DNA from: Gemmatimonadota bacterium | GTDB taxonomy: Bacteria > Gemmatimonadota > Gemmatimonadetes > Gemmatimonadales > Gemmatimonadaceae | NCBI GenBank assembly: GCA_021324775.1 | Contig: JAJPIM010000041.1 | Coordinates: 1-64,000 of the forward strand | DNA length: 64,000 nucleotides | Direction of reading: 5' to 3' | Shown here: positions 1 to 64,000 of the stretch, piece after piece | Layout of the letters: every line of letters begins with the position of its first letter | Position numbering within the stretch: position 1 is the stretch's first letter | Notes under the pieces: generated by a model | Databases searched by the model: none | The model's input: only the letters and a program-made list of their open reading frames with translations | What the model was told of the DNA's origin: nothing | Translations under genes and position numbers: made by a program

Positions 1-240
1 ATCCTACTGATCCTGCTCGTGGTGCTGCTGTTCTTCGGCGCCAAGCGGATCCCCGAGCTCGCCGGGTCGATGGGGAAGGGCATTCGCGAGTTCAAGAAGA
101 GCATGTCCGATCCGGATCGCGCGACGCCGGCGGTCGATGCGGCGAAGCCCGATCAGTCGCTCGAGCGGGGGCACGCGGACGCAGCACCTCCAGTCGTTCG
201 TGACGATGCTGGGCAGGAGCCGAAGCGCCTGCTGCGCTAG
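1..240 (+). CDS. tatA: Sec-independent translocase subunit TatA/E-like (5' truncated by window edge)
   Basis: The reading frame is open from base 1 and encodes the end of a short hydrophobic membrane helix, then FFGAKRIPELAGSMGKGIRE, the hallmark hinge and amphipathic helix of TatA/TatE proteins, and then a charged, disordered tail ending at TAG 238-240. TatA multimerises in the inner membrane to form the passage for folded twin-arginine substrates. The first residues of the transmembrane helix lie outside the window, so the true start is not visible; ATG/GTG codons inside the window would cut the helix. The C-terminal tail (about 45 residues rich in D, A and P) is usual for the family. The gene converges on the folding-factor gene at 326-2152, with a strong hairpin between them. 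Confidence 0.9.
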   Translation: MLLILLVVLLFFGAKRIPELAGSMGKGIREFKKSMSDPDRATPAVDAAKPDQSLERGHADAAPPVVRDDAGQEPKRLLR

Positions 241-261
241 CGCACCAGAAGGGAGCAGAAC

Positions 262-311
262 GGAAAGGGGAAAGGAGAGACTGCAGCTACACTCTCCTTT
301 CCCCTTTCTCC
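262..311. terminator. Bidirectional hairpin terminator between convergent genes
   Basis: A perfect 16-bp inverted repeat (arms 264-279 and 292-307, purine-rich on the left and pyrimidine-rich on the right) flanks a 12-nt loop. It lies exactly between the stop codons of the convergent tatA-like and ppiD-like genes, so it could end transcription from both sides. The T-rich right arm supplies only a broken U-tract. Confidence 0.65.
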
Positions 312-325
312 TGTGTGATCAGTTC

Positions 326-2152
326 TCAGGTCGCGGCGCGACGGTTTGCGGCTTCGAGCAGCTTGCGGTTGTCGACGACCTTGGCGACGCGCCGGAGATC
401 CGCCAGAAACTCCTCGACGCGTTCGCGGCGCAGGGTGTCCGTCACTGTCTGTCGCTGGGTGTCCTTCTGCTTGAGCCACGCAGCGCTGTCGGACGCGATG
501 CGCCGGTCGACCCGCATGACGAATACCGCGTTGTCGGTCTTGATGGGCGCACTCACCGCGCCGACCGGAAGAGCGAATGCGGCACCCACAGCTTCGGTCA
601 TCTGCCCGAGCTCGGGCACGAAACTCGTGCGCGTGAAGGGCGGTGACTTGATGGCCTCGAGCGTGTCGGCCTTGGCCGCTTGCTCCAGCGATGAGCTGGC
701 GGCTTTGGTGGCGAGTTGCTGCGCCCTGATGACGAGGTGGTCGAGCGCACGTTGTCTCGCCAGAGCGCGTACGATCTGCGGCTTCGCGGCATCGAACGGC
801 GGCAGACCGCCCGGCGTGAGCGAGTCGAGGCGCGCCAGATAGAAACCGTTCTCCGACTCGTAGAGATCGCTCGACTCGCCGACCTTGGCGCCGCTGAACG
901 CCCACGCGCTGACACTCGGAACCTGCCGGCCGTTCAGAAACGCGGCCGTTCCTTCGATGACGTGCAGGAGCACGGGCGTGAGGCCCATCACGTTGATGGC
1001 GTGATCGAATTGCGCGGGTGACTCCGACTGCGCGGCGAGGCGCTCGAGGGAATCGGCACGCGCATTGACGTGTGCGGCTGACGAATCGCTCTGGACGATG
1101 CGCAGGAGAATGTGCCGGAAGAGCGCGGAGTCGCCGTTTCGCGCATCCATCTTGATCAGGTGGTATCCGTAGGGCGTGAGGACCGGGCCCGACATCTCGC
1201 CGGGCTTAAGGGCCCATGCGGCGGTTTCGAACTGCGGGACAAAGCGCCCCCGCTTACCCCATTCGAGCGAGCCGCCATTGACGGCCGACGCCGAATCCGC
1301 TGATTCCCGCTTGGCGACGTCCTCGAACTTGGCACCACCTTCGATCTCGTGCCGGAGCGACATGAGGTGGGCGAGCGTCGCGGCTGTATCGGCCGAAGTG
1401 ACGATGCGGGGGAGGGCGACCACCGAAACCGATGCCTCCCCTTTTCGCGTGAGCTCGTCGTGATGGTGGTCGTAGTAATCGCGCATCGCCGCCTCGGTGG
1501 GCGGCGGGCCGGCTTCGCTCGCCGAGTCTGGCGCCAGCCGCACTGCCGTCACCTGCGCGGTGTCGTGCGCGTCACGCCAGAGGCTCCACAACTGGCCGTC
1601 GGTCACGTATACGCCTGCGGCGATTTGCTCGAACAGCTTGTCCTGGGGAATCCGCGTGCGGTACACCGATTCGAGCTGGGCCAGAATTCCTTGCTCCTTG
1701 GCCATGGGACTGCTGAGGAACCGCAGATATTTCGCCTGGTCGAACCGCCCATCGGTCTGGAGCTGCGGGGCGTTCATGAACTCGGGCGGCGGGCTCGTGC
1801 GGGCCGCGTCGATCACCTCGGCGTCGGTGACGTGGATGTCGCGGCGATCGAGCTCCTGGCGGAGGAGCAACTCGGAGACGAGCTCATCAAAGGCTTCTTG
1901 GTCAACCTGATTGCGTTCATCGAGCGAGAGCGGCCGGCCGAGCCGCTGCGAGGCCTGGGTGGCGCGCTGTTCGGTAGCACGCAGCCACACCGCCGCCGTG
2001 ATGTCCTCTCCGTTGACGGACGCGATCGGCGTCCTGGCGGTCGCGGCGTTGCCGGAGAGCCCGGACGTTTGATACAGAAGGAATCCGAGGATGAAGAGCA
2101 CCGCCACGAAGATCCAGATGTATTTGGCAGCGCTCCGCATAGTTTTCAGCAC
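326..2152 (-). CDS. ppiD: Membrane-anchored periplasmic peptidyl-prolyl isomerase, PpiD/SurA-like
   Basis: The protein is about 608 residues. A short N-terminus is followed by one membrane anchor (YIWIFVAVLFILGFLLYQ), a SurA/PpiD N-terminal chaperone segment, a parvulin-type rotamase domain at about residues 260-370 (GGSLEWGKRG, then YGYHLIKM), and a second, more divergent PPIase-like region. PpiD proteins help newly exported outer-membrane and periplasmic proteins fold. The open frame runs further upstream to 2788 but overlaps the opposite TPR gene. The start chosen is GTG at 2152, with AAGGAG nine bases upstream; an ATG four codons further in (2140) has no good ribosome site. The assignment to PpiD rather than another anchored parvulin rests on the single anchor and overall length. 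Confidence 0.85.
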   Translation of the reverse strand: MLKTMRSAAKYIWIFVAVLFILGFLLYQTSGLSGNAATARTPIASVNGEDITAAVWLRATEQRATQASQRLGRPLSLDERNQVDQEAFDELVSELLLRQELDRRDIHVTDAEVIDAARTSPPPEFMNAPQLQTDGRFDQAKYLRFLSSPMAKEQGILAQLESVYRTRIPQDKLFEQIAAGVYVTDGQLWSLWRDAHDTAQVTAVRLAPDSASEAGPPPTEAAMRDYYDHHHDELTRKGEASVSVVALPRIVTSADTAATLAHLMSLRHEIEGGAKFEDVAKRESADSASAVNGGSLEWGKRGRFVPQFETAAWALKPGEMSGPVLTPYGYHLIKMDARNGDSALFRHILLRIVQSDSSAAHVNARADSLERLAAQSESPAQFDHAINVMGLTPVLLHVIEGTAAFLNGRQVPSVSAWAFSGAKVGESSDLYESENGFYLARLDSLTPGGLPPFDAAKPQIVRALARQRALDHLVIRAQQLATKAASSSLEQAAKADTLEAIKSPPFTRTSFVPELGQMTEAVGAAFALPVGAVSAPIKTDNAVFVMRVDRRIASDSAAWLKQKDTQRQTVTDTLRRERVEEFLADLRRVAKVVDNRKLLEAANRRAAT

Positions 2153-2174
2153 GGCGCGAAACTCCTTCGGCGTT

Positions 2175-2180
2175 ATTGTA
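2175..2180 (-). promoter_or_regulatory. Possible -10 element for the ppiD-like gene
   Basis: On the minus strand TACAAT lies about 22 bases before the GTG start, so transcription would begin just before the AAGGAG ribosome site. No convincing -35 hexamer is seen at the right distance. Confidence 0.25.
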
Positions 2181-2307
2181 CTGGAAGGCCAGGGCGCCGC
2201 ATCACGGCTTTCCGACGCAGCGCCGCGCGCAAAAAAGCGCAGTGGGCAAGCTACCGGTCGCTGACGGCTAAGGTCAAGAGAGCGCGGCACTTCTGCTGTC
2301 ACGTCGA

Positions 2308-2335
2308 TTGACGCGGGTCGTCTTGGAAGTATATC
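2308..2335 (+). promoter_or_regulatory. Sigma-70-like promoter for the TPR/aroQ operon
   Basis: TTGACG at 2308-2313 and TATATC at 2330-2335 are separated by 16 bases, close to the housekeeping consensus. The predicted transcript would start near 2342, leaving a leader of about 45 bases before the ATG at 2387. Confidence 0.5.
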
Positions 2336-2386
2336 TTCACCCCCCGCCGCAGCCGTCCGGCGCGGTGGCGCACCCGAGGGCAATCG

Positions 2387-4528
2387 ATGGCCAGCTCCGC
2401 CCGGATAGAGGAACTCGAAAAGAAGTTCAACGAGAATCCGCGCCGGTACTTCGCGCCACTCGCCAACGAGTACCGCAAGGCGGGGGACGTTCAGCAGGCC
2501 ATCGCGATTTGCCGCACGTATGTCCCGCAGCAGCCGGGGCACATGAGCGGTCACATCGTCTTCGGCCAGGCGCTGTTCGAGGCCGGCGATCACGACGAGG
2601 CGCGCGGGGTGTTCGAGGCGGCTCTCGGCCTCGATCCTGAGAACCTGATCGCACTTCGGCACCTCGGCGACATAGCGCGCGAACACGGCGAGGCCGACGA
2701 TGCGCGGGCATGGTATCGGCGGGTGCTCGATGCGGATCCCCGGAACGACGAGGTGGTGGCTCTCCTGACCTCGGTCGAAGCGGAGCAAGCGGCGGCTGCC
2801 GCCGATGCGCCGGCGCCGTGGACCGAGATCAACCCCGAGCAGACGCTCGAACTGCCGCCGGACATGCTCGCGGCCGTGCCTCGCGACGTCGGAGTCGCGA
2901 ACGGGGCATCGTCACGCGCTCCGGCCAGCCCCGCGAGTTCGATGGGCGAGCTGTTCGAGGGGGACGCGGAGGACGCGGCGCCGGCCCCGGATACGGCCGG
3001 TGCGGCCACGCTCGAGTTCCGGCCCCCATCGTATGCCGCTCCCGCGGGCGCTGGCTACGTGGACGAGGCGGCCCAGACGGTGCCGACATTCGTCACCGAG
3101 ACCATGGCAGAGCTGTACGTCCAGCAGGGTTTCTACGACCAGGCGCTGTCAGTCTATCGTCAGTTGCTCACGCAGCATCCCGGCGACCCGAAGCTCGCCG
3201 AGCGCATGGAGCAACTGCGGCGCGAGTCGGCGGCAGGTCCCGCCCGCCAAGTCGCACAGCCGGACGGCGCCTTCGACGCGGTGCCGGCCGCCCACTCGGT
3301 CATCGACCACCGGTCGGTGCGTGAGTTCTTCAACGAGCTTGCGCTGCGCCAGCCGAAGGTCAGGGCCGAGGCGCCGGGACAAGCCACGGCCGCAGCCGCG
3401 TCGCATGCTGCTCGCGAGCAGGAGATCCCAGCGGCTGTCGCTCCTGAGGAGTCCAAGGCAGCCCCAGATGCTGGCGACGTGTCCGCGGTGAGCGCCGGCG
3501 AGCCGGTCGTGGCCGCGGAGGCGCTCGAGCAGAGCGCCGAGGCACCGCCTCGCGAGGAGTCGCGAGGGGCCCCGCCGAACGCAACGCCGGTGGGGGCTGA
3601 GGACGCGCCGGACGACGTGAAGCATTTGCCGCACGAGCTCGACATCGGCTTCTCGGATGCGTCCTACCACGAGACCTACAGCGCCGAGTTCGGGGCGAGC
3701 GGGCTGGCAGTTCCGGACGATGACGCCGTGGACAATGCTCGCATTGAGAGTGGCTTGCTCGACGAGGACGATTCGTTTGTCGTGCGCTCAAGCGGCGAGG
3801 CCGACCCCTTCGCGCTGTTCGGGTTCAGTTCGGCGGACGAATCGAGCGAATTCGGCGTCATGGCGTTCGATGCCAGCACGGTACCCGCCTCGCCTGGTGA
3901 GCCATCAGCCGCGAGCCAGAGATCGGATCCGGACCATCCTGACCCGGTCGTGGCCGCGGACGCCGCCGAGTCATTGCAGCAGGAGGCAGCACCAGTCGCG
4001 GGGAGCAGCGGCGACGATGATGCCTCGGGTGGTGCCGAGTCCGCGCCGTCTGACGAAACGGCCGCGCGTCGCGCGGCGATGCAGACCGGATCGGTGAACG
4101 TGCTGTTCCCCGAGCGCCCGGTGTCGGCACCCGATGAAGCGGCGGCTGCGACATTGTCGAGCGCATTCGGCGGGCCCTCGTTCCAACCGGATCTCAACGC
4201 CGCGCCGGCGGCAGACGCGAGGACCGAGGGCAAGACCGGCGACGACGCCGGGGCAAAGAACGATGTGTCCGGGGCCAGCGGGTCCGCGCGTCCCGCGCGC
4301 AACGAGCTCTCGCTCGACAGTGTATTCCGCGAATCGCCACCGGCGCCGCCCGATACGCGCCGTGAGCCAAGCGCGTTCTCGTTCGACCAGTTCTTCGGCG
4401 AGACGCCGCCGGCTGCTGCGTCCGGGAGTGCATCGGGCACCGACTCGCTGCTGGGCGATTCGCTCGATGTCGGCTCCGCCGACGCGGAGCAGTTCAGCAA
4501 CTGGCTCTCCGGGCTGAAGAAGAAGTGA
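2387..4528 (+). CDS. Large TPR-repeat protein with long acidic low-complexity region
   Basis: This 713-residue protein opens with tetratricopeptide-like helices at about residues 1-130 (REHGEADDARAWYRRVLDAD is typical). Another TPR-like pair follows near residues 240-285 (AELYVQQGFYDQALSVYRQL). The remaining 400 residues are rich in A, S, P, D and E and probably disordered, interrupted by short conserved-looking islands such as SVREFFNELALRQP and FSFDQFFGE. No signal peptide or membrane segment is visible, so a cytoplasmic scaffold role is most likely; no enzymatic function can be assigned. Its stop codon overlaps the aroQ start by 4 bases (GTGA), so the two are translationally coupled. Proteins of this shape sit beside aroQ/accB in related genomes as far as memory serves, which is not verified here. 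Confidence 0.8.
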   Translation: MASSARIEELEKKFNENPRRYFAPLANEYRKAGDVQQAIAICRTYVPQQPGHMSGHIVFGQALFEAGDHDEARGVFEAALGLDPENLIALRHLGDIAREHGEADDARAWYRRVLDADPRNDEVVALLTSVEAEQAAAAADAPAPWTEINPEQTLELPPDMLAAVPRDVGVANGASSRAPASPASSMGELFEGDAEDAAPAPDTAGAATLEFRPPSYAAPAGAGYVDEAAQTVPTFVTETMAELYVQQGFYDQALSVYRQLLTQHPGDPKLAERMEQLRRESAAGPARQVAQPDGAFDAVPAAHSVIDHRSVREFFNELALRQPKVRAEAPGQATAAAASHAAREQEIPAAVAPEESKAAPDAGDVSAVSAGEPVVAAEALEQSAEAPPREESRGAPPNATPVGAEDAPDDVKHLPHELDIGFSDASYHETYSAEFGASGLAVPDDDAVDNARIESGLLDEDDSFVVRSSGEADPFALFGFSSADESSEFGVMAFDASTVPASPGEPSAASQRSDPDHPDPVVAADAAESLQQEAAPVAGSSGDDDASGGAESAPSDETAARRAAMQTGSVNVLFPERPVSAPDEAAAATLSSAFGGPSFQPDLNAAPAADARTEGKTGDDAGAKNDVSGASGSARPARNELSLDSVFRESPPAPPDTRREPSAFSFDQFFGETPPAAASGSASGTDSLLGDSLDVGSADAEQFSNWLSGLKKK

Positions 4529-5058
4529 GGATCGCGGTTCTCAACGGGCCCAACCTCAATCTTCTCGGCACGCGCGAACCGGCGATCTACGGCTCTACGA
4601 CGCTAGCCGGTGTCGAGCGGCGTCTGCGGCCGGTCGCCCGCGAGCTTGGCGTCACGCTGTCGTTCACCCAGCGGAACGGCGAGGGACAGCTCATTGACGC
4701 GATCCACGCTCTTCGCGGCCGTGCCGACGGCGTGATTCTGAACGCGGGCGCGTACAGCCACACGAGTCTTGCGATCCGCGATGCGTTGGCGGGTGTCGGG
4801 CTGCCGTTCGTCGAGGTGCACGTGACCAACGTGTATGCCCGGGAGCCGGAGCGCCGTCATTCGATGCTGGCGCCGGCCGCGCGCGCGGTGCTGGGCGGGT
4901 TTGGCCCTGCCGGGTACGAGCTGGCGCTGCGGGGGCTCGCCGAGTTACTGGGAGCGAAAGCTCCGGACCAGGCGAAAACGGGGACACACTCCGCGGGACG
5001 ATCGGGCGCCACGGCGCCGGCCGCGACCGGCAACAAACGGCGCCGCCGCCGTGGCTGA
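4525..5058 (+). CDS. aroQ: 3-dehydroquinate dehydratase, type II
   Basis: The 177-residue protein performs the third step of the shikimate pathway, dehydrating 3-dehydroquinate to 3-dehydroshikimate. The opening VLNGPNLNLLGTREPAIYG is the type II signature and contains the flexible-loop arginine and catalytic tyrosine. NAGAYSHTS, FVEVHVTN and RRHSMLAP carry the substrate-binding and catalytic histidine positions. The last 30 or so residues, ending in KRRRRRG, form a basic tail beyond the usual length of about 145. The GTG start overlaps the TPR gene's stop. The downstream peptidase start overlaps this gene's end by 8 bases, consistent with one operon. Confidence 0.95.
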   Translation: MRIAVLNGPNLNLLGTREPAIYGSTTLAGVERRLRPVARELGVTLSFTQRNGEGQLIDAIHALRGRADGVILNAGAYSHTSLAIRDALAGVGLPFVEVHVTNVYAREPERRHSMLAPAARAVLGGFGPAGYELALRGLAELLGAKAPDQAKTGTHSAGRSGATAPAATGNKRRRRRG

Positions 5059-6142
5059 TCGTCGCCCTCAGCGGGTGGCGGCCCTCGCCGATGCGTTGGG
5101 GGCCTTGGGGCTCGACGGTGTCTTGCTCACCAGTGCGCCGAACATTCGGTACCTGACCGGCTTTTCCGGGTCGAGCGCCCTGGTATTTGCGACCGCGCGG
5201 GGCGAGTTGCTCTTCGTGACGGACTTCAGGTACAAGACACAGGCAGCCGAAGAGATCGGCGACCTGGCCCGGGTGGTGGTGGAGGGGCAGAGCCTGTGGA
5301 CGGGCCTCTGGCAGCACATCCCGTCGCTGGCGTCCGTGGAAGTGGCGGGCTTCGAGTCGGCGCATCTGGTGCATCGCGATTTCCAGCGGCTCCTCGAGGC
5401 GGGCGCGCGGTGGCAGTGGCGGCCCACGGTCGATCTCGTCGAGTCGCTTCGGGAGAGAAAGGACGCCGACGAGTTGGCGCACATCACGGCCGCGGCAGCC
5501 GTTGCGACGCGAGCGTTGGGCCGTACGCTCCCGCAGGTGAAGGCCGGCCTGGCAGAGCTGGAGGTGGCCGGGGTGCTGGAGCACGCGCTTCGGGCAGAGG
5601 GGTCCGAGACGTTCCCATTTCCGTCGATCGTCGCCTCCGGACCCAGGTCCGCCTTGCCTCACGCCGCGACGTCATCGCGGACCCTTCAGCGCGGCGATTT
5701 TCTCCTTCTCGATTTCGGGGCCTCGGTCGCCGGATATTGCGCGGATATCACGCGGACTGTAGTAGTGGGTCCACCCAGCGATGAGCAGCGGGAAGTTTAT
5801 GGGGTGGTCCGGGCGGCCAACGAGGTGGCGGCGGGCGCGGTCCGTCCGGGGATGCGGGGCAGGGATGCCGACGCGGTCGCGCGTGACTACATTGATCGCC
5901 GCGGTTATGGGGATGCCTTCGGGCACAGCCTGGGCCACGGGCTCGGGTTGGAGGTGCACGAGGCTCCACGGTTGTCACGAACGGCGGAGGCGGTCCTGGC
6001 AGTTGGGACCGTCGTTACGATCGAGCCGGGGATCTACCGGCCGGGCTGGGGCGGGGTGCGGATCGAGGATGACGTGCATTTGAGCACGGGTGCGGCGGAT
6101 GTGCTCACCCACTTTACGCGGGAACTGCTGGTCGTGGGCTAG
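5051..6142 (+). CDS. pepP: M24-family Xaa-Pro aminopeptidase
   Basis: The 363-residue product has an N-terminal creatinase-like domain (residues 1-130, including NIRYLTGFSGSSA) and a C-terminal pita-bread metallopeptidase domain. The five dinuclear-metal ligands are visible in LLDFGASVAGYCADITRT (two Asp), HSLGHGLGLEVHE (His), TIEPGIY (Glu) and VRIEDDV (Glu). Such enzymes remove N-terminal residues preceding proline. The frame is open upstream to 4835, but that part overlaps aroQ and has no family similarity, so the GTG at 5051 is preferred. Whether it prefers peptides (PepP) or dipeptides (PepQ) cannot be decided from sequence; the length fits the short aminopeptidase form. Confidence 0.92.
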   Translation: MADRRPQRVAALADALGALGLDGVLLTSAPNIRYLTGFSGSSALVFATARGELLFVTDFRYKTQAAEEIGDLARVVVEGQSLWTGLWQHIPSLASVEVAGFESAHLVHRDFQRLLEAGARWQWRPTVDLVESLRERKDADELAHITAAAAVATRALGRTLPQVKAGLAELEVAGVLEHALRAEGSETFPFPSIVASGPRSALPHAATSSRTLQRGDFLLLDFGASVAGYCADITRTVVVGPPSDEQREVYGVVRAANEVAAGAVRPGMRGRDADAVARDYIDRRGYGDAFGHSLGHGLGLEVHEAPRLSRTAEAVLAVGTVVTIEPGIYRPGWGGVRIEDDVHLSTGAADVLTHFTRELLVVG

Positions 6143-6214
6143 CCTGGGTCGCGGGGCTGCCGGAACACTTGGACCGAGGTCTCGTGTGACGCAAAGGCAC
6201 CCTTCTCCATCTTT

Positions 6215-6736
6215 ATGATCGATCTCCGTTACGTCAAGAAACTGATCGAGATCCTCGATGGGTCGAGCGTTGACTCGATCGAGATCTCGACCGACAAGGG
6301 GATGAAGATCCGCTTGTCGAAGTCGCCGTCCCAGCGAGGGGCGGTGCAGGTGGCGACGCCGGTGTCGATGCCGGCACTGTTGCCGGCTGCGGGGCCCCGG
6401 ATGTCGCCGGGTGAAGGCATGGCGGCGTATGCGGATGGGACGGGATCCGGGGGCCAGGGGACGGCCGAAGCGAAAGCCGAGGCGAAACCCAAGCTCCTGG
6501 AGGTGAAATCCCCGATGGTGGGGACGTTTTACGCGGCCCCGGAGCCGGGCGGCAAGCCGTACGTCATCGAGGGGACGCGGATCGCAAAGGGGCAAATCGT
6601 CTGCATTATCGAGGCGATGAAGATCATGAACGAGATCGAGTCGGAGTTCGCTGGCATCGTGCGTGAGGTGATGGTCCAGGACACGCACCCAGTCGAATAC
6701 GGACAAGTGCTTCTCCGAATAGATCCTAACGGGTGA
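6215..6736 (+). CDS. accB: Biotin carboxyl carrier protein of acetyl-CoA carboxylase
   Basis: The 173-residue protein carries biotin for acetyl-CoA carboxylase, the committed step of fatty acid synthesis. An N-terminal segment (about residues 1-45, IDLRYVKKLIEILDGSSVD) resembles the BCCP dimerisation end. A Pro/Ala/Gly-rich linker follows, and then the biotinyl domain from about residue 95. The biotin-accepting lysine is K136 in EAMKIMNE, and the thumb region SPMVGTFYAAPEPGGKPY is present. Its partner accC lies 1.4 kb downstream, beyond pilT, which is an unusual interruption of the common accBC pair. Confidence 0.96.
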   Translation: MIDLRYVKKLIEILDGSSVDSIEISTDKGMKIRLSKSPSQRGAVQVATPVSMPALLPAAGPRMSPGEGMAAYADGTGSGGQGTAEAKAEAKPKLLEVKSPMVGTFYAAPEPGGKPYVIEGTRIAKGQIVCIIEAMKIMNEIESEFAGIVREVMVQDTHPVEYGQVLLRIDPNG

Positions 6737-6771
6737 AGCTCCGCCCCAGGCGGGGCGGGGGCCGATCGACA

Positions 6772-7995
6772 ATGGCTAGCGGCGCGTCAGTGGTACCAGC
6801 GGGTGGCGGGACAGCACAGCCGACGGCGTCCGCGGCTGCGGGCGGATCGCCGGGCGCGACGCCGGCCCCAGCGGGCCCATTCAACTTCAAGGCGATCCTG
6901 CAGGAGATGATCCGGAACAACGCGTCCGACCTTCATCTCAAGGTCGGCCGTCCGCCGACGCTGCGGATTCAGGGCGCACTCGCACCGATGGTTCATGCGG
7001 CGATGCGGCCCGAGGACCTCAAGTCCCTGGCTGAGCAGGTGATGACGCCCCGCCAGGTCAAGGAGTTCGCCGAGAACAAGGAAGCCGACTTCGCGATCGG
7101 CGTGCCCGGGATCGGGCGGTTCCGCGTCAACGTCTACCAGCAGCGGGGAACGATTGCGTACGCGCTACGGTCGATCCCGTATCAGACCAGCACCGTCGAG
7201 GAACTCAATCTTCCGGCGGTGATCAACGACGTCGCGATGCGCCCGCGCGGACTGGTGCTGGTGACCGGCATCACCGGCTCGGGAAAGTCCACGGCATTGG
7301 CCGCGATCATCCAGCACATCAACGAGATGCGCCGCGCCAACGTTATCACGATCGAGGATCCGATCGAGTTCCTGCACCGCGACATCAACTGCCACATCAA
7401 CCAGCGCGAGGTGGGCACCGATACCACCAGCTTCGCGCAGGCACTGCGCCGGGTGCTGCGGCAGGACCCCGACGTCATCCTCCTGGGCGAGATCCGCGAC
7501 CTGGATACGCTCGACACCGCGCTCAAGGCGGCGGATACTGGCCACCTGGTGTTTTCCACGCTGCACACGACCGACGCCACACAGACCATCAACCGCGTGC
7601 TGTCGTTCTATCCGCCGCACCAACAGGCCGAGGTGCGTTTCTCGCTTTCCAGCGCGCTCGCGGCCGTCATCTCACTGCGCCTGGTTCCCCGCAAGGACAA
7701 GCCGGGCCGGGTGCCGGCGTGCGAGGTGCTGATCAACACGGCGGCCGTCCGGGACAACATCCGCGACATGACGAAATCGCTCAACATCCCGGACCTGATC
7801 AAGGAAGGGACGGTCCAGTACGGGATGCAGAGCTTCGACCAATCCCTGATGATGTGGTACACCAGAGGCATCATCTCGTACGAGAACGCGGTCTTCTATG
7901 CGACGAACCCGAATGAGTTCGCGCTGCGCATCCAGGGGGTCGCCAGTTCGAGCGACACGAGCTGGGACGCGTTCCAGGCGGACGCGAACGCCTAG
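6772..7995 (+). CDS. pilT: Type IV pilus retraction ATPase PilT
   Basis: The protein is about 407 residues. An N-terminal PAS-like domain contains [18 protein letters not shown]. The RecA-like ATPase domain follows, with Walker [10 protein letters not shown], Asp box ITIEDPIEF, Walker [11 protein letters not shown] and His box [12 protein letters not shown]. PilT hexamers depolymerise pili and drive twitching, surface sensing or DNA uptake. The ATG at 6772 is preferred because the family begins shortly after it; a GTG at 6733 overlapping the accB stop would add 13 basic residues. No other pilus gene is present in the window, so the placement between accB and accC is not part of a pilus operon. 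PilT is favoured over PilB by the lack of an extended N-terminal domain and zinc motif. Confidence 0.95.
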
Positions 7996-8003
7996 CATGG
8001 GCG

Positions 8004-8020
8004 CCTGCCTTCGAGGCAGG
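8004..8020 (+). terminator. Small hairpin between pilT and accC
   Basis: Seven base pairs (CCTGCCT/AGGCAGG) around a three-base loop begin nine bases after the pilT stop. No U-tract follows, so it may be a weak terminator or an RNA-processing or stability element. Confidence 0.3.
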
Positions 8021-8102
8021 TTCAGCTCCTGAGCGCCGCTCGGCGCGGCCTTTCAAGGCCCGGGTCCTGCCGTTGCGTACCCCGGGCCTTAACTTCCCCC
8101 CC

Positions 8103-9473
8103 GTGTTCAACAAGGTCCTGATCGCCAATCGGGGCGAGATCGCGCTGCGCGTCATCCGGGCCTGCCGGGAACTCGGCCTTCAGACGGTCGCCGTGTATTC
8201 GGAGGCCGACCGCGACTCCCTGCACGTGCGGTTCGCCGACGACGACGTCTGCATCGGCCCGGCGCCGTCGCGAGACTCGTACCTCAACATCCCGCGCCTC
8301 ATCGCGGCGGCCGAGATCACGGGGGCCGACGCGATTCATCCGGGCTACGGATTCCTGGCCGAGAACGCCGAGTTCGCCGAAACGTGTGCGGCATCCAACG
8401 TGACATTCATCGGGCCGACGCCCGAGCAGATTCGCGTCATGGGGGACAAGGCCGCGGCGCGGAACGCGATGGCGGCGGCGGGGGTGCCCATCATCCCGGG
8501 GACGACGGGCCCGATCGACGACGCCGACGAGGCGCTGGTTTTCGCGCGCGAGATCGGGTTCCCGGTGATCATCAAGGCCGCTGCCGGAGGCGGCGGTAAG
8601 GGGATGCGCGTGGCGCGCGACCCCGATGACTTCGGCCGCTCGTTCCAGCTCGCGCGCTCCGAGGCGCTGTCGGCGTTCGGCAATGGCGACGTGTACGTCG
8701 AGAAGTATCTGGCGCGCCCGCGGCATGTCGAGTTCCAGGTGCTGGGCGACACCCACGGCTCGGTCATCCACCTCGGTGAGCGCGATTGCTCGGTGCAGCG
8801 CCGGCATCAGAAGCTGATCGAGGAAGCACCGAGCCCGGCGATGACGCATGATCTTCGCACCCGCATGGGAGACGCGGCGGTGCTTGGCGCGGCGGCGATC
8901 GGCTATGTCGGCGCCGGAACGGTGGAGATGCTTCTCGACACCGACGGGTCGTTCTACTTCATGGAGATGAACACGCGGATCCAGGTCGAGCATCCGGTGA
9001 CCGAGATGCTGACCGGCGTCGATCTCGTGCAGGAGCAGATCCGGGTCGCCGGCGGGGAGCCGCTGTCGGTTCATGGGGTGCCGCCGCTCCGCGGCCACGT
9101 GATCGAGTGCCGTGTGAACGCCGAGGACCCGTCGCGCAACTTCCAGCCGGCGCCGGGCAAGATCGCGGTGTTTCACCCGCCGGGCGGACCCGGCGTGCGC
9201 CTCGACACCCACGTGTACGCGGGGTATACCGTCCCGCCGTACTATGATTCGCTGCTCGCCAAGCTGATTTGCGAGGCGCGGACGCGTCCGGAAGCGATCC
9301 GGCGCATGCAGATCGCGCTCGAGAGCTTCATCATCGAGGGTGTCCCCACGACGATTCCGTTCCTCGCTCGCGTGATGACCAATCCGCGATTCATCGCCGG
9401 CGACGTGGACACGAAATTCCTGGAACGGGAAAGTGAGCTGATGAAGGAGCCGGCGTCCGCCGGCGCGTCCTGA
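8103..9473 (+). CDS. accC: Biotin carboxylase subunit of acetyl-CoA carboxylase
   Basis: The 456-residue protein carboxylates biotin on AccB using ATP and bicarbonate. It contains the N-terminal fold [20 protein letters not shown], an ATP-grasp glycine loop ([12 protein letters not shown]), the [12 protein letters not shown] segment and the catalytic [15 protein letters not shown]. The C-terminal biotin-carboxylase domain contains FQPAPGKI. The GTG at 8103 gives the exact family N-terminus; an in-frame TTG at 8073 would add ten unrelated residues. Length fits standalone bacterial AccC, with no fused carrier domain, in keeping with the separate accB. Confidence 0.96.
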
Positions 9474-9506
9474 GCGGGTGATGCGGGACGCGGGGCGGCG
9501 AGCGTA

Positions 9507-10253
9507 GTGCGCGCGGACGTCTTGTTCGGCGCGGCCGAAGCGGTGCCCGCGGACGTGGCGGGGCGCGTCGTGGTGGTGATCGATGTGCTCCGCGCATCGA
9601 CGACGATCGCCGTGGCGCTGGCCAATGGCGCGCGGGCGGTGATTCCTCTCGCGAGCGCCGAAGAAGTGGTGCTGCGCTCGAAGTCGTTCGAACGGTCGGA
9701 AGTCCGCCTCGCGGCCGAGCGCAAGATGCTGGCGGTGCCGGGCATGGATCTGGGAAACTCACCCACCGAGTTCACGCGCGAGGCGCTCGATGGGAAGACC
9801 GTGCTGCTGGCGACGACGAACGGCACGGGGGCTCTGCTCGCGATGCAGGGCGCGCGGGAAGTCGTGGTCGGCGCCTTCGTCAACTTCTCCGCGATCTCCG
9901 TGCTCCTGCGTGCCGCGCTCCGGGGCGGGACCGACGTGACTCTCGTCTGCGCGGGACGTGACCGCCAGTACTCACTCGAGGATGCCGCGTGCGCCGGGCG
10001 GTACGTGCGGTTCATGGCCAAGCACTATCCGGCGCTCACGTACAACGATGCCGCCCGCAGCGCGGCGGTGCTCGAACGCCGGTACGCGGACGACCTCACG
10101 CGCCTCTTCATCGACGCCGAGCATGGCCAGGCGCTCCGCGAGGCGGGGTTCGCCGCCGATCTGGAGATCTGCGCCGCGCTCGATGCGTACCCGGTGGTGC
10201 CAGTGTACCAGGACCGCCAGATTACGAAGATCGGACCTGACCGGGAGCGGTAG
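9507..10253 (+). CDS. comB: 2-phosphosulfolactate phosphatase family protein (ComB-like)
   Basis: The 248-residue protein matches the ComB fold: VVVVIDVLRASTTIAVALANGA near the N-terminus is the metal-binding family signature, followed by GNSPTEF, LLATTNGTGAL and CAGRDRQYSLEDAACAGRYV. In methanogens ComB dephosphorylates 2-phosphosulfolactate during coenzyme M synthesis. Many bacteria that lack coenzyme M carry it, and its substrate there is uncertain. No other sulfolactate or coenzyme M gene is in the window. It sits 3 bases before ftsK and 33 bases after accC, so it is probably co-transcribed with them. The family call is firm; the reaction is not. Confidence 0.85.
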   Translation: MRADVLFGAAEAVPADVAGRVVVVIDVLRASTTIAVALANGARAVIPLASAEEVVLRSKSFERSEVRLAAERKMLAVPGMDLGNSPTEFTREALDGKTVLLATTNGTGALLAMQGAREVVVGAFVNFSAISVLLRAALRGGTDVTLVCAGRDRQYSLEDAACAGRYVRFMAKHYPALTYNDAARSAAVLERRYADDLTRLFIDAEHGQALREAGFAADLEICAALDAYPVVPVYQDRQITKIGPDRER

Positions 10254-10256
10254 GCT

Positions 10257-12590
10257 GTGGCCGGTTACCTGTCGAAAGTCTCGCTGTCGTCAAACGTCAA
10301 ACGGGAAGTGACCGGGACCGCGTTACTGCTGTTCTCGGTGTTCCTGCTGGGCGCACTCACCGTCGGTGCGTCGCGCCATCCGGTGCCCGGCGAGGGATGC
10401 AGCTCGGCCGGAGCGATCTTCGGTCCCGCCGGGGGGTGTCTGAACGCCCTGCTCGTCTGGATGCTCGGCGTGCCGGCTGCGTGGCTGCTCGCGATCGTGC
10501 CACTGGTGCACGCGCTCCGCCTGTTTGGCCGCCTGCGCGAGTCGGCGGATCGCTCGTGGCTGGTTTTTCTGGGCGGCCTGGTGGTATTGCTGCCGATGGG
10601 AATCGCCCTGGGCAGCGGCGCCCACCGCACCCTGACCTCGACGAGTGGGTTGTGGGGAGCGTTTTCCGCGTTCTACCTGGTACGCGGGTTCGGAGTGGCG
10701 GGGGCGTGGATCGTCTTCGCGCTCGCCGCCAGCGCACTGACGGCCGCGACGCTGGCCTGGAATCCGTTGCGGCTGGTGATCGGGCCGGGCCTCCGTCCAG
10801 CGGTGCGCGATGCGGCTGCGGCTTCTCTTGCTGGCACAGCGGCGTCGCGGAACGGAGCGTCCGCACCGCTGACCGCTGCCATCGCACTGGATCCTCCAGC
10901 GGCGGAGATGCCGGCGATCGATCCGGGTCCGCTTCAGGAAGCGGCCGGCCGGAAGAGGCGCGGAACGGCCAAAGGGCGGGGACTGGTGGACGATTCGGCG
11001 GGCGCGGGGACGGGGGACGACGACGCGAGTAGCGCGGGTCCCGCGGCCGAGCTACCACCGCTCGATCTCATGACGCCGCCCGCCGTTCGAAACGCCGACG
11101 TCGACCGGCGGGAGCTGGATGCGATGGGCGTGAAGCTCCTCGAGGCGCTTCGCACGTTCCGGGTAGACGGAGAGCTGGTCGGACGGACCACGGGGCCGGT
11201 GGTGACGCAGTTCGAGGTGGTGCCTGCCGCGGGTGTGAAGGTCCGGCAGTTCGCCTCGCTCGCGGACGATCTGGCGCTCGCAATGCGTGCCCCGAGCATT
11301 CGCGTGGTGGCGCCGATCCCGGGGAAGGGGGCGGTGGGGATCGAGGTCCCGAATCCATCGCCCGAGGTGGTGACGTTCCGCGAGCTGGTGGAATCGCGCG
11401 AGTTCCAGACGGCGCGGGCGGCGCTCCCGATCGGATTGGGCAAGGATCTCGAAGGGCGCCCCACCATCGCGGACCTGGCGAAGATGCCCCACTTGCTGAT
11501 CGCGGGCGCCACCGGCTCGGGAAAATCCGTGTGTGTCAACACGCTGATCACGAGTCTCATCTACCGTCATACACCGGAAACGCTGCGATTCCTGATGATC
11601 GATCCCAAGATGGTCGAACTGTCGGTCTACAATGCGTTGCCGCATCTGCGCCACAAGGTGATCACCGACAACCGCGACGCGGCATCGGTGATGAAGTGGG
11701 CGTTGATCGAGATGCAGGAACGCTACGAACTGCTCGCTGCCAACGGCTGCCGGAACGTGCAGGAGTTCAACCACCGCCTGCGGGAAGGCGCGACGTTGCT
11801 CACGCCGCAGCGGCCCGACGTCGCGTTCGAGGAGCGCACGTACCGGCGCGGCGTGCTGCCGTACATCGTGGTCGTGATCGACGAGCTGGCCGATCTCATG
11901 ATGACCGTGCAGAGCGAGATCGAAACGCCGCTGGCGCTGCTCGCCCAGAAGGCGCGCGCCATCGGGATCCATCTCATTCTGGCGACGCAGCGCCCGAGCG
12001 TGAACGTCATCACGGGGCTGATCAAGGCCAATTTTCCGAGCCGGATCGCGTTCCGGGTGGCGTCGCAGGTCGATAGCCGCACGATTCTCGACGGGGTGGG
12101 GGCCGAGGCCCTCCTCGGCAATGGCGACATGCTGTTCATTCCGCCGGGCAAGTCGGAGCCGTCGCGGCTTCAGGGAGCCTACATCACCGGCGAGGAGACG
12201 GAGCGGCTGATCAACTGGTACGGCACCAAGCGCGAGGCGTGGCGGAAGACGCACGTCGCCGAGCCCGCGGGCGAGCCCGCACCCGAGGACGACATCCTCG
12301 AGACCATGCGCCGCTACGAAGCGGAGCATGCGGATGGAGGGGCGGACAAGGATGACGACCGTGCCGGTGACCGTGACCTGCTGTTCCGCGAGGCGGCCGA
12401 GGTCGTCATCCACCATCAACAGGGATCGACATCGTTGCTGCAGCGCCGCCTCAAAGTCGGGTATGGCCGCGCGGCGCGCATCATCGATCAGTTGCAGGCC
12501 GCGGGAGTGCTCGGACCGCAGGATGGGTCCAAGCCACGGGACGTGCTCGTGGGACTCGACGAGCTACCGCGTATCTGCCGGAATGGATAG
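10257..12590 (+). CDS. ftsK: DNA translocase FtsK/SpoIIIE
   Basis: The 777-residue protein couples division to chromosome segregation. About four membrane helices occupy residues 20-175 (LLLFSVFLLGALTVGA, WMLGVPAAWLLAIVPL and others). A moderately short Ala/Gly-rich linker leads to the translocase core. Walker A is GATGSGKSVCVNT at about residue 417 and Walker B is VVVIDELADLMM; the IGIHLILATQRPSVNVITG segment is diagnostic. The C-terminal gamma winged-helix domain (STSLLQRRLKVGYGRAARI) reads KOPS-type polar sequences. All parts are present and the length is in the normal range for short-linker FtsK. It begins three bases after comB and runs 8 bases into the next gene. Confidence 0.96.
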   Translation: MAGYLSKVSLSSNVKREVTGTALLLFSVFLLGALTVGASRHPVPGEGCSSAGAIFGPAGGCLNALLVWMLGVPAAWLLAIVPLVHALRLFGRLRESADRSWLVFLGGLVVLLPMGIALGSGAHRTLTSTSGLWGAFSAFYLVRGFGVAGAWIVFALAASALTAATLAWNPLRLVIGPGLRPAVRDAAAASLAGTAASRNGASAPLTAAIALDPPAAEMPAIDPGPLQEAAGRKRRGTAKGRGLVDDSAGAGTGDDDASSAGPAAELPPLDLMTPPAVRNADVDRRELDAMGVKLLEALRTFRVDGELVGRTTGPVVTQFEVVPAAGVKVRQFASLADDLALAMRAPSIRVVAPIPGKGAVGIEVPNPSPEVVTFRELVESREFQTARAALPIGLGKDLEGRPTIADLAKMPHLLIAGATGSGKSVCVNTLITSLIYRHTPETLRFLMIDPKMVELSVYNALPHLRHKVITDNRDAASVMKWALIEMQERYELLAANGCRNVQEFNHRLREGATLLTPQRPDVAFEERTYRRGVLPYIVVVIDELADLMMTVQSEIETPLALLAQKARAIGIHLILATQRPSVNVITGLIKANFPSRIAFRVASQVDSRTILDGVGAEALLGNGDMLFIPPGKSEPSRLQGAYITGEETERLINWYGTKREAWRKTHVAEPAGEPAPEDDILETMRRYEAEHADGGADKDDDRAGDRDLLFREAAEVVIHHQQGSTSLLQRRLKVGYGRAARIIDQLQAAGVLGPQDGSKPRDVLVGLDELPRICRNG

Positions 12591-14268
12591 CGGGCGCGGG
12601 GGACTCCGGCGGGACGTGATTTCCACGCCGGCCCTCGATGCTCGCCGACTCCGAATGACCACGGTGCCAGCGTCCAGGCGTCTCCTCGCGGCGCTCGCCC
12701 TGGCCGCTGCCGCCGCGACCGTCGCTCTCGTCTGGGATGGTACGCGGTATCCGGGTCCGGGACTGTACGGCGACGGCGCGGGCTACCTGGGCGCCGCCGA
12801 GTCCCTCGCCCACCACGGCGGTTTACGCGTGCCGTTCGCGACCTACGATAGCGCTGACAGTACGAGCGTTCTGGCGCAATGGCCGCCGGGTTTTCCGGTC
12901 GTGCTCAGCGCGCCATTGCGGGCTGGCGCCGGGCCGATGGCGGCGATACGGATCGTACAGGCGGCGGTGGGCGGGTGTACGGTGGCGTTGACGGCGATCA
13001 TCGTCGCGACCGCGACCGCTCCGGTGTGGGGGGCGGCCGTGGCAGTCGCGCTGCTCGTGACGCCGGCGATCGTCGCGGTCCACCTGAACGTCGTCAGCGA
13101 GCCGCTCTACCTGCTCTGTCTCGCCATCGTGCTCTGGTCGATGGTCTGGCGCTCCGGCCGGCCGCTCACGTACGGAATAGCGGCGGCGGCCGCCGTGCTC
13201 GTGCGGTACCTCGGCGTGGCCGCGATTGCGGGAGCGGGTGTGTGGGCGGCGCTTCAGCCGGGTCCCAGCCGCGCGCGTGCCAGGCGAGCGGCGATCGCCA
13301 TAGCCCCGGGACTCGTGGTACGCGCGTTATGGGGCGCGTACGTCGGATGGGCGGGCGGGAGCGCACGGCCACTACATGCGGACCATCAAGTGGGTGCTGC
13401 GCTGCGCCAACTCGTGGGCGCCACGGCGGCGTGGCTCGCACCCTGGGATCTCGGCACGAGTTCGCGAGCGATACCCCACGGTGTGCAGGCGGGTTTCAAG
13501 GTGATACTTGGTGCCGCGATCGCAGCGGCCATCGTTGCCGAAGTGCGGGCGTGGCGCGTTTCGCGACGTAGCGGGGCCGACTCGCCGGCTGCAGATGGTG
13601 ACCCGGACGCCGGGCTGTCTGTGGGGCCGGCTGGCCGGTTGCTGGCTGCGAGCACGCTGCTCGCAGTGTGTCATGTGGCGGCCTTGCTCGCCGCGCGGCT
13701 TCTGTATTCCGACGTCGCCTTCTACGATCGTGTGCTGGCGCCAGTGCAGTACCTCCTCGCGGTGGCTGTGGTGACGCTGGTCGCGTCGCGGTGGACCGGC
13801 GTGAGGTCGCCAGCCCGCCTGGGGTTCGCGGCGCTCGGGCTGGTGTGGGTGGCCGGCGCAGCGGCGACGACCAATCAGCTCCTGCGGATCGCCACCAGCG
13901 TGGGGCTGGATCACGCGAACGTCGATGAGCGGCGGGGGCCCACCATCGGGTGGCTCCGGGCGCATGCGGCGGGCGAGCCGATCTACACCAACGAGCCGGC
14001 GAAGATCTTCTTTCACCTGAACCGGGACTCGCGGAGCCTTCCGTGGATCCTGGATGCCGACACAGCCCGGGCGCTCGAAGGTGCATTGCGGGCGCGGCCC
14101 GGAGTCGTGGTGTGGTTCACGGGCGGCACCGCGGCAAGTTACGTGGCTCCGGACCTGCTTCCGCGGGCGTCGACGCCGGCCAAGCTGGAGGCCGCGATGC
14201 CGTTTCGCGTGGTTGCCCGGGGTTCGGACGGGGTGGTCTGGGAGTTGGGCCCGCGCGTTTCGCCGTGA
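12583..14268 (+). CDS. Polytopic membrane protein, GT-C/ArnT-like glycosyltransferase candidate
   Basis: The product has an N-terminal membrane helix (LLAALALAAAAATVALVW), then GPGLYGDGAGYLGAAESL. An acidic residue in the first extracytoplasmic loop like this is typical of lipid-phosphate-sugar-dependent GT-C enzymes. About nine more hydrophobic helices follow, then a C-terminal soluble part of some 120 residues with YTNEPAKIFFHLNRDSR. By family analogy it could transfer a sugar from a polyprenyl carrier outside the membrane, but no donor or acceptor can be named. The ATG at 12583 overlaps the ftsK stop; an in-frame ATG at 12655 (MTTVPASRR) is an equally possible start. Confidence 0.6.
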   Translation: MDSGRGGLRRDVISTPALDARRLRMTTVPASRRLLAALALAAAAATVALVWDGTRYPGPGLYGDGAGYLGAAESLAHHGGLRVPFATYDSADSTSVLAQWPPGFPVVLSAPLRAGAGPMAAIRIVQAAVGGCTVALTAIIVATATAPVWGAAVAVALLVTPAIVAVHLNVVSEPLYLLCLAIVLWSMVWRSGRPLTYGIAAAAAVLVRYLGVAAIAGAGVWAALQPGPSRARARRAAIAIAPGLVVRALWGAYVGWAGGSARPLHADHQVGAALRQLVGATAAWLAPWDLGTSSRAIPHGVQAGFKVILGAAIAAAIVAEVRAWRVSRRSGADSPAADGDPDAGLSVGPAGRLLAASTLLAVCHVAALLAARLLYSDVAFYDRVLAPVQYLLAVAVVTLVASRWTGVRSPARLGFAALGLVWVAGAAATTNQLLRIATSVGLDHANVDERRGPTIGWLRAHAAGEPIYTNEPAKIFFHLNRDSRSLPWILDADTARALEGALRARPGVVVWFTGGTAASYVAPDLLPRASTPAKLEAAMPFRVVARGSDGVVWELGPRVSP

Positions 14269-14323
14269 CCCACGCAGCGATTTGATGTGGTGGGGGTCCC
14301 GGGCGGGCATATAGCGTGGCGCC

Positions 14324-14698
14324 GTGGGAATGGCTGCCGGGGCCTTGGGGGCGCTGGGTGAACGCGTGGCGGAGCGCTGGCTCGTGGGGCGGGGGTGGCG
14401 AGTGCTGGCCCGCCGCTATCGGGTCGGCCACCGGGATATCGACCTCATCGTCCAGCGCGGTGAGGTCGTCGCGTTCGTCGAGGTGAAGACCCGGTACTCT
14501 GCCGGATTCGGAGGGCCGGTGTGTGCGGTCGGCCGGGGGAAGCGCCGCCATCTCTGGCGGGCAGCGACGATCTGGATCGACCGGTACGGGGCGCCGGGGC
14601 TGGAGTATCGGTTCGACGTGATCGGGGTGCTGGCGTCTGGCGGGCTCATCCGCGTCACACATCTCGAAAATGCGTTTACGGTGGAACTCGCTCGTTGA
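14324..14698 (+). CDS. yraN: YraN/UPF0102 family predicted nuclease
   Basis: The 124-residue protein has the Holliday-junction-resolvase-like fold of the YraN family. ALGERVAERWLVGRGWRVLARRYR leads into DIDLIVQRGEVVAFVEVKTR, which contains the restriction-endonuclease-type D-(x)n-ExK catalytic constellation (IDLI, FVEVK). The role in bacteria is not settled; DNA repair or recombination is generally assumed, and its position directly upstream of recA fits that but does not prove it. The GTG at 14324 is used; an ATG two codons later is also possible. Confidence 0.88.
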   Translation: MGMAAGALGALGERVAERWLVGRGWRVLARRYRVGHRDIDLIVQRGEVVAFVEVKTRYSAGFGGPVCAVGRGKRRHLWRAATIWIDRYGAPGLEYRFDVIGVLASGGLIRVTHLENAFTVELAR

Positions 14699-14730
14699 TT
14701 TCGCCCTCGGGGCTTCGTATTTTGTTCGGG

Positions 14731-14739
14731 TATTATACT
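14731..14739 (+). promoter_or_regulatory. Possible -10 region for recA
   Basis: The stretch 14720-14745 is AT-rich against a GC-rich background and contains TATTAT and TATACT overlapping at 14731-14739, about 26-34 bases before the recA ATG. A -35 hexamer and a recognisable LexA box are not evident. Confidence 0.3.
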
Positions 14740-14764
14740 CTTACGCTCAACTGAGGGGCTGTCG

Positions 14765-15820
14765 ATGGCGGCTGCAACCACGCAGGACGATCGCAAGAAG
14801 GCGCTGAATCTCGCGATCGCGCAGATCGAGAAGAGTTGTGGGAAGGGCTCTATCATGAAAATGGGCCCTGACGCGCCGCGAGTGCGGGTCGAGTCGATCT
14901 CGACGGGCGCCATCAATCTCGACGCCGCGATCGGGGTGGGCGGGATCCCCCGGGGGCGCGTCACCGAGGTATACGGCCCGGAGTCGAGCGGCAAGACGAC
15001 GCTCTGTCTCCATGTCGTGGCGAACGCGCAGCGTAACGGCGGCGTAGCCGCGTACATCGATGCCGAGCATGCCCTCGACACGGAATACGCCAAGAAGCTG
15101 GGCGTCGACATCGAGAACCTGCTGATCTCGCAGCCCGACACCGGCGAGCAGGCGCTCGAGATCTGCGAGATCCTGGTGCGGTCCGGGGCGGTCGACGTGG
15201 TGGTGATCGATTCCGTCGCGGCGCTGGTGCCCAAGGCGGAGATCGAGGGTGAGATGGGCGACTCCCATGTCGGACTGCAGGCTCGTCTCATGAGCCAGGC
15301 GCTCCGCAAGCTGACCGGCGCGATCGCGCGGTCGAAGACCGCGGTGGTCTTCATCAATCAGTTGCGCGAGAAGATCGGCGTCATGTTCGGCAACCCCGAG
15401 ACGACGACCGGGGGCAAGGCGCTGAAGTTCTACGCGTCCGTCCGCCTCGACATCCGGCGCATTGGGCCGGTGAAGGAGAAGGAGGACGTGATCGGCTCGC
15501 ACGTACGAGTCAAGGTCGTGAAGAACAAAGTCGCGCCGCCGTTCAAGCAGGCCGAGTTCGACATCATGTATGCGGAAGGCATCAGCCACACATCACTGCT
15601 GGTCGACATCGGCTCCGAGAGCGGGATCATCGAGAAGTCGGGGGCGTGGTACAGCTATGGCGCGCAGCGGATCGGACAGGGCCGCGAGAACGCCAAGATG
15701 TTTCTCAAGGACAACCCTGCACTGATGGCCGAAGTCGAAGAGAAAGTGAAGGTCGTCCTTGGCGTCCGGAGTGATGCCGGCATGGACGATGTCGCGGAGA
15801 CGGGGGCGGACAACTCGTAA
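14765..15820 (+). CDS. recA: Recombinase RecA
   Basis: The 351-residue protein is a full-length RecA with Walker [10 protein letters not shown] at about residues 70-78, [31 protein letters not shown], loop L1/L2 sequences and [22 protein letters not shown]. It catalyses homologous strand exchange and, in most bacteria, LexA self-cleavage. A GAGG ribosome site precedes the ATG. The C-terminus is acidic as usual. The gene is followed by recX after a 192-base gap in which nothing else was recognised. Confidence 0.98.
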
Positions 15821-16012
15821 CGTCGCACCCGCGGACGACAGCGGATGTGAGGGCGGGGCCGGGCGGAATCGGCATGCGTTGGGTGGGGCCCGGATCCCCA
15901 TCCCGCGCGTGTCGCGGCCGCCCGGCTTCATTATTTGCCGGGAGCGTTCGCGAACGCCACCTGCACGTGAGCGGGCCGCCGTGTGTCCGGCAATACTGGG
16001 AGGGACGCCTCG

Positions 16013-16504
16013 ATGACTGAACAATCCGAACAACTTCCCGAACGACATCGGGCATACGAACGGGCCCTCACGATGCTCGCGGCCCGGGGGTACGCGACCG
16101 CCGAGTTGCGTCGCCGCCTGGTGCGCAGCGGCTTTGCCGCCCCCGATGTCGAGGCGGTCGTCGGCCGGCTAACCGCGGCGGGATTGCTCGACGACGCAGC
16201 GTATGCGCGCCAGCTCGCCCGATCGAAGCTGCTGGATGGCGGAGCCGCATCGCGGCGCGTGCGGCGCGAGCTCGCGGCCCGTGGCGTGGGACGTCCGGTT
16301 GCCGATGCCGCGATTGCGGAGGTCATGGCAGACGAAGAGGTGGACGAATCGCACCTGGCCGAGCAGGTGGCCTGCCGCCGCGCGATGGCGCTGGCCCGAT
16401 TCGACCACGCGACGCAGCGGCGCCGCCTGTACGCGTATCTCGCCCGGCGCGGGTACGACGCCGATGACATCCGGCGCGCCGTCAAGGTCGCGTTGGGCGA
16501 CTGA
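16013..16504 (+). CDS. recX: Regulatory protein RecX
   Basis: The 163-residue protein contains three-helix RecX repeats: RALTMLAARGYATAELRRRL, then DVEAVVGRLTAAGLLDDAAYA, and a C-terminal repeat ending RRRLYAYLARRGYDADDIRRAV. RecX binds the RecA filament and limits recombination, and its location just after recA is the standard arrangement. The ATG at 16013 has GGAGG nine bases upstream; the frame is open earlier (GTG 15983) but without family similarity. Confidence 0.93.
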   Translation: MTEQSEQLPERHRAYERALTMLAARGYATAELRRRLVRSGFAAPDVEAVVGRLTAAGLLDDAAYARQLARSKLLDGGAASRRVRRELAARGVGRPVADAAIAEVMADEEVDESHLAEQVACRRAMALARFDHATQRRRLYAYLARRGYDADDIRRAVKVALGD

Positions 16505-16516
16505 GGGCCACCGCTT

Positions 16517-16558
16517 CCGCGCTGGCACATCCGCGCTCGCACATCCGCGCTCGCGCGC
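16517..16558 (+). repeat. Three tandem 14-bp units upstream of alaS
   Basis: Units beginning CCGCGCTGGCACAT (16517), CCGCGCTCGCACAT (16531) and a degenerate third copy (16545) lie head to tail just after the recX stop. Function is unknown; they lie 65-105 bases before the putative alaS -10 element. Confidence 0.6.
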
Positions 16559-16623
16559 GTGCGTGGACGCCGGCGAGTGCCTCACACGAGCGATGATCGC
16601 TAACCGCTGATCGCCAATCGCTT

Positions 16624-16629
16624 TATATT
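16624..16629 (+). promoter_or_regulatory. Possible -10 element giving a leaderless alaS transcript
   Basis: TATATT ends six bases before the alaS ATG (16636), the distance at which transcription would begin at or next to the start codon. No ribosome-binding sequence is seen before the ATG, which agrees with a leaderless mRNA. The -35 region is weak. Confidence 0.35.
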
Positions 16630-16635
16630 CGATTC

Positions 16636-19446
16636 ATGCCCCCCGCACTGACCGCGAACGACATCCGCAGCCGCTTTCTCCGCTACTTCGAGCGCCAAGG
16701 CCATGCGATTCGGCCGAGCGCTTCACTGGTGCCGGCGGATGATCCGACGCTGCTGTTCGTCAACGCGGGAATGGTGCCGTTCAAGCGGGTGTTCCTCGGA
16801 CTGGAACAGCCCGAGTTCGGGCGGCGGGCGACGACCTCCCAGAAATGCGTGCGAGCCGGCGGCAAGCACAACGACCTCGAACAGGTCGGCCACACGGCGC
16901 GCCACCACACGTTCTTCGAGATGCTCGGCAACTTCTCGTTCGGCGACTACTTCAAGCGAGATGCGATCCGCTTCGCGTGGGAGTTCGTCACGGGCGAGCT
17001 GCAGATTCCGAAGGCACATCTGCGGGTCTCCGTCTTTCACAGCGATGACGAAGCACGCGCGCTGTGGCGTGAGATCGCTGGCCTGCCGGATTCGCGCATC
17101 TATGGACTGAGCGAGGCCGACAACTTCTGGCAGATGGCGGACACCGGCCCGTGCGGTCCATGCTCGGAGATCTACGTCGATCTGGCGCACCTGGCTCGCG
17201 ACTGGCAGTTCCCGCCCGGCGCGACGGGCGAGTGGACCGAGATGGATCGCACGGAGTTCTCGGAAGAGGCGTTCGTCTACGGTGCGGAGGCGGGCCGGTT
17301 CCTGGAGTTCTGGAACCTGGTGTTCATGCAGTTCGACCGTCAGCCCGACGGTGAGTTGCGGCCGCTGCCCAAGCCGTCCGTCGACACTGGTGCGGGTCTC
17401 GAGCGGCTAGCGGCGGCGCTGCAGGGTGTGACGAACAACTTCCATACCGATCTCTTTCTGCCGCTGCTCAAGTCGGTCGAGGATACGGTCGGCCGGCGAT
17501 ACGCGGATTTCCCGCTCCCCGGATCGTCCAGCCGGGCGCTCGAGGGGTCAGCGGATCCGGTGGCCTTTCGCGTGCTCGCCGACCACGCACGGGCGGTGTC
17601 GTTCCTCATGGCGGATGGGGTCTTCCCATCCAACGACGGGCGCGGCTACGTGCTGCGCCGCATTCTCCGGCGCGCTGTCCGTCACGCGTGGCTCCTCGGA
17701 CGTCGCGAGCCGACACTGGTGCGGGTGGTCCAGGCGGTCATCGATTCGATGGGCGACGTCTATCCCGAGCTGCGGCTGCGGGCCAAGCACCTCGTGGACA
17801 CGACGCGCGCGGAGGAGGAGCGGTTCCTCGAAACGATCGAGGGCGGGATGTCGCGCTTCGACCAACTCGCTCCCGCGGGCCGGACGGCGCAGGGCTCTCT
17901 GGCGATGCGCGGGACCATTAGTGGAGAAGACGCTTTCCGTCTGTACGACACGTTCGGGTTTCCGATCGATCTCACGGAGCTCATGGCGCGCGAGCGCGGC
18001 TATGCGGTGGACACGCCTGGATTCGAGCGCGCGCTGGACGCACAGCGAACGCAGTCCAAAGAGGAGCGCCGCAGCCGGCGGCTGGCGGTGCCGGGCGACG
18101 CGGCGGGCGATCAGGCGCCGTGGGAGTTCGTGGACGATCAGGCACGCACGGCGCCGCCCGAGCGGTACCGCTTCGTCGGGTACGACAGGCTCGAAACGCA
18201 GACGCAAGTCGCCGCGAAGCGGGACATCGGCGATGGCCGGGCGGCCCTCGTTCTGACCGAGCGTCCGTTCTACGTGGAATCGGGCGGACAGATCTCGGAC
18301 CGGGGCGAGATCGTGGGTCCGGGTTGGCGAATGGACGTGGAAGAGGTCCGCAAGGCGGACGGCCGCGTCGCGATGATCGGGCGTCTCGAGGGTGCGTTCC
18401 AATGGGGGCCGGTGACCGCGCGAGTGCCGCGCGACACGCGCCAGGACACGGAGCGCAATCACACCGCGACACACCTGCTGCACGCGGCCCTCCGGCAGGT
18501 GCTGGGTGAGCACGTGCATCAGCGTGGATCGCTGGTCGCACCGGACCGGCTGCGATTCGACTTCAGCCATCCGGCTCCGCTCGACGCGTCCGCCGTGGCG
18601 GCCGTGGAGGGACTCGTGAACCGGGAGATCGCGCGCGCGGTGCCGGTGACCTGGACCGAGAGGCCGTACGCCACGGCGGTGGCGGAGGGGGCGATGGCGC
18701 TCTTCGGCGAGAAATACGGCGACATCGTACGAGTGGTCACGGTCCCGGGATTCTCGGCGGAGCTGTGCGGCGGGACGCACGTACGCAACACCAGCGAGAT
18801 CCTGCAATTCAAGATCGTGAGCGAGACGGGAGTCGGCGGCGGAACCCGCCGGATCGAGGCGGTCACCGGGCGCGGGGCGTATGCCCGGACGCGCGTGTAC
18901 GACGGCGCGATGGAGCGCATCGCGGCGTCGCTGCGGGCGCCCGCGGACCCGGTGGCTCTCGCCCAGCGTGTGGAACATCTGGTGGCCGAGCGCCGCACGC
19001 TGGAGAAGCGCGTCACGGAAGCGGCGAGAACGGGCGCCCCGGGGAGTGCGACTGGGGACCAGGCCGGGGATCTGGTGCAGCGCGCCCAGGCGGTCGATGG
19101 CATGCGGGTCGTCGCGGAGCGCGTGCAGACGGCGGATGTGAAATCGCTGCAGGCACTCGGCGATGCGCTGCGGGAGCGGTTGGGGTCCGGCATCGGCGTC
19201 CTCGCCGCGTCCTTCGACGATGGGAAGCACACGTTGCTGGTCGTCGTCACGGACGATCTGCGCGCGCGCGACGTGCGGGCCGATACCATCATCCGCGATC
19301 TGGCGGCGGCGGCGGGCGGGAAGGGCGGCGGCAAGCCGCACATGGCGCAAGCGGGATTGCCGGACGCATCGCGAATCGGGGCGGCGCTTGATGCCGTGGT
19401 GCCGACGGTCCGGCGCGTGCTGGAACCCGGCCGGCCGGGCTCCTGA
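16636..19446 (+). CDS. alaS: Alanyl-tRNA synthetase
   Basis: The 936-residue protein charges tRNA-Ala. The N-terminal class II aminoacylation core spans about residues 1-460 (RSRFLRYFERQGHAIRPSAS, CVRAGGKHNDLEQVG). The editing domain contains HTATHLLHAAL and, at about residue 711, CGGTH, which hold the zinc and catalytic residues that clear mischarged Ser/Gly. The C-terminal C-Ala/DHHA1 domain ends with GGGKPHMAQAG. Length is slightly above the usual 880 or so, with small insertions. No T-box or other leader was seen; the ATG is preceded by a TATATT box rather than a ribosome site. Confidence 0.97.
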   Translation: MPPALTANDIRSRFLRYFERQGHAIRPSASLVPADDPTLLFVNAGMVPFKRVFLGLEQPEFGRRATTSQKCVRAGGKHNDLEQVGHTARHHTFFEMLGNFSFGDYFKRDAIRFAWEFVTGELQIPKAHLRVSVFHSDDEARALWREIAGLPDSRIYGLSEADNFWQMADTGPCGPCSEIYVDLAHLARDWQFPPGATGEWTEMDRTEFSEEAFVYGAEAGRFLEFWNLVFMQFDRQPDGELRPLPKPSVDTGAGLERLAAALQGVTNNFHTDLFLPLLKSVEDTVGRRYADFPLPGSSSRALEGSADPVAFRVLADHARAVSFLMADGVFPSNDGRGYVLRRILRRAVRHAWLLGRREPTLVRVVQAVIDSMGDVYPELRLRAKHLVDTTRAEEERFLETIEGGMSRFDQLAPAGRTAQGSLAMRGTISGEDAFRLYDTFGFPIDLTELMARERGYAVDTPGFERALDAQRTQSKEERRSRRLAVPGDAAGDQAPWEFVDDQARTAPPERYRFVGYDRLETQTQVAAKRDIGDGRAALVLTERPFYVESGGQISDRGEIVGPGWRMDVEEVRKADGRVAMIGRLEGAFQWGPVTARVPRDTRQDTERNHTATHLLHAALRQVLGEHVHQRGSLVAPDRLRFDFSHPAPLDASAVAAVEGLVNREIARAVPVTWTERPYATAVAEGAMALFGEKYGDIVRVVTVPGFSAELCGGTHVRNTSEILQFKIVSETGVGGGTRRIEAVTGRGAYARTRVYDGAMERIAASLRAPADPVALAQRVEHLVAERRTLEKRVTEAARTGAPGSATGDQAGDLVQRAQAVDGMRVVAERVQTADVKSLQALGDALRERLGSGIGVLAASFDDGKHTLLVVVTDDLRARDVRADTIIRDLAAAAGGKGGGKPHMAQAGLPDASRIGAALDAVVPTVRRVLEPGRPGS

Positions 19447-19482
19447 CGGGGCCCGGCTGCTGTCCATCGTCGCATCGCTGAC

Positions 19483-19821
19483 GTGAGCGCCGTGTCGTCC
19501 AGTGTGCGGCCCGTCACCGGCCCGGAAGACCTGCCACCTCGCGCGCTCGCGCGCCGAATGCGGGACGCGCTCGACAGCTACCATCGCTCGGTGGGCGCGG
19601 CACCCGCCGAGACGCCCGAGTCGTATCTCGCTGCGGGCGAGCGGCTCCTGACGCAATTGCTGAGAGGCGATTGCAACTCGCGCGATTGCGCCCTCGACCT
19701 CCTCGCGGCAGACGCACTGGTGACCTACGCGTTCGAGCTGGCGGCAGACGATCCGTCGCGGATCGGGGACCGCGCGGAGCAGGCGACGGCGCGGCTCGCG
19801 GCGCTGGCGAGCGTCCCGTGA
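19483..19821 (+). CDS. Small conserved-looking hypothetical protein
   Basis: This is a 112-residue soluble protein without signal peptide or membrane segment. It is mostly helical in character (ALARRMRDALDSYHRSVG, ESYLAAGERLLTQLL), with a CNSRDC pair of cysteines near residue 65 followed by LDLLAADALVTYAFELA. It starts with GTG 36 bases after alaS and ends 52 bases before the PHP phosphatase gene, so it probably belongs to the same transcript. I do not recognise the family. Codon pattern and tight spacing support it as a real gene. Confidence 0.65.
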   Translation: MSAVSSSVRPVTGPEDLPPRALARRMRDALDSYHRSVGAAPAETPESYLAAGERLLTQLLRGDCNSRDCALDLLAADALVTYAFELAADDPSRIGDRAEQATARLAALASVP

Positions 19822-19873
19822 CCCCCCGCGACCGCGTTCCCAACGCGGCAGCACCGGCCGTCCGTACCGGCGC

Positions 19874-20632
19874 GTGATCGACATCCACTCGCATCTGCTG
19901 CCAGGAGTCGATGACGGATCGCCGTCGGTCGATGTTTCCGTGGAAGTGCTCACCCGGTTCGCCGGCGAAGGAGTCGAGACTGTCGTCTGCACCCCGCATC
20001 TGCGCGCGTCGAAGGCGGCCGAGGCGCCGCACGCCGCGTATGCCGCGATCTTCGATACGCTGTTGGCCGCGGCGCCCGGAACGCCGGCGTTGCAGCGGGG
20101 GTGGGAGATCATGCTGGACGTCCCTGGTGTGGACCTCACGGCACCCGGACTCACACTGGGGACATCGTCGGCCGTGCTTGTCGAGTTCCCGCGAACGGGA
20201 GTGCCCGCTCGCGCCGGCGACGAGTTGTTCCGCCTGAAGATGGCGGGACTGGTTCCGGTGCTCGCGCATCCGGAGCGTTACTGGGGCTGCACTCCGGAGC
20301 TGGTGAGGTCGTGGCGGCAGTCCGGCACCGTGATCCAGGTGGACGCCGTGGCATTGCTCGCCGGTGGCCGCATGGGGCAGCTCGCGCTCGCGCTCGTCGA
20401 AGAGGGACTCGCCGATTGCCTGGCGAGCGACAACCACGGCGATCGCCGCTCGCTCGCGGCCGTACGCACATGGCTCGGCGAACAGGGCGCGGCGGAGCAC
20501 GCCACCCTGCTCACCGAGATCAACCCACGGCGCGTGCTGTCGAATCTCGGGGTATTGCCAGTACCCCCCGTGCGCGTGGGGCACGGGCTCCTGGCGCGGC
20601 TGCGCGAGCTGATGCGCGGACGGCGCCACTGA
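19874..20632 (+). CDS. CpsB/YwqE-type PHP-domain tyrosine-protein phosphatase
   Basis: The 252-residue protein begins IDIHSHLLPGVDDGS, the metal-binding HxH and signature of the CpsB/CapC/YwqE branch of PHP phosphatases. Further metal-ligand motifs are CTPHLRAS, AHPERY and ASDNHGDRR. These manganese enzymes dephosphorylate bacterial tyrosine kinases that control capsule or exopolysaccharide assembly. No cognate kinase is in the window, but a large polysaccharide locus starts 6.5 kb downstream, which makes a role in regulating glycan output plausible. The GTG start gives the family N-terminus exactly. Confidence 0.88.
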   Translation: MIDIHSHLLPGVDDGSPSVDVSVEVLTRFAGEGVETVVCTPHLRASKAAEAPHAAYAAIFDTLLAAAPGTPALQRGWEIMLDVPGVDLTAPGLTLGTSSAVLVEFPRTGVPARAGDELFRLKMAGLVPVLAHPERYWGCTPELVRSWRQSGTVIQVDAVALLAGGRMGQLALALVEEGLADCLASDNHGDRRSLAAVRTWLGEQGAAEHATLLTEINPRRVLSNLGVLPVPPVRVGHGLLARLRELMRGRRH

Positions 20633-20663
20633 TGATTTCCGTCCCTGGCCGGGGCCACAGCCG

Positions 20664-21635
20664 GTGATCGTATTCGTGTTCACGGGCGGCACGATCTCGA
20701 TGAAAGCCGATCCGGCGGCCGGGGGCGCGCCCGTGCCGGCGTTGCGTGGCGCGCAACTGCTCGCTGCCGTCCCTGGGATCGAGCGTGCCGGCGTGCTGGA
20801 GGTGGACGAGTGGGCGACGATGCCGGGCGCGCATCTCACCGTCGATCAGATGTGGGCCCTCCGCGCTCGGATCGCGCACCATGTGGCGAGACCGGACGTC
20901 TCCGCGGTGGTCGTGGCGCAGGGCACGGATACCCTGGAGGAGTCGGCGTACATGACGGCGCGGTCTGTCGCGACCCCCAAGCCGATCATCTTCACGGGGG
21001 CGATGCGTACGTCCGATGAGTTGAGCTGGGATGGACCGGCGAACCTGCTCGCGGCCGTGCGCGTCGCGGCGAGTCCGTACGCACGCGGCCGGGGTGTGCT
21101 CGTCGTGTTCGCGGGACAGATCTTCACTGCCGCCGACGTGACCAAAGTGCACACCCACCTGCTCGAGGCGTTCGGAAGTCCGGGACTGGGCCCGCTGGGG
21201 ATCGTGGATGGTGAGTCCGTTGTCTTCCATCGCTCGCTGGCCACTCACGCCCCGGTGCTGGCACCGGAGCGGCCAGCGTCGCCCGTGGACATCGTGTATG
21301 CCTACGCGGGTGCGGATGGGCGATTGCTCGACGCCGCGCGCGAGGGTGGCGTGGGCGTCGTGCTCGCGGCCCTGGGCCGGGGCAACACCAATCCCCCGAT
21401 CTTCGCCGCGGTCGAGCGCTGGCTGGTCACGGGCCGTCCGGTTGTGATCACGTCGCGCATCCATCAAGGGCGCGTCGGGCCGACCTACGGATTCCCCGGT
21501 GGCGGGCGGTCGCTCCACGATGCCGGCGCGATCTTCGCGGGTGCACTCCGCCCGCAGCAGGCGCGCATCGATCTCATGCTGGCACTCGGCGCTGGCCTCA
21601 GCGGCACCGATCTGGCCGCGGTGTTCGAACGCTGA
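20664..21635 (+). CDS. ansA: L-asparaginase (type I-like, cytoplasmic)
   Basis: The 323-residue protein hydrolyses L-asparagine to aspartate and ammonia. Both family threonine motifs are present: VFTGGTISMK at the N-terminus and AQGTDTLEESAYM near residue 90. The following PIIFTGAMRTSDELSWDGPANL is typical. There is no signal peptide, which points to the cytoplasmic form. It starts with GTG 31 bases after the phosphatase gene and ends 7 bases before the CCA enzyme. Confidence 0.92.
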   Translation: MIVFVFTGGTISMKADPAAGGAPVPALRGAQLLAAVPGIERAGVLEVDEWATMPGAHLTVDQMWALRARIAHHVARPDVSAVVVAQGTDTLEESAYMTARSVATPKPIIFTGAMRTSDELSWDGPANLLAAVRVAASPYARGRGVLVVFAGQIFTAADVTKVHTHLLEAFGSPGLGPLGIVDGESVVFHRSLATHAPVLAPERPASPVDIVYAYAGADGRLLDAAREGGVGVVLAALGRGNTNPPIFAAVERWLVTGRPVVITSRIHQGRVGPTYGFPGGGRSLHDAGAIFAGALRPQQARIDLMLALGAGLSGTDLAAVFER

Positions 21636-21642
21636 GGTGGCG

Positions 21643-23049
21643 ATGGCTGATCACGCGAATCACCTGGATGTGCGCGACGAGGGCAACCTTCCCGCCGGCT
21701 TCGATCCTCCGGGATCGGTGCTGGACATCGCCGCGCGCCTCGAACGCGCGGGATACGAGACCTGGTGTGTCGGCGGGGCCGTGCGCGACGCACTGACCGG
21801 GCACCGGCACAGCGACTGGGATCTCGCGACCGCGGCCACGCCGGACCAGGTGATACACCTGTTCCGGCGGCGAACGATTCCGGTCGGTGTATCGCACGGA
21901 ACCGTTGGTGTGCTCGACGCGGCGGGCGCGATGCACGAAGTGACGACCTTTCGGCGCGATGTGCGCACGGATGGCCGCCACGCGGACGTCGAATTCGGGG
22001 CGTCGCTGGACGAGGACCTGGCGCGGCGCGATTTCACGATCAACGCCATCGCGTACTCGCCAAGCCGCCGGATCCTGCACGATCCGTTCGACGGGCGGGG
22101 GGATCTGGACCGGCGCGTGATTCGTGCCGTCGGGACGGCTGCCGACCGCATGCGCGAAGACCGGCTGCGGGCGCTGCGGGGCCTCCGGTTCGCGGCGCGG
22201 TTCGGCTATGAGATCGAGCCCGCGACCTGGGCGGCGATCGTGGCGAGTGCGCCGTACCTGCCGCAGTTGTCAGCCGAGCGAGTCAAGGAAGAGTTGGCCA
22301 AGACCATGACGCAAGTGGCGAAACCCAGCACTGCGCTGCGCATGTGGCGCGAGAGCGGGGCGCTCTCGGTGCTGGTGCCGCGCCTGGCGGAACTCGATGC
22401 GATCACGGTGGCATCACTCGACTGTCTGGCGCAGCCCGGGCGCCCGATCGGCGGCGATACACCAGCCGCTGCCCGTTCGGTCGCGAGAGCAGATGCGCGG
22501 CGTCTCGCCCGCCTCGCGGCGATGTTCCTGGCGATGCCGCCGGACGCGGGCCTCCGCGCGCTCAAGGCCCTGCGATTCTCGAACGCGGATGCCGAGTGGA
22601 TCGCCAGTCTCGCGGGGGCGTGGCAGCTCATCGGGCCGGAGATGGAGCGCACGCTCGCCGGTGGCGGCCGGATGCCGGATGAGGTGATCCGCCGCTGGGT
22701 GGCGGCGGCCGGCCGGACGCGCATTGCGTCGCTGCTGCGTATCGTGGCGGCTCGCTGGAGTGCGCAGCGTGCGAGCGGTGCGCCCGCACCGGCAGCGACT
22801 GCCGTCCGCGGACTCTACCGGCGCGCGGTCCGCAGTGCGTTTCACGATGCAGTGGAACTCGCCGACCTTGCGGTCGACGGCGATGATTTGATCGGTGCCG
22901 GTATCGCTCCGGGGCGGCAACTGGGGGAGATCCTTCGCGATCTGCTCGCCCTGGTGTTGGCCGATCCGTCCCAGAACACCCGTGCGCAACTGTTGGTGCT
23001 GGCGCTACAGAAGGCGGGCCGGCGTCCGGCAGACGGGCCGGGCGGCTAA
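21643..23049 (+). CDS. cca: CCA tRNA nucleotidyltransferase / poly(A) polymerase family (class II)
   Basis: The 468-residue protein adds or repairs the 3' CCA end of tRNAs. Family motifs are the head CVGGAVRDALTG with catalytic DWDLATAATP, the neck DFTINAIAYSP, and the nucleotide-recognition RLRALRGLRFAARFGYEIEP. A helical body and tail follow to the end. Neither tRNA gene in this window encodes its CCA, so such an enzyme is needed. The ATG at 21643 follows a GAGGTGG ribosome site; the frame is open upstream but overlaps the asparaginase gene. A CCA-adding role is favoured over poly(A) polymerase but cannot be proven from motifs alone. Confidence 0.9.
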   Translation: MADHANHLDVRDEGNLPAGFDPPGSVLDIAARLERAGYETWCVGGAVRDALTGHRHSDWDLATAATPDQVIHLFRRRTIPVGVSHGTVGVLDAAGAMHEVTTFRRDVRTDGRHADVEFGASLDEDLARRDFTINAIAYSPSRRILHDPFDGRGDLDRRVIRAVGTAADRMREDRLRALRGLRFAARFGYEIEPATWAAIVASAPYLPQLSAERVKEELAKTMTQVAKPSTALRMWRESGALSVLVPRLAELDAITVASLDCLAQPGRPIGGDTPAAARSVARADARRLARLAAMFLAMPPDAGLRALKALRFSNADAEWIASLAGAWQLIGPEMERTLAGGGRMPDEVIRRWVAAAGRTRIASLLRIVAARWSAQRASGAPAPAATAVRGLYRRAVRSAFHDAVELADLAVDGDDLIGAGIAPGRQLGEILRDLLALVLADPSQNTRAQLLVLALQKAGRRPADGPGG

Positions 23050-23071
23050 CCGCGAACCGAGGACATCTCGC

Positions 23072-23602
23072 GTGCCTTTCTTTCGTGGGCGACAGCCCGA
23101 GACATCCGTATGGCGGCGATTCCGGTCCGGGCTCGACGGATTCACCTTCGTCCGCGAGGCGGACTACTACTCCGCGCATGTGGTGACGAACGCCGAGCGT
23201 GGCGTCGATCTGTTCCACGTACTGCTGGACCATTTTCCCCCGGCGGTGGACGTGACGATCGACGATCGCCGGCGCCAGCGGAACTGGGCGGGCACTGCAA
23301 TCGCGCTCCCGGACGTGCAGGATGCGGTCGGGCGGATCAAGGCGCCGCTCGCAGCGGCGGGCGGGGCCGAGATCGCGATCTACACGACCGAGGACCAGCT
23401 CACCATCAATCCGCATCTCGAGCTGTTCATCTACGGCCGCAGCGACCGGTGGTTGTATCTCCTCGTCGGACTCGGCCTCGAGGAGCGGCGCGTCGTGGCC
23501 ACGCGCAGTTGGAAACTCAGCCGCCACGATTTCGAACCGGCGCCGGAGCTGACCGAGGCGCTCGACGCCACGGTGGCGCGTCTCGGACTCGCGCCCGCGT
23601 GA
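23072..23602 (+). CDS. Hypothetical protein, about 176 residues
   Basis: This is a soluble protein with no signal peptide or membrane segment. It opens with FFRGRQPETSVWRRF, contains the mixed alpha/beta stretch GVDLFHVLLDHFPPAVDVTI and continues through INPHLELFIYGRSDRWLYLL to a C-terminal helix. The GTG start has a purine-rich AGGA site about ten bases upstream. It lies 22 bases after cca and 22 bases before the ZIP transporter, in line with an operon. I do not recognise the family; no catalytic motif stands out. Confidence 0.65.
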   Translation: MPFFRGRQPETSVWRRFRSGLDGFTFVREADYYSAHVVTNAERGVDLFHVLLDHFPPAVDVTIDDRRRQRNWAGTAIALPDVQDAVGRIKAPLAAAGGAEIAIYTTEDQLTINPHLELFIYGRSDRWLYLLVGLGLEERRVVATRSWKLSRHDFEPAPELTEALDATVARLGLAPA

Positions 23603-23624
23603 GCCGCCGTCCAGCGGGGCCCTT

Positions 23625-24341
23625 GTGAACTCGCCCGCGCTCGCGGCCGGCGGCGTGGCTGCGCTCGCGAACGTGGCCGGTGCGGCGATGGTGACCATCC
23701 GTGCACGATGGAGCTCGTCGGTCCTCGCGTTTCTGGTGGCCTTGGCCGCGGGTTTCATGCTTGGCGTGTCGCTCTCCGATCTCCTGCCTGACGCGATCCG
23801 CCGGGGAGGGGACAGCGCGGCCGCGGTGGCCCTCGGCGCGTACCTTCTGGTGTACGTCATGCAGCATGCTCTGCCAGGCCATTTTCATTTCAGCGAGCAG
23901 CCGGGTCATCTCAGTCCCACCGTGTCGCGATCGGCGATCGCCGGGCTGGTTCTTCACACGTTCTTCGATGGCGTCGCGATCTCGAGCGGCTTTTCGGTGA
24001 GTGCGGCGCTGGGCGTGCTGGTCCTCGTCGCGATCGGCTTGCACAAGATTCCAGAGGGCGTCGCGGCGTCGAGCCTGGTGCTCGCGGCAGGAGGCAGCAG
24101 GGGCAGCGCATTCGGTGCGGCCGTTATCCTGGGCATCTCGACGCTTCTCGGAGTGGTCGCCACGGGCGTCACGCCGGTCCTGGCGGCCAACGGGCTCGCG
24201 CTCTCGGCAGGCGTCACGCTCTACGTCGCCGCGTCGAACCTCGTCCCGGAGCTCCAGCGCGAGCCCGGCTGGCGCCCAGCTCTGGCCTGCGTGGCGGGCA
24301 GCGCGATCTACCTTGCCGCGCGGTCGCTGGTGGGCGTATGA
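23625..24341 (+). CDS. ZIP-family divalent metal transporter
   Basis: The 238-residue polytopic protein has about seven to eight membrane helices. Helix IV carries HTFFDGVAISSGF and helix V carries GLHKIPEGVAASSL, the two signature metal-binding stretches of ZIP transporters (HxxPEG). The family moves Zn, Fe or Mn into the cytoplasm. A histidine-containing loop (HALPGHFHFSEQPGHL) between helices III and IV could bind metal. The stop overlaps the rarA start by 4 bases (ATGA). Substrate metal is not determinable. Confidence 0.92.
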   Translation: MNSPALAAGGVAALANVAGAAMVTIRARWSSSVLAFLVALAAGFMLGVSLSDLLPDAIRRGGDSAAAVALGAYLLVYVMQHALPGHFHFSEQPGHLSPTVSRSAIAGLVLHTFFDGVAISSGFSVSAALGVLVLVAIGLHKIPEGVAASSLVLAAGGSRGSAFGAAVILGISTLLGVVATGVTPVLAANGLALSAGVTLYVAASNLVPELQREPGWRPALACVAGSAIYLAARSLVGV

Positions 24342-25750
24342 CGCCGCACCCACCCGCGTCCGCGCGGGCGCCCAAGAATCCCAGTTCAGCACTGCTGCCG
24401 GAACCGCTCGCGGCGCGGATGCGGCCGCGCACGCTCGATGAGTTTCTGGGACACGAGCAGCTCCTTGGCCCCGGCACACCGCTCCGAACGGAGATCGAAA
24501 GCGGGACCGTTGGATCGATGCTGTTCTGGGGCCCGCCGGGCTCGGGGAAGACGACCTTGGGGCGTCTCGTCGCGCAATACACCGACCGTGAGTTCGTTCC
24601 GTTCTCCGCCGTCACCGAAGGAGTGCCCCGGGTGCGGGTGATCGTCGGCGAAGCGGAGGCACGGCGCGCGGAGGGGCGGGGCACGGTGCTGTTCGTGGAC
24701 GAGATCCACCGGTTCAACCGCGCGCAACAGGACGCCTTCCTCCAGTACGTCGAGAATGGCACGCTGACGCTGATCGGCGCGACGACCGAAAACCCGTCAT
24801 TCGAGATCAACGGCGCGCTATTGTCGCGGCTCCGTGTGTTCGTGCTCGCACCATTGGCAGTTCACGATCTGGTGGCGATGGTCCGGACCGCACTCTCGGA
24901 TGCGGAGCGGGGACTCGGAGCGATGCACCTGACGATCGAGGATGCGGCACTCGAAACGATCGTGACGGAGGCGGACGGCGACGCGCGGCGTGCGCTCAAC
25001 TCTCTCGAAGCCGCCGCATCGTTCGTCGCGCGCCAGCGCGGCGGCGCCGGCGGCGGCGTGATTACCGCTGCCGCGGTTCGCGACGCGATGCAGGCGCGGG
25101 TGGCGCGGTACGACAAGTCGGGTGAAGAGCACTACAACCTCATCTCAGCCTACCACAAGGCGCTCCGGGGGAGCGACCCGCAGGGAGCCTTGTACTGGCT
25201 GGCGCGGATGATCGAGGGCGGCGAAGACCCGATGTACATCGCGCGGCGGACGGTGTGGTTTGCGGCCGAAGACGTTGGATTGGCCGACCCCACCGCGTTG
25301 CGGGTCGCCCTGGACGCGCGGGACACGTACCACTTCCTCGGCTCCCCTGAGGGAGAACTGGCTCTGGCGGAGGCGGCGGTCTACCTGGCGACCGCCCCGA
25401 AGTCGAATTCGGTCTACCGGGCGTGGGGGGCGGCCTTGGACCTGGCCCGGCGGACCCCGGCGGAGGGGGTACCGCTCCACCTCCGGAACGCCCCCACGAA
25501 ACTCATGAAAGACCTGGGTTACGGGCGGGGTTACCAATATGCGCATGGCGTGCCAGAGGCATACATTCCACAGGATTACCTGCCGGATGCGGCGGCCGGG
25601 AGCACCCTCTACGAGCCTGGGCCATTCGGCTTCGAGAAGGAGATCGCCAAGCGGCTGGCGTGGTGGGCGGATCTGCGTGCCAAGGCCGAGCGCAGTGCGG
25701 CGCCCGAGCCGGGCGCCGGGGCGCCGACGAGGGACCAAACGGATGGATAA
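24338..25750 (+). CDS. rarA: Replication-associated recombination protein A (RarA/MgsA) AAA+ ATPase
   Basis: The 470-residue protein is a clamp-loader-like AAA+ ATPase acting at stalled replication forks. It has Walker A GPPGSGKTTL, the Walker B/sensor stretch VLFVDEIHRFNRAQQDAFL, sensor 1 IGATTENPSFEINGALLSR, and the C-terminal tetramerisation region with EEHYNLISAYHKALRGSDP and DPMYIARR. The N-terminal 20 residues are a disordered Pro/Ala segment. Its TAA stop at 25748-25750 lies in exactly the same reading frame as the following hflX, and the frame stays open after it. Confidence 0.95.
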   Translation: MTPHPPASARAPKNPSSALLPEPLAARMRPRTLDEFLGHEQLLGPGTPLRTEIESGTVGSMLFWGPPGSGKTTLGRLVAQYTDREFVPFSAVTEGVPRVRVIVGEAEARRAEGRGTVLFVDEIHRFNRAQQDAFLQYVENGTLTLIGATTENPSFEINGALLSRLRVFVLAPLAVHDLVAMVRTALSDAERGLGAMHLTIEDAALETIVTEADGDARRALNSLEAAASFVARQRGGAGGGVITAAAVRDAMQARVARYDKSGEEHYNLISAYHKALRGSDPQGALYWLARMIEGGEDPMYIARRTVWFAAEDVGLADPTALRVALDARDTYHFLGSPEGELALAEAAVYLATAPKSNSVYRAWGAALDLARRTPAEGVPLHLRNAPTKLMKDLGYGRGYQYAHGVPEAYIPQDYLPDAAAGSTLYEPGPFGFEKEIAKRLAWWADLRAKAERSAAPEPGAGAPTRDQTDG

Positions 25751-25783
25751 ACCCAAGATGCCGGAGTTCGCATTTCGCGCGAG

Positions 25784-27082
25784 CTGATTTCGCTCGCGCC
25801 ATCCATCGAGCGTGCACTGCTCGTTGGAGCTCCGCTCAAGCGCTCAGGCGATCGTCACGTCGTAGACGATCACCTGGGGGAGCTAGCGCAACTGGCCGAC
25901 ACGGCGGGGGCGGTGGTGGTGGGAGAAGTCGTCCAGCGGCTGGAGCGGCCGCACCCCGCGACCTATCTCGGCACCGGCAAGATCGACGAGCTGCGAGCGC
26001 GGATCGAGGAGCTGCAGGCGTCCGTCGTGATCTTCGACGATGAGTTGACCCCGGCGCAGGGCAAGAATATCGAAGTGGCCACCGGCCGGCGGGTCATCGA
26101 CCGTGCCGAGCTGATCCTCGACATTTTCGCGACGCGGGCCCGCACGAGTGAAGCGAAGCTGCAGGTCGAGCTGGCCCAACTCGAATACATGCTGCCCCGT
26201 CTGACGCGGATGTGGGCACACCTGGAACGGGTCCGGGGCGGTATCGGCATGCGGGGCCCAGGTGAGACGCAGCTCGAGACCGACCGGCGGATGATTGGCC
26301 ACCGGATCAAACTCCTTCGCGAGCGGCTCGAGGACGTGGAGCGCACGCGGTCGGTGCAGCGCCAGGCGCGCCAGGGGGCGTTCCGGGTGGCGCTCGTCGG
26401 ATACACAAATGCGGGCAAGTCGTCCATTCTCAAGGGTATGACAGGGGCATCGGACGTCGTGGTCGAAGACCGGCTATTTGCGACGCTCGACCCGCTGACC
26501 CGGGACGCCGACGTGGGGGGTGGGGCACGGGTTCTCATGACGGACACCGTGGGCTTCATCCGCAAGCTGCCGCATCACCTCGTCGCCTCGTTCCGGGCGA
26601 CGCTCGAAGAAGTCACGGAGACCGATCTGTTGCTGCATGTCATCGACGCCAGCCATCCCGCGTGGGAGGACCAGCGCGCGGTCGTGGAGGACGTCCTCGC
26701 TGACCTGGGGGCGAGCCGGACGCCGATCCGGCACGTCTTCAACAAGATGGATCAACTCGACGGACCCAACGCCTCGGCGCTCAGGGATCGCGTGAGCAAC
26801 CTGCTGCCGGATTCGATCTTCGCCTCGGCCGTGACGGACTGCGGGCTCGACTCGCTGCGCCGGGAGCTGGCGGCCGCGGTCCGGGTGATGCGTCCGCTGT
26901 CGATCGTGCACCTCCCGGCGGATTCCGGCAAGCTTCTGGCCGATCTCTATCGGGAAGCGGAAGTCCTCAACGTGGGCACCGAGGGTTCGGCCGTCGTCGT
27001 GCGTGCGCGGATGGATGATGCGATGGCGGGACGGCTGCGGCGCGCCGGGGCCACCGTGAGTGCGGGGGTCGACCGTGATTAG
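25784..27082 (+). CDS. hflX: GTPase HflX, with unusual or damaged start
   Basis: HflX is a ribosome-associated GTPase that splits stalled or stressed 70S ribosomes. The HflX glycine-rich domain includes GTGKIDELRARIEE and GMRGPGETQLETDRR. The G domain has G1 GYTNAGKSS, the G3 region DTVGFIRKLPHHLV and G4 NKMD. Family similarity already begins near 25805 (IERALLVGAPLK), upstream of the first ordinary start codon in this frame, GTG 25913. Between the rarA stop (25748-25750) and 25913 there is no in-frame ATG, GTG or TTG; I give CTG 25784 as the nominal start. An ATG at 25743 in another frame (MDKPKMPEF) would reach hflX only by a -1 shift. So the start is non-canonical, frameshifted, or a sequence error. 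Confidence 0.85.
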   Translation: MISLAPSIERALLVGAPLKRSGDRHVVDDHLGELAQLADTAGAVVVGEVVQRLERPHPATYLGTGKIDELRARIEELQASVVIFDDELTPAQGKNIEVATGRRVIDRAELILDIFATRARTSEAKLQVELAQLEYMLPRLTRMWAHLERVRGGIGMRGPGETQLETDRRMIGHRIKLLRERLEDVERTRSVQRQARQGAFRVALVGYTNAGKSSILKGMTGASDVVVEDRLFATLDPLTRDADVGGGARVLMTDTVGFIRKLPHHLVASFRATLEEVTETDLLLHVIDASHPAWEDQRAVVEDVLADLGASRTPIRHVFNKMDQLDGPNASALRDRVSNLLPDSIFASAVTDCGLDSLRRELAAAVRVMRPLSIVHLPADSGKLLADLYREAEVLNVGTEGSAVVVRARMDDAMAGRLRRAGATVSAGVDRD

Positions 27083-28862
27083 CATGGCCGCCGCGATGAC
27101 CGGAGCCGGGGCCAGCGGATTTCGCAGTGCGCTGGGCGCAGCGGCGGGCACCGCGTTCGACGGGATACTGGGCAGTGTCGCTGGGCGGCCCAGCGTACGG
27201 GTCTACGCACTGGCGTTCGTGGCGGCCGCAGCGACGTCGATGCTCGCGACCTTCGCCGTTCGCCAGAAAGCACGGCGGGCCGGATTGTTCGATCTCAGCG
27301 ACGCGCGCAAGCTGCACGGCACGCAGATCCCGAGGGTCGGCGGCGTCGGAATCGTGCTGGCGGTTGCCATCACATCGATCTCGCTGTTCCTGTTGTTCGG
27401 CGGCAGCGTGTTCGCGGGCAGTGGCCGCGGGCTGCTGGTGGTATTCGCGGGCGGGTTGGCGATCCATGGCGTGGGCCTCTACGACGACCTGCGACAGCTT
27501 CACGCGCGCTGGAAGTTTCTCGCCCAGATCCTGATCGCGGTGCTGGTCTTCGCGGCGGGAGTCCGGATGACGACCCTGTCGCTCCCCTTCATTGGCGTCA
27601 TCGAGCTGGGTGGGGTCGCGGGCCTGGTGTTCACCGTACTGTGGTTCGTCGGCATCACCAACGCGTTCAACCTCATCGACGGCCTGGACGGGCTGGCGTC
27701 CGGCGCGGCGTTGTTCGCGCTGACGACGATGTTCGTGGTGGCGATCGCCAACGGACGCTTTGGCGCCGCGCTGGTGACGCTGATTCTGGCCGGCGCGATG
27801 CTGGGCTTTCTCTACTTCAACTTTCATCCGGCAACGATCTTCCTGGGTGATTCCGGAAGCCTGTTCGTCGGATTCATGCTTGCCGGCATCGGGGCGTTGA
27901 GCGCCCAGAAGTCGCCCACCGTGATCGCGGTCGCGATCCCCGTGGTATCGCTCGGGCTTCCGGTACTCGACACCCTGATCGCCGTCTCGCGCCGGTTCCT
28001 CCGCCGGCAGCCGATCTTCGCGGCGGATCGCGGGCACATCCATCACCGGTTGCTGGGGCGGGGTTATTCGCCGCGCGCGGTGGTACTGGCACTCTACGGC
28101 GTATGCGCGCTACTCGCGCTGGCCGGCATGCTCCTGGTGAACAACGGCGGCCACGTCGTGGCGTTGGTGCTCGTGACGATCGGGATCGGCGTCGGGTTCA
28201 TGGTGCAGCGGCTCCGTATCTACGAGTTCGAGGAAGTCGGCCGCTTGCTGCGGCGCGGAGTACGGCAGCGCCACACGATCGAGCGTGGAGTCCGGGTGCG
28301 GGAGGCGAGCGCCCGAATGGGTACGCTCGATGACCTTGCGGCGGTCTTCGTGGCACTCGGCGAGACGTTGGCGGAGGACGGATGTCCCAGGGCCGAGGTG
28401 CGCCTGCGGGCGGCATTTCTGGATGGGCGCCGTGGGTCCGTCGGCGGACGCGGACCGCATCGCCCGGACGCGACCGACGAAGACGATGTCGCCGTATGGA
28501 CGTGGAACGCGCCTGATGCGCCGCATTTGCAGCCGTCCTGGTGGCACGTCACACTGCCGCTCCTCGGCCATGATGGCCGCCGGTTCGGCTCCATGGTCCT
28601 CTGGGCGGACGGGGTGGGGGCGGGATCGCCATTCCCGCATTTCCACGCCATCTCCGGCGATTTGCGCGAACAGATCGAGGCCAAGCTCCTCACGCTCTGG
28701 CCGATGGGTGCTGGCCGGCGGCAAGCGCCTGGCGCGAGCGTAGCCGCGGCTGCCCCAGTGGCGGCCGCCCCGGCGGTGGCGAAGGGGATTTCATCCGGGG
28801 ATCGGGCGCGCGGCCGCGACCGTGTGCCGACGGGGTCCGGCCCCGCGGTCCCCATCGCCTAA
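27075..28862 (+). CDS. wecA: WecA/TagO-like undecaprenyl-phosphate sugar-1-phosphate transferase with extra C-terminal domain
   Basis: This membrane enzyme starts lipid-linked glycan synthesis by moving a sugar-1-phosphate, usually GlcNAc-1-P, to undecaprenyl phosphate. About ten helices span residues 35-385. Catalytic motifs include LYDDLRQL (Asp-Asp), TNAFNLIDGLDGLASG, NFHPATIFLGDSGSLFVG and the HIHHRLL loop. Unlike ordinary WecA (about 350-370 residues), a soluble C-terminal region of about 210 residues follows the last helix; its RMGTLDDLAAVFVALGETL and WWHVTLPLLGHDGRRFGSMVLW segments look GAF-like. A GTG at 27075 overlaps the hflX stop; ATG 27084 is the alternative. It is the first gene of the polysaccharide locus. 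Confidence 0.9.
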   Translation: MISMAAAMTGAGASGFRSALGAAAGTAFDGILGSVAGRPSVRVYALAFVAAAATSMLATFAVRQKARRAGLFDLSDARKLHGTQIPRVGGVGIVLAVAITSISLFLLFGGSVFAGSGRGLLVVFAGGLAIHGVGLYDDLRQLHARWKFLAQILIAVLVFAAGVRMTTLSLPFIGVIELGGVAGLVFTVLWFVGITNAFNLIDGLDGLASGAALFALTTMFVVAIANGRFGAALVTLILAGAMLGFLYFNFHPATIFLGDSGSLFVGFMLAGIGALSAQKSPTVIAVAIPVVSLGLPVLDTLIAVSRRFLRRQPIFAADRGHIHHRLLGRGYSPRAVVLALYGVCALLALAGMLLVNNGGHVVALVLVTIGIGVGFMVQRLRIYEFEEVGRLLRRGVRQRHTIERGVRVREASARMGTLDDLAAVFVALGETLAEDGCPRAEVRLRAAFLDGRRGSVGGRGPHRPDATDEDDVAVWTWNAPDAPHLQPSWWHVTLPLLGHDGRRFGSMVLWADGVGAGSPFPHFHAISGDLREQIEAKLLTLWPMGAGRRQAPGASVAAAAPVAAAPAVAKGISSGDRARGRDRVPTGSGPAVPIA

Positions 28863-28863
28863 A

Positions 28864-29736
28864 GTGCCGGTCGCCGTCGGGCCCGCTCCGATCGCCAGGG
28901 CGGTGCCGCCGGAGTCCGGGTCCGCGCCGCGGGTGTACCGCCGCCACCGTGGGTGGCGGATGCTCGATCTGCGCGAGCTCTGGGAGTTCCGCGAGCTCCT
29001 GTACTTTCTCGTCTGGCGCGACGTCAAAGTGCGATACAAGCAGACCGTCCTGGGAGCGCTCTGGGCGGTGCTGCAGCCTGCGCTGTTCATGGTCGTGTTC
29101 ACTCTGATCTTCGGCCGGCTGGCGCATCTGCCGAGCGATGGCGTCGCGTATCCGGTGTTCGTGTATGCGGGGCTGTTGCCGTGGACGTTCTTTGCGACGA
29201 CGGTGGCGATGTCGTCGACGAGCCTCGTCAACAGCGCGAACCTGATCACGAAGATCTACTTCCCCCGCATGATCGTGCCCCTGGCCGCGGTCGGCGTGGG
29301 CCTCGTGGATCTCGCCGTGGCTTCGGTGCTCATGGCCGGGCTGCTGGCGTGGTATCATGTGGCGCTGACGCCCCTGCTCCTGCTCGCGCCCGTGTTTACG
29401 CTGGGCGTGATGCTGGCGGCGATCGGCATCGGGGCCCTGCTGGCGGCCCTCACCGTGACGTACCGCGATTTCCGCTACATCGTACCCTTTGCCGTGCAAC
29501 TCTGGATGTATGCGACACCCGTCGTGTACGCGGCGAGTTCGGTGCCGGAGCGGTGGCGCGTTCCCTTCGCGATGAACCCCATGACGGGGATGACGGACGG
29601 GTTTCGCGCATCGATGCTCGGGCGGCCACCGTCCTGGGATCTGGTCGTGATTTCGGCGGTCGCGGTCTGCCTTTCACTGGTGGCGGGCATCGCGTACTTC
29701 CAGCGCGTCGAGAGGCGGTTCGTCGATGTCGTCTAG
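28864..29736 (+). CDS. wzm: ABC-2 polysaccharide export permease (Wzm-like)
   Basis: The 290-residue protein has six predicted membrane helices after a soluble N-terminus. The segment LREL...FRELLYFLVWRDVKVRYKQT before the first helix, together with GALWAVLQPALFMVVF and LPWTFFATTVA, is diagnostic of the Wzm/TagG/KpsM exporter family. With the adjacent ATPase it should flip or secrete a lipid-linked polysaccharide across the inner membrane. The GTG at 28864, one base after the wecA stop, is chosen because the frame before it overlaps wecA. Its end overlaps the ATPase gene by 11 bases. Confidence 0.93.
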   Translation: MPVAVGPAPIARAVPPESGSAPRVYRRHRGWRMLDLRELWEFRELLYFLVWRDVKVRYKQTVLGALWAVLQPALFMVVFTLIFGRLAHLPSDGVAYPVFVYAGLLPWTFFATTVAMSSTSLVNSANLITKIYFPRMIVPLAAVGVGLVDLAVASVLMAGLLAWYHVALTPLLLLAPVFTLGVMLAAIGIGALLAALTVTYRDFRYIVPFAVQLWMYATPVVYAASSVPERWRVPFAMNPMTGMTDGFRASMLGRPPSWDLVVISAVAVCLSLVAGIAYFQRVERRFVDVV

Positions 29737-31051
29737 CGCCACCGGCGGCCCCGTCATCGTCGTCGAGCACCTGACCAAGGAGTACGTGCTCGGCGCTCGC
29801 GTGCGGGGCTATACGACGTTTCGTGAGGCGGCGGTGACGGCGGTCAGTGCTCCGCTGCGACGCGCGTGGCGGCTGGCGCGGGGCGGAACGGAAGCCCGGA
29901 GCCGCCCGTTTCACGCGCTCGACGACATCTCGTTCTCGATCGACGCTGGGACCGTCGTCGGTATCGTCGGCCGGAACGGCGCGGGGAAGAGCACCCTGTT
30001 GCGCGCACTCAGCCGGATCACCGAGCCAACCTCCGGGACGATCGCCATTCGCGGACGAGTCGCCAGCCTGCTCGAGGTGGGGACCGGGTTCCACCCCGAG
30101 CTGACCGGCCGCGAGAACGTCTACCTCAATGGATCGCTCCTCGGGATGCGGCGTTCCGAGATCACGCGGAAGTTCGACGAGATCGTGGCATTCTCCGAGG
30201 TCGAGTCCTTTCTCGATACGCCGGTCAAGCGATACTCATCGGGGATGTACGTCCGGCTGGCTTTCGCGGTCGCCGCGCACCTCGAGCCGGAGATCCTGAT
30301 GGTGGACGAGATCCTTGCCGTCGGCGACGCGGCGTTTCAGCAGAAGTGTCTCGGCAAGATGCAGGACGTCGGGCGCGGGGGCCGCACTGTCCTGTTCGTG
30401 AGCCACAACATGGCTGCGATCTCTCGGTTGTGCTCGCGAGGGCTGCTGCTGCGCCATGGCCGTCTCGCCTTCGATGGACCGACGCTCGAAGCCGTCACGC
30501 AGTACCTGGCGGACGAGCAGCGACCTGACTCGCTCCGTTGGGAGACGGCGGCGCTGCCGCGCCGTCTCGATGAGTATGGCGAGCTGGCGAGACTAACGGT
30601 GGTCGAGGTACGGCCGGCCGCGGAAGGGAAATCGGGGTTTCGCTTCGGCGAGGATCTCCGTCTGCGTCTGACCTTCGCCGCGATGAGCAACATCCATAGC
30701 GCGGCGATCGGCGTCGGCATCGATGATCTGTACGGCAACCGGATCGTGACGTTCAACAGCGATGAAGCGGGCGTGATCATGGCCGCCGGCCGCAACAACA
30801 CCTATACCGTCGACCTCTGTGTGCCCAACCCGGTGCTCAACCCGGGTCGCTATGCGGTCTCGTGCGCGGTGTTGTCGGGGGCCCGGATCCTCGATTTCCT
30901 GCCGCAAGCCGGATATTTCGATGTGCAGCCCATCCGGCGCGACACCGGTGAGCATTTCGAGCCGACGGCCGGGGCTGGCCCAGTGCGGCTTGCATGCACG
31001 TGGGAGATCCATCCGGCCGCCGCCCCGCTGGTCTCCGCGGCCGTCTCGTGA
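29726..31051 (+). CDS. wzt: ABC transporter ATPase with C-terminal Wzt-like carbohydrate-recognition domain
   Basis: The 441-residue ATPase has Walker A GRNGAGKST (residues about 82-90), signature RYSSGMYVRLAFA, Walker B ILMVDEILAVGD and switch His in FVSHNMAAI. Compared with simple TagH-type ATPases, about 150 residues follow the nucleotide-binding domain. They form a beta-rich domain (LARLTVVEVRPAAEG, RFGEDLRLRLTF, AIGVGIDDLYGNRIVTFNSD) like the Wzt C-terminal domain, which recognises the finished or capped glycan end. This suggests that export here is checked for a terminal modification. The stop overlaps the next gene's GTG by 4 bases. Confidence 0.94.
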   Translation: MSSSATGGPVIVVEHLTKEYVLGARVRGYTTFREAAVTAVSAPLRRAWRLARGGTEARSRPFHALDDISFSIDAGTVVGIVGRNGAGKSTLLRALSRITEPTSGTIAIRGRVASLLEVGTGFHPELTGRENVYLNGSLLGMRRSEITRKFDEIVAFSEVESFLDTPVKRYSSGMYVRLAFAVAAHLEPEILMVDEILAVGDAAFQQKCLGKMQDVGRGGRTVLFVSHNMAAISRLCSRGLLLRHGRLAFDGPTLEAVTQYLADEQRPDSLRWETAALPRRLDEYGELARLTVVEVRPAAEGKSGFRFGEDLRLRLTFAAMSNIHSAAIGVGIDDLYGNRIVTFNSDEAGVIMAAGRNNTYTVDLCVPNPVLNPGRYAVSCAVLSGARILDFLPQAGYFDVQPIRRDTGEHFEPTAGAGPVRLACTWEIHPAAAPLVSAAVS

Positions 31052-32175
31052 CCGTGCGCGGCCCGCTGCACATCGCGTTCGTCATCGAGCACCCGTACGT
31101 CGATGCGCTGGCCTGCTTTCGCGAGCCGATCAAGGCGTTCGCGGCGCGGGGCGCGCGCGTGGATGTTTATACTCGTCTCACGGCGACGCATCCGGCACCC
31201 GCCTTTTCGAATCCGCGGATCCGGGTGATTCCGGTGGACATCACCTATCCGGGCGCGGTGACCCTCTTGGCTCGTCTGGCGATGCACCGGCCGCGGTACG
31301 CGGCGGTGCTGGCGGCTCCTCAGTGGGGCCTCCACTGGGCCAGCACGGCATCCAGCTTCTCCGCGGCGCCGGTCGGGTACATCTCGGATGAACTGATCGT
31401 CGACGGCGAGCTGACGACCGCAGCGCAACGCCGATGGAAGATGCGCGAGCGGCGGGACCACCAGCGGTGCGCGTTTTCGATTGCCCTGTCGCAGGATCGC
31501 GCGGACTTCCTCCGGGGGTTGAACCGGTTGCCGGGGGACCATCCGATCCACGTCGTCCCGAACAGCTCGCCCGGCCCGGCCGAGCGGCACCAATCACATT
31601 TTTATCAGGAACTGCTTGGAATCGCTCCGAACCGGTCCGTGATCGTACATGCGGGCGGCATGGGCTGGCAGCCGGCCGAGGCGCTGGCGACGGCGGCGGC
31701 TTCATGGGACGACACGATGCCAGCGGTCGTGTTTCAGGGGCGGCTTCCCACCCAGATGCAGGCCCGTGATTCACGAGGTGCGGTGTGGTTCAGTCCCGCG
31801 ACTCTCCCGGCCAGTCTCCTCGACTACGCCATCTCATCCGCCCACATTGGCCTCGCGCTGTATGACGATCGTAAAGCCAACGACCGGCTGATGGGGACCG
31901 CCTCCGGCAAGCTGTGCCTCTATATGAAGAACGCGCTGCCCGTCATTACTACCCGGCTGGCGTGCTTCGACTGGGTGGAGCGCGAGGGATGCGGCGTGCG
32001 GGTGCGCACCACCGACGAGATCCCCGATGCGGCGCGAACGATCTGCGCGGACTACGATCGGTATGCCGAAGCGGTCCGGGAATACTACGCCCGTCACCTC
32101 GATTTCACGCAGACATTCGAGCCGGTGATCCAGGCCGTCGAATCACTGGCTGGCCGGACGATAGCCGCCGCATGA
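31048..32175 (+). CDS. Glycosyltransferase-like protein (GT-B fold)
   Basis: The 375-residue protein begins LHIAFVIEHPYVDALACFREP, an N-terminal Rossmann domain typical of GT-B enzymes. Its C-terminal half has NRSVIVHAGGMGWQPAEAL and a donor-binding-like segment with GTASGKLCLYMKNALPVITT followed by a glycine/acid-rich turn. No ExxxxxxxE motif of classical GT4 is evident, so the CAZy family is uncertain. The GTG start overlaps the Wzt stop; a longer frame (30994) would overlap the ATPase gene further. Donor and acceptor are unknown; by context it adds one sugar to the lipid-linked glycan. Confidence 0.7.
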   Translation: MTVRGPLHIAFVIEHPYVDALACFREPIKAFAARGARVDVYTRLTATHPAPAFSNPRIRVIPVDITYPGAVTLLARLAMHRPRYAAVLAAPQWGLHWASTASSFSAAPVGYISDELIVDGELTTAAQRRWKMRERRDHQRCAFSIALSQDRADFLRGLNRLPGDHPIHVVPNSSPGPAERHQSHFYQELLGIAPNRSVIVHAGGMGWQPAEALATAAASWDDTMPAVVFQGRLPTQMQARDSRGAVWFSPATLPASLLDYAISSAHIGLALYDDRKANDRLMGTASGKLCLYMKNALPVITTRLACFDWVEREGCGVRVRTTDEIPDAARTICADYDRYAEAVREYYARHLDFTQTFEPVIQAVESLAGRTIAAA

Positions 32176-33134
32176 CCGCGTCGTCCTGGCCGCCCGCGTG
32201 CGCCGTGTTGGTGCTCAACTGGAATGGCATCGCGCATCTCCGGCTGCTTCTGCCATCGCTTCGCGACGCCGCTGACCGGTATCCCGGAATCGTGCGAGTG
32301 GTCGTGGTAGACAACCGCAGCACGGAGCCGGATGTCGCGACTGTGCGGCGCGAGTTCCCCGAGGTGGAAGTCGTCGTCGCAGCGGCCAATGATTTTCTCT
32401 TCTCGCTCAATCCCATCGTGGCGAGCTGTCCGGAGCCGGTCGTCATTATCTTGAACAACGACATGCGGGTCGATCCGGGGTTCGTGGCGCCGTTGGTCCG
32501 TCATTTCGGCGACCCGTCGGTGTTCGCCGCGACGGCGAACGTGTTCGACTGGGACGGTGTACGCCGCACGACGGGACAGCGGCGGATGGCACTCCGCCGG
32601 TGGTGGTTCTACAAGTGGTGGGATCTGACGGTCACGGAGCCGGTGTACACACTCGATGCCGGCGGGGGATGCGCGGCGTTCCGGCGGGACCGGTTCGTCG
32701 GTCTCGGAGGATTCGACCCGCTGTACCGCCCGGCGTACTATGAGGACGTCGACCTGTCGTACCGGGCATGGATGCGGGGCTGGCGCACGGTCTTCGAGCC
32801 GGCCAGCGTCATCTATCATCGAGAGGCGGCGACGATGCGCGACGTGACGCGGGAAGCACAATTCCAGACGCTTCTGGCCCGAAACCACGTACTGTTCACG
32901 ATGAAGAACATCGGCGGCTGGGGTTTTCTCGCGGGCTTTCTGGCGCTCGCGCCTTTGAGATTCATCACGAGCGCGCTGCGCGGCGACCGCGCTACGGCCC
33001 GTGGCCTGCTGGCCGCCATGCCGCGCCTCGGCGCGGCGGTGCGTGCCCGGAGGCGGCTGGACCGGAGGACTGCGCTCACGCCACGCGCGATTGCCGCGGC
33101 GGCGGCGGCGCGCCTGGAGCAGGTCGTCGCATGA
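32172..33134 (+). CDS. Family 2 glycosyltransferase (rhamnosyltransferase-like)
   Basis: The 320-residue protein has the GT2 fold: CAVLVLNWNGIAHLRLLLPSL, VVVVDNRST and the metal-binding IILNNDMRVDPGF. The acceptor-side motif AGGGCAAFRRDRFVGLGGFD and YYEDVDLSYRAWMRGW, with its ED catalytic-base region, follow, then IYHREAATM. A weak amphipathic or membrane-associating segment (GWGFLAGFLALAPLRFI) is near the C-terminus. These features are common in rhamnosyltransferase-type GT2 enzymes. ATGA overlaps on both sides show tight coupling to neighbours. The sugar transferred is not predictable. Confidence 0.9.
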   Translation: MTASSWPPACAVLVLNWNGIAHLRLLLPSLRDAADRYPGIVRVVVVDNRSTEPDVATVRREFPEVEVVVAAANDFLFSLNPIVASCPEPVVIILNNDMRVDPGFVAPLVRHFGDPSVFAATANVFDWDGVRRTTGQRRMALRRWWFYKWWDLTVTEPVYTLDAGGGCAAFRRDRFVGLGGFDPLYRPAYYEDVDLSYRAWMRGWRTVFEPASVIYHREAATMRDVTREAQFQTLLARNHVLFTMKNIGGWGFLAGFLALAPLRFITSALRGDRATARGLLAAMPRLGAAVRARRRLDRRTALTPRAIAAAAAARLEQVVA

Positions 33135-34174
33135 CCCCGCCGGCAGGGAAGGGACAGCCGCGCCAAGCGGAACCGCGAACCACTGCCACATCCGGCATCG
33201 CCGGCCAGACGGTGCTGATCACCGGCGGGACGGGGTCGTTCGGCAACCGCGTCGCGTCCCATCTCAGCGCCCTCGGGCCGCGGCGAATCCGCATCTTCAG
33301 CCGCGATGAGAAAAAACAGTGGGAGATGCAGCAGCGCCTGCCGGATTTCGAGTACATCATCGGGGACGTGCGGGATCCAGAGCGCCTCCGCAGCGCGCTA
33401 CGCGGCGTCGATCTCGTCTTTCACGCGGCCGCGCTCAAGCAGGTGCCGTCCTGCGAGGCCTATCCGTACGAGGCGTTCCAGACGAACACGGTCGGCTCGC
33501 ACAACCTGTGTGAGGCCGCGCTGCGGGCGGGTGTGCGGACGGTGGTCGCGCTCAGCACCGACAAGGCAGTCAAGCCGGTGAACGCCATGGGCATGTCCAA
33601 GGCGATGATGGAGAAGATCGTGTGCTCGCGGAACCAGGTTCCGCTCGACACCCGATTCTGCTGCGTTCGCTACGGCAACGTGATGGGAAGCCGCGGATCG
33701 GTCATACCGCTGTTCCGGAAGCAGATCGAGGCGGGCGGCCCGATCACGATAACGGTCGGCCACATGACGCGGTTCCTGATGACGCTCGACGAGTCAGTCG
33801 ACCTCGTGGTCCACGCGATGAGCCACGCCATGGGCGGTGAGATCTTCGTCCGGAAGGCGCCGGCCGCAACGATCGCCGATCTCGCGCGGGCGCTCATCGC
33901 GAAGTACGGCGATGGCGCGGACGTCGCGATCCGCACCGTCGGGATCAGGCCCGGCGAGAAGATCGACGAGGTGCTGGTCAACGAATACGAGCTGCGGCGT
34001 GCCGAGGAGACGGACGAGTATTTCACGATCCACCCGGAATACCGTGTCCCGGCCGGTACGGTGCACTACCCGGTCGGTACGGAGTACACCTCGGCGAATA
34101 CGCGGCGGCTCACCAGCTCCGAGGAGATCGGGGCACTTCTCGACCGCGTGGGGCTCGTCGAGTACTACATCTAG
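33131..34174 (+). CDS. fnlA: UDP-GlcNAc 4,6-dehydratase / 5-epimerase, WbjB/FnlA/CapE-like
   Basis: The 347-residue extended SDR protein has the NAD(P)-binding VLITGGTGSFGNRVASHL, then FSRDEKKQWEM, VFHAAALKQVPSCEAYPYEA and TDKAVKPVNAMGMSKAMMEK, in which Met replaces the usual SDR tyrosine as in WbjB/CapE. RYGNVMGSRGSVIPLF, GGEIFVRKAPAATI and GIRPGEKIDEVL complete the match. WbjB-type enzymes convert UDP-GlcNAc into UDP-4-keto-6-deoxy sugars of the L series, the first step towards UDP-L-FucNAc or UDP-L-QuiNAc. A 25-residue disordered N-terminal extension precedes the core. The RmlD-like reductase follows immediately. Confidence 0.88.
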   Translation: MTPPAGKGQPRQAEPRTTATSGIAGQTVLITGGTGSFGNRVASHLSALGPRRIRIFSRDEKKQWEMQQRLPDFEYIIGDVRDPERLRSALRGVDLVFHAAALKQVPSCEAYPYEAFQTNTVGSHNLCEAALRAGVRTVVALSTDKAVKPVNAMGMSKAMMEKIVCSRNQVPLDTRFCCVRYGNVMGSRGSVIPLFRKQIEAGGPITITVGHMTRFLMTLDESVDLVVHAMSHAMGGEIFVRKAPAATIADLARALIAKYGDGADVAIRTVGIRPGEKIDEVLVNEYELRRAEETDEYFTIHPEYRVPAGTVHYPVGTEYTSANTRRLTSSEEIGALLDRVGLVEYYI

Positions 34175-34250
34175 GGCCGATGACTCAGGCAGCAGCCGGC
34201 GTTCGCTCCCCCGGCAGGATGGGCCGGACCTGGCGCGCGTCGTTCAGACC

Positions 34251-35078
34251 GTGAGCGACGCCCGGCGACGGCTGTTCGTACTCGGTCACCGCGGCATGCT
34301 CGGCCACGTGGTGGCGCGCTATGCGGCGGGCGCGGGGTACGAGGTTGTGACGGCGGACGTGCGCTACGAGGGAGGGCCGGCGGATCGTCTCGTCGCCGCG
34401 GTGCGCGACTCCGGGGCGGCGGTCGTCATCAACTGCCTCGGTCTCACGAAGCAGCGCAGCGATGACCCGCCGGCGCTCTACCTCGCCAACGCGCTCTTCC
34501 CGGTCCATCTCGCGACGGAGCTGGATGCCTCGCAGTACATCGTACACGCCAGTACCGACTGTGTCTTCGCCGGTGTCCGCGGAGGGTACCGCATCGATGA
34601 TCCGCTCGACGCCGCGGACGCGTACGGTTTTTCGAAGGCTCTCGGCGAAAGCATCACCCGATATCCCAACGCGACCGTGCTGCGCGTGTCGGTGATCGGG
34701 CCGGACCGCGGGGATGGTCATGGGCTGCTCGCGTGGTTTTTGCGCCAGCCGCCGGACCGCCCTGTGCCTGGCTACACTAACCATCGCTGGAACGGCATCA
34801 CCACTCTTGACTGGGCAGCTATCGCGCTCGAATGCGCAGCGGCCCGTGCGCGGGGAGAGCCCGTCGCGTCGTTGATCCAGCCGGGCACCCCGGTGGTGAC
34901 GAAGTACGAGCTGCTGTGCGCGTTTCGCGATCTGTACGCGCCGCATCTCACGGTTGCCGAGGCGGCCGGTGCCGAGGCCGTGGACCGGTCGCTCATCCCG
35001 AGCGATGCACGGCCCCCGATCCGCGAGCAACTCGAACGGCTCGGCGCGTGGTATCCCGTGCCAGCCAAGACCGGGTGA
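34251..35078 (+). CDS. RmlD-like NAD(P)-dependent sugar-4-keto reductase
   Basis: The 275-residue short-chain reductase has the nucleotide-binding LFVLGHRGMLGHVVARYA, VVINCLGLTKQ, HASTDCVFAGVRGGYRIDD and the catalytic YGFSKALGE (YxxxK). RmlD-like proteins next to a WbjB-type dehydratase act as the 4-keto reductase (WbvR/CapF-type step) in making UDP-L-QuiNAc or UDP-L-FucNAc precursors. This protein has only the reductase part and lacks the extra cupin domain of CapF, so WbvR/UDP-L-RhaNAc formation is slightly favoured. The GTG at 34251 gives the family start after a 76-base gap, the largest within this part of the locus. Confidence 0.82.
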   Translation: MSDARRRLFVLGHRGMLGHVVARYAAGAGYEVVTADVRYEGGPADRLVAAVRDSGAAVVINCLGLTKQRSDDPPALYLANALFPVHLATELDASQYIVHASTDCVFAGVRGGYRIDDPLDAADAYGFSKALGESITRYPNATVLRVSVIGPDRGDGHGLLAWFLRQPPDRPVPGYTNHRWNGITTLDWAAIALECAAARARGEPVASLIQPGTPVVTKYELLCAFRDLYAPHLTVAEAAGAEAVDRSLIPSDARPPIREQLERLGAWYPVPAKTG

Positions 35079-37546
35079 TGACCGTGCGCTCCAGCGGCCG
35101 CGTGAGCACCCGAGCGGGACGCCGGCGGATCGTCATCCTCACCGAGGATTCAAAACCGGCATTGGGCGGGATCGCCGAATACCTCCACGAACTGGCGCTC
35201 GCGACATCCGAGACGCACGACGTGCTCGTGGTGACGAGCGTGCCCGGAGCCGAGGCGCTCAACCCCGGCCTGCCGTTTCGCTATCGCGAAGTCGCGTGGT
35301 TCCGCCAGGCGCAATCTCGCCGCGGAGATGGGTTCATGCCGATGCGGCGCATGAACACGCTGGTCTGGCACCTCGGCCGCCGGCGCCGGGTGCGCCGGTT
35401 GCTCGCCGGCATCCACGCCGAGCACCCCAACTCAGCCTACGTGCTGGGCCGGATGAGTCCCGTGACGCATCCCTGGTATGTCGCGTGCGGCGATCTGGGC
35501 CTCGAGTTTGCCGGCATTGCGTACGGGCTCGAACTGGTCGAGGCGCTCGCGCCCGCGTGGGCGAGACGACGCGTGGACATGGTCGCCGCGGCGACGCACT
35601 GGTTCGCCATCAGCCGCGACACGGCGTCCAAGCTCGCGGCGATGGGGGTGTCCGAGTCGCGTCAGAGCTTGCTCTTGCCCGGCGTCGTCATGCCGCGTCC
35701 GGCGGACGCAGATGACCAGAGCCGGCGTGGCGTCCGTGAGCGCCTGGGGTTGGGGGATGACCCATTCGTGTTGTCACTCTGCCACCTGCGGCACCGAAAG
35801 GGGATCGACCTCGCGATCGAGGCGTTCGCCGCCGTTGCGGCGGAGTTCCCCGCGCTCCGCTACGTCGCCGCAGGGGCCGGGCCGGAGCGCGACGCGCTCG
35901 CAGCGCTGGCGCGGTCCGCCGGGGTCGCCGGCCGCGTCGTGTTCACCGGTGCGATCGACGAAGCGACGAAGGCGGCCCTGTTTGCCGAATGCGAATTCTT
36001 CATTCTTCCGACCCGGACCGAGGCCCATGACGTCGAGGGCTTCGGCATCGTGTATCTGGAAGCGGGATCGTACGGCAAGGCGGTCATCGGCGGCGCGACC
36101 GGCGGCGTGGCGGAAGCGATTGCGGACGGAGTGACGGGCATGCTCGTGGACACGCGGGACTCGGCGGGCCTTTCGCACGCCATGCGCGATCTCCTTCGAG
36201 ACCCATCGCGGCGCGGCGAGATGGGACGACGGGGCGCCGAGCGGGCGTGCAGCGACTTCGCCTGGCCCGCGCGTGGTCGCGCATTTGCGGCGAGAATCGA
36301 CGAGATCTCCGATGACCGGCATCGGGATACGCCGGTGAGCACGCCGTCAGCGTCCGCGGCAGACCGGGTGCGCCGGCAGATGGGAAGCGCGAGCAACCGG
36401 ACGTTGGCAGCGGCCGACGTGCTGGGCATTCTGGCGCGCCGGGGACGCCTGGCTACCTATTTGTCATCAGGTGTCGTCATTGCCGAGCGGGATGCCTGTT
36501 CCCGGGCGATCATGGCGTGGGTACAGCGCGCGATCGAAGGGGGCGGTGGCGAGGGTGCCTCGGCACGGTATCACGTCACCAGCGGGTGGGCGGGCGCGTA
36601 TCCCGAGATTACGGGCTATCTCATCTCGACGCTGCTGCACTACGCCACCGCATGGAACGACCCCGAATTGGCAGACGCCGCGGCGCGAGCCGGAGATTGG
36701 CTGGCGCGCACACGGATCGCCGGCGGCGCGATCTGCCGGAAACAATGGTATCCGGGCAATTCGACCCCGAGCGTGTTCAACACGGCGCAGGTCGTGGAAG
36801 GCTGGTGTGCGCTGGCGCGCGCCCGGAACATCGATGGCGTGGCGGCCGCCGCGTGGACTGAGCTGGCGCGCGAGTCCGGGGACTGGCTTCTGCGGGAGCA
36901 GGATGCCAGCGGGATCTGGATCCGGCACGCATTCAACGGCATCCCGCACACGTATTACGCGCGGGTCGCCGCGCCGCTCGTGCGACTGGCGGAATTGACT
37001 GGCGACGATCGGTACGCAGCGGCGGCACGGCGGGCGCTCGACTGGGTGCTCGCGCAGCAGCAGTCCTCGGGGTGGTTCCGGTCGGCGGGGTTCACTGCCA
37101 CAGAGGCGCCGACTACCCACACGATCGGTTATGTCCTCGAGGGGCTGTTGCAGGCCGGCGGGCTGCTGGGCGACACGCGGTACACCGGCGCAGCGGAGCG
37201 GGCGGCGCGGGCGCTCCGCAATCTCTTCGGCCTTCGCGGCCGGCTGCCGGGCCGGCTATCCAGCGACTGGCGCCCGCGCGCGCGGTGGCGCTGTCTGACC
37301 GGCGAGGCGCAGGTCGCCATCTCGTGGTGCCTGCTCGCGAGGTCGACGGGCGACACCAGGTACCGGCAGGCGGCGGAGTCGGTCGCCGAGTCCTTGCAAC
37401 GCCGCGTGCGGATCTTCGAGGCGTGGCCGGAGATTTCCGGTGCCATCCCGGGGTCGTCACCCCCGTGGGGCGAATACGACCCCTTCGGCTATCCCACGCA
37501 CGCCGCGAAGTTCACGCTCGATCTCTTCGCCCTGCTGCCGGCATGA
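35078..37546 (+). CDS. Glycosyltransferase family 4 fused to an (alpha/alpha)-toroid domain
   Basis: The 822-residue two-domain protein has residues 20-405 as a complete GT4 enzyme: LGGIAEYLHELALA near the N-terminus, LSLCHLRHRKGIDLAIEAF, VVFTGAIDEATKAALFAE and the donor-binding EGFGIVYLEAGSYGKAVIGG. After a linker, residues 430-822 form repeated helix pairs (AARAGDWLARTRI, ARESGDWLLREQDASGIW, AARRALDWVLAQQQSSGWF). Toroid-like motifs HVTSGWAGAYPEITGYL and TIGYVLEGLLQAG resemble six-hairpin, AGE or C5-epimerase-like barrels. The second domain may modify or bind the glycan being built. Start TGATG overlaps the previous stop, and the end overlaps the next gene by 4 bases, so the fusion is not obviously an artefact. 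Confidence 0.82.
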   Translation: MTVRSSGRVSTRAGRRRIVILTEDSKPALGGIAEYLHELALATSETHDVLVVTSVPGAEALNPGLPFRYREVAWFRQAQSRRGDGFMPMRRMNTLVWHLGRRRRVRRLLAGIHAEHPNSAYVLGRMSPVTHPWYVACGDLGLEFAGIAYGLELVEALAPAWARRRVDMVAAATHWFAISRDTASKLAAMGVSESRQSLLLPGVVMPRPADADDQSRRGVRERLGLGDDPFVLSLCHLRHRKGIDLAIEAFAAVAAEFPALRYVAAGAGPERDALAALARSAGVAGRVVFTGAIDEATKAALFAECEFFILPTRTEAHDVEGFGIVYLEAGSYGKAVIGGATGGVAEAIADGVTGMLVDTRDSAGLSHAMRDLLRDPSRRGEMGRRGAERACSDFAWPARGRAFAARIDEISDDRHRDTPVSTPSASAADRVRRQMGSASNRTLAAADVLGILARRGRLATYLSSGVVIAERDACSRAIMAWVQRAIEGGGGEGASARYHVTSGWAGAYPEITGYLISTLLHYATAWNDPELADAAARAGDWLARTRIAGGAICRKQWYPGNSTPSVFNTAQVVEGWCALARARNIDGVAAAAWTELARESGDWLLREQDASGIWIRHAFNGIPHTYYARVAAPLVRLAELTGDDRYAAAARRALDWVLAQQQSSGWFRSAGFTATEAPTTHTIGYVLEGLLQAGGLLGDTRYTGAAERAARALRNLFGLRGRLPGRLSSDWRPRARWRCLTGEAQVAISWCLLARSTGDTRYRQAAESVAESLQRRVRIFEAWPEISGAIPGSSPPWGEYDPFGYPTHAAKFTLDLFALLPA

Positions 37547-38973
37547 GCCTGCCCGTCAGCGAGAGCCCGGTACCGGCCACGCCGCTGCGCGTACTCCTCA
37601 TCGCGTTCGAGTTTGCGCCGCTGGGCGCCGGGGGCGTGCAGCGCGTGATGGGACTCGCCCGGGGGCTTCCGGCGTGCGGGATCGATCTCGACGTCGTGAC
37701 GGTGCAGGCGGAGGATCTGGCACTCTGGTCAGGCGCTCCGGTGGATGCCACACTTCTCAGGGCGCTTCCGGAGAGCGTGCGGGTGCACCGCATACCGAGC
37801 GGCTTCCCGCCCTGGTACTGGTCGCTGACGCGGGGACGCGCGGGATTTCGCGTGGCCCAGTACTCCCACTGGGGCGATCCTGTCTCGTTGTTCTGGCGGC
37901 GGCCGTTGCTGGAGCAACTCGACGCGCTGGTGGCAGAGCGGCGCCCGGACGTGCTGCTGGCCACGGCACCGCCGTTCGGTGTCGCGGTGCTCGGCCGCAT
38001 CGCCGCACGGCGGTACCGGCTGCCGTGGGTGGCCGACATGCGGGATGCCTGGTCGCGCTGGTGTGTGGCCCCGTATCCCACCATCGCACACTACCTGTAC
38101 GCCCGGACCCACGAGCGCGCGGTCCTCAAGAGCGCGAACGTCGCGGTGGCGACATCGCACGTGACTCGCGGGCAGTGGCTCGCGGACACACCCTCACTGT
38201 CGCCCGGGCGCATGGTGACGATCTACAACGGGTACGACGCAGCAATGGTGCCGGCATTCGCGGCGAGGCGCAGCGTCCCCGAAGGCTCTGCGGAGGCCGA
38301 TCTCCGTCACGTGGTGTATGCGGGCAGTTTCTACTATACGCCGGACGCGCGGGCGGCCACGTTTCGTCCGATCTGGCGGCGGTCCCCGCAACACTGGCTG
38401 CACTACCGCCTGCGCCGCGAGGACTGGCTGTACCGGTCGCCCTATTTCTTTTTGCGTGGCATCCAGCGCCTCCGGGTCGTGCACCCCGAACTGGCGCGCC
38501 GGCTGCGCGTGACGTTCCTGGGCCGGGTGCCGCCCTGGCTGCCGCCGATGCTTGCCGAGACCGAAACCGCGGATGTGGTGTCGACGCCGGGCCCCGTGCC
38601 GCACGCCGAGGCGCTGCGGCTGGAACGACAGGCCGACGCCCTGCTGTTGACGTCCGCCAAGGTGGTGGGCGGCCGCGACTACAGTATCGCGGGCAAGGTC
38701 TATGAATACTTCGCGGCCGGCGTTCCGATCCTGGCGTTGCTGACGGATGGCGCGATGCGCGATCTGGTGTCGGAGTCCGGGCTCGGACTGCTGGCGGATC
38801 CGGACGACAGCGACGCGGTGGCGGAGGTCCTGGCACGCGTGATCGCCGCTCCCGATCCGCGGCGTCTCGTGGAACCGAACGAGCCGTTCATCGCGCAGTT
38901 CGAGCACCGGCTGATGGCGGAGCGCATGGCGGACTGCCTGCGAAGGGCTGCCGCGGAGGGGTATCGCGGATGA
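37543..38973 (+). CDS. Glycosyltransferase, GT4-like
   Basis: The 476-residue protein has an N-terminal GT-B domain with RVLLIAFEFAPLGAGGVQRV, the glycine-rich acceptor loop of GT4 enzymes, and LPWVADMRDAWSRWC, where the D-R-D-W string is common in GT4 relatives. The C-terminal donor domain has HVVYAGSFYYTPDAR, VTFLGRVPPWL and SIAGKVYEYFAAGVPILALL. A 60-residue insertion (about residues 280-330) containing HYRLRREDWLYRSPYFFL is unusual. ATGA overlaps on both sides place it firmly in the operon. Sugar specificity is unknown. Confidence 0.85.
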   Translation: MSLPVSESPVPATPLRVLLIAFEFAPLGAGGVQRVMGLARGLPACGIDLDVVTVQAEDLALWSGAPVDATLLRALPESVRVHRIPSGFPPWYWSLTRGRAGFRVAQYSHWGDPVSLFWRRPLLEQLDALVAERRPDVLLATAPPFGVAVLGRIAARRYRLPWVADMRDAWSRWCVAPYPTIAHYLYARTHERAVLKSANVAVATSHVTRGQWLADTPSLSPGRMVTIYNGYDAAMVPAFAARRSVPEGSAEADLRHVVYAGSFYYTPDARAATFRPIWRRSPQHWLHYRLRREDWLYRSPYFFLRGIQRLRVVHPELARRLRVTFLGRVPPWLPPMLAETETADVVSTPGPVPHAEALRLERQADALLLTSAKVVGGRDYSIAGKVYEYFAAGVPILALLTDGAMRDLVSESGLGLLADPDDSDAVAEVLARVIAAPDPRRLVEPNEPFIAQFEHRLMAERMADCLRRAAAEGYRG

Positions 38974-40262
38974 CCGCGCGCATCTGTCTCGTGTCTCCCG
39001 CACCGGTCTGGGTCAATCCGCGATTGGTGAAGGAGGCGGACGCGTTGCACGAGGCGGGATACGACGTCGTCGCCGGATACCGTGCGGACGGTCCCACCGA
39101 CCGCGATGATGCGATTCTCAGGAACAAACCCTGGCGCTGGCATCGCATCGATGTCGCACGCGACCGGCAGCCGTTCGCATGGATGCGGGCGGCGGCCCGG
39201 CAGCGGGCCGCTGAGTGGATCGTACGAGCAGGCCTGCGAAGCGCGCGGGCGGAGCGGGCGGCGTACTGCAGGGGCGACGGCATGCTCTCGCGATGGGCGG
39301 CCGCGCAGGATGCTGCGCTCTACATCGCGCACACGCAGCCGGTGCTGGCGGTCGTCGCCAAGGCGGCAGCCTCGCGTGGCGTGCCGTTCGCGTTCGATTG
39401 CGAAGACCTGCTCGCGGAGGACGCCGCAGACGGCGGCCGCGCGGCGTGGCGGCGGCCGATGATCAGCCATATCGAGCGCCGCTATCTCCCGCGGGCGGCG
39501 TACGTCTCGGCGACATCGGTGCCAATGGCAGAGTATCTGGCCGGCCGCTACGGCCTTCGCACCACGCGAGTCTGGCACAACTGCTTTCCAGCGGCCGACG
39601 CGGCCGCGCTGCGCGGGCCGGCGGACCGGCCCACGCCAAACGGTCCGGTGGAACTCGCGTGGATCTCAGCGACCGTGGGGCCGGGCCGGGGACTCGAGGA
39701 CATCTTTGCGGCCCTGCCGAAGCTCGGCGGCCGGGTCGCGCTTCACTTATACGGCGCGATACCGTCTGGCCAGAGCGAGTGGCTCGACGAGCAACTGGCA
39801 CCAGTCCGGGAACGGTCGGCGGTGGTGCTGCATCCGTTGCAGCCCGCCGATGCGATGCTCACCGCGCTCGCGCACCATCAGATCGGGTTGGCGCTCGATG
39901 GCGGCGAGAGCCTCAACCACAGCTTGACGGTCGGTAACAAGTTTTTTCTGTACCTGCAGGCCGGACTCGCGTGTGTCGCGACCGACATCCCGGGGCATCG
40001 TTCCGTCTTTCCGGCGGGAGCAGGATTTGGCGGGCTGTACCGGCCCGGGGATGTGCGGTCGCTAACGTCCGTCCTCGAGACATTGACCAATCCGGCGGCC
40101 CTGGCGGCGGCGCAGCGCGCCGCGTGGATCGCCGGCCGCACGACGTACGTCTGGGATCACGAAAAGCCGCAATTCCTCGAAACGGTCGCGGGCGCGCTCG
40201 CCGGTACACTCTCGGCGAGGCGCAGAATGACACCCGCCGGCTCGGCCGCCGCGGGCTCCTGA
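38970..40262 (+). CDS. Glycosyltransferase (GT-B fold)
   Basis: The 430-residue protein begins ARICLVSPAPVWVNPRLVKE, typical of GT-B enzymes acting on lipid-linked intermediates. YIAHTQPVLAVVAKAAASRG and FAFDCEDLLAED complete the first domain. The second domain has VELAWISATVGPGRGLEDIF, LHLYGAIPSG and the donor-binding stretch LNHSLTVGNKFFLYLQAGLAC followed by the H-R-S-V-F element. The family is probably near GT4 but the classical EX7E is replaced. The stop overlaps the next ATG by one base (TGATG). Confidence 0.78.
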   Translation: MTARICLVSPAPVWVNPRLVKEADALHEAGYDVVAGYRADGPTDRDDAILRNKPWRWHRIDVARDRQPFAWMRAAARQRAAEWIVRAGLRSARAERAAYCRGDGMLSRWAAAQDAALYIAHTQPVLAVVAKAAASRGVPFAFDCEDLLAEDAADGGRAAWRRPMISHIERRYLPRAAYVSATSVPMAEYLAGRYGLRTTRVWHNCFPAADAAALRGPADRPTPNGPVELAWISATVGPGRGLEDIFAALPKLGGRVALHLYGAIPSGQSEWLDEQLAPVRERSAVVLHPLQPADAMLTALAHHQIGLALDGGESLNHSLTVGNKFFLYLQAGLACVATDIPGHRSVFPAGAGFGGLYRPGDVRSLTSVLETLTNPAALAAAQRAAWIAGRTTYVWDHEKPQFLETVAGALAGTLSARRRMTPAGSAAAGS

Positions 40263-41653
40263 TGGCCGAACGCCGCTGCATCATCGTCGCGCCGCATTTT
40301 CCCCCGTCCGGGTTGCCTCCCGCACATCGCGCGCGCCTGTTCGTCCGGCATCTGGCGGCGTGCGGGTGGACGCCGGTTGTCGTGACCATCGATCCGCGCG
40401 ACCGCGAGGAACCGCCCGAGCCTGAGCTGTTGGCGACGGTGCCGCCGGACGTGCGCGTGGAACTCGTCCGGGCGTTACCCGCGAATGTCACGCGGGTCCT
40501 CGGCGTCGGCGATCTCGTACTCCGGTCGTTCCGGTCGCTCGCCTCCCGGACCATCCATGTTGCCCGCGAGACGCCGGACCCCGTCGTCCTGCTGGTGGTG
40601 CCGCCGTGGTACGCGCTCTGGCTCGCGCCGCTGGTGCGGCAGAGAACGGGGGCGCCGGTCGTCGTTGATTACGTCGACCCGTGGCGCATCGCGGCGACCG
40701 GTTCGGCCAAGAGCCGGGTGGCAGCGTGGATGGCGGAGCGCACCGAAGGGCGGTGCCTGCGCGCCGTGGACGGACTGTTCGCCGTCTCCGACGCGATCAT
40801 TGCCGATGTCCGGACCCGTTTCCCCTGGACCAGTGCGATGCCCGCGGGGGCGGCGCCGTACGGGTTCGAAGAGGCCGACCGCACGCTCCTGCTCAAGACA
40901 CATGGAGTGGCCGAAGCGGCGCCGCCGGGCGATGGGCGGAGCGATCCCGGTCCCGCGGGCGGCGCCCAGTGCCGCCTGGTGTACATCGGGGCGCTGTCGG
41001 ACGCACAACTGCCCGTGCTCGCGGCACTACTCGACGCCGTCGTGCTGCTCCGGCGCGAGCGCTCGTCGGCGGCCGCGCGTCTCCGGGTCGAGTTCTACGG
41101 AACCACCTATGCGGCACCCGCGGTGGCGGTCGCGCGGACGACAGCGCTCGTCGCCGAGCGCGGGCTCGAATCGCAGGTGTCCGAACATCCGGTGCGAGTG
41201 CCGTACGTGCGCGCGCTGACGCTCGCTGATGGTGCCGCCGCCAATCTCGTCCTCGGCGACACGACCGCGTACTATGCGGCGTCGAAACTCATGCCGGTGC
41301 TGGCGGCGGGGCGGCCCGTTCTCGCCGTCGTGCACGCTGCGACGGAGCCCGCCGCGCTATTGCGCCGCCTCGGCGGCCGCGGCTTAGTTTGTTACGGCAC
41401 GGCGGACACTCCGTCACCTGGATCGGCGGTGCGGGACATCGCGTCGGCCCTCAACGAACTCATTCAGGGTACGCTTCCAGCGATGACGGCGGATTTCACC
41501 ACCGATGCGGCGCTCCAGTCGCGTACGGCAGCGCGTATGACGGAGGCTCTTGCGGCGGTACTCGACCGGGTTGTCGCCGGTCGCCGAGCGGTCGCCGGTC
41601 CGCCAATGGTGGAATCCGGCACGGGAGCCGGTCGTGACCGCCCAACCGCCTGA
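40262..41653 (+). CDS. Glycosyltransferase-like protein (GT4-related)
   Basis: The 463-residue protein opens with CIIVAPHFPPSGLPPAHRAR, a GT4-like acceptor loop in which the second glycine is replaced by a proline pair. VVDYVDPWRIAATGSAKSR and VDGLFAVSDAIIADVRT follow. The C-terminal domain has CRLVYIGALSDAQLPVLAAL, VEFYGTTYAAP and the late segment TTAYYAASKLMPVLAAGRPVLAV. The last 90 residues are less conserved in appearance. It overlaps the downstream glycosyltransferase by 20 bases. Acceptor and donor are unknown. Confidence 0.75.
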   Translation: MAERRCIIVAPHFPPSGLPPAHRARLFVRHLAACGWTPVVVTIDPRDREEPPEPELLATVPPDVRVELVRALPANVTRVLGVGDLVLRSFRSLASRTIHVARETPDPVVLLVVPPWYALWLAPLVRQRTGAPVVVDYVDPWRIAATGSAKSRVAAWMAERTEGRCLRAVDGLFAVSDAIIADVRTRFPWTSAMPAGAAPYGFEEADRTLLLKTHGVAEAAPPGDGRSDPGPAGGAQCRLVYIGALSDAQLPVLAALLDAVVLLRRERSSAAARLRVEFYGTTYAAPAVAVARTTALVAERGLESQVSEHPVRVPYVRALTLADGAAANLVLGDTTAYYAASKLMPVLAAGRPVLAVVHAATEPAALLRRLGGRGLVCYGTADTPSPGSAVRDIASALNELIQGTLPAMTADFTTDAALQSRTAARMTEALAAVLDRVVAGRRAVAGPPMVESGTGAGRDRPTA

Positions 41654-42917
41654 GCGGCTTCGGACGCCGGACAGCGGGCAGCCGGTACCGGCTGCGCCGG
41701 TGACGTCGCTCGTCGTTCGCACCCCGATCCGGATCGGCGTTCTGGCGACGCATCCCATCCAGTACCACGCGCCGCTCTACCGCGTGCTGGGATCGACGCC
41801 GGGCGTGGACCTGACCGTGTACTTCGCGCACAAGCCGACGAGCGTGGAACAGGGGATCGGGTACGGCGTACCGTTCGCGTGGGATCTGGACCTGACCGAT
41901 GGCTACCGGCACGTCTGGCTCCGTAACGAAGCGGATGCGCGCCGCACCGAGTCCGGCGCACCGTTCCGCGACCGGCCGCGCGACTATGACACGCCGGAAA
42001 TCGCGACGCGCATCGCGCGCGAGCGCTTCGACGCCTTCATGCTCACCGGGTGGCGGACGCGGTCCGACTGGCAGGCGATGCGCGCGTGCGAGGCAACCGG
42101 GACGCCGATGATCGTGCGCGGCGATTCTCAACTGCGCGACGACTCTTTCGGGAAGCGCGTGCTCAAGCGTCTCATGTATCGCCGGCTGCTGCGCCGGTTC
42201 GAGGCGTGTCTCAGCGTGGGAGAGCGCAGCGCGGAGTATTTCCGGTACTATGGCGCCCGGCGGATCATCCCGGCCCCGCACTTCATTGACAACGCCGCGT
42301 TCGCCGAGCGGGCGGTCGTCGCCCGCGCGCGCCGCGAGACGACCCGTCATCGGTGGGGCATCAACCGTACGTCAATGGTGGTGCTGTTCGCAGGCAAGCT
42401 GATTCCCCGCAAACGCCCGCTCGACCTCATTCGCGCCGTGCGGGGGCTGCTCGGGATCCATCTCATCATCGTTGGCGACGGTGAGTTGAAAGGCGAATGC
42501 CGGCGCCAGACTAGCCGGTTCAGCATACCGTCGACGTTCACGGGATTCCTCAACCAGACGGCGATCACCGACGCCTACGCGTCGGCCGATGTGCTCGTCC
42601 TGCCGTCCGGGCGCCACGAGACATGGGGCCTGGTCGTCAATGAAGCGATGGCCAGCGGCTTACCGGCGGTAGTGTCGGACTCTGCGGGGTGTGTCCCCGA
42701 TCTCATCCGCGATGGTGAGACCGGATATTCGTTTGCCGAAGGCGATACCGACGACCTGCGGCAGATCCTGACGTACCTGGTGGATCATCCGGGTGAGACA
42801 GCCCGCATGGGACAGGCGGCGAGCGCGCGCGTCGCCTCATACTCGCCGGCGGCGGCGGCGGCGGGCGTATTGTCGGCCGCCGAGGCGGCAGCCGGGAGAG
42901 CGCCGTGGCCGTCGTAG
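41634..42917 (+). CDS. Glycosyltransferase family 4
   Basis: The 427-residue protein has RIGVLATHPIQYHAPLYRVL and VYFAHKPTSVEQGIGYGVPF, which are typical of a GT4 branch found in capsule and O-antigen loci, then FDAFMLTGWRTRSDWQA and VRGDSQLRDDSF. The second domain contains VVLFAGKLIPRKRPLDLIRA, FLNQTAITDAYASADVLVLP and ETWGLVVNEAMASGLPAVVS, the E(x7)E donor motif. All expected parts of a working GT4 enzyme are present. A GTG at 41634 overlapping the previous gene is used; GTG 41701 region codons would shorten it by about 23 non-conserved residues. Confidence 0.9.
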   Translation: MTAQPPERLRTPDSGQPVPAAPVTSLVVRTPIRIGVLATHPIQYHAPLYRVLGSTPGVDLTVYFAHKPTSVEQGIGYGVPFAWDLDLTDGYRHVWLRNEADARRTESGAPFRDRPRDYDTPEIATRIARERFDAFMLTGWRTRSDWQAMRACEATGTPMIVRGDSQLRDDSFGKRVLKRLMYRRLLRRFEACLSVGERSAEYFRYYGARRIIPAPHFIDNAAFAERAVVARARRETTRHRWGINRTSMVVLFAGKLIPRKRPLDLIRAVRGLLGIHLIIVGDGELKGECRRQTSRFSIPSTFTGFLNQTAITDAYASADVLVLPSGRHETWGLVVNEAMASGLPAVVSDSAGCVPDLIRDGETGYSFAEGDTDDLRQILTYLVDHPGETARMGQAASARVASYSPAAAAAGVLSAAEAAAGRAPWPS

Positions 42918-44422
42918 TGTCCGGCGAAGCAACCGTCGCGGCCGCCGGGGCGCCGACGGCCGCGAACACGATCGAGCTGCCCCGCGCAACCGGCATCCCG
43001 ATCGTCCAGGGACAGTGGTACTTCGTCCAGGAGTCCCGGTGGCTGCTCATCATCACGCTCGCGGTGATCGTCCCGTGCGCCGCATTCGCCGGGTATGAGC
43101 ACGATTCTGTCTGGATCGGAGCTGGTCTCGCGCTGACCGTACTCATCGGGCTTCATACGGCGTTTGCGGTATCATCGGTACCGTGGATCCCGGGACTGAT
43201 CATCCTGGTGGCAGCGCTCCAGTGGGTCCTGGGGCCGTGGGCAGCCTATCACGTCACCCCGCTGCTCCCGACATTCGCGATGGCGGTGCAGGCGCCGGAC
43301 TACTTCAGCTATGCGGTGCCCGCGACGCTGCTCCTCGCGCTGGGCGTGTATCTCCCGCTGTGGCGGATCGGCCGGCGGCCGGTGCAACGAACGGCGCCGT
43401 CGATGCCCACCGACTTCGTGCGCACGTGCGACATCATGGTCGTCGTCGGGATCGGCGCCAGCATCATTCAGAACACGCCGCTGCCGGTGTCCCTGCAGTA
43501 CCTGATGCTCCTCGTCGGGTACCTCGGGTTCGTCGGGGCCTTCGGGCTGCTCCTGGCGCGCGCGCCTGGATGGGGATGGCGGCTGGCGGCCGTACTGGCG
43601 CTGCGGGCAGTGCTGACGTCGAGCGACGGCATGTTCCACGATCTCCTGCTCTGGATCGCTTACACCGGCACGTTGCTCGGCTTCGTCTATCGCTGGCGCG
43701 TGCGCACGCTCGCCGTGCTGGCGACGGCCGCGCTGCTGGCGATGGGCATGCTCAACGAGTTGAAGATCGCCTACCGGATCGAGATCGAGGAGAACGCCGA
43801 CATGGGGTTGGCCGAGCGCGCCACCATCCTCGGCGACGCGATGGCGGATCAGTTCCACCAGCCAACGTCGGCGTTCCACGATCTTGGCTTGTCTCACACT
43901 GTGGCGCGCATCAATCAGGGCTGGATCATCTCCCGGACGCTCAACTGGGTACCGGCGCGCGAGCCTTTCGCACGCGGCGAGACGCTCATGACGGCGATCC
44001 GCGCCGCCCTGCTGCCGCGCTTCCTCGATCCGGGTAAGTACACGGCCGGCGGATACTGGTACTTCGAGCGGTTCACCGGCCTGTCGATGCGGCAGACGAG
44101 CATGAATCTCAGCGTCGCCGGGGAGATGTACGCCAACTTCGGACGGAACGGCGGTCTGGTTGGCGTCTTCGGATTCGGGATCCTGCTGGGGCTCGTGTAC
44201 CGGGTGTTCGCGCGGTGGGCCCTCGAGAACCCGCTGTGGTGGGCGTGGGCCCCCTACGTGATGCTCTACACGATGCAGGCGGAGAACGGAATCGGCGAAG
44301 CCGTCAACCACGTCGTCAAATCGGCGTTCGTCATGGTGGCCTTCATGTCAGTCGTCCCGGCGTGGGCCGTGCTGCGACAATGGCATCTGCGGCGGCTCTT
44401 CCGCCGGGCAGTTCCCACGTGA
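42905..44422 (+). CDS. Polytopic membrane protein, O-antigen polymerase (Wzy)-like
   Basis: The 505-residue protein has about ten to eleven membrane helices (WLLIITLAVIVPCAAFAG, GAGLALTVLIGLHTAFAV, VPWIPGLIILVAALQWVL and others). A larger soluble loop around residues 290-400 contains FHDLGLSHTVARINQGWI and WYFERFTGLSMRQTSMNLSVAGEMYANFG. This general shape, with a big periplasmic loop and late NFGRNGGLVGVFGFGILLGL, is that of Wzy-type polymerases and related O-antigen ligases. Sequence identity in such families is low, so the function is inferred. A polymerase would normally pair with Wzx flipping, whereas this locus has an ABC exporter. Confidence 0.6.
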   Translation: MAVVVSGEATVAAAGAPTAANTIELPRATGIPIVQGQWYFVQESRWLLIITLAVIVPCAAFAGYEHDSVWIGAGLALTVLIGLHTAFAVSSVPWIPGLIILVAALQWVLGPWAAYHVTPLLPTFAMAVQAPDYFSYAVPATLLLALGVYLPLWRIGRRPVQRTAPSMPTDFVRTCDIMVVVGIGASIIQNTPLPVSLQYLMLLVGYLGFVGAFGLLLARAPGWGWRLAAVLALRAVLTSSDGMFHDLLLWIAYTGTLLGFVYRWRVRTLAVLATAALLAMGMLNELKIAYRIEIEENADMGLAERATILGDAMADQFHQPTSAFHDLGLSHTVARINQGWIISRTLNWVPAREPFARGETLMTAIRAALLPRFLDPGKYTAGGYWYFERFTGLSMRQTSMNLSVAGEMYANFGRNGGLVGVFGFGILLGLVYRVFARWALENPLWWAWAPYVMLYTMQAENGIGEAVNHVVKSAFVMVAFMSVVPAWAVLRQWHLRRLFRRAVPT

Positions 44423-45588
44423 AGGTGCTGCACGTGATGCCGAGCCTGGCCCGCGCGTACGGGGGACCGGTGGAGGCGCTGATCGGCTACGTCATGGCTG
44501 GACAACTGGCCGGCATCAGCTCGGAGATCGTGGGTCCGCAGACATCGGCTGACGACACACGCTGGCTGCAGAACGCCGCCGGGGACGCCGGCGTGACACA
44601 GGCCGGCCGGCCAGCGGGAGGTCTGTGGCGCTCGGGCGGTGCCGTCGTGGCGTGTGCCGCGGAGCGGCTGCGGGCCGGGGGCGCGGATCTCGTTCACGTG
44701 CACGGCCTCCTGAACCCGATCAGCTCGGGCGCAGCGAAAGCCGCGCTCGGCAGCGGCGTCCCGGTCGTCATTGGACCGTTCGGGACGATGTCACGCTACA
44801 CATTCGGCCACCGCCGCACGATCGCGAAGCGGATGTACTTTCGCGCGGTCGATGCTCCCAACCTCCGGCGGGCGGCCGCGCTGCATTTCACCACGACGGC
44901 CGAGCGCGAGGAAGCGCGTTGGCACGGGATCGACTTTGGAACCCGGGCCCATGTCGTACCGCCTCCCTATCGTGGCCTACGCTCCGCGGAAGCCCACCCG
45001 GCGACCGGGGCGCCCACTGTGCTCTTTCTGGGGCGTCTCCACCCGGTCAAGGGCGTGGACATTCTCCTCGACGCCTGGCCAGCCGTTCGGACGAGACATC
45101 CCGGGGCGCGCTTGATCGTCGCGGGGCAGGGCACGCCCCAATACGAAGCCGAGCTTCGGTCGCGGGCCGCCGCACTCGGCGACGAGTCATCGTCGGTCGC
45201 GTTTCCGGGATTCGTGCGAGGGGCGGAGAAGGTCGCGGCGCTGGCGGCGGCCAGCGTGTGCGTGCTGCCGTCCCTTCATGAGAACTTCGGGATCTCGGTG
45301 CTGGATTCCGTCGCCGCAGGCGTGCCGATCGTCGTCACGCCGGGCGTCCAACTCGCCCCGTGGGTCGCGCGGCGGGAGGCCGGACTCATTGCGGAGCGGA
45401 CGGCCTCCGCGGTCGCGGATGCGGTGGGGCGTGCGCTCGATGACGCCGCGCTGCGCGCGCGAGTGGCCCGGTGTGGTGCGACTCTCGTCGACGCGGATTT
45501 CGCGCCTCGCACCATCGCGCCATCGCTCCGCGCAATGTACGACGCGGCGCTCGCCCACGACCGCCGTCCGGAGCACTCGTCCGGGTGA
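44419..45588 (+). CDS. Glycosyltransferase family 4
   Basis: The 389-residue protein starts VKVLHVMPSLARAYGGPVEAL, a textbook GT4 N-terminus, which fixes the GTG at 44419; it overlaps the membrane-protein stop as GTGA. Further motifs are VHVHGLLNPISSGAAKAA, FLGRLHPVKGVDILLDAW, LIVAGQGTPQYEAELRS and the donor-binding ENFGISVLDSVAAGVPIVVT (E(x7)D variant of the EX7E motif). An ATG at 44380 would add 13 residues reaching into the preceding gene. A role in adding one sugar to the glycan is inferred from context. Confidence 0.92.
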   Translation: MKVLHVMPSLARAYGGPVEALIGYVMAGQLAGISSEIVGPQTSADDTRWLQNAAGDAGVTQAGRPAGGLWRSGGAVVACAAERLRAGGADLVHVHGLLNPISSGAAKAALGSGVPVVIGPFGTMSRYTFGHRRTIAKRMYFRAVDAPNLRRAAALHFTTTAEREEARWHGIDFGTRAHVVPPPYRGLRSAEAHPATGAPTVLFLGRLHPVKGVDILLDAWPAVRTRHPGARLIVAGQGTPQYEAELRSRAAALGDESSSVAFPGFVRGAEKVAALAAASVCVLPSLHENFGISVLDSVAAGVPIVVTPGVQLAPWVARREAGLIAERTASAVADAVGRALDDAALRARVARCGATLVDADFAPRTIAPSLRAMYDAALAHDRRPEHSSG

Positions 45589-47393
45589 GCGCACGCCGGC
45601 CGGTCCACATCATCGGGATCAACGCGTACCACGGCGACGTGTCGGCGGTGCTCGTGCGCGATGGCGTCCTCGTCGCGGCGGTGGAGGAGGAGCGGTTCCG
45701 GCGCATCAAGCACTGCGCGGGGTTCCCCGCGATGGCGATCCAATCGGTGCTGCAGCAGGGCGGTATCACGGGCGCGGCCGTGGATCATGTCGCCGTGAGC
45801 CGGGATCCGCGCGCCCATCTCCTGCGAAAGGCGTGGTACACCATCGCGCGGCGTCCCGACATCGCGCTCGTGCGGGACCGGCTGCGAAACCGGCGGCGGG
45901 TGGGCGATGTGCGCGGCCCGCTTGCCGCCGCGCTTGGCGTATCCCGCGACGCATTGCCGCCCGTGCATCATGTCGAGCACCATCCGGCGCATCTCGCGAG
46001 CGCATTCTTCGTCTCGCCGTTCGCCGATGCCGCCTGCTGTGCCATCGACGGCTTCGGCGATTTCGTGAGCACGTCGTTCGCGGCAGGGGCGGGGACGCAC
46101 ATCGACGTGCTCGATCACGTCTTCTTCCCTCATTCACTCGGGATTCTGTACACGGCGGTGACGCAGCATCTGGGCTTTCCGTCGTTCGGCGACGAGTTCA
46201 AAGTCATGGGGCTCGCGCCCTACGGACAGCCGTCGATGGCCGCCGATCTTCGCCGGCTCGTGACGTTACGCCCGGGCGGGAAGTTCGAGCTGGACCTCCG
46301 GTATTTCCGCCACTGGTCCGACGGCGTCGCCATGGAATGGGAGGATGGCTACCCGACAATGGGACCGGTGTATTCGGGGGCGATCGACGAGATCCTGGGC
46401 CCGCCGCGCCGGCCGGACGAAGCGCTGACACGCCGCCACGAGGACATCGCCAGGTCGCTGCAGGCGGTGTACGAGGAGTGTGCGATGCACATCCTGCGCG
46501 GACTGTGGGAGCGTACGCACAATCCGCGATTGTGTCTGGCTGGCGGGTGCGCCATGAACAGCGTGGCCAACGGCAAGATCCGAGCGCAAACGCCGTTTCG
46601 CGAGGTGTATATCCAGCCCGCCGCGGGTGACAACGGGACCGCGCTCGGTGCGGCGTACCACGTGTGGCACGAAGTGCTGCACGGTAGTCGCGGATTCGTC
46701 ATGGAGCACGGCTACTGGGGTCCCGCGCATCCGGAACAGGCCCTGCTCGATGGACTGGCGTCGCGCTCCGATCCCGAATGGACGTACACGGTCGACCGGC
46801 TGGATTCACCGGAGTCGGCCGCCCGCGAAGCCGCGAGATTGATTGCCGACGGATGCATCGTCGGCTGGTATCAGGGGCGGATGGAGTGGGGCGCACGGGC
46901 GCTGGGCAATCGAAGCATCTTGGCCGATCCGCGGCGCGCTGACGTACGGGATCTGATCAACACCAAGATCAAGTTCCGCGAGAAGTTCAGGCCCTTTGCG
47001 CCGGCAGTCGCGGTCGAGGCGCTGGCCGACTACTTCGAGGATGCGGTCCCGGACCCGTTCATGATCCAGGTCTATCCCGTGCGGCCGGAGAAGCGCGGGA
47101 TCATCCCGGCCGTCACGCATGCGGATGGGAGCGGCCGGCTCCAGAGCGTGAGCGAGACCACCAACCCTCTTTTCCATCGCCTCATCCGGGAGTTCGAGGC
47201 GCTGACCGGCGTGCCAGTCGTCCTCAACACCAGCTTCAACGAAAACGAGCCGATCGTGGATACTCCGCAGCAGGCACTCGACTGCTTTCTGCGGACGCGG
47301 ATGGACGTCATCGTGCTGAACTCCACGGTCGTGCGGCGGCATCCTGCCGGGCGGGGTGTCGTGCCGGCGGCCGCGGCGGAGACGAGGGGATGA
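45585..47393 (+). CDS. Carbamoyltransferase (NodU/CmcH/TobZ family)
   Basis: The 602-residue protein transfers a carbamoyl group from carbamoyl phosphate, through carbamoyl-adenylate, to a hydroxyl. The N-terminal Kae1-like domain has INAYHGDVSAVLV, VAAVEEERFRRIKHCAGFP, VEHHPAHLASAF (histidine metal ligands) and FKVMGLAPYG. The C-terminal YrdC-like part has MEWGARALGNRSILADPR, INTKIKFREKFRPFAPAV and VVLNTSFNENEPIVDTP. In polysaccharide loci such enzymes carbamoylate a sugar hydroxyl, as NodU does in Nod factors. Here it sits between two glycosyltransferases with 4-base overlaps. The acceptor is unknown; a glycan residue is the obvious guess. Confidence 0.93.
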   Translation: MSARRPVHIIGINAYHGDVSAVLVRDGVLVAAVEEERFRRIKHCAGFPAMAIQSVLQQGGITGAAVDHVAVSRDPRAHLLRKAWYTIARRPDIALVRDRLRNRRRVGDVRGPLAAALGVSRDALPPVHHVEHHPAHLASAFFVSPFADAACCAIDGFGDFVSTSFAAGAGTHIDVLDHVFFPHSLGILYTAVTQHLGFPSFGDEFKVMGLAPYGQPSMAADLRRLVTLRPGGKFELDLRYFRHWSDGVAMEWEDGYPTMGPVYSGAIDEILGPPRRPDEALTRRHEDIARSLQAVYEECAMHILRGLWERTHNPRLCLAGGCAMNSVANGKIRAQTPFREVYIQPAAGDNGTALGAAYHVWHEVLHGSRGFVMEHGYWGPAHPEQALLDGLASRSDPEWTYTVDRLDSPESAAREAARLIADGCIVGWYQGRMEWGARALGNRSILADPRRADVRDLINTKIKFREKFRPFAPAVAVEALADYFEDAVPDPFMIQVYPVRPEKRGIIPAVTHADGSGRLQSVSETTNPLFHRLIREFEALTGVPVVLNTSFNENEPIVDTPQQALDCFLRTRMDVIVLNSTVVRRHPAGRGVVPAAAAETRG

Positions 47394-48589
47394 GTGGATC
47401 GGCCGCTCTGGGCGGCGGGTGGCCCGGTGCGCGACGCGCAATCCGGGCGGTGGGGGCAGCCTATCGCTCGATGTTGCCCGGCGATGGTGACGACGGCTCG
47501 CCGCCGATCGTGATTCCGCCGGAAGGCGAGATCCTCGTGCTGCAGCTCCAGCAGGTCGGCGACAGTCTCATGATGTCGCCGGTCCTTCGTGCGATTCGCG
47601 CGCGATACCCTGGGGTGGCGATCGACATGTTGTCGGGGTCCGCGGGGTACGCTGTCCATCGCCGGTCGCCCCACATCCGGACCCATCATGTCGTGCGCTG
47701 GGATACCACCGGGCCTGGGCAAAGGAGGCGCGCACTCGCCGCGTGGCGGCAGGTGCTGGGCGACGTGCGAAGAGTGCGCTACGACTGCGTGCTCTCGTGT
47801 GTGAACCAGGTATCGCTCCCTTACATCCTCCCATCGGTTGCGACCCGGGCACGCCACCGGATCGGGTTCGATACGGGGGCCTTCGGGTATCTGTTTTCGC
47901 GGCGTCTGGCGATCCCCGACAAGGTGAGCGTGCTGGCCGCGAACCTGGCGCTCGCGCGCGCCGTCGGCGCGAATCCGGCGGATGGGGCCGAGGAGTTCTG
48001 GTACGACGACAGGGACGCGTCGGGGGCGGCCGCGCTGCTGGAGCGCGAAGGCGTCGGGCTGTCGCGCCCGCTCGTGGTCATCCACCCGGCGTCCAACTGG
48101 CAGTCCAAGACGTGGTTCCCCGATCGTTGGGCGGCGGTAGCCGACCGGCTGGCCCGGGAGGACGGACTCCACCCTGTCTTCGTGGGGACGGCGCGTGACG
48201 CGGCCACGGTTAGAATGGTCCAACAAGCAATGCAGACGCCGTCCACGGCTTTGCCGGGCGAGACCGACCTTGGCCAACTCGGGTCACTACTTGCCCGGGC
48301 CGCCCTCTTCATTGGTACGGATTCCGGGCCGCGCCACATCGCGGGGGCGCTGGGCCGCCCGCAGGTCACCGTCATGAGCTCACTCGACGAGCCGTGGCGC
48401 TGGGGGCTCGACCGTCCGGGCGAGATCGTGCTCCGGACCGATCCTCCATGTCACGGGTGTCTCCTTCGCGAATGTTCCCACCGCCAGTGTCTCGATCTCA
48501 TTTCCGCCGACACCGTGGTCGCGGCGTGCCGAACCGTGCTTGGGCGTGTCGCCTTGCCAGCCGCCGGACGGCTGCCCTCATTTAGCTGA
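47390..48589 (+). CDS. Glycosyltransferase family 9 (heptosyltransferase-like)
   Basis: The 399-residue protein has ILVLQLQQVGDSLMMSPVLRAI, the N-terminal signature of family 9, then LSGSAGYAVHRRSP. The C-terminal donor site contains VVIHPASNWQSKTWFPDRWAAV and LFIGTDSGPRHIAGALGRPQVTV, where the DSGPxHxA motif binds the nucleotide sugar. A cysteine-rich end (PCHGCLLRECSHRQC) is also typical of this family. Members add heptose in LPS core or act in other glycan loci. The first 45 residues are an extra low-complexity segment. Whether heptose is the donor here is open; no heptose synthesis genes are in the window. Confidence 0.9.
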   Translation: MSGSAALGGGWPGARRAIRAVGAAYRSMLPGDGDDGSPPIVIPPEGEILVLQLQQVGDSLMMSPVLRAIRARYPGVAIDMLSGSAGYAVHRRSPHIRTHHVVRWDTTGPGQRRRALAAWRQVLGDVRRVRYDCVLSCVNQVSLPYILPSVATRARHRIGFDTGAFGYLFSRRLAIPDKVSVLAANLALARAVGANPADGAEEFWYDDRDASGAAALLEREGVGLSRPLVVIHPASNWQSKTWFPDRWAAVADRLAREDGLHPVFVGTARDAATVRMVQQAMQTPSTALPGETDLGQLGSLLARAALFIGTDSGPRHIAGALGRPQVTVMSSLDEPWRWGLDRPGEIVLRTDPPCHGCLLRECSHRQCLDLISADTVVAACRTVLGRVALPAAGRLPSFS

Positions 48590-49605
48590 TGCCTGCCCAG
48601 CGCGCGATCGTGACGGGAGCCGGTGGATTCATCGGCCATCACCTCGTCCGCGCCCTCAAGGCGGATGGGTATTGGGTGCGTGGTGTCGATCTCAAATATC
48701 CCGAGTTCGGGACCACGGTCGCCGACGAGTTCGAGCTGCTCGACCTTCGCCGCTGGGAGCAATGCGAGACCGCCATGCGCGGTGCACGAGGCGCGGAGGT
48801 CTACAACCTGGCCGCGAACATGGGCGGCATTGGCTACATCGAGCATCACAAGGCGGTGATCATGCACGACAACGTGCTGATCAACACCCATGTGCTCGAG
48901 GCGGCGCGCGAGGAGCAGGCGGAGCGCTATCTCTACACGTCGTCGGCGTGCGTCTACCCGATTTACCGCCAGCAGTCGCCGGACGTCACCCCACTGCGCG
49001 AGGAAGATGCCTACCCGGCCGATCCTGAAGATGGATATGGATGGGAGAAGCTGTTCAGCGAGCGGCAGTGCCGCCACTACTGGGAGGATTACGGCCTCGA
49101 AACGCGAGTCGTGCGGTTCCACAACATCTTCGGTCCTCTGGGCACGTACGACGGAGGCCGGGAGAAGTCGCCCGCCGCGATCTGCCGCAAGGTCGCGCTC
49201 GCCCGCGACGGCGAAGCGATCGAAGTCTGGGGTGACGGGTCGCAGACCCGCTCCTATTGCTACGTCGATGATGCGGTCGAAGGCATGCGCCGCCTGATCC
49301 ACTCGTCACATCGTGATCCGCTCAATCTCGGCCAGGAGCGGCTGATATCGATCAACGAGTTGGTAGATCTCGTCGCGTCGATCGCCGGGAAGCGGGTGAC
49401 CCGCCACCATATCGCGGGCGCTCTGGGTGTCCGGGGCCGGACGAGCGACAATACGCGGCTGCGGGCGGTACTCGGCTGGGAGCCGACGGTGTCGCTCGAA
49501 GCCGGCCTTCGGCAGACGTACGAGTGGATCGCCGCCCAACTCGCGGCCCGGTCCGCGGCGGCGCCCGCTCCATTGCGCGCACCGGCCGTTGCTCCGCTTC
49601 GTTAA
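48589..49605 (+). CDS. NAD-dependent sugar epimerase, GDP-mannose 3,5-epimerase-like
   Basis: The 338-residue extended SDR protein has AIVTGAGGFIGHHLVRALK, VYNLAANMGGIGYIEHHK and TSSACVYP. Catalytic GYGWEKLFSE (Tyr-x-x-x-Lys) and RFHNIFGPLGTYDGGREKSP follow, then WGDGSQTRSYCYVDDAVEG. The whole pattern, including the MGGIGYI and FGPLGTYDGGREK blocks, closely parallels plant and bacterial GDP-mannose 3,5-epimerase, which makes GDP-L-galactose and GDP-L-gulose. Substrate could differ in bacteria, so a related GDP- or UDP-sugar epimerase is possible. It overlaps the previous stop (TGATG) and the next gene by 17 bases. Confidence 0.83.
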   Translation: MPAQRAIVTGAGGFIGHHLVRALKADGYWVRGVDLKYPEFGTTVADEFELLDLRRWEQCETAMRGARGAEVYNLAANMGGIGYIEHHKAVIMHDNVLINTHVLEAAREEQAERYLYTSSACVYPIYRQQSPDVTPLREEDAYPADPEDGYGWEKLFSERQCRHYWEDYGLETRVVRFHNIFGPLGTYDGGREKSPAAICRKVALARDGEAIEVWGDGSQTRSYCYVDDAVEGMRRLIHSSHRDPLNLGQERLISINELVDLVASIAGKRVTRHHIAGALGVRGRTSDNTRLRAVLGWEPTVSLEAGLRQTYEWIAAQLAARSAAAPAPLRAPAVAPLR

Positions 49606-50962
49606 CCAGCACTACGCGCCCGACGTCGCTTCGACGGGCCAGCATCTCACGGATCTCGCCGAGTATCTATCGGCGGCGGGTGTGCCGGTCGAGGTGGTGA
49701 CTGGGCGCGCGCATTACGCCGGCGGCGTGCTCGACGCGCCTCCTACCGAAGTCCGGGACGGCGTGCGAATCCGCCGGTATCGGACCGCGGGACTTGGCCG
49801 GCGGTCGCGTGCGGGCCGGATCTTCGACTACGCGATGTTCTACGGGCAGGTGGCGTGGACATCGTGGATGGGCGAAGCCGCGGACGGCACCGTCTACCTG
49901 ACGACGCCGCCGCTGCTGGGCGTGATCGGCTGGATCGGCAAAGTGGCCAGAGGGCGCCGTTATGGGATCTGGTCGATGGATCTGCATCCCGACGCCGAAG
50001 TCGCGGCTGGGATGCTGCGGCGGGGCAGCGTCCTGTCGCGAGTCCTCAACTGGCTCAACGATCGCGGGTACCGGCACGCCGACTTCATCGTCGATCTCGG
50101 CCCCTACATGCGGAAACGGATCCTGTCCAAGGGCGTCCGTTCCGACAGAGTCGCCACGGTACCGGTTTGGGGTGCCGCACCCGAGGAGAGCCCCGCAGTT
50201 GCCGCGACGGGTGCTTCGATGCGCGCGCGGCTCGGCCTCGAGCCGGCCACGGTGGTGATGTACTCCGGCAACGCGGGCGTCGTGCACGAGTTCGGCCCGA
50301 TTCTGGAAGCGATGCGGCTCATGCGCGACGAGCGCGACATCCATTTCGTCTTTGCTGGCGGGGGTCCACGGCGCGCCGAGATCGAGGCGTACGCTCGCAC
50401 GCATGCGCTCCGGAACTTCACCTACCTCGACTATGTGGCGCGCGAGGACCTCGCCGGGATGCTCGCCGCGGCCGATGTGCATCTCATCTCGCTCCGAAGC
50501 GCGTTCGCGGGCATCTCGGTGCCCGGGAAGCTGTATGGCATCATGGCGGCCGCCCGTCCAGCGCTGTTCGTCGGGCCGGCCGCCTGCGAGACCGCCGACA
50601 CGATCCGCTCGGCGGACTGCGGGGAGATCGTCGATCCCGGAATCGGTGATGCGGCGAGCCGCGTGGCGGCCGCGATTCGCGCCTGGCGCGCGAATCCCGA
50701 CGCTGCCCGGGCAGCGGGAGCACGCGGATTGGCCGCGTACACGTCGCGGTATCAGCGCGGCCCCAACTGTGCGGCCTTTGCCCGGGTCATCGAGCATGCG
50801 TGGCCGAGCATGTTCACCACATTCACGCGGACCGCGCCGCACACGGGCGTTACGGCGTCCGTGGCGACGGAGACGGCGACCACCGCGGGTGCAGATGCGG
50901 GCGAGTCCGCGGATGCGTCTCGTGATCTACCATTCGCGGCCGCGGGGGTGCCGTCCGCATGA
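49589..50962 (+). CDS. Glycosyltransferase family 4, WcaI/WbuB-like
   Basis: The 457-residue protein has FVNQHYAPDVASTGQHLTDL at the start, a hallmark of WcaI/WbuB-type GT4 enzymes, then VEVVTGRAHYAGG, YGIWSMDLHPDAEVAAGML and FIVDLGPYMRKRI. The donor domain has VVMYSGNAGVVHEFGPILEA, IHFVFAGGGPRRAEIEAYA, FTYLDYVAREDLAGMLAAAD and FAGISVPGKLYGIMAAARPAL. The start is a TTG (49589), since no ATG or GTG gives the conserved N-terminus; the frame is open upstream inside the epimerase gene. The last 60 residues are a Thr/Ala-rich tail. WbuB adds L-FucNAc in E. coli, which would fit the FnlA-like gene, but that link is only suggestive. Confidence 0.85.
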   Translation: MLRFVNQHYAPDVASTGQHLTDLAEYLSAAGVPVEVVTGRAHYAGGVLDAPPTEVRDGVRIRRYRTAGLGRRSRAGRIFDYAMFYGQVAWTSWMGEAADGTVYLTTPPLLGVIGWIGKVARGRRYGIWSMDLHPDAEVAAGMLRRGSVLSRVLNWLNDRGYRHADFIVDLGPYMRKRILSKGVRSDRVATVPVWGAAPEESPAVAATGASMRARLGLEPATVVMYSGNAGVVHEFGPILEAMRLMRDERDIHFVFAGGGPRRAEIEAYARTHALRNFTYLDYVAREDLAGMLAAADVHLISLRSAFAGISVPGKLYGIMAAARPALFVGPAACETADTIRSADCGEIVDPGIGDAASRVAAAIRAWRANPDAARAAGARGLAAYTSRYQRGPNCAAFARVIEHAWPSMFTTFTRTAPHTGVTASVATETATTAGADAGESADASRDLPFAAAGVPSA

Positions 50963-52020
50963 AGATCCTGCACGTGGTTGGCGCGCGACCGAACTTCCCG
51001 AAGCTCGCCCCGGTGTATCGGGCCGCGCGCGTGGCGGGGCTGGACCAGATCGTGATGCACACGGGCCAGCACTACGATGACGCGATGTCCGACGCGTTCT
51101 TCCGCGATCTCGGCATCCGGCCGCCCGATGTCAATCTCGGAGTCGGGTCGGGGACGCACGGCCAGCAGACCGCGCGCATCATGGAGCGGATCGAGCCCGA
51201 GCTGGTGAAGCATCAGCCGGACTGGGTGGTCGTCTACGGCGACGTCAACTCCACCGCGGCCGCGGCGCTGGTCGCGGTCAAGCTCGGACAGCGCGTGGCG
51301 CACGTCGAGGCGGGGGTACGCAGCAATGACCGGTCGATGCCTGAGGAGATCAACCGGATCGTGGTGGACCGTCTTGCCGATCTCCTGCTCACCCCATCGC
51401 GTACCGCGGACGCGACGTTGCGTGCCGAGGGTGAGCCGGCGTCAGAGATCGCGTTCGTGGGGAACGTGATGGTGGATGCGCTGCTGTTCGCGGTGGAGCG
51501 TGCCCGGGTGACCGGTGCTCGCAAACGCGTGGGCGTGGAGAACGGGAAAGCGGTCGTGGTGACGCTGCACCGCCCGGCGAACGTGGACAACCTCCTCCGT
51601 CTCGAAGGGATCATGCGGGCGTTGCGGGTGGTGGCAGCCGATCGGCCCGTCCTGTTCCCCGTGCATCCCCGCACCCGCACGCGGCTCGACGCGGCCGGCA
51701 TCGACGCCGGGAAAGTGAAACTGATGGAGCCGGTCGGGTATCTCGAGATGCTCGATCTGATGGATGCGGCGCACGCCGTGGTCACCGATTCCGGGGGGTT
51801 GCAGGTAGAGAGTGCGGCGCTCGGCGTGCCCTGTCTGACGGTGCGGGATACGACCGAGTGGCCGGAGACGGTTACGTGTGGCGCGAACCGGCTCGTCTTC
51901 GACCCGGTGGGCCTGCCCGCGGCGGTGGCATCGGTTCGCCGGCTCGCGCAGGCGCCGCGCCCCGAGGGGTGGGACGGGATGGCGGCGGTGCGTGTGGTCG
52001 ACTGTCTGCGGACTCGCTGA
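50959..52020 (+). CDS. wecB: UDP-GlcNAc 2-epimerase family (WecB-like), copy 1
   Basis: The 353-residue protein has the non-hydrolysing 2-epimerase pattern: VVGARPNFPKLAPVY, HTGQHYDDAMSD, WVVVYGDVNSTAAAALVA and HVEAGVRSNDRSMPEEINR, then VTLHRPANVDN. The late block TDSGGLQVESAALGVP replaces the common GLQEEA acidic pair with VES, and TTEWPETV replaces TERPE. These differences from copy 2 suggest a different substrate, possibly the 2-epimerisation that completes UDP-L-FucNAc or UDP-L-QuiNAc; this is inference. ATGA overlap with the preceding gene. A 22-base gap separates it from copy 2. Confidence 0.88.
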   Translation: MKILHVVGARPNFPKLAPVYRAARVAGLDQIVMHTGQHYDDAMSDAFFRDLGIRPPDVNLGVGSGTHGQQTARIMERIEPELVKHQPDWVVVYGDVNSTAAAALVAVKLGQRVAHVEAGVRSNDRSMPEEINRIVVDRLADLLLTPSRTADATLRAEGEPASEIAFVGNVMVDALLFAVERARVTGARKRVGVENGKAVVVTLHRPANVDNLLRLEGIMRALRVVAADRPVLFPVHPRTRTRLDAAGIDAGKVKLMEPVGYLEMLDLMDAAHAVVTDSGGLQVESAALGVPCLTVRDTTEWPETVTCGANRLVFDPVGLPAAVASVRRLAQAPRPEGWDGMAAVRVVDCLRTR

Positions 52021-52042
52021 TCGCGGCTCCGGCCCCGCACGC

Positions 52043-53095
52043 ATGCGCCTCCTCCACGTCGTCGGCGCGCGGCCCAACATTCCGAAGCTGGCACCCGTGT
52101 ACCGGGCCGCGGCCGCGCGCCGCGCGGACCAGATCGTGGTACACACGGGACAGCACTACGACGACGCGTTGTCGGCGTCGTTCTTCCGCGACCTCGAGCT
52201 GCCGCCGCCCGACATCAATCTCGATGTGGGATCGCACACGCATGCCGTGCAGACGGCGCGGATCCTGGAGCGGCTCGAGCCGATCGTGGTGGCCGAGCAC
52301 CCGGATTGGGTGGTGGTGTACGGCGACGTGAACTCGACACTGGCCGCGGTGCTGGTGGCGGCGAAGCTGGGTGTGCCGAGCGCGCATGTGGAGGCGGGGC
52401 TCCGGAGCGGGGACCGGGGGATGCCGGAGGAGATCAACCGGATCATTGCCGACCGGCTGGCCTCGCGGCTGTTCACGCCGTCGCGTGACGCTGACGAGAT
52501 CTTGAGGCGGGAGGGGGAGCCCGAGGACAAGATCGTCTTCGCGGGCAACGTGATGATCGACAGCGTGCTGCACGCGTTGCCGAGGGCGCGCGTGCTGGAG
52601 CCGCGGTGGCGGGGAACGGACCGGCCGGTGGTCGTGACCTTGCACCGTCCGTCGAATGTGGATGATCCGCGGCGGCTCGCGGCGCTGGCGGAGGCGCTGG
52701 TCGCGGTCTCGGCGGATCGGCAGGTCGTGTTCCCGGCGCATCCACGGACGCAGGAGCGCATGCGGGCGGGCGGCGTGTCGATGCCGGGCGTGACCGTGAT
52801 TCCGCCGCTGGGCTATCTGGAGATGCTGGCGCTGGTGGATGGCGCGCATGCGGTGATCACGGATTCCGGCGGCTTGCAGGAAGAGACGACGGTGCTGGGC
52901 GTGCCGTGTTTCACCGTGCGCGCGACGACGGAGCGGCCAGTGACGGTGCGCGAGGGGACGAACGTGATCGTGCGGAATCCGTCCGAGATTCCGGCGGGCG
53001 TGCGAGCGGCGCGACGGCGGGTGAACCCGCCGCGGCCGGAGGGATGGGATGGGCGGGCCGGGGAGCGGGTGGTGGCGGGGCTGGGAGTGATATAG
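52043..53095 (+). CDS. wecB: UDP-GlcNAc 2-epimerase (WecB), copy 2
   Basis: The 350-residue protein is a close paralogue of the preceding gene, matching it block by block (LLHVVGARPNIPKLAPVYRA, HTGQHYDDALSASFF, VYGDVNSTLAAVLVAAKLG, HVEAGLRSGDRGMPEEINR). It keeps the canonical GGLQEETTVLG and TERPVTV segment, so interconversion of UDP-GlcNAc and UDP-ManNAc is the best guess. The ATG at 52043 gives the family N-terminus; the frame is open upstream without similarity. It is the last gene of the polysaccharide run: the next gene is unrelated and 92 bases away. No clear terminator hairpin was seen directly after it. Confidence 0.92.
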   Translation: MRLLHVVGARPNIPKLAPVYRAAAARRADQIVVHTGQHYDDALSASFFRDLELPPPDINLDVGSHTHAVQTARILERLEPIVVAEHPDWVVVYGDVNSTLAAVLVAAKLGVPSAHVEAGLRSGDRGMPEEINRIIADRLASRLFTPSRDADEILRREGEPEDKIVFAGNVMIDSVLHALPRARVLEPRWRGTDRPVVVTLHRPSNVDDPRRLAALAEALVAVSADRQVVFPAHPRTQERMRAGGVSMPGVTVIPPLGYLEMLALVDGAHAVITDSGGLQEETTVLGVPCFTVRATTERPVTVREGTNVIVRNPSEIPAGVRAARRRVNPPRPEGWDGRAGERVVAGLGVI

Positions 53096-53187
53096 CGATA
53101 ACGGTTTTGGGCGGGGTATCTCCGCCGGGGGGTCGTCGGCGTCTCATATGGGTAATGTTCGCTGCAACTCCCACCGGAATGACACTA

Positions 53188-53418
53188 ATGATCAAATCGA
53201 CAGTCATCCGCGCGATCGGGAACGCGTCCGGCGTTGTGATACCCAGGCCGATGCTCGACCGTATGCAGGCTCGCCAGGGGGATACCGTCTACGCCGTCGA
53301 AGTTCCCGAGGACATCCTCCTGACCGCACATGACCCCGCGTTCAGTGAGGCGATGGACGCCTATCGCGAAGGGATGCAGCGCTACCGTAACGCGATGAAG
53401 GAATTGGCGACTAAATGA
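53188..53418 (+). CDS. AbrB/MazE-family DNA-binding protein (orphan antitoxin-like)
   Basis: The 76-residue protein starts MIKSTVIRAIGNASGVVIPRPM, the swapped-hairpin AbrB/SpoVT fold used by MazE-type antitoxins. The C-terminal half (DPAFSEAMDAYREGMQRYRNAMKELA) is helical and acidic, as expected of a toxin-binding tail. The next gene encodes a membrane protein rather than a MazF, Doc or PIN toxin, so no partner is evident. An ATG three codons earlier (53179) is also possible. It could act as a stand-alone regulator or be the remnant of a toxin-antitoxin pair. Confidence 0.8.
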   Translation: MIKSTVIRAIGNASGVVIPRPMLDRMQARQGDTVYAVEVPEDILLTAHDPAFSEAMDAYREGMQRYRNAMKELATK

Positions 53419-53440
53419 CGAATGCGGCGGTGGCGGCCAT

Positions 53441-53998
53441 ATGATTTCCGGCCCAGCCGAAGCGAGCGCTTTACCGCCCGACGCAGCGAAGGGTGTCGTG
53501 CGCGAACGCCTCTCATCGCAGGGAACGTTCTATTATCGGTCTATTTCCCCCTTTGTCGCGCTTGCAATCACGGTTGCTGGGGCGGGAGCAGTGGCCTGGG
53601 CTGGCTGGACCGCCCGTGATCCGCTAACACTGGCCATCGTCGCGTTTATTCCTCTGTTCTCGGTAGTAGTCTACCTCGCCTGGCGTGGTCGCAGCCTATG
53701 CGATGTGTGGCTCGTCGGCGATGCGCTGGACGTAAAGGGGCCGACGGGACTCGCGCGCGTACCCTTGGCCTCCGTGCACCTTATTGACGGAGGAAGCCGA
53801 TGGACTCTGCCTCGCACGGTCACCTTGTGGCTCGATCGCCCCGTCGACGGCCTTCGCGAGGTGAGATTCATGCCTCGTGGATCCGCGGCCATCGCTTGGC
53901 CCGATCTGTCGCTGAGGGGATTCGACGCCGCGGATGAACTCGTGGCGGACCTGCGCGCTCGTGTCGCTCGGGAGCGCTCGCCGCAAACTTCGCTCTAG
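53441..53998 (+). CDS. Small membrane protein of unknown function
   Basis: The 185-residue protein has two membrane helices at about residues 38-60 (PFVALAITVAGAGAVAW) and 66-82 (LTLAIVAFIPLFSVVVYLAW). A soluble C-terminal domain of about 100 residues follows, with alternating hydrophobic strands (VWLVGDALDVKGPTGLARV, VHLIDGGSRWTL, VTLWLDRPVDGLREV). The architecture, two helices then a beta-rich domain, is like bacterial PH-domain proteins. No function can be named. The start is 22 bases after the AbrB-like gene. A hairpin follows its stop. Confidence 0.7.
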   Translation: MISGPAEASALPPDAAKGVVRERLSSQGTFYYRSISPFVALAITVAGAGAVAWAGWTARDPLTLAIVAFIPLFSVVVYLAWRGRSLCDVWLVGDALDVKGPTGLARVPLASVHLIDGGSRWTLPRTVTLWLDRPVDGLREVRFMPRGSAAIAWPDLSLRGFDAADELVADLRARVARERSPQTSL

Positions 53999-54025
53999 CG
54001 TAGTTCCCGGGTAATTGAAACGCTA

Positions 54026-54048
54026 ACGGCCACCCCAGCGGTGGCCGT
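54026..54048. terminator. Hairpin after the small membrane protein gene
   Basis: A perfect 9-bp stem (ACGGCCACC/GGTGGCCGT) around a five-base loop lies 28 bases after the stop. It is also downstream of the minus-strand tRNA-Val gene, so it could serve both. The U-tract is absent. Confidence 0.55.
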
Positions 54049-54094
54049 CTCGCATGCGATCCGTTGTCGTTCGATCAGCTACTGCTACTGCGAG

Positions 54095-54168
54095 TGGTCG
54101 CGCAGGGACTCGAACCCCGGACCTCTGGTATGTGAGACCAGCGCTCTAACCAGCTGAGCTACGCGACC
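54095..54168 (-). tRNA. tRNA-Val (anticodon CAC)
   Basis: The 74-nt cloverleaf folds cleanly on the minus strand. The acceptor stem is GGTCGCG paired with CGCGACC, followed by discriminator A. The D arm is GCTCAGCTGGTTAGAGC, the anticodon stem CTGGT/ACCAG has loop CTCACAT, and the T arm has loop TTCGAGT. CAC in the loop reads GUG valine codons. The 3' CCA is not encoded (the gene is followed by CTC), so it relies on the CCA-adding enzyme. Confidence 0.95.
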
Positions 54169-54287
54169 CGAAGGCAAGAAACGTAATCGTCCCCCGACCC
54201 CGCAGATAGCGTCGCGGTCTGGGGATGCGACGCGGTGGCCGGGGCCGGTTTTTCGGTAACGAGCCGTCATTACAGAGTTTGGGCGAA

Positions 54288-54322
54288 GGAGAAAGGAGAA
54301 AGGGGAAAGGAGAAAGGAGAAT
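54288..54322. repeat. Purine heptad tandem repeat (GGAGAAA)5
   Basis: Five consecutive 7-base units of the form GGAGAAA or GGGGAAA, the last degenerate, lie just downstream of the minus-strand oxygenase gene. The same purine heptad style forms the left arm of the hairpin at 262-311, suggesting a dispersed element or a shared terminator type. Confidence 0.7.
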
Positions 54323-54354
54323 GGGGACGAGTGTGCAAGGCCCGCAGGCGCGCC

Positions 54355-55425
54355 TTACCGAAGCTGCGCCCGCGCGGCCTCCCACATTGTCTCTGCGACT
54401 ATCGCGGCAGGCTTCGGTGACGCCAGCATTGCCGACTGGCCGGCCCATGCCTGCATGCGGTCGATGTCGTCCGCGCCGTTCGCCGCGTCGCGCATGGCCT
54501 GTGTGAGCCCGCGCTGCACGGGATACGGAGCCGGTGTCGGCGCATCGGGTGACGTCGCTGCCCGAGTGTAGGCGGTCGTGAGGCTGCGTCCCGCTCGTCC
54601 GCTGAACACGCGGCTGAGGACCGTGTCTTCCGGCGCAGTGCGTCCGAGCGCGTCGGCCCAGGCCTGCGGGATCCGGGCTTCGGGGCATCGGAGAAACCCG
54701 GTCCCGATCTGGACCGCACTCGCTCCGAGGTGGAGGGCGGCCGACAGACCGCGGCCGTCCGCGATGCCGCCTGCGGCGACGACGGGGACGTCCACTGCGT
54801 CGGCCACCGCCGGCACGAGTGCACAGAGTCCGATGAGATCCGTGGTCGCCCGCCGGGCATCGAAGGCACCGCGATGGCCGCCTGCTTCCATCCCCTGTGC
54901 TACGATCACGTCGGCACCGGCGCGCGCCGCCGCACGCGCCTCCGCGACGGTCGTGATGGTAGCCCACCAGGCGATGCCTCGTGCTTTGAGGCGCGCCACG
55001 AACTCCGGCGGGTAAAGCCCCATGACGGATGAAGCGGCCACTGGCGCCGCCTGCAGCACCGCTTCGCACTGCAGCGCGAAGTCCGGCGGCGTCCGGTCAC
55101 CGGCGGCCGCTGGCACTTCGGGTCCCCAGTGGCTGAGGAACGCGCGTACGGCTGCCTCCTGAACAGCATCTCGCTCCGGAGCGGGGTCCGGAACCCACAG
55201 GTTGATCTGAAACGGGCCGCTGGTCATCGCTCGCAGTTCTGCGGCCCAACTCAGGATCTCGCTCGGCGGCATCAGCAGCGCGCCGCACGCGCCCATCCCG
55301 CCGGCATTCGCGACGGCGGCCGACAGCGATGTGGGACTCGCGCCGGCCATCGGCCCGAGCACGACCGGAATGCGGAGTCCGAATCGTTTGCAGAACGTAT
55401 CAGCGCGGGCGAGCGCGGAGGTCAT
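54355..55425 (-). CDS. Nitronate monooxygenase-like flavoprotein
   Basis: The 356-residue TIM-barrel protein belongs to the 2-nitropropane dioxygenase/enoyl-reductase-like FMN family. RIPVVLGPMAG with AVANAGGMGACGALLM forms the N-terminal substrate loop and FMN site. ADVIVAQGMEAGGHRG, with the catalytic-His GGHRG, and VPVVAAGGIADGRGLSAALHLGASAVQIGTGF, the phosphate-binding barrel end, complete the signature. The family oxidises nitronates such as propionate-3-nitronate. The start ATG at 55425 gives the family N-terminus; the open frame extends to 55518 without similarity. It diverges from the DUF763 gene with 91 bases between the starts. Confidence 0.88.
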   Translation of the reverse strand: MTSALARADTFCKRFGLRIPVVLGPMAGASPTSLSAAVANAGGMGACGALLMPPSEILSWAAELRAMTSGPFQINLWVPDPAPERDAVQEAAVRAFLSHWGPEVPAAAGDRTPPDFALQCEAVLQAAPVAASSVMGLYPPEFVARLKARGIAWWATITTVAEARAAARAGADVIVAQGMEAGGHRGAFDARRATTDLIGLCALVPAVADAVDVPVVAAGGIADGRGLSAALHLGASAVQIGTGFLRCPEARIPQAWADALGRTAPEDTVLSRVFSGRAGRSLTTAYTRAATSPDAPTPAPYPVQRGLTQAMRDAANGADDIDRMQAWAGQSAMLASPKPAAIVAETMWEAARAQLR

Positions 55426-55516
55426 TTCGGATGTCGCTGGAGAAGGGGAGGGGGAAGCGCGGAGACTTGGACCACTCTTGGCTTCCGAGCGGAAATATCG
55501 GCGGCTAACATCCGGC

Positions 55517-56701
55517 ATGGGTAGGAGTGGAAGCGCCGAGCTGCCGCTGCACTATGGGCGGGTGCCGCCGTGGCTGTCGTCACGGATGGCGAGCCTCGGC
55601 CGCGTCATCACGGAAGCCATCGTATTGGAATACGGCCGTGACGAATATTTCCGTCGGCTGGCGCATCCGGGATGGTTTCAGGCGTTCGGCGCCGTGATGG
55701 GGATGGATTGGCATTCCTCCGGGATTACCACATCGGTTCTTGGCGCGCTGAAACGAGGGCTCGCGCCGGTGGAATGGGAGCTGGGTGTACACGTGTGCGG
55801 CGGCCGCGGGCGCGAGTCGCGGAAGACGCCTGGCGAGCTAGAGGTGCTCGGTGAGCGGCTTGGCATCGACGGAACATCGCTTGCGAGCGTGAGCCGGCTC
55901 GTTGCCAAGGTCGACGGGTCGGCAGTTCAGGACGGCTACGCCCTCTATCTCCACGGATTCATCGTGGCGGACGACGGGTCGTGGGTGGTCGTCCAGCAGG
56001 GCATGAACGAGACGGCCCGGACCGCGCGCCGTTATCACTGGCTGGGCGAGGGTCTCGAGAGTTTCGTGAATGCGCCGCACGCGGCGATCGACGGCGTCCC
56101 CAATCCTGAGCCGATCATCAATCTGACGGACTCCCGGGCAGCGCCCGCGCGGGACGCACAAGTCGCCCTGGTGCGTGAGGGTCCGGACGCGGTCGTGCGC
56201 GCACTACGGAGCCGGGGATCGCCGTGGGTTGCGGCGCGCGCGGAGAGCCTGAGATTTCCGTTCCATCACGAGGTGCGCGCCGAGGATGTGATGGGACGGC
56301 GGTTGCACGCCGCGATCGCGGCGGCGCATGCGCGGGGACCGATCGATTTCGCGGAACTGCTGCTGACGCCGGGCGTCGGGGCGCGGACGGTCTTTGCGCT
56401 GGCGTTGGCGGGCGAGGTGGTGCATGGGGCCCCTGCGCGATTCAGGGATCCCGCGCGCTACTCGCTTGCGCACGGTGGAAAAGACGGGCATCCGTATCCC
56501 GTGCCGCGGCGAGTATACGACGAGACCATTCGGGTGCTGTCGCAGGCGGTGTCGCGGGCGAAGCTGGGACAGGGAGACAAACTGTCGGCGATCCGCCGGC
56601 TGGACGCCGAGGCGCGGCGCCTGGAAGGACGGCTCGGACGACGGATGTGGATGCGTTCGTCGAGCGCGAGTGGGACCGTTCGCCGGAGTGGGACGGGATG
56701 A
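55517..56701 (+). CDS. DUF763-family protein
   Basis: The 394-residue protein matches the uncharacterised DUF763 family. GSAELPLHYGRVPPWLSSRM and LGRVITEAIVLEYGRDEYFRRL at the N-terminus, VCGGRGRESRKTPGEL, YALYLHGFIVADDGSWVVVQQGMN and the C-terminal FHHEVRAEDV and LLLTPGVGARTVFALALAGEVVHG are all typical. No biochemical role is established. The last 20 codons (RMWMRSSSASG) look unlike coding sequence, whereas the -1 frame over the same bases reads VDAFVEREWDRSPEWDGM and stays open to 56802. A one-base frameshift near 56640 is likely, so the natural C-terminus may be about 34 residues longer. Confidence 0.85.
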   Translation: MGRSGSAELPLHYGRVPPWLSSRMASLGRVITEAIVLEYGRDEYFRRLAHPGWFQAFGAVMGMDWHSSGITTSVLGALKRGLAPVEWELGVHVCGGRGRESRKTPGELEVLGERLGIDGTSLASVSRLVAKVDGSAVQDGYALYLHGFIVADDGSWVVVQQGMNETARTARRYHWLGEGLESFVNAPHAAIDGVPNPEPIINLTDSRAAPARDAQVALVREGPDAVVRALRSRGSPWVAARAESLRFPFHHEVRAEDVMGRRLHAAIAAAHARGPIDFAELLLTPGVGARTVFALALAGEVVHGAPARFRDPARYSLAHGGKDGHPYPVPRRVYDETIRVLSQAVSRAKLGQGDKLSAIRRLDAEARRLEGRLGRRMWMRSSSASGTVRRSGTG

Positions 56702-56842
56702 CGGTGATGGGCCCGGCAGCGGCGGTGCGGTCTCGGGTACGAGGTGCGCCGCACATGCCCGAGCCGGATCGCGAACAACTCGTGTTGCCGCTAATCGCAT
56801 AGTTGGAGGTTGGCGGCCGTACATCACATCAGGGGGAGGCCG

Positions 56843-57181
56843 ATGGGCGCGACGGTTGCAGTGGTGGCGGCGGCCAGCGCGAGGCGGGCCGAGGCTGATC
56901 TGCTCGAGCGTTTTCGTGTCTCGGATGCGACGGCGCCGGGACGTGCCCAGACGCTCAGCCAGCTCGGGCTGGAGGGGTCGCGGTATTTCGATCGGTTTCA
57001 GTCTGCCGGTGTGATCCGCCAAGATCCCGGTGGAGCCGGCCGGTATTATCTCGACGAGGTCGCGTTTGCGGCGTACCGGCGCCAGCGGGCGAATCCTTGG
57101 GCATTGGCGGGGGCGCTGTGTCTAGCGGGTGCGGCCATCATCCTCGGCGCGGTGATGCTTCTGGTGCAGCGGGCGAGATAA
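56843..57181 (+). CDS. Small C-terminally anchored protein of unknown function
   Basis: The 112-residue protein has a helical N-terminal half (SARRAEADLLERFRVSDATA), then AQTLSQLGLEGSRYFDRFQSAGVIR and RYYLDEVAFAAYRRQR, a region that resembles a small winged-helix or DNA-binding-like fold. It ends in one membrane helix (LAGALCLAGAAIILGAVMLL) close to the C-terminus. A purine-rich GGGGAGG sequence sits just before the ATG. The family is not recognised. It lies 40 bases after the DUF763 extended frame. Confidence 0.6.
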   Translation: MGATVAVVAAASARRAEADLLERFRVSDATAPGRAQTLSQLGLEGSRYFDRFQSAGVIRQDPGGAGRYYLDEVAFAAYRRQRANPWALAGALCLAGAAIILGAVMLLVQRAR

Positions 57182-57253
57182 CCAGTCGGGACAAGCAACC
57201 GAGTGCCGGGACCTGGTGGTGCCACGGCAAGAAGTTGAGGGCCGCATCCGTTT

Positions 57254-57277
57254 GGGGGCCGTTCGCGAACGGCCCCC
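57254..57277. terminator. 24-bp perfect palindrome, likely strong terminator
   Basis: The arms GGGGGCCGTT and AACGGCCCCC meet through CGCG, giving an uninterrupted palindrome preceded by three T residues. It lies 72 bases after the small anchored-protein gene. As RNA it would fold as a ten-pair GC stem with a tetraloop. A T-rich tail is lacking. Confidence 0.5.
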
Positions 57278-57600
57278 GCTGCGTAATCCAATGGGCCTAG
57301 TGTGCCTCACCTGGTTGGCTTTGGCGAGATGGTGGCTCGACTGGCCAGACTGGTTCATACGGCGAGAATCAAGGGTCGGCGGGCCTCCGTGCCTACAGGC
57401 GGACGGCGCCGAGTGTGGGATCGACGCAGATCGGGATGTATCCGGCGCGTGCCGCGGTGAAGGACAAGGGTCTTTGCCGCCGGCGATCTGCGAGGCGACG
57501 CGATGAACCGGGTCGCATCAGCCGTGGGCGAAGGGTCCATGGTGGGGCGACTCACGGACGATTATCTGGCGCTGACCTGAGTCTGCGAAGGAGGGCAGCA

Positions 57601-57646
57601 GGGGCCGTTCGCGAACCGAAGGTCGCCCTGTTCGGAGAACGGCCCC
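57601..57646. repeat. Long imperfect inverted repeat sharing sequence with the palindrome at 57254
   Basis: The arms GGGGCCGTTC and GAACGGCCCC flank an inner pair (GCGAAC/GTTCGG) and a short loop. The first 16 bases are identical to 57255-57270, so one element may be a copy of the other. Confidence 0.55.
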
Positions 57647-57746
57647 ACCGTCCGCCCACACCCGACCCATCGGATCCGCGCCTACGACGGCTGGATCGAT
57701 GGCCCGTGGCTGCTGATCCGACACAGCCTCCCACCGGTGTGCGGAG

Positions 57747-57820
57747 TGGGCCCTGCAGGACTTGAACCTGCGACCGTCGGATTATGAGTCCGCTGCTCTA
57801 ACCAGCTGAGCTAAGGGCCC
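57747..57820 (-). tRNA. tRNA with CAU anticodon, probably tRNA-Ile2
   Basis: The 74-nt cloverleaf has acceptor GGGCCCT/AGGGCCC plus discriminator A, D arm GCTCAGCTGGTTAGAGC, anticodon loop CTCATAA and T arm GCAGG/CCTGC with loop TTCAAGT. CAU normally means methionine, but the TTAGCTCAG start, GACTCATAATC anticodon arm and GGTTCAAGTCC T arm resemble bacterial tRNA-Ile2, in which C34 is changed to lysidine by TilS to read AUA. Elongator Met remains possible. CCA is not encoded. Confidence 0.88.
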
Positions 57821-57839
57821 GCAATGGTGAATCGACCTA

Positions 57840-57865
57840 TTTATAACGACTTAGCTAACTGTCAA
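57840..57865 (-). promoter_or_regulatory. Promoter-like sequence upstream of the CAU tRNA
   Basis: On the minus strand TTGACA (57865-57860) and TATAAA (57845-57840) precede the tRNA 5' end by about 19 bases. The 14-base spacing is shorter than the ideal 16-18, so the exact -10 may be shifted. Confidence 0.4.
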
Positions 57866-57949
57866 CTGCTCGGCGTCCGACCTCTTCGGTGGGGCTCTCT
57901 TCTGAGTATCGTAAGACTCAGGTCCAGCCAGCGCAGCTTCGTTGAGCGG

Positions 57950-58780
57950 TTACATCACTTGTCGATCACGTACAGGGGGTCCAAGGAGGTGAAGACGCCC
58001 ATCAGTTAGCTCAAGTTTACACCCCACCGAGGACATAGCAGCAATGCTACCTGCGCTATTCGCTAGATAGACTCCCTTGCACTCCCGATCTCTGTATGAG
58101 CGCCAAGCAATGGCCGCCGAGTCAAACGATCCCAAAGCAACTTGAGCGAGTTGGCCACGTACACGGGTCTCGAGTGTGCTCAGCTTGCCCTCATCCACCC
58201 TCAGTTCGTGCTGAAGACACTCCTCCATCTCGACAGTGGTACGGGCCGCTTTACACTGCGGCGCGCTGCTGCCGATGTCTCCATAGGAGACAACTGCTTT
58301 CTCAATGGCGGGCGTGGGTGGCGAAGCGACGAAAAAGTGCGCCACCCACATGGCCGCGAACAACGACACCACCAGCAACAACGGGTACGACGCCCGGCGC
58401 ACATCACCCGGTGGCAGCCCTGGCTCCAATACGCATTGAGCGGGTGCGTCCGGATCGAAATAGACCGTCACATGACGGCCCGGCGGGTAGCGTGCTACTG
58501 TTTCATCAGGGCGTGAGTTTGAGAAGCTGAATCGCACGGTGGCGCCGCCGTAAGACGTCCCCGCGACGTCGTACTGGTATCGTACGTCGGCTAGACGGAT
58601 CGACGACCAACGTGTTCCTGGAGGTGGGGACGTCACGACCGATGACAATATTCGACCAGAAGTAGCGCTCCAACGACTGCTCGCGCGCGCACGCCGCCAA
58701 ACCGGTAGGGCGAAAGCGAGGGTGAGCAGCAGCACGCCGCCCGGGAAGACCACTGACAGAGTATAGAATTCAGGGATCAC
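57950..58780 (-). CDS. Membrane protein with DUF3592-like domain and C-terminal LprI-like domain
   Basis: The 276-residue protein has an N-terminal helix (LSVVFPGGVLLLTLAFALPVW). A DUF3592-type beta domain follows at about residues 45-125 (SGRILSSVVTS, VRYQYDVAGTSYGG, RHVTVYFDPDAPAQCVLEPG), then a second helix (YPLLLVVSLFAAMWVAHFF). The outer C-terminal domain has CKAARTTVEMEECLQHELR, and SFDSAAIAWRSYRDRECKG is the DUF1311/LprI signature with conserved cysteines. LprI-type domains inhibit lysozyme in some bacteria. GTG 58780 is chosen because it starts just before the first helix; an upstream ATG (58858) would put 26 arginine-rich residues first. GC content is visibly lower than in the left part of the window. 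Confidence 0.75.
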   Translation of the reverse strand: MIPEFYTLSVVFPGGVLLLTLAFALPVWRRARASSRWSATSGRILSSVVTSPPPGTRWSSIRLADVRYQYDVAGTSYGGATVRFSFSNSRPDETVARYPPGRHVTVYFDPDAPAQCVLEPGLPPGDVRRASYPLLLVVSLFAAMWVAHFFVASPPTPAIEKAVVSYGDIGSSAPQCKAARTTVEMEECLQHELRVDEGKLSTLETRVRGQLAQVALGSFDSAAIAWRSYRDRECKGVYLANSAGSIAAMSSVGCKLELTDGRLHLLGPPVRDRQVM

Positions 58781-58954
58781 GAGTAAAGAGTGTCGCGGGT
58801 GCGGTAGCTGCGCAACGCCCGCCGGGGGCTGACCACGACAATGACGATGCGCGCGCATAACCCACGGCGCGTGGGGCTAAGACCTGTCGGCTCGTGATAA
58901 TCGTGCCGACCACACACTAAGCGGCGGTACCGCGACGGTGGTTAGGAGTCGTGT

Positions 58955-59761
58955 TTAGCGCGTTTCTACCGACACCGCCCCATCGTTGTCCTGCGACACA
59001 AAGCGGATGAGTTCACGCGTCCTAGTGTCGACCCAAAACCATCCGGGGGTACCGCCTCGAAGGCTGGCGGTGATCCGCCAACATTGGTGCGTCCTACCAG
59101 AACGAGTGAGCACTGAGTCGCGACCATCGACCTCCACCGGCACAGTCCCATGCGAGTATGAGAATGCATACACCAGCGGGATGGTCACTCGATAGCCTTG
59201 CTTAAGGGGCAAAGAGCGAAGCACGAGATCGAGTTCCTCGGACGAATACGCACTGTCTGGGTATTGGTTGAATACCGTATCCCTGAGCCCTCGATTAGCC
59301 GGCAATTCCGCTACTCGGGAATCCATGAATACGAAGTCGGTTGCCGATCCGCCGTCAGGTTCTTCGACGTGCAACCGAATCGGCTCGAGTGTGGCCGCAC
59401 TGAACTGGGCGTCTACCGTCGAGCGCTCTCGACCGGTTGCGCGGCGGCCGTCGTCGATCAGTTCGACTATATCGCCGGCTTTGTCGGCTCGACGCCGCAC
59501 GGTAACAACCCGCTCGCCCTCCGAAACCCATCCATCACGATCCGGCGGAGACCACCCACCATTCCAGGGGATCCCGTTGTGGAGGGCCGGGCGTTTCGGA
59601 TTGCGCCACATGCTCATCGTATCGGTCCCCAGTGGTAAGAGATCGGGATTCAGATCGCGCGCGACGGCAGCGCCCAGCTTCGCCATGTTTGGCCCGCACC
59701 CAATGCACGCGACAAATGTCACAGCGCCCATCGCGCGAGCGATCCCACAGTTTCTAGTCAT
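58955..59761 (-). CDS. Putative lipoprotein of unknown function
   Basis: The 268-residue protein has a signal-peptide-like start (GIARAMGAVTFVACIGCGP) with two cysteines that could act as the lipidation site. The mature part alternates beta-strand-like segments (WVSEGERVVTVRRRADKAG, LEPIRLHVEEPDGG, TDFVFMDSRVAELP) and ends GWFWVDTRTRELIRFVSQDNDG. The pattern resembles outer-membrane-associated beta-sandwich lipoproteins of the DUF3108 kind, but the match is weak. The gene lies upstream of the DUF3592/LprI gene on the same strand, 174 bases away. No operon partner is clear. Confidence 0.65.
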   Translation of the reverse strand: MTRNCGIARAMGAVTFVACIGCGPNMAKLGAAVARDLNPDLLPLGTDTMSMWRNPKRPALHNGIPWNGGWSPPDRDGWVSEGERVVTVRRRADKAGDIVELIDDGRRATGRERSTVDAQFSAATLEPIRLHVEEPDGGSATDFVFMDSRVAELPANRGLRDTVFNQYPDSAYSSEELDLVLRSLPLKQGYRVTIPLVYAFSYSHGTVPVEVDGRDSVLTRSGRTHQCWRITASLRGGTPGWFWVDTRTRELIRFVSQDNDGAVSVETR

Positions 59762-59874
59762 TGCGTGCTAATGCGGGGCGGCACGGGCGAGGGCCGCGAC
59801 GGCGCCTTTGTCCATCACACTTACCGGTCGCCGGCACGTATACGACAGGCCCCCGCGGATGCGGTGCTTGTCGA

Positions 59875-61581
59875 TCAGGGGGCCGCGGGTTCGTAGCCGG
59901 GCCCGCGCACGACTCGGCCCGGCTTCGCGCCGGTGTGTTTCTCGTCTCGTACGACTTCGACCCCGTTGACGAATACCTCGCGGATTCCGGATGACACCTG
60001 GGCCGGCTTCTCGTACGTCGCGTGATCGATGACCGTCGCCGGGTCGAAGACGACAACATCCGCAAACGCACCCTCGCGCAGAACCCCGCGATCCGGGATC
60101 GAAAGCCGTTCAGCCACGGCAGATGTCATCTTGCGCACCGCCTCCTCGAGGCCGAGCACATGGCGCTCGCGCACGTAACGGCCGAGGATGCGCGGATAAT
60201 CTCCAAACGCGCGCGGGTGATCCATTCCCTTCATCGAATCTGGATCGAACCCTTCAGCATCCGTCCCGAACTTGATCCACGGCTGCTGCATCTGCTTCTC
60301 GATATTCGGCTCGCTGGCGATGAAGAACTCCGCGGCTGCCTTTCCTTTCTCGCGCGTCGTGAGGTCCATGAGGGCATCAGGCCACGACTTGTGCTCGCGG
60401 GCCGCGATCTCGGTCAGGCGCAGCCCCTCGTAGGGCTTGTCTTCCGGGGCTTTGAGCCCCACTACCATCACGCCCTGGGGCGTAGATAGTTGGCAGAGGC
60501 TCTCCCACGATGTGCGAGGGGCCAGCAGGTCGGCAGTGATCCGGGCGCGCGTCGCCGGGTTGGCGATGTTGATCAGCGTACTGTCACCCGCGGCGCTCCA
60601 CGGCGGGAGACACGCGTCGAGCGCAGTCGCCCCGGCCTCATACGGATACATGTCGGCACCCACGTCCTGGCCAGCCGCGCGCGCCGAATCGATTCGCGCG
60701 ATGACGGTCGCCATGGCGCTCCAATTGCGCGGGCCGGCTGCCTTGAGATGATAGATCTCGACTGGGACGCCGCCCTCGCGGCCAATGCGCATCGCCTCGG
60801 CGACCCCATCGAGAAGGTGGTCACCCTCGGATCGCATGTGGGTGATATACACCCCGTGGAACGGCGCCGTCTCGCGCGCTTCGGCGATCAACTCGTCGGT
60901 CGAGGCGTAGCTGCCAGGCGGATATATCAGGGCGCTCGCGAGGCCAAACGCACCGTCCTGCATCGCCCGGCGCGTGGCAGCCCGCATCGTATCGAGTTGT
61001 GCGGGCGTGGCAGCACCCGTATCAGCGCCCTTGCCATACGAGCGGATCGTGGCAGCGCCGACAAAGGATCCGGCGTTTTCGGAGATCCCGTGCCGGCCCA
61101 TGGCGGTCAGAAAACGGTCGAACCCGTGCGCACCTTGAAACGTGGAATCGAGCCGCGCCGCGGCCGTGTCGTTTGCGTCGAGAGCCAGTGTGCGGGCGTT
61201 CGCCGGCGCCGGCGTGGTACCCTCGCCGAGAATCTCGGTCGTGATGCCCTGGGTGACCTTGCTGACATTGCGCCCGTCGCCGGTGAGGAACGCGGTGTAG
61301 GACTGTCCCTGAATGTCAACGAAGCCGGGCGCGACGACCAACCCGGTGGCATCGATGCGCCGGGCGGCGCGTGAATTTGCCAACGTCCCGGCGGCCCCGA
61401 CGCGGGCGATTCGGTCGCCTTTGATCGCGACGTCGCCCGCAAACCAGGGATTGCCGGTCCCATCTATGATGTGGCCGTTGGACAGAATGACATCATAGTC
61501 ACCGCCAGCCGGCGGGTTGGTGGCAGGAGCGCATGCGACGCCCGCCAGACAGAGCGCGCAAAGTAAGAGTCTCGGACGCAT
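59875..61581 (-). CDS. N-acyl-D-amino-acid deacylase-like amidohydrolase lipoprotein
   Basis: The 568-residue protein has a lipoprotein signal (LLLCALCLAGVAC, lipobox Cys about residue 17). The amidohydrolase domain follows: YDVILSNGHIIDGTGNPWFAGD, VVAPGFVDIQGQS, KVTQGITTEILGEG, YITHMRSEGDHLLDG, VEIYHLKAAG and FGTDAEGFDPD, ending with GAFADVVVFDPATV. The layout is that of D-aminoacylases, which free D-amino acids from N-acyl derivatives. The first metal motif, normally H-x-H after GF(I/V)D, is QGQ here, a known variant of one subgroup whose activity is unclear. The ATG at 61581 is preceded by a promoter-like sequence; the frame is open further upstream but crosses the divergent gene. Confidence 0.85.
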   Translation of the reverse strand: MRPRLLLCALCLAGVACAPATNPPAGGDYDVILSNGHIIDGTGNPWFAGDVAIKGDRIARVGAAGTLANSRAARRIDATGLVVAPGFVDIQGQSYTAFLTGDGRNVSKVTQGITTEILGEGTTPAPANARTLALDANDTAAARLDSTFQGAHGFDRFLTAMGRHGISENAGSFVGAATIRSYGKGADTGAATPAQLDTMRAATRRAMQDGAFGLASALIYPPGSYASTDELIAEARETAPFHGVYITHMRSEGDHLLDGVAEAMRIGREGGVPVEIYHLKAAGPRNWSAMATVIARIDSARAAGQDVGADMYPYEAGATALDACLPPWSAAGDSTLINIANPATRARITADLLAPRTSWESLCQLSTPQGVMVVGLKAPEDKPYEGLRLTEIAAREHKSWPDALMDLTTREKGKAAAEFFIASEPNIEKQMQQPWIKFGTDAEGFDPDSMKGMDHPRAFGDYPRILGRYVRERHVLGLEEAVRKMTSAVAERLSIPDRGVLREGAFADVVVFDPATVIDHATYEKPAQVSSGIREVFVNGVEVVRDEKHTGAKPGRVVRGPGYEPAAP

Positions 61582-61589
61582 GGGTCGCT

Positions 61590-61619
61590 GATATACGAAA
61601 CCGTTGCGGTGTGACGCAA
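61590..61619 (-). promoter_or_regulatory. Promoter for the deacylase-like gene, near-leaderless
   Basis: On the minus strand TTGCGT (61619-61614) and TATATC (61595-61590) are separated by 18 bases, and the -10 ends eight bases before the ATG. Transcription would start within a few bases of the start codon. Confidence 0.45.
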
Positions 61620-61717
61620 GGAGCCGCGCACCGGCGGGTGGCACGGCCGTGTACGATTGCGCCGCGGCGGATGGATGAGCATACTGGCCGCTCACTTCTC
61701 GACGAGAGGATTCCCGG

Positions 61718-63712
61718 ATGGCTCCCTGGACGCGCGCCGGCGCCATCGCACACCGGCTGTGTGCCGTTGCTGTTGCCCTCAGTGCGTACGCCGGTATCGC
61801 TGGCGCGCAACACCGGGGGCCGGCCGCACCTCCCGCGGCGGCCTCCCCAACGCCGGTCGTGCCGCCGGGCACGCACGCGCTCACTGCCGAGGATCTCGAG
61901 ACGTTTCTCGACGGATTCATGCCGCTCCAGATCGGGCGGGATGACATCGCGGGTGCGGTCGTCTCCGTCGTCAAGGACGGGCGTGTACTCTTCGAGAAGG
62001 GCTACGGCTACGCCAACGTGGCCGCGAAGCGCCAGGTCAGTCCCGACAGCACACTGTTCCGTCCGGGGTCGATCTCGAAGCTCTTCACATGGACGGCGGT
62101 GATGCAGCAGGCCGAGCTCGGGAAGCTCGATCTCGACCGCGACGTCAACGACTACCTCGACTTCAAGATCCCTGCGTCGTTCGGGAAGCCGATCACGCTC
62201 CGCGACCTCATGACACACCGCCCGGGCTTCGAGGAGGCGGACAAGGATCTCGCGGTGGATACGGCGAGCCAGCTCCGGCCAATTGGTGAGTACCTGCGGA
62301 CGCACATACCAGCCCAGATCTTCGCTCCGGGAACGGTCCCGGCGTACTCGAATTACGGGGCGACGCTCGCCGCCTACATCGTGGAGCGCGCCTCGGGACA
62401 GCCGTTCGATGAATACGTCGTCCAGCACATCCTCGGGCCGCTCCAGATGATGCACAGCACCTTTCGCCAACCATTGCCGCCGGCGCTTGCACCACTCATG
62501 TCCAGAGGGTACGACCTCGCGTCTGGCGACTCGCTACCCTTCGAGCTGATCGAAGTGGCGCCCGCCGGCTCGATGAGCACGTCCGCGGATGACATCGCGC
62601 ATTTCATGATCGCGCAACTGGGCGATGGCACGTATGGGGCGGGACGGATCCTGCAGCCGGCGACGCTGGCCGCGATGCACGTCCGGCAATCCGGATGGCC
62701 AGACGCGATGCATGCGTTTGCGCTCGGCTTCTACGAAGAGTCGCAGAACGGGCACCGCATCATCGGACATGGCGGGGACACGCAGGCCTTTCACAGCGAC
62801 CTGCATCTCATCCTCGATGCAAATGTCGGCTTCTTCGTGTCCTACAACAGCATCGGCCGCGATGACGTCAGCCCTCGGACGACGCTCTTCGACGCGTTCA
62901 TGGACCGGTATTTCCGGGCCCCGGGGCCGGCCGCTCCCACTCTATCAACCGCGGCCGCCGACGCGCGGACGGTAGCGGGAGTCTACGAAGCGAGCCGCCG
63001 CTCCGAGACGAACATCCTGTCCGCGCTCATCATGCTGTCGGAGGTCACGCTGTCGTTCGATCCGAAGGACAGCACGCTCCTCTCGGTGGACGAAAAGGGC
63101 CTCAACGGGCAGCCGGTGCACTACCGCGAGGTGGCACCGATGCGATTTGCCTCCGCCGAGGGACACGAGGAGTTGGCGTTCACGACTGATGCGACCGGAC
63201 GACGCATCGCTTACACGACGTTCCCATTCGACATCTACCAGCAGGTCGATCGCCGGCTCAATCGCAAGACCTTCAATGAGCTGCTGCTCGGCATCTGCCT
63301 CGGCATCATCGCCCTCACGCTGCTCGGGTGGCCCATTGGCGCGATGGTCCGCAAGCACTTCGGCCGTCCACTCGCACTCGCTCCGTCTGTGCGCCGCCAC
63401 CGGCTCATCGCGCGCGCGGTCTCTCTCGGGATCGCGCTGTTCGTGGCGGCGCTCGCCGTTCTCGTGAACAAACTGAACAGCCTCAGCGGCCTGGGCGCGG
63501 CCGGCGACGCCGAGCTGCACGCGCTACAGGTGCTCGGGGTCCTGTGCGTCCTCGGCGCGGTCGTCGTCGCCTACACCGTCCGGATGTCGTGGCGCGATCG
63601 AACCTGGTGGGTGTGGGCGCGCGCGTGGGATGTGATGCTCACCGCGTCATGCCTCGGATTCGCGTGGTTCATCATCCACTGGCACCTGCTCAACTTCAAT
63701 CTGCAGTACTAG
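61718..63712 (+). CDS. Class C beta-lactamase-like serine hydrolase with C-terminal membrane domain
   Basis: The 664-residue protein has a signal peptide ([17 protein letters not shown]). The serine hydrolase domain at residues 45-400 carries SISKLF (SxxK, Ser about 118), YSNYG (YxN, about 209) and HGGDT (HxG, about 350). A beta-rich linker follows, then four membrane helices ([72 protein letters not shown]). Such enzymes act as D-peptidases, esterases or beta-lactamase relatives in the periplasm. The ATG has AGAGGA seven bases upstream. It diverges from the deacylase-like gene, hinting at shared handling of D-amino-acid compounds. Confidence 0.9.
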
Positions 63713-64000
63713 AGCGCTGCAGCCGGATCCGCCGCGGATTCAGCGGATTGGGGCAGCGTATACTCCAGGTCGTACGAGTGCTGTCCGTCCACGGCGGTGA
63801 TCGCGAGCGTTCCGGCGAGGCCAGCCAGGTCGCCGTCGCCGGAATCGGGGACGACGCTGATGGTCAGGTCGAGCCGGCCTGCCTGCATGAGGCCCCGGTG
63901 AAGCAGCACGAAAGTGCCGGCCTTGCCGTGCAGCAGGCCGGTGATGCGCTCGATCGCGACATACCCTGCCGACCCCTGGACCGACGTCATCGCGGTCAGC
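63709..64000 (-). CDS. DUF3224 family protein (truncated by window edge)
   Basis: The frame reads in from the right edge on the minus strand and ends at TAG 63711-63709. The visible 97 or so codons include [50 protein letters not shown] and [11 protein letters not shown], the usual order in DUF3224 proteins (a small avidin-like beta barrel of unknown function). An ATG at 63990 is internal: the frame continues beyond it, and family members are about 130 residues. Its stop codon overlaps that of the serine hydrolase by 3 bases, tail to tail. Confidence 0.85.

Follow-up and report, generated by a model that had tools for sequence, protein, structure and literature searches.

A probable conserved AUU, AUC, or AUA start codon for hflX in the bacterial class Gemmatimonadetes

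Our comparison indicates that hflX, the gene for a ribosome-splitting GTPase, almost certainly begins at an ATT codon in a genome of the family Gemmatimonadaceae and has for its ribosome-binding site a GGAG whose first base is at -9. The alignment of related genomes gives good support to the position of the start codon, its identity as ATT, ATC, or ATA (hereafter ATH), and its conservation over most of the class. This codon is expected to be decoded by the initiator tRNA as fMet.

The hflX locus and its start codon within the family

The window, i.e. the whole stretch of DNA analysed, comprises bases 1-64000 of contig C34 of genome G000 (Gemmatimonadaceae), the nearest named relatives of which are metagenome-assembled genomes (MAGs) of Gemmatimonadetes and Gemmatimonadaceae. 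Coordinates are given in Table 1. The product of the gene is identified as HflX by its Pfam domains (PF13167, GTP-bdg_N; PF16360, GTP-bdg_M; and PF01926, MMR_HSR1; all over the cut-off) and by matches to PDB structures of HflX from E. coli and of other HflX proteins (E-values down to 3.5e-83). As the original prediction had stated, rarA ends at TAA 25748-25750, the hflX frame is open from 25751 to its stop at 27080-27082, and GTG 25913 is the earliest in-frame ATG, GTG, or TTG in the list of open reading frames of the window, with no usable canonical start nearby before it. The measured gap between the rarA stop and the ATT is 21 nt.

Table 1. Features of the hflX locus in the window
Feature	Position	Strand	Basis and remarks
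rarA (AAA ATPase; name taken from the original prediction)	24338..25750	+	upstream gene; open reading frame list
14-codon mini-ORF (ATG...TGA)	25743..25787	+	overlaps the rarA stop and spans the hflX start; read from the sequence
GGAG, putative Shine-Dalgarno (SD) core of hflX	25763..25766	+	first base at -9 from ATT; sequence and SD statistics of relatives
ATT, probable start codon of hflX	25772..25774	+	aligned column is ATC, ATT, or ATA in 60/74 family genomes; most exceptions canonical there
hflX coding sequence, ribosome-splitting GTPase	25772..27082	+	436 codons plus stop; Pfam and PDB matches

We compared 74 genomes from 28 genera of the window's own family (designated f1). The start was assigned to ATC in 51, ATT in 6, ATA in 5, GTG in 5, ATG in 3, ACG in 2, TTG in 1, and GTT in 1. 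Thus, hflX has an ATH start in 62 of the 74 genomes and in 24 of the 28 genera; the latter is the fairer number, since the former counts every genome, and relatives are not independent of each other. The 62 include the starts one codon later than the aligned column of Table 1. Most genomes are metagenome-assembled, and the single-contig genomes G045, G046, and G047 agree with them. The ATH codon sits twelve codons 5' of the conserved ERA..LVGAP motif. In 53 of the 74 genomes, no in-frame ATG, GTG, or TTG occurs between the upstream stop and a point two codons ahead of ERA, and the same situation recurs across the class, so the missing canonical start pointed out in the original prediction is not due to chance. 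The distance from the upstream in-frame stop to the ATH codon ranges from 2 to more than 100 codons; in some relatives, just two or three codons separate the two, and no other start of hflX is then plausible. The exceptions in the same column are GTG (five), TTG (one), and ATG (one); the genera g7, g8, g19, g30, and part of g31 start hflX with GTG, TTG, or ATG. In genus g35, ACG occupies the column in two relatives (L147 and L149; G173 and G166), one of which has a stop two codons upstream. ACG may serve as the start of hflX in these two relatives.

Sequence conservation changes abruptly at the ATH codon. The amino-acid entropy per column was 2.7-3.8 bits upstream, fell to 0 at the ATH codon, and stayed low downstream. 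At the three codon positions, pairwise differences were flat upstream (0.73, 0.73, and 0.72) and periodic downstream (0.37, 0.25, and 0.55), and at the start codon itself the third base alone changes (0, 0, and 0.32). The other nearly invariant isoleucine, at codon +5, has no NTG codon among the relatives, unlike the start column.

In the 62 relatives with ATH starts, hardly any SD core has its first base outside the range -12 to -9. A core at -13 to -8 was found for 45/62 ATH starts and for 69/390 internal ATH codons (73% vs 18%; Fisher P 1.5e-17). The remaining 17/62 have no core SD 4-mer at the usual place, which counts against the assignment. The position of the SD core strongly separates real from internal ATH codons, whereas the SD duplex energy does so weakly (P 0.02). 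A search of the G000 assembly for its own 16S rRNA, as the source of the anti-SD sequence, found none.

The original prediction was right in kind in proposing a rare start codon, but the codon is most probably ATT 25772, which was absent from its list, rather than CTG 25784. The latter lies in the hflX frame, as stated, but relatives have Pro, Ile, Ser, Thr, or Leu in its column, so it was rejected as a start. The frame of ATG 25743, encoding MDKPKMPEFAFRAS, ends at TGA 25785-25787, also in agreement with the original prediction. A similar 14-codon frame (MTESTIPELASRAS) is present in G001, and G002 has no such ATG. In Listeria, hflXr is controlled by a 14-amino-acid leader peptide with an RLR motif (PMC6310831); this motif is absent from the 14-codon mini-ORF of the window.

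Several other features of the loci were observed. In G000, a strong hairpin (GCGCGAGC/GCUCGCGC; window 25777-25800) lies immediately 3' of the ATT; sequence comparison showed that it is not kept in G001. At locus L022 (955-1473), from another genus, a small gene lies directly 5' of hflX, the place of rarA in G000. Genome G117 has two near-full-length hflX matches (contigs C244 and C120).

Distribution in the phylum and the start codon of infC

Individual reading covered about 160 hflX starts of the phylum, a part of the matches from the wider searches. Outside f1, starts were assigned from the position preference in each family together with inspection by eye. ATH starts of hflX are also present in the sister families f2, f3, and f5 to f8 of the class. 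In f2, ATT or ATC was found in 17 of 18 cases, mostly one codon later; in f5, ATT, ATA, or ATC was found in 24 of 30; and in f6, f7, and f8 the start is mostly ATH. SD cores back these starts in f2 (17/17), f5 (22/24), f6 (5/5), and f7 (6/6), but in f8 they do so in only 1/4. Family f9 is mixed, several members having ATG or GTG at hflX, and f10, from the other class of the phylum, has ATG. In Latescibacterota, hflX starts mostly with ATG or TTG, so outside the class the trait is not a general one. A single Latescibacterota MAG (G425; L255 and L264) appears to share it, with only ATC candidates for hflX, after TAA GGA GGT GTC, and an ATT candidate for infC.

In nearly all f1 genomes read, the gene for initiation factor IF3, infC, begins with ATC or ATT, and the next codons are CAG GAN. 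Its start is CTG or ATC in most of f2 and ATH in most of f4 to f8. The apparent CTG starts in f2 (CTG TCN ...; L344, L348, L354, L284, and L270) are non-canonical as well. In f10 and most of f9, infC starts with GTG, and hflX there likewise has ATG or GTG candidates. Some genera of f1 combine a canonical hflX start with an ATH start in infC; the trait of hflX is thus nested within that of infC. In the f1 genera with GTG, TTG, or ATG at hflX, infC, where readable, mostly still starts with ATH; the link with IF3 is thus dispensable for hflX. A few infC starts are ambiguous (e.g., in G043, G188, and G283). Four genomes (G326, G344, G372, and G404) have two IF3 N-domain matches each; in G404, one match seemingly starts at ATC and the other at TTG.

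On the contig of the window (174 kb), the infC start is at 95273 in C34 coordinates, outside the window. Among the 81 frames with homologues on this contig, a small sample compared with partial genomes, hflX and infC are the sole clear cases without a canonical start. The scan flagged 17 of the 81 frames; on inspection, most were small alignment overhangs over a normal ATG or GTG, or wrong-frame open reading frames. For two doubtful frames, 28744-29733 and contig 86086-86826, a canonical start is available. Genome-wide relaxation of initiation was also considered and, on this small sample, was rejected, since hflX and infC alone remain of the 17 flagged frames.

Proposed mechanism and rival readings

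At start codons outside the set AUG, GUG, and UUG, IF3 makes the initiation complex less stable, and this is the basis of the autoregulation of infC; the non-canonical start of Streptomyces sigR is likewise repressed by IF3 (PMC5472188). In vitro, IF3 tolerates Watson-Crick pairs alone at the first two bases of the start codon and rejects weak third-base pairs (PMC10158994). AUU, AUC, and AUA retain the first two bases. HflX splits 70S ribosomes under stress, and IF3 stops the free 30S subunits from rejoining (PMC9067457).

We propose that IF3 would reject the weak pairing at the start codon and thereby hold the translation of hflX low. A shortage of free IF3 relative to 30S subunits would release hflX together with infC; stalled or idle 70S ribosomes would then be split by HflX, and the new IF3 would hold the released 30S subunits apart. 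As IF3 discriminates such starts and the roles of HflX and IF3 are complementary, a joint rise of the two proteins at low free IF3 is plausible. We consider the ATT start, with weak, IF3-discriminated initiation as its working mechanism, highly probable, and we infer that the initiation of hflX is likely to be sensitive to IF3. Whether the ATT has a real regulatory role, rather than merely setting a low fixed rate, appears evenly balanced. A two-gene translational circuit in most Gemmatimonadetes, in which falling free IF3 would raise both hflX and infC through their AUU, AUC, or AUA starts, is put forward tentatively, as a possibility slightly short of even.

Of the rival readings, the most serious accepts the ATH start as real and holds that it does no more than keep HflX synthesis at a low, fixed rate, as has been reported for E. 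coli pcnB, the level of IF3 being no signal. Non-canonical starts gave about 10% of the output of AUG in S. aureus reporters (PMC13009471), the exceptions in f1 are mostly weak starts too (GTG and TTG), and E. coli hflX has a TTG start. A weak ribosome-binding site or TTG would suffice for this purpose, however, and the class-wide preference for ATH over GTG and TTG and the parallel with infC point to IF3. We regard the fixed rate as a substantial possibility, though a somewhat doubtful one. Translational coupling, in which ribosomes from the rarA stop (TAA 25750) or the mini-ORF stop (TGA 25787) would reinitiate at ATT 25772, fits the short distance from the rarA stop (21 nt) and the overlap of the mini-ORF with the start in G000 and G001. 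Other genera have a different upstream gene, or one hundreds of bases away, and no mini-ORF, and still have the ATH start; coupling is therefore unlikely and would be at most an addition in the genus of the window.

The explanations that dispense with an ATH start fare much worse. The original prediction had suggested a frameshift, and a -1 shift from ATG 25743 that would fuse the mini-ORF to hflX could draw on the fair SD sequence (GAGGGA) at this ATG and on the overlap of the frames. No slippery heptamer is present, though; the overlap, the ATG, and the mini-ORF are not conserved outside the genus; conservation starts at the ATT and not upstream; and the ATH codon persists although the upstream gene, the distance of the in-frame stop, and the upstream sequence change. 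We consider such a shift very improbable. Translation from GTG 25913, with the upstream match left untranslated, has in its favour that this is the first canonical start in frame; codons 2-47, which precede it, evolve as coding sequence (between G000 and G001, 24 codon differences are synonymous and 4 nonsynonymous), and a start at the GTG would cut the Pfam N-terminal domain, as this domain starts 15 residues earlier, at residue 40 of the open frame. Hardly any weight can thus be given to this start. An assembly error or a broken gene, which the original prediction had raised as a one-base deletion, would account for the missing canonical start and nothing else. Independent genomes, including the three single-contig ones, show the same arrangement, which recurs in dozens of genomes, and the gene is under strong purifying selection; the pattern that the original prediction had named as the sign of such an error, an ATG in frame in the relatives together with one extra base, was not found. 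This explanation is scarcely credible. Stop-codon readthrough from rarA, another earlier proposal, was rejected: the upstream gene, the stop distance, and the upstream sequence vary while the ATH codon stays, and the frame is not conserved across the stop (upstream, the entropy is about 3.5 bits and codon periodicity is absent).

Known non-canonical starts and significance

Non-canonical start codons are already known in infC, pcnB, sigR, ccpN, and cvfC1, and have been inferred in lepA; the case of hflX is apparently unreported, as our search of the open-access literature found no report of a non-canonical hflX start. E. coli infC has an AUU start and is autoregulated (Butler et al. 1987, cited in PMC1780047; PMC5472188). 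Like infC, hflX belongs to the ribosome cycle and has a conserved AUU, AUC, or AUA start, and in the genomes studied here the two genes share this trait; the difference is that HflX is a splitting GTPase and not IF3, and autoregulation by its own product is not implied. The AUU start of E. coli pcnB limits expression (Binns and Masters 2002, cited in PMC1780047); like hflX, pcnB is a chromosomal gene with an AUU start, although its function is unrelated. Streptomyces sigR has a GTC start that is conserved in the genus and repressed by IF3 in vivo (PMC5472188); sigR encodes a sigma factor and the trait concerns Streptomyces only, unlike the ATH of hflX in several families. In S. aureus, initiation profiling revealed conserved ATH starts with SD support in ccpN (AUA) and cvfC1 (AUU) (PMC13009471); these are other genes in another phylum, with an extended SD sequence in place of the ordinary GGAG-type cores at hflX.

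In the case of lepA, also a translational GTPase gene, the full length needs an AUU start; unlike hflX, these are two isolated inferred cases with no conservation shown. We know of no class-wide conservation of the AUU start of pcnB. The same gene in E. coli, hflX, has a weak start as well, TTG. UUG is one of the three canonical start codons.

Conserved non-canonical starts are rare, and the genes known to rely on them are few. In these genomes, a gene caller that accepts nothing but ATG, GTG, and TTG must set the start of hflX in the wrong place, making the gene too short here (GTG 25913) and too long or too short elsewhere. A class-wide case in a ribosome-splitting factor, in genomes whose infC behaves alike, suggests a connection of IF3 supply with ribosome splitting that can be tested directly. 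The rare start shared by hflX and infC suggests that the cells tie ribosome splitting to the supply of IF3. If the proposed circuit is true, the fidelity of start-codon selection would control ribosome recycling under stress.

Follow-up and report, generated by a model that had tools for sequence, protein, structure and literature searches.

A GT4 glycosyltransferase joined in one chain to a conserved (alpha/alpha)6 barrel domain in a surface-glycan gene cluster of Gemmatimonadota

Family GH94 enzymes are (alpha/alpha)6 barrels. Among the described proteins uniting a glycosyltransferase with a domain acting on its product is cyclic beta-1,2-glucan synthase, a GT84-GH94 fusion in which, according to the available part of the source, GH94 controls chain length (PMC3960220). 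Agl32 of Halobacterium salinarum is a D-glucuronyl C5-epimerase of a lipid-linked glycan, predicted to form a single helical domain whose nearest structures are cellobiose 2-epimerase and other AGE enzymes; the accessible portion of the report states that its catalytic residues are not known and gives H184, E187, H243, and H374 as the AGE-type catalytic set (PMC13308652). Sulfatase-like sulfotransferases Agl30 and Agl31 share their glycan substrate with Agl32, as stated in the excerpt available (PMC11980604). The protein analyzed here resembles cyclic beta-1,2-glucan synthase in placing a glycosyltransferase and a domain putatively acting on its product in one chain, but differs in the families involved (GT84 and GH94 there, GT4 and a barrel matching no Pfam family here). 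Its likeness to Agl32 is by description only, comprising the helical domain, AGE-like folds, and sulfatase genes near haloarchaeal relatives of the barrel, whereas the accessible portion of the report mentions no glycosyltransferase fusion of Agl32 (PMC13308652).

The window, that is, the whole 64,000-nucleotide stretch of DNA analyzed, contains a fusion gene (35078..37546; forward strand, as are all window features given here) encoding 822 residues in one open frame with zero internal stops. In every 300-base step along the gene, this frame has the highest third-position GC, with a narrower margin near the domain junction (0.75 vs. 0.66 and 0.69). The same single-frame architecture is carried by genomes G104 (toroid part 74% identical), G107 (57%), and G328 (58%); therefore, the joining of the two domains in one chain is real, and an assembly error or frameshift is ruled out as its source by the occurrence in four genomes. 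The GT4 domain (residues 1-418, 35078..36331, with the border set by hand in the linker) passes the PF00534 and PF13692 cut-offs, PF00534 (Glycos_transf_1) matching residues 221-388 with an E value of 1.3e-33 and 116.4 bits against a cut-off of 26.4. It contains RHRKG at residue 238 and, by motif match, an EX7E motif (EGFGIVYLE, residues 320-328, 36035..36061), which we take to be the GT4 catalytic motif and which is matched in all four GT4-barrel fusions. The AlphaFold2 model of this part, for which a GT-B fold of two Rossmann domains would be expected, was built on a shallow alignment and has pLDDT below 50 at residues 1-211, 234-242, and 307-444.

An earlier note, made from the DNA letters, had proposed that a GT4 enzyme is joined in one frame to a six-hairpin barrel, and the open frame, the PF00534 match, the AlphaFold2 model, and the fold matches bear this out. 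The model of residues 443-822 (36404..37543; m71a5b9fe80ff) has a mean pLDDT of 87.1 and a pTM of 0.89, and its 12 main helices form six hairpins in a domain of ~380 residues. The best 50 matches listed in the VIA-align fold search have Z scores of 27.0-33.6 over 290-343 residues, and many of them are known (alpha/alpha)6 enzymes; ring closure is read from such matches, cellobiose 2-epimerase and others scoring Z of around 30 across roughly 330 residues. The top match among those listed, two Z units ahead of the rest, is 7tem, a protein without a stated function. The nearby solved folds include GH88, GH105, and GH76 glycoside hydrolases beside AGE-type 2-epimerases, in keeping with the barrels that the note had named. 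Unsaturated glucuronyl hydrolases of GH88 (1vd5, 2fv0, and 3wiw) match with Z of 31.5-31.6 over 326-328 residues and an rmsd of 2.9-3.0, and cellobiose 2-epimerase/AGE structures (3vw5 and 8wbu) match with Z of 30.6 and 30.1 over 334 residues, this family ranking first in Foldseek (E value 8.3e-8). Of the repeated helix pairs with a common motif suggested previously, the helical hairpin repeats were found, but the motif GWAGAYPEITGYL occurs once (residues 503-515).

At the level of sequence families, the C-terminal 404 residues stayed below cut-off for every Pfam and NCBIfam model, and PHROGs contained no match to the barrel. Despite the similar fold, a Pfam search of the domain to E 1 listed no PF07221 (GlcNAc_2-epim) match, the domain lacks the sequence signatures of AGE and GlcE, and the barrel has one invariant histidine, unlike the several catalytic histidines of AGE enzymes. 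It differs from GH88 in failing the PF07470 cut-off (11.2 vs. 26.6 bits) and in having no second invariant acid. Membership of the uronyl C5-epimerase family, also suggested in the note, was not borne out, as C5-epim_C (PF06662) scored 11.2 bits against a cut-off of 23.3, and its own genome contains no C5-epim_C match at E 0.001. The GH127 family PF07944 scored 20.8 of the required 24.9 bits in the window barrel and was passed by six relatives (L054, L055, L057, L059, L003, and, with 26.8 bits, the Halobellus protein). A 24-member barrel profile matches drimenyl and hopene cyclases (E 3e-9 to 3e-7), and L057 and L003 pass the SQHop_cyclase_C cut-off; since the barrel loci are glycan clusters, we provisionally ascribe this similarity to the common helix-pair repeat and set squalene cyclase kinship aside. 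AprG was rejected as a relative, its match spanning 27 residues only.

In the phylum, the barrel occurs in 36 of 395 genomes, and the GT4-barrel fusion in four of 395 (its own included), comprising three of three in the genus. Most homologues stand alone, yet the GT4-barrel fusions form one clade and the architecture is retained across the whole of it, in four of four genomes. Five of the 36 barrel-bearing genomes carry the barrel fused to an N-formyltransferase instead. The long N-terminal extensions in L039, L041, L042, and L049, in which Pfam found nothing to E 0.01, are interpreted as upstream read-through rather than additional fusions. Relatives were also found in Acidobacteriota, haloarchaea, and IMG/VR contigs; for the mini-barrel L091, INPHARED phage records contained no match. 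RefSeq homologues from Halobellus limi and Haladaptatus sp., which unlike the fusion stand alone, are named "prenyltransferase/squalene oxidase repeat-containing protein", a name that seems to reflect helical repeats only; the Halobellus protein is 36% identical over 344 residues, covering most of the barrel domain. Literature searches found no described protein combining GT4 with this barrel family, and none on barrel-formyltransferase pairs. The author of the note knew of no experimentally described protein of this make-up; for these two families the searches agree, but the general plan is known from cyclic beta-1,2-glucan synthase.

In an alignment of 38 barrel members, which left out the five divergent ones (L044, L046, L047, L048, and L049), 17 positions are invariant, and the polar ones at the inner-helix starts include the only invariant carboxylate (E510), the only invariant histidine (H681), a cysteine (C739), and four tyrosines (Y508, Y514, Y626, and Y685). 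The YPExTGY motif (residues 508-514, 36599..36619) lies at the start of inner helix 1, with Y508, P509, E510, G513, and Y514 kept in all 38 barrels; H681 and Y685 (37118..37132) at the start of inner helix 4 and C739, T741, and Q745 (37292..37312) at that of inner helix 5 are equally invariant. D815, two turns inside inner helix 6, is kept in 36 of the 38. Helix positions in the model would place a conserved pocket here. These polar invariants in sequence and model make it very probable that the barrel is an enzyme; a mere scaffold, which would not be expected to retain them, is unlikely.

The fusion gene lies in an operon with surface-glycan genes. An RmlD-like reductase (34251..35078; PF04321 over cut-off) overlaps its start with its own stop and has homologues 75, 69, and 54% identical in L050, L051, and L052, respectively. 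Upstream lies a UDP-HexNAc 4,6-dehydratase-like gene of the PseB/FnlA type (33212..34174; PF02719 over cut-off), whose product remains under both equivalog cut-offs (TIGR03589, 316.3 of 407.75 bits; TIGR04130, 304.8 of 730 bits); its homologues are 89% (L050) and 83% (L051) identical, with none on the short contig L052. The ATG of a second glycosyltransferase gene (37543..38973; PF13579 and PF13692 over cut-off) overlaps the fusion gene stop, with homologues 76, 58, and 57% identical in L050, L051, and L052, in two pieces in L052. The window also encodes an ABC polysaccharide exporter consisting of a permease and an ATPase with a Wzt_C domain (28960..31051; PF01061, PF00005, and PF14524 over cut-off) and two tandem WecB-type UDP-GlcNAc 2-epimerases (50959..53095; both over the TIGR00236 cut-off). 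Motif searches found no nucleotide-sugar dehydrogenase in the cluster, three being present elsewhere in the genome, and a uronic acid substrate is therefore not supported locally.

Around the barrel relatives, an acyltransferase-type gene is fused to the barrel or stands within two genes of it in 20 of 31 loci. FemAB/GNAT or AAC(3)-type genes stand at that distance in 14 of the 31, formyltransferase fusions occur in five, and in L003 a formyltransferase adjoins the barrel. Within two genes of the barrel, 15 of 110 genes are of acyltransferase type, vs. 1 of 207 further off, and the Fisher p value of 7e-7 is a guide only, the families having been chosen after the neighbours were inspected. The count rests on our own gene caller, with several contigs ending close to the barrel, and omits the window, the five divergent barrels, L002 (which shares a contig with L050), and L043 and L045, whose frames are cut or broken. 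Fourteen of the 15 counted genes pass a Pfam cut-off (L065:1674-2699 lies below, 18.0 of 22 bits), and the L061 gene lies on the opposite strand and belongs to a different GNAT family. In the omitted locus L045, an AAC(3)-type gene neighbours the barrel. The acyltransferase kinds that recur elsewhere were not found among the 51 called genes of the window or adjoining the three other GT4 fusions; thus, the commonest partner of the family is missing from the GT4-fused branch. This branch has a long stem (1.03), and the function of its barrel may have shifted relative to the family.

The dehydratase-like and RmlD-like enzymes in the operon and the nearby exporter form the context in which we read the protein as a bifunctional enzyme that both assembles and tailors a surface polysaccharide, a reading with about an even chance of being correct; that the barrel carries out a tailoring step as such is evenly poised. 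In this scheme, a lipid-linked glycan would receive an amino sugar from the GT4 domain; before the next extension step, the barrel would convert this residue or its neighbour, possibly with E510, H681, and the tyrosines abstracting a proton as in epimerases or lyases. With both domains tethered, no newly added residue would escape tailoring. Epimerase or isomerase chemistry, toward which Agl32 offers a lead, is itself doubtful. Weighing against the overall reading are the place of 7tem at the head of the fold list, the missing AGE and GlcE signatures, the lack of the usual acyltransferase partners in this long-stemmed branch, and the loss of E510 and two tyrosines in the five divergent members. 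The note had allowed for coupling of sugar addition to modification, trimming, or measurement. No evidence of a measuring role was found, and the putative coupling would be to modification, in favour of which the conserved barrel pocket and the recurrent partners speak.

Trimming, in which the barrel would be a glycoside hydrolase or phosphorylase that shortens the product or sets chain length like GH94, seems unlikely. The many hydrolases among its near solved folds, beside epimerases, speak for it, as does the existence of a glycosyltransferase-hydrolase fusion with length control, as described in the available part of PMC3960220; however, the window domain passes no GH family model, and E510 is the sole invariant carboxylate, with D815, deep in its helix, still a possible acid. 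Two-acid mechanisms are used by GH88 and GH76. It is quite unlikely that the barrel is instead a sugar N-deacylase or acyl-transfer enzyme, freeing an amine for the neighbouring formyl-, AAC(3)-type, or FemAB/GNAT transferases and, in the fusion, deacylating the HexNAc added by GT4. Such transferases commonly act on amines, and the recurrence of these unrelated partners, the invariant Cys, His, and Glu, and a formyltransferase that in L035, close to the barrel, forms a fusion with a polysaccharide deacetylase, just as it does with the barrel itself at other loci, are consistent with it. Against this, we know of no barrel deacylase, L046 and L035 already contain a separate polysaccharide deacetylase, no acyltransferase is annotated beside the haloarchaeal barrels, and FemAB/GNAT enzymes may act on hydroxyls also. 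A non-catalytic glycan-binding module or ruler holding the GT4 acceptor would fit the loss of Y508, E510, and Y514 in the five divergent members, which indicates that activity may be lost within the family, but the polar residues at the inner-helix starts are invariant in bacterial, haloarchaeal, and virus-contig members alike, the GT4-fused clade included, making this very improbable.

If the assembly-and-tailoring reading is correct, one protein adds and alters a sugar, which would explain tailoring of the polymer at every repeat. More broadly, we tentatively suggest, at somewhat less than an even chance, that the barrel represents an undescribed glycan-tailoring family with a new E/H/Y/C active site in an (alpha/alpha)6 barrel, found in bacteria and haloarchaea as well as in viral glycosylation cassettes next to a capsid gene, and captured twice as a fusion, behind GT4 and before N-formyltransferase. 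The window domain passes no Pfam or NCBIfam model of such a family, which bears a squalene-cyclase-like label in RefSeq, and the invariant residues together with the two separate fusions provide a short list for mutagenesis. Should Agl32 belong to it, the invariants would name the catalytic residues of the archaeal C5-epimerase; the family may thus bear on archaeal iduronic acid formation, for which the available part of the source leaves these residues open (PMC13308652). The two haloarchaeal members lie on plasmids, in the company of WecB/nucleotide-sugar dehydrogenase and of sulfatase genes, one of which adjoins the barrel or stands two genes from it. On one virus contig, the barrel is accompanied by a methyltransferase and a GT2.

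The fusion gene (35078-37546, plus strand) is translated as an uninterrupted frame of 822 residues, and the GC3 of this frame exceeds that of the other frames in every 300-base step of the ORF, with a narrower margin at the junction. It overlaps both neighbours, sharing bases at its own start with the stop of the RmlD-like gene and at its own stop with the start of the following glycosyltransferase gene, and so belongs to a tight operon. Pfam assigns the N-terminal part to GT4 (PF00534, E 1.3e-33), with the EX7E motif at residues 320-328; for the C-terminal 404 residues, Pfam and NCBIfam searches returned no family over the cut-off. The observation in the earlier note of a GT4 enzyme and a barrel in a single frame was borne out, the same fusion being present in four genomes: the source genome and three others of the phylum (G104, G107, and G328, with toroid identities to the window of 74%, 57%, and 58%, respectively). 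These include all three genomes of the genus (3/3). In the tree, the four fusions form one clade with 100/100 support and a long stem. Searching with the GT4 part as the sole query (E 1e-40) recovered the same four genomes and one more, in which the match (38% over 260 residues) lies in an open frame of 408. Judged from sequence comparison, the GT4-barrel fusion is real and has a single origin.

The full-length structural model had a mean pLDDT of 57.9, with confidence limited to the C-terminal domain. Residues 443-822 modelled alone, from an alignment of seven rows, formed six helical hairpins (mean pLDDT 87.1, pTM 0.89). VIA-align matched this model to 7tem, an exported protein whose function is not stated (Z 33.6, 324 residues, rmsd 2.7), to the GH88 glucuronyl hydrolases 1vd5, 2fv0, and 3wiw (Z 31.5-31.6, 326-328 residues), and to cellobiose 2-epimerases (Z about 30, 333-334 residues), and the top Foldseek match was a cellobiose 2-epimerase (E 8.3e-8, TM 0.67). 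The hairpin model and both sets of structure matches confirm the barrel, or toroid, proposed earlier. The nearest barrel family is not singled out, since many structures score close together and fold likeness shows no function.

The larger point than the fusion itself is the barrel family, which is unnamed and has invariant residues and recurring partners. Conservation was assessed in 38 barrels (34 members and four virus-contig mini-barrels, with five divergent members left out). Seventeen positions were identical in 38/38: W481, G493, Y508, P509, E510, G513, Y514, G550, F567, G575, Y626, H681, Y685, G689, C739, T741, and Q745; K811 was found in 35/38 and D815 in 36/38. The first turns of the inner helices are the active-site location for this fold class, and in the model they carry Y508-Y514 (helix 1), Y626 (helix 3), H681/Y685 (helix 4), and C739-Q745 (helix 5); helix 2 bears F567, N568 (D in the viral sequences), and T569, and helix 6 bears K811. 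From residue conservation and modelled placement together, the barrel is very probably an enzyme rather than a scaffold. One acid, one histidine, four tyrosines, and one cysteine are invariant, a set that would be better suited to proton transfer, as catalysed by epimerases and lyases, than to hydrolysis by a pair of acids. The five divergent members (L044, L046, L047, L048, and L049) lack Y508, E510, and Y514, so that E510 stands at 38/43 when they are counted; they may represent an inactive or re-purposed branch. In the tree, this subclade is nested inside the main family.

The barrel was detected in 36 of the 395 genomes of the phylum, the source genome included (E 0.001). In five of these 36, distinct from the four with the GT4 fusion, it precedes a formyltransferase in one protein (L043, L054, L055, L057, and L059). 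Four were recognized by Pfam, and L043 by a formyltransferase part, within the frame of the barrel, that is 92.6% identical to that of L054; the four of five placed in the tree form one clade. In L003, a Terriglobales contig, barrel and formyltransferase are separate neighbouring genes, the latter homologous to the fused one (34% over 176 residues). Among 31 main-family loci (window excluded), FemAB/GNAT- or AAC(3)-type N-acetyltransferase-like genes accounted for 15/110 genes lying at most two genes from the barrel, compared with 1/207 farther out. These 15 genes are spread over 14 loci, and all except the second gene in L065 passed the Pfam cut-off (14/15). A formyltransferase is fused to the barrel in four further loci and adjacent in L003. 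Counting all kinds, including these formyltransferases and the deacetylase-fused one near the barrel in L035, 20/31 loci have an acyltransferase-type partner; the 11 without one are L034, L036, L037, L039, L042, L056, L064, L068, and the GT4 fusions L050, L051, and L052. This enrichment is a lead and not a test, because the families were picked after the neighbours were seen. The FemAB/GNAT and AAC(3) labels each change at least three times on well-supported branches of the tree, and the pairing has therefore been gained or lost repeatedly. A 552-aa formyltransferase-polysaccharide deacetylase fusion lies two genes from the barrel on the opposite strand (L035:3774-5429), a formyltransferase and a polysaccharide deacetylase occur near the barrel of the divergent L046, and a single ORF of ATP-grasp and low-molecular-weight phosphatase domains (L063:6589-8406) adjoins a barrel gene.

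Beyond the phylum, stand-alone relatives occur on Halobellus limi and Haladaptatus plasmids, and the Halobellus protein shares 36% identity with the window domain across 344 residues. A sulfatase gene adjoins the Halobellus barrel and lies two genes from that of Haladaptatus, and both haloarchaeal stretches also encode WecB and a nucleotide-sugar dehydrogenase. A heparinase-like gene stands between sulfatase and barrel in Haladaptatus and two genes from the barrel in L003. Relatives were also found on eight IMG/VR contigs, several apparently near copies of each other; the four examined (L089, L090, L091, and L092) encode mini-barrels of 246-283 aa that retain the invariant residues. In L091, Pfam identified a methyltransferase before the mini-barrel and a GT2 two genes after it; the other examined contigs carry ORFs resembling, by eye, methyltransferases or glycosyltransferases. 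In L090 and L092, the gene set has a major head protein on one side and a head-tail adaptor on the other, and it looks like a capsid-side glycosylation cassette.

On the best reading, the barrel is a tailoring enzyme, with isomerase chemistry as a first guess; tethered beside GT4, it would alter the product of that GT4. Coupling of sugar addition to modification, as raised in the earlier note, is plausible, if unproven, and the suggested "measurement" role found no support. One of the nearest experimental parallels, likened by published description and not by sequence, is Agl32, a C5-epimerase acting on lipid-linked glycans; a single helical domain is predicted, the nearest folds include cellobiose 2-epimerase, and the catalytic residues are given as not known (PMC13308652). 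Cyclic beta-1,2-glucan synthase (PMC3960220) is a parallel in plan, with a glycosyltransferase joined to a barrel. The protein plan is already known, and this GT4-barrel version is new. Related literature covers AglQ (PMC3827465) and Agl30/Agl31 (PMC11980604) (see also PMC4335974, PMC12102758).

The window cluster encodes an ABC exporter that carries a Wzt_C domain, a dehydratase of the PseB/FnlA type, an RmlD-like reductase, a NodU-like carbamoyltransferase (match under the cut-off), and further glycosyltransferases: five exceed the Pfam cut-off, and three more have NCBIfam matches that fall short of their own cut-offs. Two tandem WecB-type 2-epimerases (50959-53095) perhaps serve two different UDP-amino sugars. 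This combination of dehydratase, reductase of the RmlD type, and 2-epimerase suggests a donor of the UDP-L-RhaNAc/QuiNAc or FucNAc type, and an amino sugar of that kind may therefore well be added by the GT4. Same-place homologues of the dehydratase, reductase, and next glycosyltransferase occur in G104 (89%, 75%, and 76%) and G107 (83%, 69%, and 58%), and on the short G328 contig the reductase is seen at 54% identity and the glycosyltransferase, split in two pieces, at 57%. A motif search found no nucleotide-sugar dehydrogenase among the called genes of the window; three are encoded elsewhere in the same genome. A 505-residue protein (42905-44422), multi-pass membrane by eye and with no Pfam match up to E 1e-4, may be a polymerase; an ABC exporter is encoded in the same cluster.
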